Below, one piece after another: positions 1-36,107 of a stretch of DNA of 36,107 nt. Numbering within the stretch: the stretch's first letter is position 1; every line of letters begins with the position of its first letter. The stretch lies in NCBI GenBank assembly GCA_012518635.1, contig JAAYRT010000129.1:1-36107 (forward strand). Reading direction: 5' to 3'. The stretch is from Halanaerobiaceae bacterium. GTDB taxonomy: Bacteria > Bacillota > Halanaerobiia > Halanaerobiales > DTU029. Below the pieces are notes generated by a model. The model was not told the DNA's origin and did no database searches. It saw only the letters and a list, made by a program, of their open reading frames with translations. The translations under genes and the position numbers were made by a program.

Positions 1-443
1 AGAAAGAATATATTCAAATACCCTTCACTCCAGCCGATAATTGATTCCGGAGTATTAAGGAACTGCAGCAAAGGTCGGGTAAGCATGGGGCCGATTATCA
101 TAATAATCAATGACGCAATGGCTGTCAGTGCCATGGTAACACCGATAGTACGGGAAAGGCCTTCCCGGTCCCTGGCGCCAAAATACTGGGAGACCATAAT
201 CCCAGCCCCTGTTGCCACTCCAACAAAGAGTACCAGGAGGAGATTCAAAATAGGCCCGGCACTACCTACTGCGGCCAGGGCATTATCCCCTATATACCTA
301 CCGACAATAATGGAGTCAGCAGTATTATAAAACTACTGGGCGATATTTCCTATCAAGAGGGGTATAGAAAATTCCAGTATCCTTTTCCAGGGGGTTCCCT
401 CTGTCATATCTCTTGCTGCAAACAATTTGCTGATTTTTAGCAT
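1..443 (-). pseudogene. MATE-family multidrug efflux transporter, 5' part, interrupted by an in-frame amber codon
   Basis: Only the N-terminal ~147 codons lie in the window; the gene continues past position 1. The translation reads like a MATE (NorM/DinF-type) sodium- or proton-coupled drug exporter: an IPLLIGNIAQ segment, then FYNTADSIIVGRYIGDNALAAVG, then VATGAGIMVSQYFGARD. MATE proteins typically have QQFYN or QQLYN at the junction, but here codon 37 (333-335) is TAG, directly after a CAG codon. The frame is otherwise open to the window edge, with no second lesion. The start is the ATG at 443, not the upstream ATG at 458, because a GGAGG ribosome site (about 452-456) lies 8 bases before it and overlaps the upstream candidate. 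Full-length protein would need readthrough or suppression; otherwise the product is a 36-residue stub. Confidence 0.8.
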
Positions 444-510
444 ATCTATAGCCTCCATCTTATATATTATTAAAAAAATTACTCATATAATATAAATACA
501 ATTATACATA

Positions 511-570
511 AAAAATCCCTCCTTTTGGTCTTGAAATATGATAGCATAGAATCACAAAGGAGAGATTTTA
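511..570 (-). terminator. Probable rho-independent terminator downstream of the riboflavin transporter gene
   Basis: An inverted repeat with arms at about 511-526 and 556-570 can form a stem of about 14 bp with one G-U pair and a ~30-base loop. On the minus strand it ends in a T run. It lies between the riboflavin transporter stop and the MATE start, so it could end the first transcript. The long loop lowers confidence. I see nothing else in 459-673 beyond AT-rich spacer. Confidence 0.45.
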
Positions 571-673
571 ATAACATTTTTTAATCGTTACACAATAATA
601 TTAACATATTTATTATCTATATACAAGAGCCTGGCTATAGATAATAAACCCCCCTTTTCATTCTTTAATCCCC

Positions 674-1228
674 TTAACTCTTCAACAATCCTGATATTTT
701 TTTATAAATAAGCAGTACAACTATACTATTTACCCCGCCCTTGATTAAATTAAAGGGTAAAATAAAGGTCAATAAAAAGCCCCATTCAGCCGGCAGCCCA
801 TATAAGGGGAAAATTACGAACTTATTTGATAATAAGGCAAGGAAACTCATGACCAGGGCCCCACAGATAACACTGATAACTGCTGTTTTTTTGCTTTTAT
901 TCTGGCTGTAAATCAATCCTGCTGTCATCACAAAGGAACTGCCTACTATAAAATTGGAGAGTTCTCCCACTCCTCCGGTAGTTGTTTTTGTTAAAAAATC
1001 CACAATATTTCTGATCAGAACAATCAATACACCATAGGCCGGCCCCAGGCTAAAACTCCCTATCAAGGCAGGTAGCTCCGCAATATCCAGTTTCAGATAT
1101 TCAGGAAAAAAAGGTAAAGGCATCCTGATAAAGGTCAACAGATAAGAAGTGGCTGCCAACAAAGAAACCTTTACCAAGCTATTAGTCTTAATTTTTCCCC
1201 TGCTTATAGTTTTTGAACCTGCATCCAT
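674..1228 (-). CDS. ribU: Riboflavin ECF transporter substrate-binding (S) component, RibU type
   Basis: This 184-residue membrane protein would bind riboflavin and deliver it through the shared ECF module (EcfA, EcfA', EcfT), which is not in this window. Hydrophobic segments lie at about residues 14-34, 48-75, 90-107, 116-136 and 145-178. The N-terminal FFPEYLKLDIAELPALIG stretch corresponds to the conserved loop of RibU-type S components (typically F-P-x-P-Y-L-K-x-D-x-x-D-x-P). The strongest functional support is the FMN riboswitch directly upstream. Two ATGs are in tandem (1231 and 1228); the second is better placed behind the GGAGGGG ribosome site, giving 7 bases instead of 4. It is monocistronic, with its own consensus promoter and a possible terminator downstream. 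Confidence 0.88.
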   Translation of the reverse strand: MDAGSKTISRGKIKTNSLVKVSLLAATSYLLTFIRMPLPFFPEYLKLDIAELPALIGSFSLGPAYGVLIVLIRNIVDFLTKTTTGGVGELSNFIVGSSFVMTAGLIYSQNKSKKTAVISVICGALVMSFLALLSNKFVIFPLYGLPAEWGFLLTFILPFNLIKGGVNSIVVLLIYKKISGLLKS

Positions 1229-1261
1229 CATTAATCCCCTCCATTAAATTAATTGTAAAAA

Positions 1262-1287
1262 GAAAAATCCCTGACATATATCAGGGA
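1262..1287 (-). terminator. Expression-platform terminator of the FMN riboswitch
   Basis: A perfect 7-bp stem (TCCCTGA/TCAGGGA, 1268-1287) with a six-base loop is followed on the minus strand by a T-rich run. It lies between the FMN aptamer and the ribU start. This is the classic transcription-termination platform: FMN bound to the aptamer should favour this hairpin and switch off transporter synthesis. Confidence 0.88.
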
Positions 1288-1303
1288 CAGGACAAATAAA
1301 AAA

Positions 1304-1426
1304 CTATCTTCTTCCATCCAGACTTTACTGTCGGCTCTGGAATTTCACCAGATCAGCTCTTTACCAGGTAAAGAGTTAGCGGGCTATACCGCCGGTCGGG
1401 AATTTCACCCTGCCCTGAAGATATAT
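1304..1426 (-). ncRNA. FMN riboswitch (RFN element)
   Basis: On the minus strand the leader contains the hallmark RFN blocks in order: CTTCAGGGCAGGGTGAAATT, CCCGACCGGCGGTA, AGCCCGC, GGTGAAATTCCAGAGCCGAC, then AGTCTGGATGGAAGAAGAT. The outer stem forms between ATCTTC near 1421 and GAAGAT near 1306. It precedes a terminator hairpin and the ribU gene, as expected for FMN-controlled transcription attenuation. Confidence 0.97.
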
Positions 1427-1457
1427 CATATTCCTATTTTCAATTTTGTTAATAATA

Positions 1458-1485
1458 ATTATACCATATTATTCAGCCATGTCAA
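1458..1485 (-). promoter_or_regulatory. SigmaA promoter of the riboswitch/ribU transcript
   Basis: TTGACA (1480-1485) and TATAAT (1458-1463) are both perfect consensus hexamers with a 16-bp spacer on the minus strand. Predicted start is near 1451, about 25 bases before the FMN aptamer. The -35 lies just 8 bases past the MerR/TipAS stop codon, so the two genes are back to back. Confidence 0.85.
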
Positions 1486-1492
1486 TATCTTT

Positions 1493-2278
1493 TTACATAT
1501 TTTTCTTATCCATTCCTGTATAAATATGGACTGCCTCCCGCAGGAACTCTGCAATACCAGGTTGTTTTTCGGTAAAATAGGATTCATAATAATCTTTAAA
1601 CCGTTCATCAGCAACATAGAGGTTGGTCACGCCGGCATGGGCTTCCTCTGAATAATTATCCCAATAGAAGGTCAACCATTGGCGGTGCAGATCTGCTGCC
1701 TTTTGTGCCAGCTCACCGGCAGGATCACCTTTCTTAAATGCTGCCAGCAAGGTCTCCATAAATTCTTTTTCCAATCCAGTAATTTCTTTATATTCTTTTT
1801 CAGTCATATTCAATACCTTCTGATTGGAGCGTTCAACAGCCTCTTCGCCATATTTTTCCCTGGCCTCTTTTCCATATTTCCTCTCATTTTCTTCCACCAT
1901 CCCCCTTATGAAACCTGCAAATTTTTCTTTATCACTCATTTTAGTTCCCCTTTCTTTAGCTTTTATAGTTTTTTCTACATTGGCTAACAATAAATCAAGG
2001 CGTTCTCTTTCCATCCGGAGTTTTTCCCGGTGTTTTTTCAGGGCAGCCAAATCATTAAAATCAGGATCATTCATAATCTTTTTGATGTTCTCCAGATCTA
2101 CATCCAGTTCCCAGTAAAAAAGAATCTGCTATAATCTATCAACTTCCTTTACCTCATAGATCCGGTAACCGGATGAATTTATCCTGGCTGGCTTAAGCAG
2201 CCCTATTTCATCATAATATCTTATGGTACGGGGACTGACACCGGCCAGATCTGCCAGTTTTTGTACTGTATATTCCAC
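1493..2278 (-). pseudogene. MerR-family regulator with TipAS drug-binding domain, interrupted by an in-frame amber codon
   Basis: From the GTG at 2278 the frame encodes a MerR winged helix (VEYTVQKLADLAGVSPRTIR, then YYDEIGLLKPARINSSGYRIYE). After it comes RL-TAG-QILFYWELD, where MerR proteins usually have RLQQILFYRELD, so the TAG (2129-2131, codon 50) most likely replaces glutamine. The frame then continues unbroken through a coiled-coil dimerisation helix (KKHREKLRMERERLDLLLANV) and a complete TipAS antibiotic-recognition domain (about residues 110-261). Repaired length would be 261 residues, near the usual ~250 for TipAL. What remains intact is an ORF from the ATG at 2074 (193 residues): coiled coil plus TipAS without the DNA-binding head. 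This resembles the short TipAS form made from an internal start in Streptomyces. The internal ATG has only a poor ribosome site (GGAG about 14 bases upstream). A TTG at 2284 is an alternative start, closer to the AGGAGGTG motif. Confidence 0.82.
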
Positions 2279-2303
2279 TGCCAACTCACCTCCTGTCACT
2301 ATC

Positions 2304-2334
2304 AATATACACCCTTACGTTACGTCAAGGTCAA
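2304..2334 (-). promoter_or_regulatory. MerR-type promoter with 19-bp spacer and operator
   Basis: On the minus strand TTGACC (2329-2334) and TATATT (2304-2309) are separated by 19 bp. That is the overlong spacer typical of promoters twisted into activity by MerR-family activators. The spacer holds an imperfect dyad CCTT-N10-AAGG (2313-2330), comparable in position and size to known MerR/SoxR operators. It would give autoregulation of the MerR/TipAS gene that starts 26 bases downstream of the -10. Confidence 0.65.
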
Positions 2335-2342
2335 GGGGTTTT

Positions 2343-2375
2343 TAAAAAAAAAGAAAGGACAGCCAAAACTGTCCT
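2343..2375 (-). terminator. Rho-independent terminator of the secreted-protein gene
   Basis: A 7-bp stem AGGACAG/CTGTCCT (2356-2362 and 2369-2375) with a six-base loop is followed on the minus strand by TTCTTTTTTTTT. It lies 14 bases past the stop of the gene at 2390-3601. Confidence 0.9.
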
Positions 2376-2389
2376 CATTATTGCTTCTC

Positions 2390-3601
2390 TTATTCTAATG
2401 GAACACGCCAGCCAAAGGCATGCCAGATACCAAAGTTATCTTTAATAATTATACCCCGCTGGCCTCCCATGGCTGCATCCAGATAATAGGGATAAAACTT
2501 ACCTGGCGTAAAATGACCTTTATAATTACCGGAAAATACTACATCTACTGCTAGGAAAAGCAATTCATCCTCTGTTACTTTCAGGGCCATGGTCTGGTGA
2601 TACCTATCACCATAATTGGCCTCCATTGTCTTCTGTACATGGCTCTCTTCTTTAAGCAGGGCAATATTCCTCTCCATTGCCTTCAGGTAATCTTTGAGCA
2701 TCTGCCGGTAAAATTCATAGGAATAAAAGATATCCTCCAGAACAGACTTTCTATAATTATCTACCTCTTCTGTTAACAGATAATCATTTTCCTCCAGAAT
2801 TGACAAAAATCCCTCCAGATATACCACCAGGCTGCTATCAGGATGTTCCCTTATCAGGTCTGGATAGGTTTCCCTGGCTTCATTGTGCATCTCTCTTGTA
2901 TCATAGGAAAAGAGAGGTGTGTTATTCAGGCCATAAAAGATAAAATTCAGGTATTTTTCATAGAGATTTTTCACCTCAGGAACCTTACTGGATTCCGGAA
3001 AACTGGTTAAAAATTTTTCCTGCATCAAGGCCCGTCCAATAAGCTCATCCCAACCTATTACTAAAGCAGCATCCTTAGCCGGCGGATTACTGGACTCCAA
3101 AGACATGAGTTCGATATAAGCCCTGAAATCATGGTCTAGATAGGGTAAATACCTTTGATAAAATTCATAATCTATCACTGGGAAAAACATTCCCTCTGCT
3201 GTTTCGACCCTATAGCCAGTCAATCTTGTTTCCCTCAGGAGCCCCTTTAATTCCGGATCAGTAATATTTTTTATCAGGTCCAATTCATTGAAAATAGAAA
3301 GGTCAAAATTCTTAAGATACAGATCCAGCATTTTTTCCTGTATACTGGTCTTAAAATATTTTTCTTCAATTACAGGGAGATTAAACATATGCTTTATTTC
3401 CAGTTCATTTATTAATTCACCGGCATACCCAGGCGGCAGATAAGAAATATTTTCATCTGCAAATTTTATTGCTGCCGGTAAATCCCCCTGCAGCCTGTAC
3501 CCAGGGTAATATCCTCCTCCAGCAAATAAAGGACCTGCCAGGAAGGACAGGAAACAAAGCAGCAATAAATTGCCAATCAGTCTTTTTCTACAGGTATTCA
3601 T
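2390..3601 (-). CDS. Secreted protein of unknown function
   Basis: I do not recognise this 403-residue protein. It starts with a clear Sec signal peptide: basic MNTCRKR, a hydrophobic core at about residues 8-25, and a likely cleavage after LFA before GGGYYPGYR. There is no lipobox and no further membrane segment. The mature part is acidic and helical, rich in Tyr, Leu and Glu, with one Trp in GWDEL and two more in the C-terminal NFGIWHAFGWRVPLE; apart from Cys4 in the signal peptide it lacks cysteine. No catalytic motif is evident. A weak AAAGGAGCT ribosome site precedes the ATG by 9 bases, and a TATAAT-like element lies near the trpS stop. It has its own terminator. The gene could be an extracytoplasmic enzyme, a binding protein or a lineage-specific protein. 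Confidence 0.75.
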   Translation of the reverse strand: MNTCRKRLIGNLLLLCFLSFLAGPLFAGGGYYPGYRLQGDLPAAIKFADENISYLPPGYAGELINELEIKHMFNLPVIEEKYFKTSIQEKMLDLYLKNFDLSIFNELDLIKNITDPELKGLLRETRLTGYRVETAEGMFFPVIDYEFYQRYLPYLDHDFRAYIELMSLESSNPPAKDAALVIGWDELIGRALMQEKFLTSFPESSKVPEVKNLYEKYLNFIFYGLNNTPLFSYDTREMHNEARETYPDLIREHPDSSLVVYLEGFLSILEENDYLLTEEVDNYRKSVLEDIFYSYEFYRQMLKDYLKAMERNIALLKEESHVQKTMEANYGDRYHQTMALKVTEDELLFLAVDVVFSGNYKGHFTPGKFYPYYLDAAMGGQRGIIIKDNFGIWHAFGWRVPLE

Positions 3602-3674
3602 CTAAATAACAGCTCCTTTTCTCTTATCTGTACATTTAGACGAATTATAGATTAATAATGTTCCCTAAAACAGT

Positions 3675-4688
3675 CTAAAGGGTTAAGCCCATATGTTCCT
3701 TTACTCTGGCTATCGTAGCAGAGGCAATCTCTTTAGCCCTCATCCGGCCTTCATTTAAGATATTATCAAGATAACCTTCTTCGTTAACAATTTCATTGTA
3801 TTTTTGCTGAATGGGCCTCAATGTATCAAGGACTACTTCTACCAACTCCTTTTTCAGTGTTCCATAATTTTTCCCGCTAAAATGCTCTTCTACTTCCTCT
3901 CTGCTGCTTCCTGTCAGCACCTCATAAAGAACCAGAAGATTCTTCACACCCGGTGAGGCATATTCATAGCGGGTTTCCATATTGGAATCAGTGGTAGCCC
4001 TCATGATGGCATCCCTGATATCTTCCTCTGAATCCAGGAGACCAATAGAGTGCCTTTTCTTCATTTCCCCCAGGCTCTTACTCATCTTCACTTCAGGCGT
4101 ATCCAGTCCCATTATCCTGGCTCCACTTTCCCTGAACAGGCCGTCTGGTATCTTGAAAACTTCTCCATATAGGTGATTAAAGCGTTGGGCGATATCCCTT
4201 GTTATCTCAATATGCTGCTTCTGGTCATCACCTACAGGTACCAGGTCAGTATCATATAATAAGATATCTGCTGCCATCAGTACCGGGTAATCAAATAAAC
4301 CTGTACCAACGGTTTCCATCTCTGCTGATTTGGACTTGTATTGGGTCATTCTTTCCAGCCAGCCTATAGGTGTAACACAATTCAATAACCAGGTCAATTC
4401 AGCATGTTCTGGAACCTGGGACTGAACAAAGATTGTTGATTTTTCCGGATCGATACCACAGGCCAGATATAAGGCGGCAACCTCTCTGACCTTCCTCCTC
4501 AAATATTCAGGTGCTATATTTTCAGGGATAGTCAATGAATGTAAATCAACAATACAGAAGATATTATCATATAAGTCCTGATTTTCAACCCAGAGACTTA
4601 TAGCACCAACATAATTTCCGATATGTATCTGTCCTGTAGGCTGGACGCCAGAAAAAACCCTTTTCTTCTTTTCCACATTCTCTTTCAT
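3675..4688 (-). CDS. trpS: Tryptophan--tRNA ligase
   Basis: Class I aminoacyl-tRNA synthetase that activates tryptophan and charges tRNA-Trp. Over 337 residues it shows the HIGN signature (residues 22-25), the family blocks FSGVQPTGQ, GWLERMTQYKSKS and AADILLYDTDLVPVGDDQKQH, and a perfect KMSKS loop (201-205). Length matches bacterial TrpS (~330). I place the start at the ATG at 4688, 7 bases after GGGGG; an in-frame TTG at 4703 would overlap that site. The gene ends in TAG. No T-box leader (no specifier stem or TGGNACCGCG-type T-box sequence) is visible in the 90 bases upstream. It is separated from divIVA by a terminator. Confidence 0.95.
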   Translation of the reverse strand: MKENVEKKKRVFSGVQPTGQIHIGNYVGAISLWVENQDLYDNIFCIVDLHSLTIPENIAPEYLRRKVREVAALYLACGIDPEKSTIFVQSQVPEHAELTWLLNCVTPIGWLERMTQYKSKSAEMETVGTGLFDYPVLMAADILLYDTDLVPVGDDQKQHIEITRDIAQRFNHLYGEVFKIPDGLFRESGARIMGLDTPEVKMSKSLGEMKKRHSIGLLDSEEDIRDAIMRATTDSNMETRYEYASPGVKNLLVLYEVLTGSSREEVEEHFSGKNYGTLKKELVEVVLDTLRPIQQKYNEIVNEEGYLDNILNEGRMRAKEIASATIARVKEHMGLTL

Positions 4689-4746
4689 ATTGCATACCCC
4701 CAATCTTTTTATAAAAAATTAATAATTTAATATTTAAGCAAATAAC

Positions 4747-4780
4747 TAAAAAGAAAAGACCCCCCGGAAAAGGGTCTCTT
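4747..4780 (-). terminator. Terminator at the end of the ylm-divIVA operon
   Basis: On the minus strand a stem of GACCC/GGGTC type (4754-4762 with 4772-4780, one mismatch) is followed by TTTTCTTTTTAG. It overlaps the divIVA stop codon and separates this operon from trpS. Confidence 0.85.
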
Positions 4781-5315
4781 AAAAATCCAGGGTAATATCC
4801 AGATTATCATCATCCACATCTTCCAAATCCAGGGCTTTTACAGCCACATCTTTTTCAATATCTTCATCCAGTTCCTCTGTATTATTGATTAATTCCAGAT
4901 ACCCTTCCAGCATGGTTTTTAAACGGATTTTGAATAACTCCCTGGTTTCCTTCAGGCTTTGCAGGGATTTATACTCTTCCTGCAATTTGATTTTGGCTTC
5001 TCTCTCCAGTCTTTCCGCCTTCAGTTCTGCCTTTTTGATAATCAAGTCTGCCTCCTTATGGGCCTGTTCAGTAATCTCTCTGGCTGTTTCCTGAACAGTC
5101 AGGAGAATCCGCTGTAACTTGTCCTCCATTTCCTCCTGGGCAGCTACTTTTTCCCGTAACTTTTCGTTCTCATCCTGCAGCAGATTCAACTCTTTCAACA
5201 ATCTTTCATAGGCCATGCCTACTTCTTCGATAAACTCGTCCACCTGTTTTACATTATACCCAAAAGTAGATTTGCCAAACTCTCGGTTATAGATGTCAAT
5301 GGGCGAAATTTTCAA
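4779..5315 (-). CDS. divIVA: DivIVA-family cell-pole / septum protein
   Basis: DivIVA binds negatively curved membrane at septa and poles, positions Min proteins and anchors the chromosome during sporulation. The N-terminal lipid-binding segment is conserved (KISPIDIYNREFGKSTFGYN, then VKQVDEFIEEVGMAYE), followed by a long heptad-repeat coiled coil (about residues 25-140) and an acidic tail (ELDEDIEKDV, then LEDVDDDNLDITLDF). I choose the TTG at 5315 as start because a GAGGTGG ribosome site ends 5 bases before it; the GTG at 5324 lies inside that site. Product 178 residues, as usual for the family. Last gene of the ylm operon, 21 bases after ylmH. Confidence 0.93.
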   Translation of the reverse strand: MKISPIDIYNREFGKSTFGYNVKQVDEFIEEVGMAYERLLKELNLLQDENEKLREKVAAQEEMEDKLQRILLTVQETAREITEQAHKEADLIIKKAELKAERLEREAKIKLQEEYKSLQSLKETRELFKIRLKTMLEGYLELINNTEELDEDIEKDVAVKALDLEDVDDDNLDITLDF

Positions 5316-5336
5316 AAATACCACCTCTTTTCTTTT

Positions 5337-6125
5337 TTATATCAAACGATGAATGAGAAGCTTTATCCTGTCACGATTGGACACACCATTAATTTCTGCT
5401 ACCTTTATCCGGCCTCTGCCCCGGATGGAGATAACATCCCCCACTTCGACACGGACAGAAGGGTCATTCACTGGTTGATAATTCACTCTCACTTTCTCAC
5501 TCTGTATCTCCCGGGAAATCCTGCTTCGGGAATCACCAAAACCTGCACTGGCCACTGCATCCAGCCTCATAGACGGAACAGTAGCTTTAATCTCCTTTAT
5601 CCTGCTATGGGGAATTACCAGCTCTTCAGAAGAGATCTCTTCTATTTCTACCGGCACCTCATGTACCTTTTCCAGATTTAAAATGATATAGTCCTTCAGT
5701 TCTGCTGCAACAATTACCTGGGCAAACTCATCAGTTACCAGGATATCCCCTATCATCTCCCTTTTTATACCTGTCCCCAGTATAGAACCCAGAAAATCCC
5801 TATGGGAAACTGCTTGGAATTTAAAATTACCGCTTATCTTTAATATGCTGACCGGGTTCTCCACATGATCCGGGAAAATAAAATCCGGAAAAATGCTGAT
5901 TCTTTTCCTTTCAGCATCAGGATAACCGCCAACCAATTTATAATTTATTTCACTTATTTGTTTAATAACACCAGAAGCAATCTCACATTCATAAGGGTTT
6001 AAAAAATTTGTCAATTCTTTACTCTTTCTTTTCAGTACTATTTCCACCTTATCCAGGATATGTCCAAGTACGGCTCTATCTTCTTCCCGGTGTAAATGGG
6101 AAGTTAATCTTTCCCTATCGATCAA
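5337..6125 (-). CDS. ylmH: YlmH, S4-domain RNA-binding protein (ribosome rescue/division-linked)
   Basis: 262 residues. The N-terminal YlmH domain (HREEDRAVLGHILDK, then FLNPYE and GGYPDAERKRI) is followed by an S4 RNA-binding domain at about residues 180-245 (MRLDAVASAGFGDSRSRISR, then VRVNYQ and VEVGDVISIRGRGRIKV). Bacillus YlmH works in ribosome-associated quality control, binding 50S subunits with peptidyl-tRNA. Its synteny with divIVA and ylmG is typical of Firmicutes. Start is TTG at 6125 with AAAGGAG about 10 bases upstream; no ATG is nearby. Confidence 0.94.
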   Translation of the reverse strand: MIDRERLTSHLHREEDRAVLGHILDKVEIVLKRKSKELTNFLNPYECEIASGVIKQISEINYKLVGGYPDAERKRISIFPDFIFPDHVENPVSILKISGNFKFQAVSHRDFLGSILGTGIKREMIGDILVTDEFAQVIVAAELKDYIILNLEKVHEVPVEIEEISSEELVIPHSRIKEIKATVPSMRLDAVASAGFGDSRSRISREIQSEKVRVNYQPVNDPSVRVEVGDVISIRGRGRIKVAEINGVSNRDRIKLLIHRLI

Positions 6126-6144
6126 GTCCGTAACACTCCTTTAT

Positions 6145-6441
6145 TTAATAAAGTCCTAAATCTAATGCCAGATACATTATGATTCTTAGTACAAATGTGC
6201 GCATAATACTTAGCAATAAGAGGGCAACCAGTGGAGTAAAATCCAGCCCCCAGGCAATGACAGGCAGGTTTTCCCTGATAGGACCCAAGATAGGTTCAGT
6301 AAATCTGTACAATAATCTTAAAAATTTACGCCAGTTAGGGTGGTGGATATCAGGAGCCAGCCAGCTGATCAGGGTCCTGATGACAATCAACCAGCTGAGT
6401 ATATCAAAAATTGACCTTATTATATAAGATAAAAGCCGCAT
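6145..6441 (-). CDS. ylmG: YggT-family membrane protein (YlmG)
   Basis: 98-residue membrane protein with two hydrophobic pairs, around residues 5-25 and 65-95, and the family core NWRKFLRLLYRFTEPILGPIRENLP. YggT/YlmG proteins affect septum placement and nucleoid distribution in bacteria and their plastid relatives; the biochemical role is unsettled. It follows ylmE by only 21 bases, the place where sepF (ylmF) normally intervenes. Confidence 0.93.
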   Translation of the reverse strand: MRLLSYIIRSIFDILSWLIVIRTLISWLAPDIHHPNWRKFLRLLYRFTEPILGPIRENLPVIAWGLDFTPLVALLLLSIMRTFVLRIIMYLALDLGLY

Positions 6442-6462
6442 TGTAAACCTCCCTTTTAACGC

Positions 6463-7161
6463 TCAATATTCCCTTGCACCAAAAAGAATACTCCCTATTC
6501 TAACTATGGTGGCTCCCTCTTCAATGGCCACCTCAAAATCATGGCTCATCCCCATGGATAATTCCTTTAGATTATAACCTTTTTCATTCATTTCTTTTCT
6601 AATTCTGGCCAACTCTTTAAATACCGGCCTTATTTCCTCTGTATTTTCAACAAAAGGGGCCATGGTCATCAGGCCTCTTATCTCGATATTACTTAACTTT
6701 CGTGCCTCCCCTAAAAAATCCTCCACTTCCCCTGCTTCTATACCATATTTTTTTTCATCACCGGCTACATTGACCTGCAATAACACCGGCATAACCCTAT
6801 TTTGCCTGGCAGCCCTTTTATCTATCTCCTCTGCCAGTGACCAGCTATCCAGGGAATGAATCAGGACACAATTTTCCATCCTCAATAGGTATTTTACTTT
6901 ATTCCTCTGCAGGTGGCCAATAAAATGCCATTTGTACTCTGGTCTTTCTTTATATTTCTCCCTCAATTCCTGTACCCTGTTTTCTCCAAATGATTCCAGT
7001 CCATTTTTATGGAAATAGTCAATTTTTACAATGGATTGATTTTTACTTACTCCCAATAAGTTTATTTCAGCAGGATTACGTTTTGTCCTGGCAGCAGCTA
7101 TATTAATCCTTTCCTGCACATCTTTTAATCGGGTTCTAAGCTCTGTTTCGTCCAGATGCAA
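6463..7161 (-). CDS. ylmE: YggS/YlmE, pyridoxal-phosphate homeostasis protein
   Basis: Fold-type III PLP-binding protein, 232 residues, the single-domain relative of alanine racemase that buffers PLP and amino-acid pools. The PLP lysine is K40 in GVSKNQ. Other family blocks are FGENRVQEL, WHFIGHLQRNKVKYL, VLLQVNVAGDEKKYGI, GLMTMAP and the phosphate-binding LSMGMSHDFEVAIEEGATIVRIG. Start is TTG at 7161 behind AGAGGGGTG. The upstream HlyD-like gene ends in TAG at 7165-7167, in the same frame and only one codon before this start. Confidence 0.95.
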   Translation of the reverse strand: MHLDETELRTRLKDVQERINIAAARTKRNPAEINLLGVSKNQSIVKIDYFHKNGLESFGENRVQELREKYKERPEYKWHFIGHLQRNKVKYLLRMENCVLIHSLDSWSLAEEIDKRAARQNRVMPVLLQVNVAGDEKKYGIEAGEVEDFLGEARKLSNIEIRGLMTMAPFVENTEEIRPVFKELARIRKEMNEKGYNLKELSMGMSHDFEVAIEEGATIVRIGSILFGAREY

Positions 7162-7164
7162 ACT

Positions 7165-8124
7165 CTACACCCCTCTTCCATAATCAAGGACTTCAGGATT
7201 GGTGACAACATGTGAACCTAAATCCACACCCTCCACGATTACCAGTTCCCTGTTTCCATTTAAGACCCGTATCTGAACAAAACTATAATTATTCCTGACC
7301 GGGTCATATATAAGTACTCCTTCACCGGCAGTAGTAGTAAAGATTGCCTCCCTTGGTATGGCAATCCCCCGGTGAATATTTTTAATAAACAGGAAATTGA
7401 CCCTGCGGGTATTTAACCATTCTTCCAAAAAAAAATTTAATCTTATGATTAGAAACCCCTGTTCTTCCTCATTTTTTTTCTCAACTACAGTAGCTTCTAT
7501 CAAACCCTTACCCAGCTCATCTGCCTGGATAAAAACAGTCTCATTAACCCTGTATCTTCTAATTTCTTCTCTAGCACAGGGGATGACCAGGTACATGTTA
7601 TTATTTTTTACTATCCTGAATAAAGCCTGTCCTTTTCTGATATATTCATTATTAAAGTTTTGTTTAAAATTTCTCCTATAACTCTTATATTTATCTATAT
7701 TAATATCACTAATATTTTTGATAGTCAACTCTTCTTCCAGACCGTCTGTAGCATAACTCAGTAAGCCGGCATGACGGTTATAGATAATTCTATTAGCAAT
7801 TCCGGCAATCTCTTCACCATAGGCTACCCTCTTTCCTTCACTGGCCAGAAGTTTTACAAAACCAGAATCTGGTGATCTATAAACTATTTCATCCCTGATC
7901 AACAGGCCCTCTGTCCAGAAGCCGTCAACCACTTCTGTGTAATCAGCTATGAGCAAATCTACACGATGCCTGACGGTATAAAAATAAACAGAGAAAAAGA
8001 TCAGGAATAAAAAGATAAGCAGGACTATAAAGATAGCCTTCTTATCTCTGGCAGCCCTTACATTAAAACCCTTGATTAATTCCTTTTTTTCCTCCAGAAA
8101 AAAAAGATCATTGCTTCCCCGCAT
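7165..8124 (-). CDS. HlyD-like membrane-anchored protein of the ylm cluster
   Basis: 319 residues: a cytoplasmic head (about 1-30), one membrane segment (about 29-49, AIFIVLLIFLFLIFFSVYF) and a large extracytoplasmic part. The latter has a biotinyl-lipoyl-like hairpin (RSPDSGFVKLLASEGKRVAYGEEIAGI) and C-terminal beta-barrel blocks (IAIPREAIFTTTAGEGVLIY, EGVDLGSHVVT) like membrane-fusion/HlyD adaptors. No partner ABC transporter or outer-membrane channel is adjacent. It sits between ylmD and ylmE, where Clostridia often have a similar gene, so a role at the cell envelope during division or sporulation is possible but unproven. ATG at 8124, 10 bases after the ylmD stop. Confidence 0.8.
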   Translation of the reverse strand: MRGSNDLFFLEEKKELIKGFNVRAARDKKAIFIVLLIFLFLIFFSVYFYTVRHRVDLLIADYTEVVDGFWTEGLLIRDEIVYRSPDSGFVKLLASEGKRVAYGEEIAGIANRIIYNRHAGLLSYATDGLEEELTIKNISDINIDKYKSYRRNFKQNFNNEYIRKGQALFRIVKNNNMYLVIPCAREEIRRYRVNETVFIQADELGKGLIEATVVEKKNEEEQGFLIIRLNFFLEEWLNTRRVNFLFIKNIHRGIAIPREAIFTTTAGEGVLIYDPVRNNYSFVQIRVLNGNRELVIVEGVDLGSHVVTNPEVLDYGRGV

Positions 8125-8134
8125 ATAATCATCC

Positions 8135-8959
8135 CTATAATCTATAGCTTTCCGACAGATAAATTATACTGGCCATCCTGCCGGTTTTGCCTTTTTCTCT
8201 TCTATAGGAATAAAAACACCTGGCTTCAGCATATGTACAGAGATTACTGGGAAATATATTCTCTCTGCTTATCCCTGCTTCTTCCAGAACCATTATATTA
8301 GCCTGCCACAAATCCAGAAGATAACTTTCCTTTCCCCGGTAAACAGTAAACTCTTTATATCCGGGGAAAACTCCCTTAAATTCATCAATCACTCTCTTAT
8401 CCACTTCATAGAAATCCCGGGAAATAGACGGGCCCAGTGCCACCATAATATCAGCCGGTTCAGAGGCAAAACCCTTTTCCATCTGTAAGATGGTCTGGCT
8501 GGCGATTTTGTTAACTGTACCCCTCCAGCCAGCATGGGCCAGGGCCACTACCCTCTTTACAGGATCAAGGAAAAACAGGGGGACACAATCTGCATAAAAG
8601 GATATCAGGGGGAGCCCTTCACTTGCTGTTATAAGGGCATCCACTCCGGGAATACTGGCCTGATAATCCAGGGCCCCTGCCCCCCGGTCCTCTTCAGTAA
8701 CAATAGAAACCTCTGCACCATGGACCTGTTCAGCGGCCACAAAGGACCCGGGATCTATTCCTATTGAACGGGCAATCTTTTCTCTATTTATTAAAACTTT
8801 CTCTTTCCTGTCAGCAACATGTAAGGCCATGTTCAGCGAATCAAAGACTCCAGAACTTACTCCACCGAGTCGGGTAGTAAAGTAAGCCCCGACAGAATGT
8901 CTGGTGAAATTATCTATTTTTAGATAGAGCAAATCTCCATCTTCCACCCAGGAAAACAA
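8135..8959 (-). CDS. ylmD: YlmD/YfiH-family purine nucleoside phosphorylase (LACC1-like)
   Basis: 274-residue member of the YfiH/LACC1 (DUF152) family, zinc-dependent enzymes acting on adenosine and other purine nucleosides; older databases call them polyphenol oxidases or laccases. Metal-site motifs are all present: EQVHGAEV, FYADCVPLFFLDP and ALAHAGWRGTV, with GPSISRDFYEVD and LDLWQANI further on. The TTG at 8959 is the likely start, 9 bases after AGGAGG; an in-frame TTG at 8977 would include the ribosome site in the coding sequence. The ribosome site overlaps the end of nrdR. Confidence 0.93.
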   Translation of the reverse strand: MFSWVEDGDLLYLKIDNFTRHSVGAYFTTRLGGVSSGVFDSLNMALHVADRKEKVLINREKIARSIGIDPGSFVAAEQVHGAEVSIVTEEDRGAGALDYQASIPGVDALITASEGLPLISFYADCVPLFFLDPVKRVVALAHAGWRGTVNKIASQTILQMEKGFASEPADIMVALGPSISRDFYEVDKRVIDEFKGVFPGYKEFTVYRGKESYLLDLWQANIMVLEEAGISRENIFPSNLCTYAEARCFYSYRREKGKTGRMASIIYLSESYRL

Positions 8960-8973
8960 TATAGACGGCCTCC

Positions 8974-9438
8974 TCAATCTCTGGATTTTTCTTTAAGTAA
9001 ACCTTCCAGTTCCTTTATAAATATGTTCAAATCCGTAAACTGCCTGTAGACTGATGCAAACCTCACATAGGCAACTTCATCCAGTTCCTTAAGATAGTTC
9101 ATGACCAGTTCACCAATCTCAGTGCTGTGTACCTCCTGTATCATATCATTCCTGAGGGTTTTTTCCACATTATTAATCAGCTGATCAAGCTGTTCCTGGG
9201 AAATGGGCCTCTTTTCACAGGCCTTTAAAAGTCCGGTCTTTATCTTATTCCGGTCAAATAATTCCCTCTGGCCATTCCTTTTTATGACCATTAAAGGAAG
9301 ATCTTCAAGACGTTCATAAGTAGTAAACCTTTCTTTACAACTCAGACATTCTCTCCTGCGTCTGATACAGGTATATTCCTCCGTATAACGGGAATCTATC
9401 ACTTTGCTTTCCCGGTGTTCGCAATAGGGACATCTCAT
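8974..9438 (-). CDS. nrdR: Transcriptional repressor NrdR
   Basis: NrdR senses ATP/dATP and represses ribonucleotide reductase genes. The 154 residues comprise an N-terminal zinc ribbon (C3-x2-C6 and C31-x2-C34, with [18 protein letters not shown]) and an ATP-cone (about 49-139, [14 protein letters not shown] to [13 protein letters not shown]). Start is the ATG at 9438 (MRCPYC), with GGAGG 10 bases upstream, which gives the exact family length. The longer in-frame reading from 9525 adds an unconserved N-terminus. Located inside the ylm operon between ylmC and ylmD; no nrd genes lie in the window. Confidence 0.96.
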
Positions 9439-9499
9439 TTTTGTCAGTCCTCCCAATACCCCTGCTTTATTCCCTAGTATATCATAAATATAATTAATT

Positions 9500-9748
9500 T
9501 TAAACCTTATCTTCATCCAGTTCAACCAAAATAACGTCTTCTCCTATTTTTCTGATTTCACTCCAATGAATTATCTGATCATTTTTTTTCAGGAAAAAAT
9601 TGAAAAGTTTGTTTTGATGGGCAGGAACTACAAAGGCTTTTACCTGGCCATTTTCCACCTCTATATCTACATCATCGATATAGCCTAATTTTTTCCCCCT
9701 TTTAATATCAATTACATCCTTTAATTTTAATTCCGAGTTTTTCAACAC
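9500..9748 (-). CDS. ylmC: YlmC/YmxH-family PRC-barrel protein
   Basis: Small (82-residue) PRC-barrel protein. The pattern [37 protein letters not shown] and [16 protein letters not shown] matches the YlmC/YmxH sporulation-associated family. The GTG at 9748 is 7 bases after GGAGG and is preferred; the adjacent TTG at 9745 is possible, and the longer reading from 9793 lacks conservation. First gene of the ylm operon, just downstream of the sigG-spoIIR terminator, as in many Clostridia. Function unknown. Confidence 0.87.
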
Positions 9749-9803
9749 AGACAGCCCTCCCTGATTTTGTTTTTGAAGCAATATTGAATTCAAAATTATT
9801 ATA

Positions 9804-9829
9804 TGAAAACTATGGTTCCTGTGTGCAAA
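9804..9829 (-). promoter_or_regulatory. Possible promoter of the ylm operon
   Basis: On the minus strand TATAAT is present in CATATAATAATT, with TTGCAC 19 bp upstream. The -10 is strong but the spacer is long, so this is a candidate only. Some promoter is expected here because the spoIIR terminator lies immediately upstream. Confidence 0.35.
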
Positions 9830-9853
9830 AGAAAAACTGCCTATAGGCAGTTT
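9827..9853 (-). terminator. Terminator after sigG-spoIIR
   Basis: A perfect 8-bp stem AAACTGCC/GGCAGTTT (9834-9841 and 9846-9853) with a TATA loop is followed on the minus strand by TTCTTTT. It is 10 bases past the spoIIR stop and isolates sporulation genes from the ylm operon. Confidence 0.9.
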
Positions 9854-9862
9854 ATATCTCTC

Positions 9863-10561
9863 TTATGTAAGTGGCTTCAGAAGTTCTATATCAATCAATT
9901 TGAATTCTTCATAAAATGGTTCTACTTCAAAAAGGGGTTTTAGCTCCATTTTACTGAATGTATCCACCAACTTAACTAATTCTTTATTTTCTGCATAATT
10001 CATTTTTTCCTCTTTATCTTTTCCCTGAAGCCATTCCACTATCTTTAATCTAAATTCCAGCTTCTTATCGCTATCAATATTCTCCGCTTCTTCTATACAG
10101 AGGGGAGGTAGGAGGACACACCACCAATTAGAGCCTTCCCCTTTACCCAGGATTACCTTTAATGCTTTATAATTTCCAGCTTCTAATCTCAGCTCATCAT
10201 AGGTTCTTGTCGGAAAGTAATACTCTCCCAATTCGACTCTGGCTTTGTATTTTACACCTTCCTCTTTTAAAATCATACCCAGGTATTCTTCCAGGATAAG
10301 ATTATCTATTTCCAGCTTGCCTGAAGCTGCCAGAGAAGCAATATATTCAGTAATCCTGTCCCTTACCAGTCTTTTTATGTACTGATCCCTGGGAGAGTTA
10401 GTGTTTGCTATGACATGTAATCGCAGGAGGTTATCTTCAGCGAAAGCATTGATAAGTCCTTCATTATCTCCAGACTGAAAAGCACTATTGACATTTATAC
10501 TCATCAGGATGATACACAGGAATATTAGAAAGAGAATAATACGCAGCCTTTTAAAAACCAT
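9863..10561 (-). CDS. spoIIR: Stage II sporulation protein R (forespore signal for SigmaE activation)
   Basis: SpoIIR is made in the forespore, secreted into the intermembrane space, and triggers SpoIIGA in the mother cell to cleave pro-SigmaE. The 232-residue protein has an N-terminal membrane/signal segment (about residues 6-25) and the family signatures LRLHVIANTNSPRDQYIKRLVRD, FPTRTYDELRLEAGNYKALKVILG and the diagnostic SNWWCVLLPPLC. The ATG at 10561 is one base from the sigG stop (TGAAATG), so the genes are translationally coupled. In Bacillus spoIIR is elsewhere on the chromosome; here it is adjacent to the genes for its targets. Confidence 0.93.
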   Translation of the reverse strand: MVFKRLRIILFLIFLCIILMSINVNSAFQSGDNEGLINAFAEDNLLRLHVIANTNSPRDQYIKRLVRDRITEYIASLAASGKLEIDNLILEEYLGMILKEEGVKYKARVELGEYYFPTRTYDELRLEAGNYKALKVILGKGEGSNWWCVLLPPLCIEEAENIDSDKKLEFRLKIVEWLQGKDKEEKMNYAENKELVKLVDTFSKMELKPLFEVEPFYEEFKLIDIELLKPLT

Positions 10562-10562
10562 T

Positions 10563-11345
10563 TCAAATATCCTCCTTTACATGTCTCCTTAATCGTTTCA
10601 ATGCTGCTTTCTCCAGACGGGAGACCTGGGCCTGGGAAATGCCTATTTCATCAGCAACTTCCATCTGGGTTTTCCCTTCATAGAAGCGGAAAGAAAGGAT
10701 GAGTTTTTCCCTGTCATTTAATTTCCGGAGGGCCTCCCTTACAGCAATACCTTCCAACCAACTCTCATCTTCAGATTTTTTATCACTAATCTGATCCATA
10801 ACAAAGATTGGATCTCCTCCGTCATGATAAATTGGTTCAAAGAGGGAGATGGGGTCCTGTATGGCATCAAGAGCAAAGATTACCTCTGACCTGGGAATTC
10901 CCAATTCTTTGGCTATATCATTGAGGGAAGGTTCCTCCGCATTTCTATTTTTTAGACTCTCCTTTACCTGTAATGCTCTATAAGCAGTATCCCGCAGGGA
11001 ACGGCTGACCCTGATAGAATTATTATCCCGCAAATATCTTCTGATTTCACCAATAATCATAGGAACAGCATAAGTGGAAAACCTGACATTTTTACTGAGA
11101 TCAAAATTATCGATGGCCTTCATCAGACCTATACAACCTACCTGAAAAAGATCATCAACATTCTCTCCTCTATTGTTAAAACGCTGGATAACACTGAGAA
11201 CAAGGCGCAAATTACCGTTGACTATAGCATTTCTGGCCTTCTTATCTCCCTGCTGCATCTTCCTGAACAGGACCCTCATTTCTTTATTTGTCAAAACAGG
11301 CAATTCAGATGTATTGACTCCGCTAATTTCCACTTTGTTCCCCAT
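10563..11345 (-). CDS. sigG: RNA polymerase sporulation sigma factor SigmaG
   Basis: Late forespore sigma factor. The 260 residues begin with NKVEISGVNTSELPVL, the N-terminal signature separating SigmaG from SigmaF. Region 2 (NLRLVLSVIQRFNNRGENVDDLFQVGCIGLMKAIDNFD, RFSTYAVPMIIGEIRRYLRD), region 3 (SRSLRDTAYRALQV) and region 4 (LNDREKLILSFRFYEGKTQMEVADEIGISQAQVSRLE) are complete. Start is ATG 11345 with AGGAGGT 6 bases before it; a reading from 11378 is less likely. A terminator separates it from sigE upstream, and a SigmaF-like promoter lies in the gap. It is followed directly by spoIIR. Confidence 0.97.
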   Translation of the reverse strand: MGNKVEISGVNTSELPVLTNKEMRVLFRKMQQGDKKARNAIVNGNLRLVLSVIQRFNNRGENVDDLFQVGCIGLMKAIDNFDLSKNVRFSTYAVPMIIGEIRRYLRDNNSIRVSRSLRDTAYRALQVKESLKNRNAEEPSLNDIAKELGIPRSEVIFALDAIQDPISLFEPIYHDGGDPIFVMDQISDKKSEDESWLEGIAVREALRKLNDREKLILSFRFYEGKTQMEVADEIGISQAQVSRLEKAALKRLRRHVKEDI

Positions 11346-11404
11346 TTGTATACCTCCTGCTCCATTTTGGCTTTTCATTCATATATTAAGAGGTTTTCTA
11401 TTTT

Positions 11405-11433
11405 CATTATTTCCCATATCCTCCGTTTTATAC
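11405..11433 (-). promoter_or_regulatory. Candidate SigmaF-type (forespore) promoter for sigG-spoIIR
   Basis: On the minus strand GTATA (11429-11433) matches the SigmaF/G -35 consensus GYATA, and GGAAATAATG (11405-11414) matches the -10 consensus GGNNANANTR. The spacer is 14 bp, one or two shorter than usual. It lies between the sigE terminator and sigG, about 60 bases before the start codon. Both sigG and spoIIR are SigmaF targets in Bacillus. Confidence 0.45.
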
Positions 11434-11465
11434 CTGGTACATATTGGGCAGGCTTTCTTGAACAT

Positions 11466-11493
11466 AAAAAAAAGAAGGGTTGTGAACCCTTCT
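11466..11493 (-). terminator. Terminator after spoIIGA-sigE
   Basis: A perfect 9-bp stem AGAAGGGTT/AACCCTTCT (11473-11481 and 11485-11493) with a three-base loop is followed on the minus strand by TTTTTTT. It overlaps the TAG stop of sigE, so the stop codon is part of the hairpin. Confidence 0.93.
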
Positions 11494-12229
11494 AAATCAA
11501 CCTGGCAACTTCTTTCCTCAATTTACTAATAATCCTTTTCTCCAGGCGGGAGATATAGGATTGGGATATTCCCAATATATCTGCCACATCCTTCTGGGTC
11601 TTTATACTACCGGACTTCAGGAGTCCAAAACGGAGAATCAGGATCTTCCTTTCCCTTCTGGATAATGATTTCATAGCTGTTTTTAATAATTCCCTGTTAA
11701 CCTCTGACTCAATATTTTTATAGATAATATCCGCATCAGTACCCATGATATCAGATAATTTTAGTTCATTGCCATCCCAATCTATGTTTAGAGGATCATC
11801 AAAGGAAAGCTCCGCCTTCTTCCTGTTATTTTTCCTTAAATACATCAGTATTTCATTTTCAATACATCGGGATGCATAGGTAGCCAGCTTGATATTTTTT
11901 TCTACATCAAAGGTGCGGACTGCCTTAATTAAACCAATTGTACCGATGGAAACCAGGTCTTCTATATCAACACCAGTATTATTGAATTTCCTGGCTATAT
12001 ATACAACCAACCGCAGATTATGTTCAATCAGTAATTTTCTGACTTCCTCCTCTCCAGCCCCTAATCTCTCCAGAAGATAGGACTCTTCCTCCTCTTCCAG
12101 AGGAGGCGGCAAAGTCTCACTACTGCCCAGGTAATAGATAGGCGAACGGTATAGACCTATTTTCTGCAGAAAACGTATCCAGTAAATTTTCAGTCGTAAT
12201 TTTAAAATTAAAAAACCCCTTCTGAACAT
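11492..12229 (-). CDS. sigE: RNA polymerase sporulation sigma factor SigmaE (pro-form)
   Basis: First mother-cell sigma factor, made as an inactive, membrane-associated precursor. The 245-residue protein has a basic/hydrophobic pro-sequence ([20 protein letters not shown], about residues 1-28), then [18 protein letters not shown], the processing neighbourhood in SigmaE. Region 2 is [36 protein letters not shown] and [19 protein letters not shown]; region 4 is [34 protein letters not shown]. It lies 13 bases after spoIIGA, its processing protease, as in the Bacillus spoIIG operon. It ends in TAG inside a terminator. Confidence 0.97.
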
Positions 12230-12242
12230 AATACTGCCCCTT

Positions 12243-13139
12243 TCATATTTGTTCTACATTAAGTAATTTGGGATGAATGAGAGCCTGATAACAATTATCC
12301 AGATCCAACATCCTTGTACTGATTCCAATAACACACTTCTCTACCCTGATAAGCTCACCCTTATAGAAGAGTTCAACAAGATCTGGCCTGAATCCCAAAA
12401 GCAGTCCCTTTTCTTCTCCCAGATCAGAAAAGGGAAGCAGGCGTATCCTGTGAGCAAGGTTATTTTTTTGAAAAACCTCTACCAGATCCATTTCACAAAC
12501 TTCTCCTGTCATCATCTCAGCCTGCATTTCCTCAGGAAATATTGGAATTAGTGTAGCCAGATTCACGATAATTACAGGAAGATTACTGATAGGGTCACTT
12601 AAACTGTTACCTGTATCCAGGAGACCGGTCAGGCTAACCTCTTTATTTTGACAATAAATGACTGTAGGTAAATAAAACTCATCCGGCAATTTATACCTCT
12701 GTATAATTTTCCAACCGGTATTCCCCAGTAAATACAGGACCAGCAGGCCGATTATTATCTTCAGAAAGCCTGTATTAAATGGAGAGTCGCCATAAACATA
12801 GAAGATGGATAAGGTGGTTCCCATGCCGATAAAGGTAATAAGGTAAAGGTTTCCCAGTGCCTTGATAAACCTGGTTCTTTGTAAACCTGGAAAAGAGATC
12901 TTTAGAATCAGGATTGCCGTAATTATGTTTAAAGAAATATGTAAAATAAAATTTATAAAAAAATAAAACCTGTATTGTTGTAGAATAAATACTACTAAAA
13001 GGTAAAGATTAGCAATATTGGCACCCAGGAAAAGCCTGAACCAGCTATATTTTATTTCCATTATATTGGCTGTTGCCCATATTATGGCAATGGTCATGAA
13101 AAAATTATTAAGTAGTGTAATATCAGCATAGATAATCAT
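12243..13139 (-). CDS. spoIIGA: Sporulation sigma-E factor processing peptidase SpoIIGA
   Basis: Membrane-embedded aspartic protease that removes the SigmaE pro-sequence when SpoIIR signals. About five membrane helices occupy residues 8-145. The cytoplasmic protease part carries the catalytic aspartate D175 in the [13 protein letters not shown] motif, equivalent to D183 of the Bacillus enzyme, which works as a dimer with one Asp per subunit. Length 298 residues, near the Bacillus 309. Ribosome site (AAGTAGGTG) is weak and 10 bases before the ATG. It is cotranscribed with sigE from an unusual long-spacer promoter. Confidence 0.94.
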
Positions 13140-13193
13140 AGAGCTTATACACCTACTTATCCTCTCGATTTAAATATATGATTAAAAAACAAT

Positions 13194-13226
13194 ATTATAA
13201 CTGCTACATTTATCTTAATTTGTCAA
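13194..13226 (-). promoter_or_regulatory. spoIIG-type promoter with 21-bp spacer and a Spo0A-box-like sequence
   Basis: On the minus strand a perfect -35 (TTGACA, 13221-13226) and a perfect -10 (TATAAT, 13194-13199) are separated by 21 bp instead of 17. The Bacillus spoIIG promoter has the same design (about 22 bp), making it inactive without Spo0A. The plus strand reads TGTCAAA at 13221-13227, one mismatch from the Spo0A box TGTCGAA, overlapping the -35 as in Bacillus. No better-spaced -35 exists for this -10. Confidence 0.65.
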
Positions 13227-13238
13227 AATACCCTTAAA

Positions 13239-13275
13239 GGAAAAAATCTCGATACATAATATATGTATCGAGATT
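13239..13275 (-). terminator. Terminator at the end of the dcw operon (after ftsZ)
   Basis: A perfect 13-bp stem (13245-13257 with 13263-13275) and a five-base loop, with TTTTTT following on the minus strand, lie 41 bases past the ftsZ stop. It separates division from sporulation transcription. Confidence 0.93.
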
Positions 13276-13315
13276 AAAATCCCTATTGGCAAGAATCAAT
13301 GTTTAAATGTTCTCT

Positions 13316-14380
13316 TTAGGCTTTCTGCCTGCGAAGAAAGGCAGGAATATCCAGATCATCACCGGTAAAACTCTCTATATCAAAATCCTCTATCAATTTC
13401 TCTTCTTCATTTTCCTTTGCTGAATTCTTCCCATCAAAACCGGTAGCAATTACAGTAACCTGTACCTCTTCATCAAAGCTCTCATCAATGACAGCACCTA
13501 AAATTATATTTGCTTCCGGATCAGCAACTTCCTGGATGACACGGGCCGCCTCGTTGGCTTCATGAATACCCAGATTCAGGCCGCCGGTTATGTTCAATAA
13601 TACCCCCTTGGCTCCATCAATGGAGGCTTCCAGCAAGGGAGAAGCTATGGCAATTTTAGCAGCTTCAATAGCCCGGTTTTCACCTTTGGCCCGGCCGATG
13701 CCCATTAAGGCTGAACCAGCATCTGTCATAATTGCCTTTACATCAGCAAAATCAAGGTTTATTATCCCAGTAATAGTAATTAAATCAGATATACCCTGTA
13801 CACCCTGCCGCAGGACATCATCAGCAATCTTAAAAGCATCAAGAAGGCTGGTCTGCCTTTCGGCCACTTCCAGCAGACGGTCATTAGGGATTACTATCAA
13901 GGTATCAACACAATCTTTTAAAATTTCAATCCCCTGCTCGGCCCTATCCATCCTTTTACGACCCTCTACTGTTAGTGGTTTGGTAACAACAGCTACCGTA
14001 AGAGCACCAAGACTTTTGGCAATCTCAGCCACTACCGGGGCAGCCCCTGTTCCAGTTCCGCCACCCATACCGGCAGTAACAAAAACCATATCAGCACCTT
14101 CCAGCGCTTCAGCTATCTCTTCCCGGCTTTCTTCAGCTGCCTCCCTGCCAATAGCAGGATTTGATCCTGCTCCTAAACCCCTGGTAATCTTCGTTCCTAT
14201 CTGGATAGTCCTGCCGGCATTTGAGGACAACAAAGCCTGGGCATCAGTGTTAATGGCTATAAATTCTACTCCATCCAGGCCCTCTTCAATCATTCGATTG
14301 ACGGCATTATTCCCGCCGCCACCTACACCTACAACCTTTATAGTAGCAAATTGTTCAATTTCTGTACCTATCTCAAACAA
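13316..14380 (-). CDS. ftsZ: Cell division protein FtsZ
   Basis: Tubulin-like GTPase that forms the Z ring. 354 residues: the nucleotide-binding [15 protein letters not shown], the tubulin signature GGGTGTG (106-112), T7-loop segment [12 protein letters not shown], a short variable linker, and the C-terminal peptide [13 protein letters not shown] that binds FtsA and other partners. Start is TTG at 14380 with GGGGAGGT 8 bases before it; no ATG is available before the conserved core. It follows ftsA by 19 bases and is the last gene of the cluster. Confidence 0.98.
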
Positions 14381-14399
14381 TTTCTGTTACCTCCCCATA

Positions 14400-15662
14400 T
14401 TAAAACCATTCAAAAAATCTTTTTATTTTGTTGAAAAAATCCCCTACTACATCTTTATTTTTATCAGTGCTTTGTTTATAATAACGGGCACCATATTCAA
14501 CCAGTCCTACAGCTGTTGAGAAAATAGCCTTGGGAACTTTACCATCCTTTTTAATATAAACAGGATTATCAATGACATCTGAGAGACCATTTAGTAAATC
14601 AGGTTCTCCCAACCTTACAGGTAATTTTAAAATTTCAGATGCCAGGATATCTGCGCCTTTTAACAGAGAGGCACCTCCAGTTATGACAAGGCCGGCAGGT
14701 GTTAAATCCCTTGGCCCGACCCGGTCCAGTTCTCTTTTCACCAGGGTAAATATTTCCTGCATCCGGGGTTCAATAACCTGGCAAAGGCTTTTCAGTGACA
14801 CCTCCCTGGTATCCTTCCCGCTGGCAGTGGCAACCGAAATATATTCATCTTCATTAACAAGACTGCATAGAGAACAACCATGCTTAATCTTGATATTTTC
14901 TGCCTCTACAATAGGAGTCCTTAAACCTACAGCAATATCATTACTGACATGGTTTCCCCCAATAGGCAAGACAGCTGTATAACAGATACTTCCTTCATGG
15001 AAAACAATCAGATCTGTAGTACCTCCACCTATATCCACCAGTACTACACCCAACTCTTTTTCATCTTTTGTCAAAACTGCTTCACTGGAAGCCAGTGGTT
15101 CCAATACTATATCTTCAACAGTCAAACCTGCCCTCAAGACACTTTTTACCAGATTTTGTATCGATGTACTCGAACCGGTAATAATATGGGTCTCTACCTC
15201 TAACCTGACTCCTGACATACCTAAGGGATCCTTGATTCCTGCGTTTCCATCTACTATAAACTCTCTGGCCAGAACATGCAGCATCTCTTCTTCAGCAGAT
15301 AAAGGAACAATCCTGGCCGCTTCCATAACCCTCTGAATATCTGTTTCTTTTATTTCCTTTTCATCTCCAGTAATTGCTACAACACCGTGGCTATTCAACG
15401 AGGAAATGTGGGCTCCTGCAATTCCTACAAAAGCCGATTCTATATTTATACCAGCCATTCTTTCTGCTTTTTTATAGGCATCCCTTATAGCTTTACTGGT
15501 TTCATCTATATCTACGACAATTCCTTTACGTAAGCCATGTGAAGGAGAGAGTCCAATACCGATTATATTTATATCATTATTTGCTTCATTGACTTCTGCG
15601 ATTATAGCACAAATTTTTGTAGTTCCGACATCAAGTCCAGTTACTATCCTGCGACTTCCCAC
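14400..15662 (-). CDS. ftsA: Cell division protein FtsA
   Basis: Actin-like ATPase that tethers FtsZ to the membrane. 420 residues: phosphate-1 motif TGLDVGTTKICAII, the FtsA-specific 1C/SHS2 domain (about 85-165), phosphate-2 VLVDIGGGTTDLIVF, adenosine motif VITGGASLLKG, and a C-terminal amphipathic helix FFNKIKRFFEWF (409-420) for membrane binding. Start is GTG at 15662, with AGGAGGT 7 bases before. The 89-base gap to ftsQ carries a SigmaH-like promoter. Confidence 0.97.
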   Translation of the reverse strand: MGSRRIVTGLDVGTTKICAIIAEVNEANNDINIIGIGLSPSHGLRKGIVVDIDETSKAIRDAYKKAERMAGINIESAFVGIAGAHISSLNSHGVVAITGDEKEIKETDIQRVMEAARIVPLSAEEEMLHVLAREFIVDGNAGIKDPLGMSGVRLEVETHIITGSSTSIQNLVKSVLRAGLTVEDIVLEPLASSEAVLTKDEKELGVVLVDIGGGTTDLIVFHEGSICYTAVLPIGGNHVSNDIAVGLRTPIVEAENIKIKHGCSLCSLVNEDEYISVATASGKDTREVSLKSLCQVIEPRMQEIFTLVKRELDRVGPRDLTPAGLVITGGASLLKGADILASEILKLPVRLGEPDLLNGLSDVIDNPVYIKKDGKVPKAIFSTAVGLVEYGARYYKQSTDKNKDVVGDFFNKIKRFFEWF

Positions 15663-15704
15663 AGAATTTACCTCCTCCCCCAGACAATACTAACCCTTAA
15701 GATT

Positions 15705-15733
15705 TAATTCAACATCTATTGAAAAACTCCTCT
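15705..15733 (-). promoter_or_regulatory. Candidate SigmaH promoter for ftsA-ftsZ
   Basis: On the minus strand AGAGGAGTT (15725-15733), an 11-bp spacer, and GTTGAATTA (15705-15713) match the SigmaH consensus RnAGGAwWW-N11/12-RnnGAATww at all but one defined position. In Bacillus the ftsAZ p2 promoter, at the same place, is SigmaH-dependent and raises FtsZ at sporulation onset. A SigmaA-like TTGAAT-N17-TATTGT overlaps it slightly downstream. Confidence 0.6.
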
Positions 15734-15751
15734 TTTTAGGAAAAAATAATA

Positions 15752-16456
15752 TTATTCTAATTTGACAACAGGTTTATTGATAATTTTTAGATCTATATAT
15801 TCTACTGCCAGGCCTTCTTCCTGAACCTTGTTAAGGATAGATTCCAGGAGCCTGAATTTCTCCACCAGGCCATGAGGCTGTCCAAAATAAATAATTGTCT
15901 TATCACTATAGGCTAGAAGATTATCCTTCTCCCTTTGATAAACTATAAGGTCAATCTTTCCCCTGCTCTTCATGGTAATTCCTTCCAGGGCCTGTACTAT
16001 TTTCTCCAGTACTGGAGTAAACTCTACATATTCATTCTGAAAGGAATAGCCGACTCCTTTGATTTCCGGTACCCTGACCCTGCTAATAAGGGAATTATTC
16101 TCGAGTATAAAACCATCATTGCTAAATAATATATAACGTTCATTATTGATAATCCTGGCTACAGGATCCCTTTCCTTTACATAAATCCACAGGGTATCTG
16201 GATAGCTTTTTCTAATCTCTATATCCATGATATAGGGGTTAGTCAAAAGGCTTTCCTTAATTTTATTTTTATTTAAAAAGAATAAATTGGTTTCATAATA
16301 GGAGACCAGGTCTTCTTCCAATTCCACTCTAGTCAAGATATTTAAGCCGTATATCTCTATGTACCGGATATGGAAAAAGGGGGAGAGAATAAAGGAAACA
16401 AGGGCTAAAAGACTGATAAAAGCTATTATATAATAAAGCAGCTTATTATCGGACAT
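15752..16456 (-). CDS. ftsQ: Cell division protein FtsQ/DivIB
   Basis: Bitopic septal protein that links FtsL and others. 234 residues: short cytoplasmic tail, one membrane helix (about 8-28), a POTRA domain starting at IRYIEIYGLNILTRVELEEDL (about 29-98) and the FtsQ beta domain (RDPVARIINNERYILFSNDGFI onward). Shares membrane topology and partner genes with Bacillus DivIB. Follows murC by 17 bases, behind AGGGAG. Confidence 0.9.
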   Translation of the reverse strand: MSDNKLLYYIIAFISLLALVSFILSPFFHIRYIEIYGLNILTRVELEEDLVSYYETNLFFLNKNKIKESLLTNPYIMDIEIRKSYPDTLWIYVKERDPVARIINNERYILFSNDGFILENNSLISRVRVPEIKGVGYSFQNEYVEFTPVLEKIVQALEGITMKSRGKIDLIVYQREKDNLLAYSDKTIIYFGQPHGLVEKFRLLESILNKVQEEGLAVEYIDLKIINKPVVKLE

Positions 16457-16473
16457 GGTTGGACTCCCTACCC

Positions 16474-17859
16474 TCAGGCCATTTCTTTAAGTTTTTTTTT
16501 CATATTCTCCAGGAATAAATCTCCGACCCTGTAAACATCTCCAGCCCCCATGGTAATTACAAGATCTTTACTCCGTACAATACGTGTTAGATAATTAGCT
16601 GCATCTTCTATTTCGGCTATAAAGTCTACGGGGAAAGATTTCTTCCTGGCAATTTCTTCTCCTAAATGTCTGCCATCAATTCCTGGAATTGCTTTCTCTC
16701 CTGCTGAATAGATTTCCATAATTATCAGATGGTCGATATCATTAAAACAATTGATAAAATCCTGCATAAAATCCCTGGTCCTGGTATACCGGTGTGGCTG
16801 AAAAACTGCTATAATCCTCTCATAACCTGTGTTTCTGGCAGCCTTTAGTGTCGCTTCAATTTCTGTAGGATGGTGGGCATAATCATCGATGACCAATATA
16901 TCCCCCAAAAGTCCCTTCTTTTCAAAACGCCGTTTTACACCTGTATAATTTTCAATTCCTTTTTTTATTTCTTCCTGCTTCATTCCTGTTTCCATAGCTA
17001 TAGCAATTGCCGCCAGGGAGTTCAGGATATTATGCCGGCCAGGGACCTTAAGATTAATACTACCAATCTTTTGTCCCTCTATTTTCATTGTATATATACT
17101 GCCAAAAGGATAGAGTTTGATATCTGCTGCCTGAATATCACCTTTTTCGATACCATATGTAAGTACCCTGGGGTCTGAGCCGTCCACTAGATTCATCAGT
17201 TTTTCATCTTCAGCATTCAGGATTATCCTTCCCTCCTGGGGAACCTTGCGGAAAAATTCCGCAAAGGTCTGGAGTAATTTTTCTTCAGAACCATAAAAAT
17301 CCTGATGCTCCAGTTCCAGATTTGTAACCGCTACTATCTCCGGATCATAATAGAGCAGTGATCCATCACTCTCGTCAGCCTCAGTAAGGAGATACTCACC
17401 CTCCCCGGCATAAACATTACCATTGATTATATCCATTTCTCCGCCCAACATTATCACAGGATCTTTTTTTCCCTCCAGCAATAATGTTGCAGTCATGGCT
17501 GTAGTACTTGTTTTACCGTGAGTTCCTGAAATGGCAATCCCCCTCAGCCCTTTCATTAGCTCTGCCAACATCTCTGCCCTTTTCAGTACCGGCAAGCCCT
17601 TCTCCCTGGCATAGCTTAACTCAGGATTTGTTTCCGGAATGGCACTGGATATTACAACCAGCTCTGCCTCCTGTACATTTTCTTCAGCATGGCCCAGATA
17701 TACTTTTACCCCTTTGTTTCTCAGTTTATCCAGGAGATGTGAATCCTTCATGTCAGAACCGCTGACTACGTAACCTTTGTTGGCCAGGATTTCTGCTATA
17801 CCACTCATGGAGATACCGCCAATACCGATAAAATGTATTCTTTTTATACCTTCCCTCAC
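16474..17859 (-). CDS. murC: UDP-N-acetylmuramate--L-alanine ligase
   Basis: Cytoplasmic Mur ligase adding L-Ala to UDP-MurNAc. 461 residues: N-terminal Rossmann IHFIGIGGISMSGIAEILA, ATP loop ISGTHGKTSTTAM, central EADESDGSLLYYDPEIVAVTNLE, and C-terminal DDYAHHPTEIEATL and FQPHRYTRTRDFM, all diagnostic of MurC. The GTG at 17859 lies just after AAGAGGTGG; an in-frame GTG at 17868 would be inside that ribosome site. It sits between murG and ftsQ, where many Firmicutes instead have murB. Confidence 0.97.
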   Translation of the reverse strand: MREGIKRIHFIGIGGISMSGIAEILANKGYVVSGSDMKDSHLLDKLRNKGVKVYLGHAEENVQEAELVVISSAIPETNPELSYAREKGLPVLKRAEMLAELMKGLRGIAISGTHGKTSTTAMTATLLLEGKKDPVIMLGGEMDIINGNVYAGEGEYLLTEADESDGSLLYYDPEIVAVTNLELEHQDFYGSEEKLLQTFAEFFRKVPQEGRIILNAEDEKLMNLVDGSDPRVLTYGIEKGDIQAADIKLYPFGSIYTMKIEGQKIGSINLKVPGRHNILNSLAAIAIAMETGMKQEEIKKGIENYTGVKRRFEKKGLLGDILVIDDYAHHPTEIEATLKAARNTGYERIIAVFQPHRYTRTRDFMQDFINCFNDIDHLIIMEIYSAGEKAIPGIDGRHLGEEIARKKSFPVDFIAEIEDAANYLTRIVRSKDLVITMGAGDVYRVGDLFLENMKKKLKEMA

Positions 17860-17914
17860 CTTAACCACCTCTTTTTCAAGACAACTATATCCTATGATAG
17901 GGAAAAATATAATG

Positions 17915-19036
17915 TTACTGTCTCTTTTCTTTTACCAGCTTTTCTGCCAGGCTGGCCAGTCTATCTGTAGCATCCGGTTTACCCATGCTCCTGCTCTTCC
18001 GGGCCATCTCTCTTAGCCTGTCATCATCAGCCAATAACTCCTCTATTTTTTCGATGAGAACCTGCCCGTTCAAATTCCGGTCCAGTATCACCACTGCTGC
18101 TCCCTGTTTTTCCAGGTCACGGGCATTGTATTCCTGATGATTTTCTGCTGCATGGGGATAGGGGATGAGTATTGCTGGAATCCCTTTAGCAGTAATCTCT
18201 GCCAGGCCTGTTGCTCCTGCTCTATAGACAACCAGATCCGCCACTGCATAGGCATATTCCATTTCCTTTAAATAGGGCAAGAGTCTGAAGTGTCTGTTTT
18301 CTGCCAGATTTATTCCTGCTTCTTCTATATCCTGGAGGACCTGTTGGTGGTTCTTTGGTCCTGTTATCTGAATAATCTGCACCTTATTATTTCCGGTAAA
18401 ATGTTTATAGACCTCTATCATTGCCCTGTTAATACTCATGGCTCCCTGGCTGCCGCCAAAAACCAGGATAGTCTTCCGGCCTGCCTCCAGGCCCAGTTCC
18501 TCCAGGCCTCTTTCCCGCCCGGTCTCCAGAATCGCCTTTCTGACCGGATTGCCAGTTACTGAAAAGCTGCCTTTTATTTTCTCCGGAAAATAATCCTGGG
18601 CAGCAGCAAAATTAAGGGCTATGAAATCTACCCTTCTGGCCAAAAGTTTATTGGTAAAACCAGGATAAACATTCTGTTCATGGATGATAGAGGGAACTTT
18701 TAAATCAGTAGCAGCCAATACTACCGGCCCGGCTACAAAACCGCCAGTGCCCAGCACCAGGTCTGGTTGAAATGCCTTGATAATTTTTCTGGCCTGAAAG
18801 TATCCGATTGTGGTTTTAACTACAGAGCTAATTAATTTAGGTGATATCTTTCTTGGCAATGGGGCTACTTCTACTTCTTTATAGGGTAAGCCTTCTTCTT
18901 TGATTATCTTTCCTTCCAGGCCCCCTTTTGAACCCAGGTACAAAATATCCCATCCCTTTTCCTCCAGAGCCCTTGCTACTGCCAGGGCAGGGTATATATG
19001 GCCGCCGGTTCCTCCGCCGGTTATGATTGCTTTCAT
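17915..19036 (-). CDS. murG: UDP-GlcNAc--lipid I N-acetylglucosaminyltransferase MurG
   Basis: Peripheral membrane GT-B enzyme converting lipid I to lipid II. 373 residues: the N-terminal glycine-rich loop ITGGGTGGHIYPALAV, lipid-side LGTGGFVAGPVVLAA and HEQNVYPGFTNKLLAR, C-domain VFGGSQGAMSIN, and UDP-GlcNAc-site YRAGATGLAEITAKGIPAILIPYPHAAENHQEYNA. ATG at 19036 has AAGAGGTG 7 bases before; a reading from 19075 would overlap the end of ftsW and add non-conserved residues. Confidence 0.97.
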   Translation of the reverse strand: MKAIITGGGTGGHIYPALAVARALEEKGWDILYLGSKGGLEGKIIKEEGLPYKEVEVAPLPRKISPKLISSVVKTTIGYFQARKIIKAFQPDLVLGTGGFVAGPVVLAATDLKVPSIIHEQNVYPGFTNKLLARRVDFIALNFAAAQDYFPEKIKGSFSVTGNPVRKAILETGRERGLEELGLEAGRKTILVFGGSQGAMSINRAMIEVYKHFTGNNKVQIIQITGPKNHQQVLQDIEEAGINLAENRHFRLLPYLKEMEYAYAVADLVVYRAGATGLAEITAKGIPAILIPYPHAAENHQEYNARDLEKQGAAVVILDRNLNGQVLIEKIEELLADDDRLREMARKSRSMGKPDATDRLASLAEKLVKEKRQ

Positions 19037-19061
19037 AAAATTACACCTCTTATCTTCTATA

Positions 19062-20159
19062 TTATTCCAGGGCATAACGAGAAATATTCAGCAAAATCCC
19101 TACTGAAGACAACATAATCACCAGGGAAGTACCTCCGTAACTGATAAAAGGCAGGGTAATTCCGGTAACAGGCATGGAGGAGGTTACTACAGCTATATTA
19201 ATCAAGGCCTGTAGTATGACCATGGAGGTAATCCCTGTTGCCAATAAAGAAGCAAATAAATCCGGTACACCAATTGCTATCTTCAACCCCCTCCAGGCAA
19301 AGAGAAAAAAGAGGAATAATACCAGGAGGGTTCCGATCAAGCCAAGTTCTTCTCCGATTATGGCAAAAATAAAATCTGTACCTGGTTCCGGCAGATATAA
19401 AAACTTCTGCTTGCTCTGGCCTAAACCGACCCCAAAGATGCCGCCAGACCCCAGGGCCAGCAATGACTGGATTATATGATAACCGGTATTCAGGGGGTCT
19501 GACCAGGGGTCCAGGAAGGAGAATAATCTCTCCCTCCTGTAATCTTCACTATAAATAAACACCAATAAGAGGGGGATACTGATCAGGATCAATAAACCAA
19601 GATGAGCATATCTGGCTCCGGCAACGAATAGCATTATAAATACAGTGCCGGCTATAGTTATGGCTGTACCCAGATCTGGTTCCAGAAGGATTAAAAGAAA
19701 AACAATCCCCAGGATGATCAGGGGAGGCATTAGTCCCTCGGTAAAGGATTTGACCTTCTCTCCCTTTCTGGCAAAAAACTGGGACAGGTAGATTACCATA
19801 CCTAATTTAGCCAACTCTGAAGGCTGGATCCTGATCGGTCCAAAAATAATCCATCTCCTGGAACCGCCTACCACTTTTCCGATCCCTGGAATCAAAACCA
19901 TTATTAAAGCTATTATAGTCAGAACAAGTATCAATTTAGCATATTTCTGGTAAATATGGTAATCCAGGTTCATGAAAAATATCATGGCCAGGACACCGAT
20001 TACAGACCAGGCTAATTGGTGTCTGAAAAGGTAAAAACTGTCATTAAAATCCTCAAGAGCCCGTATTGAACTGGCACTTAAGATCATTATGAGTCCAAGC
20101 AGCATCAAAGCTATGACTACAGAAAGCAGGATATAATCGATGGTCTTCCTGTTTTCCAA
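19062..20159 (-). CDS. ftsW: SEDS peptidoglycan glycosyltransferase FtsW/SpoVE
   Basis: Ten-helix SEDS polymerase, 365 residues. Family landmarks are GGSRRWIIFGPIRIQPSELAKL, LLEPDLGTA (carrying the catalytic aspartate region), GGIFGVGLGQSKQKFLYLPEPGTDFIFAIIGEELG, and PVTGITLPFISYGGTSLV. Cluster position between murD and murG is that of Bacillus spoVE, the sporulation SEDS protein, but as only one such gene lies here it may serve vegetative division as well. TTG start at 20159 behind AAGGGGGATT. Confidence 0.95.
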   Translation of the reverse strand: MENRKTIDYILLSVVIALMLLGLIMILSASSIRALEDFNDSFYLFRHQLAWSVIGVLAMIFFMNLDYHIYQKYAKLILVLTIIALIMVLIPGIGKVVGGSRRWIIFGPIRIQPSELAKLGMVIYLSQFFARKGEKVKSFTEGLMPPLIILGIVFLLILLEPDLGTAITIAGTVFIMLFVAGARYAHLGLLILISIPLLLVFIYSEDYRRERLFSFLDPWSDPLNTGYHIIQSLLALGSGGIFGVGLGQSKQKFLYLPEPGTDFIFAIIGEELGLIGTLLVLFLFFLFAWRGLKIAIGVPDLFASLLATGITSMVILQALINIAVVTSSMPVTGITLPFISYGGTSLVIMLSSVGILLNISRYALE

Positions 20160-20181
20160 GGTTCAATCCCCCTTAAATCCT

Positions 20182-21570
20182 CTATCTATCATCCTGGCAG
20201 GATTGCAGTAGTTCCCTGACCTGTTCCTGAAATTCCCTGCCCCTTTCCTGATAACTGGCATACATATCCCAGCTGGGGCAGGCAGGTGAAAGAAGCAGGC
20301 AGTCCCCTCCCTGTAATTCTCTGGCTGCAATCTCTACTGCCTCCTTCATATTATCTGCTATATGTATATTTATATTGGGAAAACCACTCTTTAATGCCAC
20401 TTCCTGCAGTTTATATCTGGTCTCTCCCATCAGGACAAGAACCCTGACCCCTTCCTTGACAATCCTGCCCCATTCCGCAAAATCTGCATTACGGTCCTGT
20501 CCGCCAGCCAACAGGACAATTGGCCTGTCAAAGGACTGAATCCCCTTTATTGCAGAGTCAGGGTTGGTGGCCTTTGAATCATCGATTACAAGAATATCAT
20601 CTTTCAGTCGGCAAACCTCTTCCAGCCTGTGTTCAGCACTTTTAAAGTTTTTAACTGTATCCCTGATTATTCCTGCCGGTACACCCAACAAATAGGCAGT
20701 GAGGGCAGCAAAGGCCGTATTCTGTACATTATGCAACCCCATAAGAGGAATATCAGCAGAAACCATGAGCTCTACTTCCCTATCCCCTTCGCTTACTATA
20801 AGTTTACCGTTGACAAAACTTATACCCCTATCGACCCTTTTCTCCAGGCTAACCTGATACACTGAACCTGGAAAATCTGCCACTGCCTTCATCACTTCCT
20901 GATCATCTAGATTGACGATGGCCAGGTCTGCAGCAGTCTGATTTTCAAAAATCCTTTTTTTGGCCAGCCAGTAATTTTCCAGTGTTTTATGCCTATCCAG
21001 GTGATCTGGACTAAAGTTTAAGAAAAGGCTGATATCAGGCCTGAAATCTACTATTGTCTCCAATTGAAAGGAACTTATTTCCACCACCAGCCAGTCCCCT
21101 TTGCCCAGATCTCCTATCTCGCTTATCAGGGGAATACCGATATTACCGGCTGTCTTTACCTTGCCCATTCCTGCCTTTTTAAGGATCTCTCCAATCAATT
21201 GGGTTGTCGTTGTTTTCCCATTAGTACCGGTAATGGCAATTATCTTTGCTTCCGTAAAATGATAGGCCAATTCTATCTCACTGATAATTGGTATCCCCTT
21301 CTCCCGGGCCTTTTTAAAAAAGGGTATATCCAGCGGGACCCCGGGACTGACAACAATCATATCACAGGAAAGGGACTTTTCTCCATGCCCCCCCAGCTCA
21401 TATTCTATCTCCATATTTTTCAGCTTTTCCAGTTCATTTTTCAGGCCGGCAGCAGTCTTGCTATCTGATACAACCAGGTTTGCCCCCTTCTGATAAAGAA
21501 ATTCTGCAGTTGCAACCCCTGTCCGGCTTAAACCGATGATAGCAATCCTCTTGCCCTTTATCTCTAACAT
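20182..21570 (-). CDS. murD: UDP-N-acetylmuramoylalanine--D-glutamate ligase
   Basis: Adds D-Glu to UDP-MurNAc-L-Ala. 462 residues: N-terminal IAIIGLSRTGVATAEFLYQKGA, ATP loop ITGTNGKTTTTQLIG, central EISSFQLETIVDFRPDISLFLNFSPDHLDRH, C-terminal DDSKATNPDSAIKGI and LLLSPACPSWDMYASYQERGREF, the MurD signature. ATG at 21570, with GGGGAT 8 bases upstream. Ends in TAG. Confidence 0.97.
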   Translation of the reverse strand: MLEIKGKRIAIIGLSRTGVATAEFLYQKGANLVVSDSKTAAGLKNELEKLKNMEIEYELGGHGEKSLSCDMIVVSPGVPLDIPFFKKAREKGIPIISEIELAYHFTEAKIIAITGTNGKTTTTQLIGEILKKAGMGKVKTAGNIGIPLISEIGDLGKGDWLVVEISSFQLETIVDFRPDISLFLNFSPDHLDRHKTLENYWLAKKRIFENQTAADLAIVNLDDQEVMKAVADFPGSVYQVSLEKRVDRGISFVNGKLIVSEGDREVELMVSADIPLMGLHNVQNTAFAALTAYLLGVPAGIIRDTVKNFKSAEHRLEEVCRLKDDILVIDDSKATNPDSAIKGIQSFDRPIVLLAGGQDRNADFAEWGRIVKEGVRVLVLMGETRYKLQEVALKSGFPNINIHIADNMKEAVEIAARELQGGDCLLLSPACPSWDMYASYQERGREFQEQVRELLQSCQDDR

Positions 21571-21609
21571 AAAAAATCCCCTTTACTACTAGCAGATATA
21601 ATCTAATCT

Positions 21610-22572
21610 CTAACTGATAATAAAAAACGAAAGTAAACCCAGAATGGCCAGAATAATACTGCTGATCCAGAAACGGGAAACTATTTTGGCTTCCTCCAGA
21701 CCGGCCAGTTCGTAATGATGGTGAAGTGGAGTCATCCTGAAAATCCTCTTACCACCGCTAATTTTGAAATAACTTACCTGTATCATTACCGATAAGGCTT
21801 CCGCAACATAGATTCCCCCTATGATTACCAGGAAAAATTCTGTGCCGGAAAGGACTGCAAGGGCCGATACAGCACCACCCAGGGCCAATGAACCCACATC
21901 CCCCATGAAGACCTGGGCTGGATGGCTGTTAAACCAGATAAAACCCAGACAGGCCCCGCTGACAATCAGGGCATAAAGAGCCAGTTCTTTATAGCCCAGG
22001 GCAGAGCAGAGCACAGCCAGGGCAGTACAAACAATAAAGGTAACCCCTGCAGCCAGGCCATCCAGGCCGTCTGTCAGATTTACTGCATTGGTAAAACCAA
22101 CCACTATAAAGACAATAAAGGGAATAAGCCAATAACCTGGATTGATTACCCAGCCTGTAAAGGGTATTAAAATGCTTTTCCCCATACCGGAATAAAAGAC
22201 CACATATATGCCAAGCAGGAGGCCGACAAGAATCTGGCCAACCAGTTTTTCTCTGGCCCTCAAACCCAGTGAACGTTTACTGCGGATCTTTATAATATCA
22301 TCCAGAAAACCAATCAGGCCCATCCCCAGTGTTGTTATCAGAGCCCAGATGACCTCTGTACCCAGATCCAGGAATATAAATGAAGAGATTAAAAGGGCAA
22401 AAACAATCAAGATACCACCCATGGTAGGGATACCTTTTTTCTTCTGATGGGAACTGGGGCCCTCTCCCCTGATCTGTTGTCCAAAATTAAGATACTCCAG
22501 GCCCCTTATTAGACCTGGCCCAAGTATTATCAAAATAAGAAATGGTAAAAAAACTGCAGTTAAATATAACAT
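21610..22572 (-). CDS. mraY: Phospho-N-acetylmuramoyl-pentapeptide-transferase MraY
   Basis: Integral membrane enzyme that transfers phospho-MurNAc-pentapeptide to undecaprenyl phosphate, forming lipid I. 320 residues with about ten helices; hallmark blocks HQKKKGIPTMGGILIV, GFLDDIIKI (catalytic DD), TNAVNLTDGLDGLAAG, FMGDVGSLALGG and the histidine motif MTPLHHHYELAG are intact. Start is the ATG at 22572, 8 bases after GGAGG; an upstream in-frame TTG at 22587 contains the ribosome site. Ends in TAG. Confidence 0.97.
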   Translation of the reverse strand: MLYLTAVFLPFLILIILGPGLIRGLEYLNFGQQIRGEGPSSHQKKKGIPTMGGILIVFALLISSFIFLDLGTEVIWALITTLGMGLIGFLDDIIKIRSKRSLGLRAREKLVGQILVGLLLGIYVVFYSGMGKSILIPFTGWVINPGYWLIPFIVFIVVGFTNAVNLTDGLDGLAAGVTFIVCTALAVLCSALGYKELALYALIVSGACLGFIWFNSHPAQVFMGDVGSLALGGAVSALAVLSGTEFFLVIIGGIYVAEALSVMIQVSYFKISGGKRIFRMTPLHHHYELAGLEEAKIVSRFWISSIILAILGLLSFFIIS

Positions 22573-22613
22573 TCCTGTTTCCTCCAATAATTATTACAAT
22601 TTATATTAGAGCA

Positions 22614-23993
22614 TTATACCAGAGCTCTGACAATTTCCTCCATCTTCAGGCCGCGGGAACCTTTTACCAACAGTATATCTCCTGCCTGCAAATGATTCCT
22701 TAAGGCCTCAACTGCCTCCTGGTTATTCAGACATTCTACTATCTGGCTGGCTGCCATCCCTTTTTTTATGGCGCCTTCAGCAATCAGACCGGCTGTCTCT
22801 CCTACAGTAATCAGCAGGTCAGCTTTTTTCTCATATACATACTCCCCCAGGCTCAAATGAGCCGGTTTCTCCCTCTCCCCCAACTCCAACATAGCCCCCA
22901 GGGCCAGGATCAATCTTCTGCCCTTAATCTCTCCTGCAGCAGCTATGCTGGCTTCCATGGATAAGGGATTGGCATTATAGGTATCATTTATAATGGTCAC
23001 CCCATCCTTTTCCTGCACATCCCAGCGCAAGGATGAGTAGTCCACCTCCAGCAGGCCTTCTTTTATCTCCTGCCAGCTGATTCCCAGCTGGCGGGCCACA
23101 GCTATCGCAGCCAGGGCATTATATACATTATACAGCCCGCTCCTGTCCATTTTTATTTTCTCCACTTCATTCCCGTAATGGACATTAAATTCCATACCGG
23201 TCCGGGTAGTGGTTATATTATCTGCATAAAGATCTGCCTCTTCTGTTAAACCATAATAGATAATCTTTTTTCCTGTAAAAACCTGGCCCATTTCCCGGAC
23301 ATAATCATTATCATAATTCAGGATAGCAATACCGGTTGCAGGAAGGGAGCTGATCAGCTCACTTTTTCCCTTTGCTACATTTTCGACTGAAAGGAGGGTC
23401 TCCAGATGGGTCTCTCCTACATTGGTAATAACAGCTATTTCCGGTCTGGCTATATCTGCCAGCAAAGAGATTTCACCTAGCTGGCTCATACCCATTTCCA
23501 GTACAGCAACTTCTTCTTCACCATCAAAATCCAGCAGGGTAAGGGGCAGGCCATAATGATTGTTCAAATTACCCCTGGTCTTTCTGGTCCTGTATTTTCT
23601 TCCAACCAGAGAAGCAATTATGTCCTTGGTGGTAGTCTTACCGGCACTGCCGGTAATGGCAATGACCTTCAGGCCTTTTAAAAGAAAGCGGTAGGCCCTG
23701 GCCAATTCCTGCAAAGCCCTGGTGCAATCCTCTACTTTAATTAGGGGTATATCCCTTCCCCTATCTCCTGTATCCACTATTCTTTCCACCACAAGGGCAC
23801 TGGCCCCTTTTTCAATACATTCAGCAAGGAAATCATGGCCGTCAAATTTCTCCCCCTTGATAGCAAAGAACACATCCCCCTCTTTAATGCTCCTGCTGTC
23901 TATGGAAACACCGGTTATCTCCTGCGCTGGAGAGCCCTGGATGACCTTGCCGGATATACTTTTTGCTATGAACTCAGCAGTTAACTTCTTCAC
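22614..23993 (-). CDS. murF: UDP-MurNAc-tripeptide--D-alanyl-D-alanine ligase MurF
   Basis: Adds D-Ala-D-Ala to the UDP-MurNAc-tripeptide; the dipeptide comes from Ddl, encoded in this window. 459 residues: N-terminal SIDSRSIKEGDVFFAIKGEKFDGHDF, ATP loop ITGSAGKTTTKDIIA, LEMGMSQLGEI, and NDTYNANPLSMEASI. Start is GTG at 23993, overlapping the murE stop (GTGA), which implies translational coupling. Some MurF alignments have GSNGKTTTK; here Ala replaces Asn in the loop. Confidence 0.96.
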   Translation of the reverse strand: MKKLTAEFIAKSISGKVIQGSPAQEITGVSIDSRSIKEGDVFFAIKGEKFDGHDFLAECIEKGASALVVERIVDTGDRGRDIPLIKVEDCTRALQELARAYRFLLKGLKVIAITGSAGKTTTKDIIASLVGRKYRTRKTRGNLNNHYGLPLTLLDFDGEEEVAVLEMGMSQLGEISLLADIARPEIAVITNVGETHLETLLSVENVAKGKSELISSLPATGIAILNYDNDYVREMGQVFTGKKIIYYGLTEEADLYADNITTTRTGMEFNVHYGNEVEKIKMDRSGLYNVYNALAAIAVARQLGISWQEIKEGLLEVDYSSLRWDVQEKDGVTIINDTYNANPLSMEASIAAAGEIKGRRLILALGAMLELGEREKPAHLSLGEYVYEKKADLLITVGETAGLIAEGAIKKGMAASQIVECLNNQEAVEALRNHLQAGDILLVKGSRGLKMEEIVRALV

Positions 23994-25462
23994 TTCAAAC
24001 CACCCTTAATCCTATCCTCCAGAGCCTCCCTGGCTACCTGCCGGTCATCAAAGGGGATGATCTTATCCCTGAATATCTGGTAGGTTTCATGACCTTTACC
24101 AAAAAGCAGTACCATATCACCAGGGGCGGCCTTTTCTATAGCATAGAATATTGCTTCCCGCCGGTCCGGGAATATTTCATAGGGAGTTTCACTATTCTCC
24201 ATTCCCTTCTCAATATCTTTAATAATGGCCAATGGATCTTCTGAACGGGGGTTATCAGAGGTCAGGATTACCAGATCACCATATTCTGCAGCTATCCTTC
24301 CCATCTCCGGTCGCTTTCCCTTATCCCGGTCTCCGCCACAGCCAAAAACAATAATTGTCTTACCTTCAGTCAGTTCATGGGCTGTCTTCAAAACATTTTC
24401 CATTCCATCCGGTGTGTGGGCATAATCCACAACCACAGTGAAATCCTGGCCTTCATCCACCAATTCAAAGCGGCCGGCAACACCGTTGACATTCTCCAGC
24501 CCGTCCTTAATCTCATCCCCACTTAAACCCATGGCATAACCACAGGCAATGGCCGCCAGGGTATTATAAACATTAAAAAGACCGGCCAACTTCATCTGGA
24601 TGGAAAAATTGTATCTTCCCTGGACATCAAAGGAAACTCCAGTTGAATCCAACTTAATATTCCTGGCCTGAAAATCCGCATTTTTATTTATGCCATAGCT
24701 TAAGATTTCTCCCCTGGCAGCATCTATAATCTGTTCACTTTTGGGATCATCGATATTTACAATAGAAAAACCCCCGGCTTCCACCTGTTGAAATAGTCTG
24801 CTCTTGGCAAGCAAATATTCATCTATTGAATGGTGATAATCAAGATGGTCCTGTGAAATATTGGTGAAAATAGCTGCCCTATAATCCATACCCTGGACCC
24901 TCTTTAAATCCAGGGCATGTGAAGAAACCTCCATAACCACATGGGACAGATTTGCTTCCACCATTTCAGCAAAAAGGGCATATAAATCAAGTGATTCCGG
25001 GGTCGTCCTCGTTGCCGGTAAGGTTTTTTCACCGACAATATTTTTTATGGACCCAATCAGGCCGGTAGCCTTTCCCGCCTTATCCAACATGCCCTTGATT
25101 AGATAAGTAGTAGTTGTCTTACCATTGGTACCTGTAACTCCGATAAGCTCCAGTTTTTCCAGAGGATTATTAAAAAAAGTAGCTGCCAGATAAGCCATAG
25201 ATTCCCTACTATCAGCTACTTCTACAATACTTATTCCTTCCGGATATTCTTCCAGCTCTTTTTCAACTATAATTGCCACAGCACCATTTTGAATCGCATT
25301 TTTAATATACTTATGGCCATCTGTTTTAAAGCCTTCAATACAGATAAAAAGACTACCTTCCTCCACCTGGCGGGAATCATAGGCAATTTTTTTAACCTCT
25401 ACAGAAAGATCACCTATGGTTTTAAGAGGGCTTACATTCTGGATTAAATCTTTTAATTGCAT
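23990..25462 (-). CDS. murE: UDP-MurNAc-dipeptide--meso-diaminopimelate ligase MurE
   Basis: Adds the third stem residue. 490 residues: DSRQVEEGSLFICIEGFKTDGH, ATP loop VTGTNGKTTTTYLIKG, RTTPESLDLYALFAEM, EVSSHALDLKRV. The C-terminal DNPRSEDP motif has the DNPR tetrad that selects meso-diaminopimelate over lysine, so the organism should have DAP-type peptidoglycan. ATG at 25462 lies 8 bases after GGAGGT; the TTG one codon upstream is less well placed. Confidence 0.97.
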   Translation of the reverse strand: MQLKDLIQNVSPLKTIGDLSVEVKKIAYDSRQVEEGSLFICIEGFKTDGHKYIKNAIQNGAVAIIVEKELEEYPEGISIVEVADSRESMAYLAATFFNNPLEKLELIGVTGTNGKTTTTYLIKGMLDKAGKATGLIGSIKNIVGEKTLPATRTTPESLDLYALFAEMVEANLSHVVMEVSSHALDLKRVQGMDYRAAIFTNISQDHLDYHHSIDEYLLAKSRLFQQVEAGGFSIVNIDDPKSEQIIDAARGEILSYGINKNADFQARNIKLDSTGVSFDVQGRYNFSIQMKLAGLFNVYNTLAAIACGYAMGLSGDEIKDGLENVNGVAGRFELVDEGQDFTVVVDYAHTPDGMENVLKTAHELTEGKTIIVFGCGGDRDKGKRPEMGRIAAEYGDLVILTSDNPRSEDPLAIIKDIEKGMENSETPYEIFPDRREAIFYAIEKAAPGDMVLLFGKGHETYQIFRDKIIPFDDRQVAREALEDRIKGGLK

Positions 25463-25511
25463 CAAGGTTTACCTCCAACTAATTATTAAGCAAAATGAAT
25501 TAATTTATACA

Positions 25512-27584
25512 TCATTCTTTTGCTTCCACACTTATTTCAGTTCCGCCAGATACTCGCTCTCCTGCCTGAATATCCTGTTTGATGATTCTGCCTTTCCCTC
25601 TTACCTGTAAACGCAGGCCGATTTGTTCAAGCAAATAACTGGCTTCATCCACTGTCATGCCAGTCAGGTCCGGAACAGCAATCAGATAATTCCTGTCATA
25701 GTCTTCTTCAGAAAATAAAAGTATGGTTGTTCCCTCCACCACCCTGGCCCCGGCCAGGGGGACCTGTTTCTGTATTATATTATTCTTCCCTACAATTTTA
25801 ACATCAAAACCTTCTTTCCTCAATAAGTTTTCTGCTTCAATAATCTCCATTCCAGATAATTCGGGAACAATCAGTAATCTATCAGCCTTATCTCCATCAT
25901 CATGACGGACAGAAGGTGCTATATCCAGATAACGGATGATATCCAGAGCTATATTACGAAAAAGCGGTGCAGCTGTCTGGCTGCCATAATAGGGGTAGCC
26001 GGTCAGGTCATAAAGAACCACCAGGATTACCAGTTTAGGATTATCAATAGGTAATATACCGATAAAAGAAGAGTCATAAACCTCAACACCGTAATGCTTG
26101 GCAGTCCCTGTTTTTCCACCTATACGGTAACCATTAATGGCAGCACTACTTCCCGTACCATCAGAAACAACTTTCTCCAGTAGTTTTAAGGTCCGTTCTG
26201 CAGTCTCTTCAGATACTACCTGCCTTACCCGGACTGGTTCTATTCTTTCCACCAGTTTCCCTTCCGGAGTCCTGATCTCTTCAACCAGGCGGGGCTGCAT
26301 CATTATCCCTTTATTGGCAATAGCCGATACAGCTGTTATCAGTTGTATCGGTGTTACAGTGAGTCCATGACCAAAAGACATGGTGGCCAGTTCTACCGGG
26401 CCAATGGAATCATAATTAGACAATATACCGGCAGCTTCACCGGGAAGTCTTATGGATGTCTTTCTTCCAAAGCCAAAAGCCTGAATATAATTATAAAAGG
26501 ATTCCTTGCCCAGCCTCATTCCTACCTGGACAAAACCAGGGTTACAGGAATTCTGTACAACCTCAGCAAAGGTCTGGCTCCCATGACCTCCATATCTCCA
26601 ACAATTAATCCTTTCACCACTGACCAGTATATGGCCGGGGTCCACAAAGATATCATATTCGTTAACTACCCCGTCCTCCAGAGCAGCAGCTGTAGTGATT
26701 ATCTTAAAGGTAGAGCCTGGCTCAAAACTATCGGAGATAGCCCTGTTCCTCCAATTTTTCTGGGGATAATCAGCAAAATTATTCAGATCATAATCCGGCC
26801 TATTGGCCAGGGCCAGGATTCCTCCGGTTTCAGGATCCATTACAATTACAGTACCGCCAGAAGTTTCAAACTCATTTATGGCCTTATCCAGTTCCCGTTC
26901 TACTATATATTGAATAACTTCATCTATGGTCAAATAGATATTATAACCGTCCTGAGGTGTTACATATTGCTGGATACCATCAGGGATATATCTGCCGGCT
27001 GCATCCCGCTCAATTCCTATCTTACCAGGTTTCCCCCGTAAATATCTGTCATAGGATAATTCCAGGCCTTCCAGACCCTGGCTGTCTATACCGGCAAAAC
27101 CCAGGATATGGCTGGCCAGGTTTCCCTTGGGGTAATATCTCTTGCTCTCTTCAGTAAATTCAATCCCAGATAAATTTTGTTTCCGTACCGCTTCGGCTAC
27201 CTCTTCAGACACCTTCCTTTTTACATAAACAGCACTGGCCCTCCGGGTTATCCGGTCATATACATAATCATATTCCAGATCAAGAATATTTGACAATACC
27301 CGGGCAGTTCTGGCCGGTTCCTTCACCTCCATCGGTATTGCTACAATAGTCTCACTGCTGCCGCTTATGGCCAATTCCCTGCCCTTACTGTCATAGATTA
27401 TACCCCGTTTAGGCTCAACCATTAACTCCCTGGTCCTCTGCTCCAATGCTTTTTTCTGGTATTCAGCACTATTAATAACCTGTATCCAGGTTAATCTCGT
27501 TGAAAGAAGTATGATAAGTAGAAAAAAAAGAAAAAACAATATTATAATTCTTTTTCTAACCTGTAAATGAGGATAAACAGACAA
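25512..27584 (-). CDS. ftsI: Class B penicillin-binding protein with two PASTA domains (FtsI/PBP2B-SpoVD type)
   Basis: Septal transpeptidase that cross-links peptidoglycan. 690 residues: one N-terminal membrane helix (about 12-32), the dimerisation/pedestal domain (VEPKRGIIYDSKGRELA onward), and the transpeptidase with nucleophile S291 in EPGSTFKI, SCN at 346-348 and KTGT at 491-494. Two PASTA modules follow (about 571-626 and 634-690). Two PASTA domains are typical of vegetative PBP2B; sporulation SpoVD usually has one. Only one class B PBP is present in this cluster. TTG start at 27584 with GGGGGAT 7 bases upstream. Confidence 0.96.
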   Translation of the reverse strand: MSVYPHLQVRKRIIILFFLFFLLIILLSTRLTWIQVINSAEYQKKALEQRTRELMVEPKRGIIYDSKGRELAISGSSETIVAIPMEVKEPARTARVLSNILDLEYDYVYDRITRRASAVYVKRKVSEEVAEAVRKQNLSGIEFTEESKRYYPKGNLASHILGFAGIDSQGLEGLELSYDRYLRGKPGKIGIERDAAGRYIPDGIQQYVTPQDGYNIYLTIDEVIQYIVERELDKAINEFETSGGTVIVMDPETGGILALANRPDYDLNNFADYPQKNWRNRAISDSFEPGSTFKIITTAAALEDGVVNEYDIFVDPGHILVSGERINCWRYGGHGSQTFAEVVQNSCNPGFVQVGMRLGKESFYNYIQAFGFGRKTSIRLPGEAAGILSNYDSIGPVELATMSFGHGLTVTPIQLITAVSAIANKGIMMQPRLVEEIRTPEGKLVERIEPVRVRQVVSEETAERTLKLLEKVVSDGTGSSAAINGYRIGGKTGTAKHYGVEVYDSSFIGILPIDNPKLVILVVLYDLTGYPYYGSQTAAPLFRNIALDIIRYLDIAPSVRHDDGDKADRLLIVPELSGMEIIEAENLLRKEGFDVKIVGKNNIIQKQVPLAGARVVEGTTILLFSEEDYDRNYLIAVPDLTGMTVDEASYLLEQIGLRLQVRGKGRIIKQDIQAGERVSGGTEISVEAKE

Positions 27585-27602
27585 TTCTATAATCCCCCTG
27601 TA

Positions 27603-28067
27603 CTAGCGCATTTCTTCCGCCCTGACCGTATTCATCCTTTTCAGAAAATCATTAATAACCCTGACAAAGAAGATTTCCCTTCCAGCCGGTCCTGGATAAA
27701 TATCTTCCTCTTCATTTGCACTATTTTTCAGTAAGACAAATTCCACCTTTTCAGGTTCTACCATGTTTAATTCATTTTTTGCTATCCTTTCAATCCGGGC
27801 TACAGACATCTCCCGGGCCAATTTCAGATTCAGCTGGTCAATCTCCCTTTGAATATTATTAAACTCCTCTTCCAGCTGGCTTAACCTGTAATTAAGGTGG
27901 GCCATCCGCACAAACTGACCAATATATGTTGCCAGGATAAAAGCAAAGAAGACCAGCAGAAACAGGCATAGAAAGGCCTTCTTTCCGGAAAAACATTTAT
28001 TACTGGTGCTTTCTCCATTATTTTCTTTTTTGCCATTATAGCTGTAATTATAATTATTCTTTAACAA
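27603..28067 (-). CDS. ftsL: Cell division protein FtsL
   Basis: Bitopic septal scaffold protein of 154 residues: Asn-rich cytoplasmic N-terminus, one membrane helix (about 30-52) and an extracellular leucine-zipper coiled coil (about 56-90, LSQLEEEFNNIQREIDQLNL). Then comes IERIAKNELNMVEPEKVEFV, the FtsL C-terminal signature. A further ~45-residue charged tail is longer than in Bacillus FtsL (117 residues). TTG start at 28067 behind GGTGGGTG. Position between rsmH and ftsI is canonical. Confidence 0.9.
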   Translation of the reverse strand: MLKNNYNYSYNGKKENNGESTSNKCFSGKKAFLCLFLLVFFAFILATYIGQFVRMAHLNYRLSQLEEEFNNIQREIDQLNLKLAREMSVARIERIAKNELNMVEPEKVEFVLLKNSANEEEDIYPGPAGREIFFVRVINDFLKRMNTVRAEEMR

Positions 28068-28123
28068 GTCTATTCACCCACCTTTTTATTTAGAACAGGC
28101 AAGTATAGTCCACCGACAATTCT

Positions 28124-29059
28124 CTACTGGATTTTCTCTGCAACCCGTAATTTAGCACTCCTGGCCCGCGGGTTTGCGGCAAGTTCCTCCTTACTGGCAG
28201 TTACCGGTTTCCGGGTTATTATCTTCACTTCGGCTTTTTGATCACAGACACAGACGGGAAAGTCCGGTGGACAACTACATCTCCGGGCTAATTCCCTGAA
28301 TTTATTCTTCACAATCCTGTCCTCCAGAGAATGGAAACTGATTACACAGATTCTCCCTCCGGCCTTCAAATATGGTACTACCCTATCCAGCAGCTCCTCC
28401 AGTTGGTTTAACTCATCATTGGTAGCAATCCTCAGGGCCTGGAAGGTTCTCCTGGCCGGATGCCCGCCGCTTCTCCTGGCGGCAGCAGGTATAGCTGTCT
28501 TGATTATCTCCACAAGTTCCAAAGTAGTTTCAATTGGTTTTCTCTGACGGTAATCAACTATAAAGTCAGCAATCCGGGAGGCCCATTTCTCCTCACCATA
28601 TTCCCTAATTATCCTGGTTAACTCCTCCTGAGGATAGTTATTGACAATATCTCTTGCTGTCAGTTCCTGCTTCTGGTCCATCCTCATATCCAGGGGGGCA
28701 TCATGATTATAACTGAAACCCCTTTCCGGATTATCAAACTGTGGTGAAGAAACACCGAGATCAAACAGCATCCCGTCCACTTCTCTGATCCCTATTTTCT
28801 CCAGTATTACCGGGATATTTATATAATTATCATGAAATAGAAAAAGGTTCTCCAATCCCCTGTATCTTGCTTTTACCTTCTTGATTGCTTCTATATCCCT
28901 GTCAATACCCAGCAGCTTACCTGTTCCCTGCAATTTTTCCAGGATTGCTTCAGTATGGCCGCCGCGGCCAAGGGTACCATCTATATATATGCCGTCTCTT
29001 TTACAGTTTAAATATTCAATTGTTTCCTCCAACAATACCGGTTTATGCTCTTTATTCAT
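28124..29059 (-). CDS. rsmH: 16S rRNA (cytosine1402-N4)-methyltransferase RsmH (MraW)
   Basis: S-adenosylmethionine-dependent methyltransferase acting on C1402 of 16S rRNA. 311 residues: HKPVLLEETIEYL, SAM-binding GTLGRGGHTEAIL, GMLFDLGVSSPQFDNPERGFSY, DAPLDMRMDQ, RRTFQALRIATNDEL, and VISFHSLEDRIVKNKF with the C-terminal RARSAKLRVAEK. Follows mraZ by 31 bases. Ends in TAG. Confidence 0.98.
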   Translation of the reverse strand: MNKEHKPVLLEETIEYLNCKRDGIYIDGTLGRGGHTEAILEKLQGTGKLLGIDRDIEAIKKVKARYRGLENLFLFHDNYINIPVILEKIGIREVDGMLFDLGVSSPQFDNPERGFSYNHDAPLDMRMDQKQELTARDIVNNYPQEELTRIIREYGEEKWASRIADFIVDYRQRKPIETTLELVEIIKTAIPAAARRSGGHPARRTFQALRIATNDELNQLEELLDRVVPYLKAGGRICVISFHSLEDRIVKNKFRELARRCSCPPDFPVCVCDQKAEVKIITRKPVTASKEELAANPRARSAKLRVAEKIQ

Positions 29060-29090
29060 AGTATAAACATCCTATACAGATTTTTATATA

Positions 29091-29522
29091 TTAAATTCCC
29101 AACTCTTCCATGGCTGCAGCAATGTCCTCATAGGAATTCTCCGCTTCTTTCATGTAAACATCCCATCTTTCCTTAGCCCAGAGCTCTATTCTATTGGCCA
29201 GGCCGATAATTACCAATTCCTTATCTATCCCTGCATATTCACGCAGATTTGCAGGAATGGAAATCCTCCCCTGCTTGTCCAGTTCGCATTCTGTGGCACC
29301 GGAAAAGAAAAACCTGACAAAAGCCCGGGCATTCTTACTGGTAATCGGAAGAGTCATTAATTTTTTCTCTAAATCAGACCATTCATGCATAGGATACACA
29401 AAAAGGCAGTTGTCTAAACCTCTTGTGGTAATAAACTTCTCTCCTAATGCATCGCGAAACCTGGCCGGTATTATCACCCGGCCTTTGGGGTCCATATTAT
29501 GTTGATATTCTCCCATAAACAT
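29091..29522 (-). CDS. mraZ: Transcriptional regulator MraZ
   Basis: Ring-forming DNA-binding protein with two AbrB/SpoVT-like swapped-hairpin domains ([13 protein letters not shown] at about residues 12-24 and [13 protein letters not shown] at about 81-93), 143 residues. MraZ represses its own dcw operon by binding tandem GTGG-containing repeats; four such repeats lie just upstream. The MFMGEYQH N-terminus matches the family, supporting the ATG at 29522. First gene of the dcw operon. Confidence 0.98.
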
Positions 29523-29549
29523 GAGGTACCACCTTCCTGGTGCCTTCCC

Positions 29550-29585
29550 CCACTTTTACACCACTTACCCCCACTTTTCCCCACT
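29550..29585 (-). promoter_or_regulatory. MraZ operator: four AGTGG direct repeats
   Basis: On the minus strand AGTGG occurs at 29581-29585, 29571-29575, 29561-29565 and 29550-29554, i.e. steps of 10, 10 and 11 bp. One-turn spacing of GTGG cores is the known MraZ box arrangement. The array starts at the predicted transcription start of the SigmaH-like promoter, so bound MraZ would block initiation or promoter escape. Confidence 0.88.
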
Positions 29586-29594
29586 CTAATTCTA

Positions 29595-29623
29595 TTATTC
29601 TTTATCCTGCTAAAAACTCCTTC
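29595..29623 (-). promoter_or_regulatory. Candidate SigmaH promoter of the dcw operon
   Basis: On the minus strand GAAGGAGTT (29615-29623), an 11-bp spacer and AAAGAATAA (29595-29603) fit the SigmaH consensus with one mismatch. The element has the same AGGAGTT core, the same three following Ts and the same spacer as the one before ftsA. No convincing SigmaA promoter is visible closer to mraZ. Confidence 0.58.
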
Positions 29624-29722
29624 TTTTTAAAAATTATTTCTAAAAATTTTTCATGAATTTATTATTTTAATCAATAGCATTTTTCCCCCGGGCTAAAATA
29701 AATATTAATTAAAGAAATTCTG

Positions 29723-29751
29723 CACTTTTTTATAGATTGATTCATATAATA
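29723..29751 (+). promoter_or_regulatory. Possible sporulation (SigmaK/SigmaE-like) promoter of the small gene
   Basis: CATATAATA (29743-29751) fits the SigmaK -10 CATANNNTA, and CACT (29723-29726) is 16 bases upstream, close to the SigmaK -35 (mACm). The same -10 contains TATAAT, so a SigmaA promoter without a good -35 is an alternative. Low information content. Confidence 0.3.
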
Positions 29752-29772
29752 AAGGTGAAAAGGAGGATAAGG

Positions 29773-29901
29773 ATGAAAATAAATTTTTTCTTTGCCTGGA
29801 CTAAAAATAAAGATAAAAGCAATGAATACACTAAATCCATCGGCGGTGGTTTTAAATTACCTTCTTTCCTCAGATGGCTTAATATTTTCAGAAGAAATTA
29901 A
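29773..29901 (+). CDS. Small cationic amphipathic protein, C-terminus SpoVM-like
   Basis: A 42-codon gene with a near-perfect ribosome site (AGGAGG, 29761-29766, then six bases to ATG). The product starts MKINFFFAWTKNKDKSNEYT and ends with GGGFKLPSFLRWLNIFRRN. It is rich in Phe/Trp and Lys/Arg (net about +7). The ending resembles Bacillus SpoVM (26 residues, with KLPKFL and a final FRKD), the curvature-sensing amphipathic helix that starts spore-coat assembly: KLP-x-FL is shared, as is the FR-basic-polar end, with five fewer residues between. The N-terminal ~25 residues are extra. It could instead be an unrelated membrane-active peptide. It is divergent from mraZ and convergent with dinB, and followed by a terminator. 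Confidence 0.6.
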   Translation: MKINFFFAWTKNKDKSNEYTKSIGGGFKLPSFLRWLNIFRRN

Positions 29902-29933
29902 GTCCTGTATATACATCACCCTCAGGGATAAAT

Positions 29934-29963
29934 TAAAAAAGCAACCTTCAAAAAGGTTGCTTT
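29934..29963. terminator. Bidirectional terminator between the small gene and dinB
   Basis: A perfect 11-bp stem AAAGCAACCTT/AAGGTTGCTTT (29938-29948 and 29953-29963) with a CAAA loop. The minus strand is followed by TTTTTT, best suited to ending dinB; the plus side has a weaker T-rich tail. Confidence 0.88.
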
Positions 29964-29999
29964 ATCATCATTTTTATTTTTCCAGGAATTTTACCGGGC

Positions 30000-31166
30000 T
30001 TATTTAAAATCATCCAGATTTCTGGCCCGGATAAGACTGGTCTCTCCAAATTTATCCCTGATAAAATCTATGGTTTTCGTCAAGTCATCCGTCTTTTGAT
30101 TATTTTCAAAGAGTGACAATTGTTCCGGCCCCTCTGGAGAAAGATTGCTGACTCCTACTCCCAATAACCTTACAGGCTGGTTCAACAATTTATTTTTCTC
30201 CAGCAGATAAATAGCTTTTTGATAAATTACATCTGTATTATTTGTCCCCACAGCGATACTGATACTCCTGGTGTAGGTTGTAAAATCACCATATCTGATT
30301 TTAACATCTATTGTATTACCGATCAGGCCTGCTTTCCGCAAACGCCTGGATACCTTGCTGGACATCCTCAGGAGACTGGACAGAATTGCATTTTTATCAC
30401 TTATATTCTCGGCAAAGGTCTCCTCATGACTGATGGACTTAACCGGATTATCTACCTCAACCTTCCTGTTATCTATCCCCCTGGACAAATAGTAAAGACG
30501 GATACCGTTTTTCCCCAGCAGGTTTTCCAGTTCCTCAAGGGGAAGGGTCTTTAAACGGCCTATGGTATCTATTCCCCTGCTCCTCAGGATTTCCGCTGTC
30601 TTTTTCCCCACACCCCAAATCTTATTTACATCAAGGGGTTCCAGTATCCTGTCTATATCTTTATCCTCTATTACAAAAAAGCCGTCCGGCTTCTCCATAT
30701 CCGAAGCCAGTTTAGCCAGGAATTTATTCCTGGCCAGACCAATGGAGGCTGTTAAACCAAATTTATTATAAATATCCTCTTTGATCCGCCTGCCAATCTG
30801 GATAGAATCACCAAAAAGGCGGGAACAACCAGTCAGGTCCAGAAAGGCCTCATCAATGGAAATTTGCTCAACAAGGGGGGTATATTGATAAAATATTTCA
30901 AAAATCTGCCGGGAAACCTCACTATACCTTTCATGCCTGCCTGGCAAAAAGACTGCATCAGGACAGAGCCGTTTTGCCTCAACAATTGGCATGGCCGAAT
31001 GAACACCATATTTTCTGGCCTCATAGGAGGCTGTAGAAACAACCCCCCGGTTACTTAAACTTACTCCGCCAACAATGACCGGTTTCCCTTTTAACTCCGG
31101 TTTATCCATCTGCTCTACAGCAGCATAAAAAGCATCCATGTCTACATGCATGATATTCAGAGCCAT
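30000..31166 (-). CDS. dinB: DNA polymerase IV (Y-family)
   Basis: Low-fidelity translesion polymerase, 388 residues. Metal-binding acidic residues are D9 (HVDMDAFYA) and D105-E106 (SIDEAFLDLTG). Thumb HhH segment is KIWGVGKKTAEILRSRGI, then the little-finger domain. Near the C-terminus QLSLF is a clear beta-clamp binding motif, followed by a ~25-residue tail. ATG at 31166, 11 bases after the ddl stop, suggesting cotranscription with ddl. Confidence 0.97.
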   Translation of the reverse strand: MALNIMHVDMDAFYAAVEQMDKPELKGKPVIVGGVSLSNRGVVSTASYEARKYGVHSAMPIVEAKRLCPDAVFLPGRHERYSEVSRQIFEIFYQYTPLVEQISIDEAFLDLTGCSRLFGDSIQIGRRIKEDIYNKFGLTASIGLARNKFLAKLASDMEKPDGFFVIEDKDIDRILEPLDVNKIWGVGKKTAEILRSRGIDTIGRLKTLPLEELENLLGKNGIRLYYLSRGIDNRKVEVDNPVKSISHEETFAENISDKNAILSSLLRMSSKVSRRLRKAGLIGNTIDVKIRYGDFTTYTRSISIAVGTNNTDVIYQKAIYLLEKNKLLNQPVRLLGVGVSNLSPEGPEQLSLFENNQKTDDLTKTIDFIRDKFGETSLIRARNLDDFK

Positions 31167-31177
31167 GGATCATCCCC

Positions 31178-32218
31178 TTATTTCCTATGCCAGTCAAGGG
31201 CTAATTTTATCAAATCATCGATTAAATCACTGTATTTCAGTCCCGTTGCTTCCCACATCTTGGCATACATGCTATATCGGGTAAAGCCTGGTATTGTATT
31301 AATTTCATTAAGTAAAATTTCCTTATCTTCAGTCAGGAAAAAATCAACCCTGGCAAAACCCCTCCCATCAACGGCTTTGAAAGCCCTGATTGCTAATTCC
31401 CTGATCCTGTCAATAGTCTCCTCGTCTAACTCAGCAGGGATGATCAATTCTGTACTATCATCCTGATACTTGGCATTATAATCATAAAACTCCTTGTTAA
31501 TCCTGATTTCTCCAGGCAGGGATGCTGAGATATTTGTGTTACCCCTTACAGAACACTCTATCTCCCGCCCTTTTATATACTCCTCAATGACAATCCTGTA
31601 ATCATATTTCAGGGCTTCAGCCAGGGCAGCCTCTAAATCTTCAGCCTTTTTAACTTTTGTTATACCAATACTGGACCCCAGATTGGCCGGTTTTACGAAA
31701 CAGGGCCACAATATCTCCCTGTCTATCCTCTCAATTATTGTTTGTAAATTTTCTTTAACCTCTTTTTCATTGACCACTATGTATCTTCCCTGGGGCAGCC
31801 CATGTACCCTGAATAAATCCTTCATAACTCCCTTATCCATGGCTGCTGCTGAACAAAGGACCCCGGCTCCTGCATATGGAATGTCAAGCATCTCCAGTAA
31901 GCCCTGCAGCCGGCCGTCCTCCCCATAAGGCCCATGTAAAACCGGGAAAACCAGATCCAATTCTGTTTCCAGGAAAGGCTTCAAAGTAAGGGATATCAAT
32001 CCTTCCTGCTCCTCGGGGACCACTTTAATACTCTCATCCCTTAATATCTCCAGAGAGTTCTCCGGTGCAAACCAATACCCTTTTTTGGAGATAGCAAAAG
32101 GAATGAGTTCATATTTATCTTTATCTGCTGCCTGATAAACTGATCTGGCAGACAAGATTGATATTTCATGTTCCTGGGAACGTCCTCCAAAAACAAGTCC
32201 AACACGTAATTTACTCAA
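31178..32218 (-). CDS. ddl: D-alanine--D-alanine ligase
   Basis: ATP-grasp ligase making the D-Ala-D-Ala dipeptide used by MurF. 346 residues: FGGRSQEHEISILSARSV, FPVLHGPYGEDGRLQGLLEMLDIPYAGAGV, CFVKPANLGSSIGITKVKK, GFARVDFFL and NEINTIPGFTRYSMYAKMWEATG. A Phe (PGFTR) aligned with the D-Ala-D-Ala-type signature suggests a normal rather than D-Lac ligase. TTG start at 32218 behind AAGGGGGAT. It has its own SigmaA promoter, diverging from perR. Confidence 0.95.
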   Translation of the reverse strand: MSKLRVGLVFGGRSQEHEISILSARSVYQAADKDKYELIPFAISKKGYWFAPENSLEILRDESIKVVPEEQEGLISLTLKPFLETELDLVFPVLHGPYGEDGRLQGLLEMLDIPYAGAGVLCSAAAMDKGVMKDLFRVHGLPQGRYIVVNEKEVKENLQTIIERIDREILWPCFVKPANLGSSIGITKVKKAEDLEAALAEALKYDYRIVIEEYIKGREIECSVRGNTNISASLPGEIRINKEFYDYNAKYQDDSTELIIPAELDEETIDRIRELAIRAFKAVDGRGFARVDFFLTEDKEILLNEINTIPGFTRYSMYAKMWEATGLKYSDLIDDLIKLALDWHRK

Positions 32219-32323
32219 TTATATATCCCCCTTCTATAAATTACTCCTATAAATCAGTTTATTCAAATAAATCAATATTATCCCGGCTATATTTGTAAGA
32301 ACCCCTCTCCCAAAATATATAAT

Positions 32324-32352
32324 ATCTTAGCAAATTTCTGACTCAGGGTCAA
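32324..32352 (-). promoter_or_regulatory. SigmaA promoter of ddl-dinB
   Basis: On the minus strand TTGACC (32347-32352), a 17-bp spacer and TAAGAT (32324-32329). The leader from about 32317 to the ddl start is ~100 bases, with no obvious hairpin. Confidence 0.72.
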
Positions 32353-32363
32353 GATAATCTTGA
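32349..32363. promoter_or_regulatory. 7-1-7 palindrome bridging the ddl and perR -35 boxes
   Basis: TCAAGAT-A-ATCTTGA is a perfect 7-1-7 inverted repeat, the geometry of Fur/PerR boxes, although its bases differ from the Fur and PerR consensus at several positions. It overlaps both divergent -35 elements, so a protein bound there would affect both genes. Confidence 0.5.
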
Positions 32364-32388
32364 CTTTCGTCCTAATTATTGTTAAAAT
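32360..32388 (+). promoter_or_regulatory. SigmaA promoter of perR
   Basis: TTGACT (32360-32365), an exact 17-bp spacer, and TAAAAT (32383-32388). The -10 overlaps the left arm of the operator palindrome at 32387-32418. Confidence 0.78.
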
Positions 32389-32418
32389 TTTATCAGTAAT
32401 AATAATTACTGATAAAAT
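32387..32418 (+). promoter_or_regulatory. 32-bp perfect inverted repeat, probable PerR autoregulatory operator
   Basis: Two 14-bp arms (ATTTTATCAGTAAT and its complement) flank AATA. The repeat covers the end of the -10 and the transcription start of perR and stops 15 bases before its ATG. Its AT-rich TAAT/ATTA core is similar in style to the PerR box TTATAATNATTATAA. Autorepression is the simplest reading; an RNA hairpin is also possible. Confidence 0.62.
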
Positions 32419-32433
32419 GAAAGGGGTTTAAAA

Positions 32434-32835
32434 ATGTCAAACTCAAAACCAAAACATAGAATGACAAAACAGAGAAAACTAATCCTGGAAGTACTACGCA
32501 ATACCGATTCCCATCCTACAGCAGACTGGATTTATGAACAGGTAAAAAAAGAAATCCCCAATATCAGTCTTGGAACTGTCTATAGAAACTTGAGGCTATT
32601 GAGTGAAATGAAAAAAATACGGGTTCTGGATTTTGGCAGCTCCTATAGCAGATTTGATGGCAACCCACAACATCACTATCATTTTATCTGTGACAATTGT
32701 GAAAAGATATTCGATTTAGACATGCCTGTAAATAAAAAATTAAATGAAAGGGTAAATAATGAAACAGCATTTTTAGTGAAAAGTCATAGAATAGATTTTA
32801 TAGGTTTATGCCCGGAATGTCAGAAAACGATATAG
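32434..32835 (+). CDS. perR: PerR-like peroxide-sensing Fur-family repressor
   Basis: 133-residue Fur-family regulator with an N-terminal winged helix (about 8-65; HRMTKQRKLILEVL, SLGTVYRNLRLL) and a C-terminal dimer domain. The five regulatory-metal ligands of Bacillus PerR (H37, D85, H91, H93, D104) map with a constant offset of 10 to H27, D75, H81, H83 and D94 here. That includes the Asp distinguishing PerR from Fur (usually Glu). Structural zinc cysteines are C86, C89, C126 and C129. In an anaerobe it would control peroxide defence. AAAGGGG lies 7 bases before the ATG. Ends in TAG. Confidence 0.85.
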   Translation: MSNSKPKHRMTKQRKLILEVLRNTDSHPTADWIYEQVKKEIPNISLGTVYRNLRLLSEMKKIRVLDFGSSYSRFDGNPQHHYHFICDNCEKIFDLDMPVNKKLNERVNNETAFLVKSHRIDFIGLCPECQKTI

Positions 32836-32850
32836 ATTTCAGCCAATAAT

Positions 32851-32883
32851 AACCCGCTAGTTATAATTAGCGGGGTTTTTTTA
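32851..32883 (+). terminator. Terminator after perR
   Basis: Stem AACCCGCTA/TAGCGGGGTT (32851-32859, 32868-32876, one G-T pair) is followed by TTTTTTT. It lies between convergent perR and rnhA and may also end rnhA transcription. Confidence 0.9.
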
Positions 32884-33351
32884 TTCTTTATTATTGTTTT
32901 CAATTGCTTTTTTGGCTAAACTATCAACCCGTTCATTGTAGACATCACCGGAATGCCCTTTTACCTTTATCATCTCTACATTAAATCTGGAAACCAATCC
33001 ATCCAGCTCTTTCCATAGATCCTGGTTTTTGACTGCTTTCCTGTCTGCGGTCTTCCAACCCCTCTTTTTCCATCCTGGTAACCATTCCTGCAGGCCCTTG
33101 ACCACATATTCAGAGTCTGAGATAATTTTCACATTACAACCCTCTTTAATCAAGTCTTTAATATATTTTAAAGCCTCGATAACGGCTGTCATTTCCATCC
33201 TGTTGTTGGTCGTCTCAGGATTATATCCACTAATTTCTTTTTCCTGATCACCATCTATAATCAATGCTGCATAACCACCCGGTCCTGGATTTCCAGAACA
33301 GGCCCCATCTGTATAGATATATATCACATTATCTCTGTCATTCTTAGACAT
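32881..33351 (-). CDS. rnhA: Ribonuclease HI
   Basis: Degrades the RNA of RNA-DNA hybrids. 156 residues with all catalytic acids: D15 (YTDGACSGNPG), E53 (NNRMEMTA), D79 (ISDSEYV) and D143 (ERVDSLA), plus H133 in KGHSGD. The basic handle (GWKKRGWKTADRK) typical of the E. coli-type enzyme is present. ATG at 33351 behind GGAGAG. Last gene of the operon from 35824. Confidence 0.97.
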   Translation of the reverse strand: MSKNDRDNVIYIYTDGACSGNPGPGGYAALIIDGDQEKEISGYNPETTNNRMEMTAVIEALKYIKDLIKEGCNVKIISDSEYVVKGLQEWLPGWKKRGWKTADRKAVKNQDLWKELDGLVSRFNVEMIKVKGHSGDVYNERVDSLAKKAIENNNKE

Positions 33352-33370
33352 TTTATTTTTCTCTCCTTAT

Positions 33371-34300
33371 TTAAAAGACTTTATCAAGTATTGCTGCAAG
33401 GAATAACAGTAAGCCGAACAACTGATAGACCTGAACAGTCCTCAGATTAGCAAGAATCAGTTCAGGAACATTATCATAATATTTACGCGCTGTCTTTATG
33501 GCTTCAATTACCAGGGGAATACTTACAAAAGGCAAAAGCCAGAAAGGATTGCGGAATACAATGAAGATCAAAAATAAAGAAAGATAACTTAAAGCAAATA
33601 ATAATATATAGACTACAATGGCCTTCTCTCTTCCCAGGCGCACTACCCAGTTCATTTTGGCTCCCTTTTTATCAGCATTGTAGTCTGGATACTGGTTGAT
33701 CCACAAAACATTGGTAATCAACAGGCCGATAGGCAGGGAAACAAGAATGATCACAGGAGATATGGTGTGGGTCTGTACCAGGTATGTTCCCAGGACTATT
33801 AAGGGTCCAAAGGTCAGGCCTACGGTCAGCTCTCCTAAACCCCGGTAAGCCAGTTTAAAGGGTGGCAGGCTGTAAATAATGGACAATAAAAACCCTATTA
33901 CTCCAATAATAAATACCTTCGGTTCACGGTAAACACTGATATAGATGCCAATCAGGGCAGCTACAGTCATTGTCAGTACTGCAATTACTTTGGCTTCAAA
34001 AACAGTTAATTTTCCGTCTACAATGGTTTTCTTACCACCACTGAAAGCTGTCCGCTCATCTTCCTTTACAAAAGTATCTACCCCGGAATTATAATCAACA
34101 ACTTCATTAATGGCATTTTTCCCGATTTCAATTAGATATATGCCGGTAAGTGTCCAGATAAACCAATAAAGATTAAAGGTCCCTTTTAAATTATAGGCAA
34201 GAGCGGCAGCTACTAACATAGGTACTGTTGAAGCAATCCATATTTTCGGGTCAGCTAATTGCCAGAATCCATGCCATCTTCTTTTTATGTCACTCTTCAT
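33371..34300 (-). CDS. UbiA-superfamily prenyltransferase, MenA-like
   Basis: Membrane prenyltransferase of 309 residues with about eight helices. First Mg-diphosphate motif is NEVVDYNSGVD (residues 65-75; family usually N-D-x-x-D, here Glu at position 66), and the second is PDYNADKKGAKMNWVVRLG with D206 and D210. YSLPPFKLAYRGLGELTVGL between them is typical of MenA (dihydroxynaphthoate prenyltransferase) relatives. No other menaquinone genes are here, so the acceptor molecule is unknown; a quinone, or another aromatic or lipid acceptor, is possible. ATG 34300 behind GAGGAG. Confidence 0.85.
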   Translation of the reverse strand: MKSDIKRRWHGFWQLADPKIWIASTVPMLVAAALAYNLKGTFNLYWFIWTLTGIYLIEIGKNAINEVVDYNSGVDTFVKEDERTAFSGGKKTIVDGKLTVFEAKVIAVLTMTVAALIGIYISVYREPKVFIIGVIGFLLSIIYSLPPFKLAYRGLGELTVGLTFGPLIVLGTYLVQTHTISPVIILVSLPIGLLITNVLWINQYPDYNADKKGAKMNWVVRLGREKAIVVYILLFALSYLSLFLIFIVFRNPFWLLPFVSIPLVIEAIKTARKYYDNVPELILANLRTVQVYQLFGLLLFLAAILDKVF

Positions 34301-34345
34301 AATACATACTCCTCAACCTATTTATAAAAGTCTATTTATATATCA

Positions 34346-35251
34346 TTAACGCACTACACCTATATTCTTAACCGGCCAGAACCTGAACATCATTCTGCCC
34401 ATAATACGTTTTTCAGAAACAAAACCCCAATACCTGGAATCAAGGCTGTTACCGGAATTATCCCCCAAAACATAATAATAATCCTTATCCAGGACCAGCT
34501 CTTTCCCTTTAATCAATTCCAGTAATATATCCCGGTCATAGATCGGCCCTGTATTGATATTTTCATTCAAGACAATATTTGCACTGATGATATAGATATT
34601 TTTCAAAAGATCAGGATTTTTACTAACCCTCTCTCTTAAATGATCCAGGGAATATATTTGCCCATTGAGTCGGAAAAAACCATCCGTTAATTTAATCCTG
34701 TCTCCCTTTTCAGGCACCTTCCAGACTCTTTCTCCCTGCAAGGTATTATTGTTAAAATAGCTTTTATCACTATTCAACTTTTCACCATTTATATAAACTG
34801 CCTCATCTTTAATCTGTACATACTCACCTGGTAAGGCAATCAATCTCTTTGTATATCTTTCCTTATCTAAAAGGGGTTCTTTAAAAACCAGGATTTCCCC
34901 TCTTTCTGGATCGCGAAATCTATATGAAACCTTATCAGCAAAAAATCTTTCTCCCGGTTTAATGGTTGGATACATAGAACTTGTCGGTACAGTATAATTA
35001 CCCAGATAAAAATACTGGATAATAAAAACCAGAATTAAAGCGATGATTATGGTCTGCGTCCAGTCCAGGACACCGCTCAATAATTTAATCCTGGACTTCT
35101 CCCTGATATTGAATTTTAATGAAAGTTTATCAATTAGATATTCCCTTAATTTTTCCAGTTTAATATTGATAAAATTATTATCAAAAAAAAGATAAAAAAC
35201 CAGGAATCCAGTCAATACCAGATATAAAAAGCCATACAGTATTTTTACCAA
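34346..35251 (-). CDS. lepB: Signal peptidase I, long form
   Basis: Membrane Ser-Lys protease that removes signal peptides. Counting from the TTG at 35251 (301 residues), catalytic Ser92 is in VPTSSMYPTI and Lys135 in YTKRLIALPG; box E is GDNSGNSLDSRYWGFV. Two membrane helices (about 4-24 and 62-85) and a ~75-residue insert between the Lys region and box E (about 155-235) make it much longer than the ~185-residue Bacillus SipS type, closer to the Gram-negative layout. GGAG (35261-35264) directly abuts the ATGs at 35260 and 35257, so the TTG nine bases from it is the better start, though the ATGs cannot be excluded. Confidence 0.92.
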   Translation of the reverse strand: MVKILYGFLYLVLTGFLVFYLFFDNNFINIKLEKLREYLIDKLSLKFNIREKSRIKLLSGVLDWTQTIIIALILVFIIQYFYLGNYTVPTSSMYPTIKPGERFFADKVSYRFRDPERGEILVFKEPLLDKERYTKRLIALPGEYVQIKDEAVYINGEKLNSDKSYFNNNTLQGERVWKVPEKGDRIKLTDGFFRLNGQIYSLDHLRERVSKNPDLLKNIYIISANIVLNENINTGPIYDRDILLELIKGKELVLDKDYYYVLGDNSGNSLDSRYWGFVSEKRIMGRMMFRFWPVKNIGVVR

Positions 35252-35299
35252 TATCATCATCTCCAGGTAGATTCATTTTTATCATACTTAATAAATCAG

Positions 35300-35824
35300 T
35301 TATTTTCTTTTCTTAGGTGAAAAATACCCGCCACTTATAGGATTTATATTATTGACAGTTATAAAAGCATTTTCTTCGAAATCATAAATGACCTGCTTTA
35401 GCCTGTCCAGGTCCTTACGGTTAAAAACAATATGTAGTATTTTTCTGTGTCCTTCTCTGCCCTCAGCATCAATAACAGTTACACCAAAACCATTTTCCCG
35501 CAGATGTTTAACCAGTTCATCATTTTTTTCTTCCTTTACAACAACCTGGGCAGCCTGTTTCCCAAGGGCTATCCTGTTTTCAATAGTGATACCAATATAA
35601 TTACCACAGGCAAATCCCAGGGCATAAGCAAGTATATTACCTGGATTGTCCAGGTTGCTAACAACCTTTCCCAGAGCCATAACATAGATACTGACTTCAA
35701 AAAAGCCTATTAAGGCTGCCTGTAACTTTCTCCCCTGAACTACCATCAACATCCTGATGGTGGCCAGGGTCACATCTGAGGCCCGGGCAATAAAAATAAA
35801 TAGATATCCTGTTAAAAAGCTCAT
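35300..35824 (-). CDS. UPF0316 / DUF2179 membrane protein (YebE-like)
   Basis: 174 residues: three predicted membrane helices in the DUF5698 N-terminal part (about 5-22, 35-52, 62-80; RASDVTLATIRMLMVVQGRK, GFFEVSIYVMALGKV, AYALGFACGNYIGITIE). A C-terminal DUF2179 domain follows (VVVKEEKNDELVKHLRENGFGVTVIDAEG, to NAFITVNNINPISGGYF). DUF2179 is a putative ligand-sensing ferredoxin-like fold; the function is unknown. First gene of the lepB operon, with GGGGGAT before the ATG. Confidence 0.9.
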   Translation of the reverse strand: MSFLTGYLFIFIARASDVTLATIRMLMVVQGRKLQAALIGFFEVSIYVMALGKVVSNLDNPGNILAYALGFACGNYIGITIENRIALGKQAAQVVVKEEKNDELVKHLRENGFGVTVIDAEGREGHRKILHIVFNRKDLDRLKQVIYDFEENAFITVNNINPISGGYFSPKKRK

Positions 35825-35841
35825 TTTTAATCCCCCAATAT

Positions 35842-35871
35842 AAAAAAAGAAGTAGAGTTTTATACCCTACT
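35842..35871 (-). terminator. Probable rRNA-operon terminator / leader hairpin
   Basis: A 7-bp stem AGTAGAG/CCCTACT (35851-35857 with 35865-35871, one G-U pair) and a T-rich run (35842-35848) on the minus strand. It lies downstream of the 23S gene and 18 bases before the UPF0316 start, so it could end the rRNA transcript or attenuate the next operon. Confidence 0.65.
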
Positions 35872-35875
35872 ATTT

Positions 35876-35903
35876 ATTATATACCAATATTAATATTTAT
35901 CAA
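35876..35903 (-). promoter_or_regulatory. SigmaA promoter of the UPF0316-lepB-prenyltransferase-rnhA operon
   Basis: On the minus strand TTGATA (35898-35903), a 16-bp spacer and a perfect TATAAT (35876-35881). Its predicted start (about 35869) falls at the outer edge of the hairpin at 35851-35871, so a transcript would begin with that hairpin. Confidence 0.6.
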
Positions 35904-36024
35904 CCTTATTAAATATTTTTCTCTTGTTAACCGGAGTAATTTCGATAAATTATATTAAATTTAGTAATTTAGTACCTGATTAATTTTTAACCACACCTTC
36001 AAAACTGCATACAGGAAATTTTGA

Positions 36025-36107
36025 GATTAAGCCCTCGACCTATTAGTACTGGTCAGCTAAATGTGTTACCACACTTACACCTCCAGCCTATCTACCTGGT
36101 CATCTAC
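36025..36107 (-). rRNA. 23S ribosomal RNA, 3' end (partial)
   Basis: The minus strand reads as the conserved 23S 3' end: GATGACCAGGTAGATAGGCT, then GGAGGTGTAAGTGTGGTAAC, CAGTACTAATAGGTCGAGGG and CTTAATC. The gene continues beyond the window. The ~200 bases downstream (35825-36024) hold no recognisable 5S rRNA or tRNA, only a leftover-like GCAGTTTTGAAGG, a promoter and a terminator. Confidence 0.95.

Follow-up and report, generated by a model that had tools for sequence, protein, structure and literature searches.

The short interval between mraZ and dinB in a Halanaerobiaceae genome raises the question of whether the small open reading frame that lies there is a gene and, if it is, whether it encodes a form of the coat-anchoring peptide SpoVM or a protein of another kind. 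The window, by which we mean the whole stretch of DNA that was analysed, spans 36,107 nucleotides (contig JAAYRT010000129.1, positions 1 to 36,107), and the frame occupies 42 codons on its + strand, from the start codon at 29773 to a TAA that ends at 29901, encoding MKINFFFAWTKNKDKSNEYTKSIGGGFKLPSFLRWLNIFRRN. A preliminary description had taken it for a hidden gene with a ribosome site, a possible sporulation promoter of its own and a terminator, and each of these signals is in place. An AGGAGG ribosome-binding site (29761-29766, + strand) precedes the ATG by 6 bases, a predicted sigma-K-type promoter stands further upstream (29723-29751, + strand; AC at 29724-29725 within CAC at 29723-29725, a 17 nt spacer, then CATATAATA at 29743-29751), and a hairpin with T-rich sequence on its 3' side follows the frame (29938-29963, + strand; fold -13.9 kcal/mol, z -4.7), probably serving as a terminator common to the convergent dinB. 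Both neighbours are on the - strand: mraZ (29091-29522; TIGR00242, 178.5 bits), the head of the dcw cluster, diverges from the frame, and dinB, identified by NCBIfam as the gene for DNA polymerase IV (30000-31166), converges on it.

The preliminary description had held that a lack of conservation in relatives would count against the gene. A translated search of 101 relatives instead gave clear homologs of the microprotein in 25 genomes, all of the same class, and a profile search of 59 Halanaerobiia genomes returned the same 25 (E 4e-27 to 7e-18). The homologs are 39-46 residues long, are under purifying selection (pN/pS, non-synonymous changes per site relative to synonymous, of 0.12-0.21) and are likewise preceded by a G-rich Shine-Dalgarno sequence; named members include Orenia metallireducens, Halonatronum saccharophilum, Natroniella, Fuchsiella, Halanaerobacter jeridensis, Candidatus Frackibacter and Halothermothrix sp. 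MAGs. Given these 25 homologs, the selection acting on them and the conserved start, ribosome site, promoter and locus, the frame is a genuine, previously unnamed gene. That a short ORF between annotated genes should be spurious, or the regulatory leader of a neighbouring gene, is refuted by such class-wide conservation of a protein and is virtually inconceivable for a frame with its own promoter and terminator, two neighbours on the opposite strand and no Rfam match.

In the peptide, an aromatic N-terminal segment, MK[IV][DN]F[FL]xxW, is followed by a variable charged linker, a conserved K-xx-GGG hinge and a putative basic-aromatic C-terminal helix capped by F-K-x-P. M1 (with a GTG or TTG start in two members), K2, F5, W9, K21 and P30 are invariant, and K11, G25 and G26 nearly so; the Orenia and Acetohalobium families carry forms of 39-41 residues with a linker three residues shorter, in which the invariant proline stands at position 27. 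Neither a phylum sample of 398 genomes nor viral contigs yielded a homolog outside the class, no Pfam or NCBIfam model matched the protein, and PDB and PHROGs gave no meaningful match. With the N-terminal motif as its seed, a scan of 84,980 species returned only this group and one contig, WJKS01000052.1 (L132:1-4220), which holds a 26th copy and is filed under a Candidatus Aenigmatarchaeota (archaeal) MAG; we regard it as mis-binned because its neighbouring genes are mraZ, rsmH, ftsL, spoVD and dinB of Halanaerobiia type. The family is undescribed in the openly accessible literature that we searched.

Conservation beside mraZ, which had been proposed as a check, is complete in the sense that in 25/25 genomes the gene is located upstream of the head of the dcw cluster and points away from it. 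The cluster starts mraZ-rsmH-ftsL-spoVD in 16 of these and rsmH-ftsL-spoVD in the other nine, all from families f8 and f11, where mraZ was not found beside rsmH; in one further genome (G048) the mraZ match spans only 45 residues, and together these cases suggest loss or decay of mraZ. On the far side the neighbour is, where readable, on the opposite strand and convergent, and its identity differs between families (dinB, ddl, a peptidase-like gene, LysO-like membrane genes or a PilQ-like gene, the last three named by eye). With opposite-strand genes on both sides, the microprotein gene is therefore most likely monocistronic. In the window itself (9500-13139 and 19062-27584), the dcw cluster includes spoVD and spoVE and is followed, by NCBIfam matches, by spoIIGA, sigE, sigG, spoIIR and a ylmC/ymxH sporulation gene, the spoIIGA and spoIIR matches falling below their curated cut-offs. 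GTGGG-type repeats (CCCAC/CCAC on the + strand) precede mraZ at 29545-29590 and resemble MraZ boxes.

The distribution of the gene follows that of SpoIVA (PF09547), which 27 of the 59 genomes of the class encode. The microprotein was found in 25 of these 27 and in none of the 32 SpoIVA-negative genomes. Of the two exceptions, G005 has a contig that starts inside mraZ and G045 one that starts 117 bp before rsmH; these are assembly gaps at the locus, so that the count becomes 25/25 testable SpoIVA-positive genomes against 0/32 (Fisher p about 1e-16, a value that ignores relatedness). The same coupling is seen within a single family (f3), in which one genus keeps both SpoIVA and the microprotein and the other genera lack both, and where the two must therefore have been gained or lost together. 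Weak matches (E 0.01-0.1) in four SpoIVA-negative genomes (G016, G034, G040 and G051) were rejected as partial and lying within longer frames or broken by stops. The sporulation link that had been suggested for the gene is thus borne out by its restriction to genomes with sporulation genes, and it is almost certainly a sporulation gene; co-occurrence with SpoIVA fits a role in the coat or any other role in sporulation alike.

The promoter adds timing to this picture. A strict motif, AC-N16/17-CATANNNTA, lies upstream of 21/25 microprotein genes and is missing from the remaining four, whereas dinucleotide shuffles of these regions gave a mean of 0.27 and a maximum of 3 (500 shuffles). It agrees with the published sigma-K consensus, which has AC at -35 and CATATAAT at -10 (PMC3789822) and is given for Bacillus as MWCM-16-CATANNNTD (PMC9562818). 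Control promoters were taken from the same genomes, with some start codons picked automatically and possibly wrong: the motif preceded dpaA, whose promoter in C. difficile and B. subtilis is a sigma-K promoter (PMC3789822), in 15/25 (the dpaA matches scoring 242-313 bits, below the NCBIfam cut-off of 319.65), and spoIIIAA and spoIVA, here assumed to depend on sigma-E by analogy with other Firmicutes, in 0/25 and 1/20. A matrix trained solely on the dpaA promoters exceeded its 99% shuffle threshold at 16/25 microprotein genes, 0/25 spoIIIAA and 1/20 spoIVA genes, and scored the window site at 21.3 (threshold 9.47); the gene is thus a predicted member of the late mother-cell regulon. Although the -10 boxes of sigma-E and sigma-K overlap, the promoter is very probably of sigma-K type. 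The spoIIIAA promoters often have GCATATTT at -35, and in many genomes of the class it is followed by a AATATGATT/AATATAAT-like box; the pair may represent a class-specific sigma-E promoter.

We then considered whether the protein is an extended SpoVM variant, as the preliminary description had proposed from a KLP-x-FL likeness. The likeness is present in the window protein (KLPSFL), but KLPxFL occurs in only 10/25 members and KLP in 18/25, the proline being the one invariant residue of the motif. SpoVM profiles (NF033436, PRK14741 and PF08183), which scored the B. subtilis SpoVM control at 61-77 bits, matched neither the window protein nor any of 21 members; profile-profile comparison with hhalign gave a probability of 3.2% (P 0.014) over nine columns, and the best gap-free alignment with B. 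subtilis SpoVM had a shuffled p of about 0.03 for the window protein and of 0.2-0.8, at chance level, for many members. The predicted promoter also points away from SpoVM, which in both B. subtilis and C. difficile is under sigma-E control, and the locus differs, as the proximity of the SpoVM gene to rpmB is conserved among the organisms that carry it (spoVM adjoins rpmB in outgroups G063, G067, G080 and G095). SpoVM membership is therefore not supported, and the explanation that this is the Halanaerobiia SpoVM, relocated, extended and recruiting SpoIVA to the forespore surface, seems distinctly unlikely to us.

What speaks for that explanation is the strict co-occurrence with SpoIVA, the invariant K2, the invariant proline that follows F-K-L in most members, much as Pro9 of SpoVM, its sole fully conserved residue, closes I6-K7-L8-P9, and the outcome of a check that had been suggested for a canonical spoVM elsewhere: no match over cutoff in the class genomes, and, at the rpmB locus of 9 genomes and the rpe locus of 14, no ORF that resembles SpoVM. 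This absence is weak evidence because SpoVM HMMs are insensitive outside Bacilli (the model exceeds its cutoff in 3 of the 101 genomes, 63 of which carry SpoIVA). Galperin et al. 2012 (PMC3533761) noted that the search for SpoVM had failed in several clostridia and that annotation routinely overlooks tiny sporulation genes. A 13-residue match of 85% in G080 proved to be an out-of-frame stretch within a long coding frame and was discarded. The Halanaerobiia rpmB gene encodes an L28 of 76 aa, against 62-63 aa in the outgroups, and mostly adjoins a gene judged by eye to be malic-enzyme-like; spoVM does not occur between rpmB and its neighbours.

The preliminary description had offered a cationic membrane-active peptide as the alternative; such a peptide might be secreted or lytic and serve in mother-cell lysis, cannibalism or antimicrobial action. 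Shortness, an aromatic and basic C-terminus and a promoter of late mother-cell type are compatible with it. However, the net charge of the members spans 0 to +10, so that no strong positive charge is conserved, and the best conserved elements are the N-terminal MK[IV][DN]F motif and the GGG hinge; moreover, no signal peptide was seen by eye, no gene for an exporter or for immunity stands out beside it, and the downstream neighbours vary between families. We consider such a peptide very improbable. The AlphaFold model has helices at residues 4-22 and 31-36, and its low confidence (pLDDT 63) makes both the helix and membrane binding weak predictions. The hydrophobic moment of the C-terminal segment is 0.36-0.74 among members, against 0.56 for SpoVM, and its amphipathic signal is not significant for many of them (p 0.01-0.27).

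Regulation of the gene is well supported by its sequence, and we infer a biochemical role from there with more caution. The role that we favour, with moderate confidence, is that of a class-specific late mother-cell sporulation protein, made from its own sigma-K promoter, that binds the outer forespore membrane and helps the coat to attach or mature. Sigma-K RNA polymerase would transcribe the gene in the mother cell late in spore formation, and expression at that stage would give the microprotein access to the mother-cell face of the outer forespore membrane, the face at which coat and cortex mature. The aromatic N-terminus and the GGG-hinged, Pro-capped C-terminus may form two ends that contact membrane or partner, with the charged linker between them. 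Attachment or maturation of the coat would then be aided in a manner somewhat like that of SpoVM, at a later time and by a non-homologous protein. This places its transcription by sigma-K, its position at membrane or coat and its anchoring role among the predictions that the sequence allows.

A late mother-cell factor could also have another target, such as the synthesis of cortex peptidoglycan, the cross-linking of the coat or, in these diderm spore formers, the remodelling of the outer forespore membrane. The sigma-K-type promoter would suit it, as would the fixed place beside a dcw cluster with spoVD and spoVE and the limitation to one class, a lineage with an LPS outer membrane according to PMC5007114. 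Yet the gene is divergent and has its own promoter and terminator, which means that its position may reflect only conserved gene order, and no domain or motif indicates such targets; we hold this explanation to be unlikely. It is more of a long shot that the microprotein, as a late mother-cell peptide, serves diderm spore formers as a dedicated factor, its two membrane-facing segments covering the mother-cell-derived outer forespore membrane and either preparing that membrane for its later role or anchoring the coat to it in place of SpoVM. If true, it would be a lineage-specific solution for coat attachment in bacteria with an LPS outer membrane. Under the coat-related role that we favour, as under these others, a tiny gene that no Pfam or NCBIfam model covers is yet tied to SpoIVA class-wide, and offers a concrete target for knockout and localisation work on late spore-envelope assembly in diderm spore formers. 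MK[IV][DN]F[FL][FY][AT]W upstream of mraZ or rsmH could also serve as a simple marker of spore-forming potential in Halanaerobiia genomes.

Among known systems, the closest comparison is with SpoVM (NF033436 / PF08183), a 26-aa coat-anchoring amphipathic helix. Like SpoVM, the microprotein is very short, starts with MK, has a basic end and an invariant proline mostly preceded by hydrophobic-K-L, is tied to SpoIVA-bearing genomes and has predicted mother-cell expression. It differs in its lack of an HMM match, in its size and proline position (39-46 residues with Pro at 30 or 27, against about 26 with Pro at 9), in its aromatic N-terminal half and GGG hinge, in a promoter predicted to be of sigma-K rather than sigma-E type, in a locus at the dcw head in 25/25 genomes rather than at rpmB, and in that KLPxFL is not conserved; a partly SpoVM-like way of working is possible. 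CmpA, also small, is a coat-morphogenesis and quality-control protein of the SpoVM-SpoIVA pathway in Bacillales and, compared by description, resembles the microprotein as a sporulation protein with a connection to coat and cortex. Unlike the Halanaerobiia microprotein, CmpA is conserved exclusively in Bacillales (PMC5607322). The likeness to dpaA, which encodes dipicolinate synthase subunit A of the sigma-K regulon and, in these genomes, has a promoter of the AC-N16/17-CATANNNTA type as well, concerns regulation only, its product being an unrelated enzyme. Set beside these systems, the microprotein is a new family of a known kind, that of small, clade-specific mother-cell sporulation proteins.
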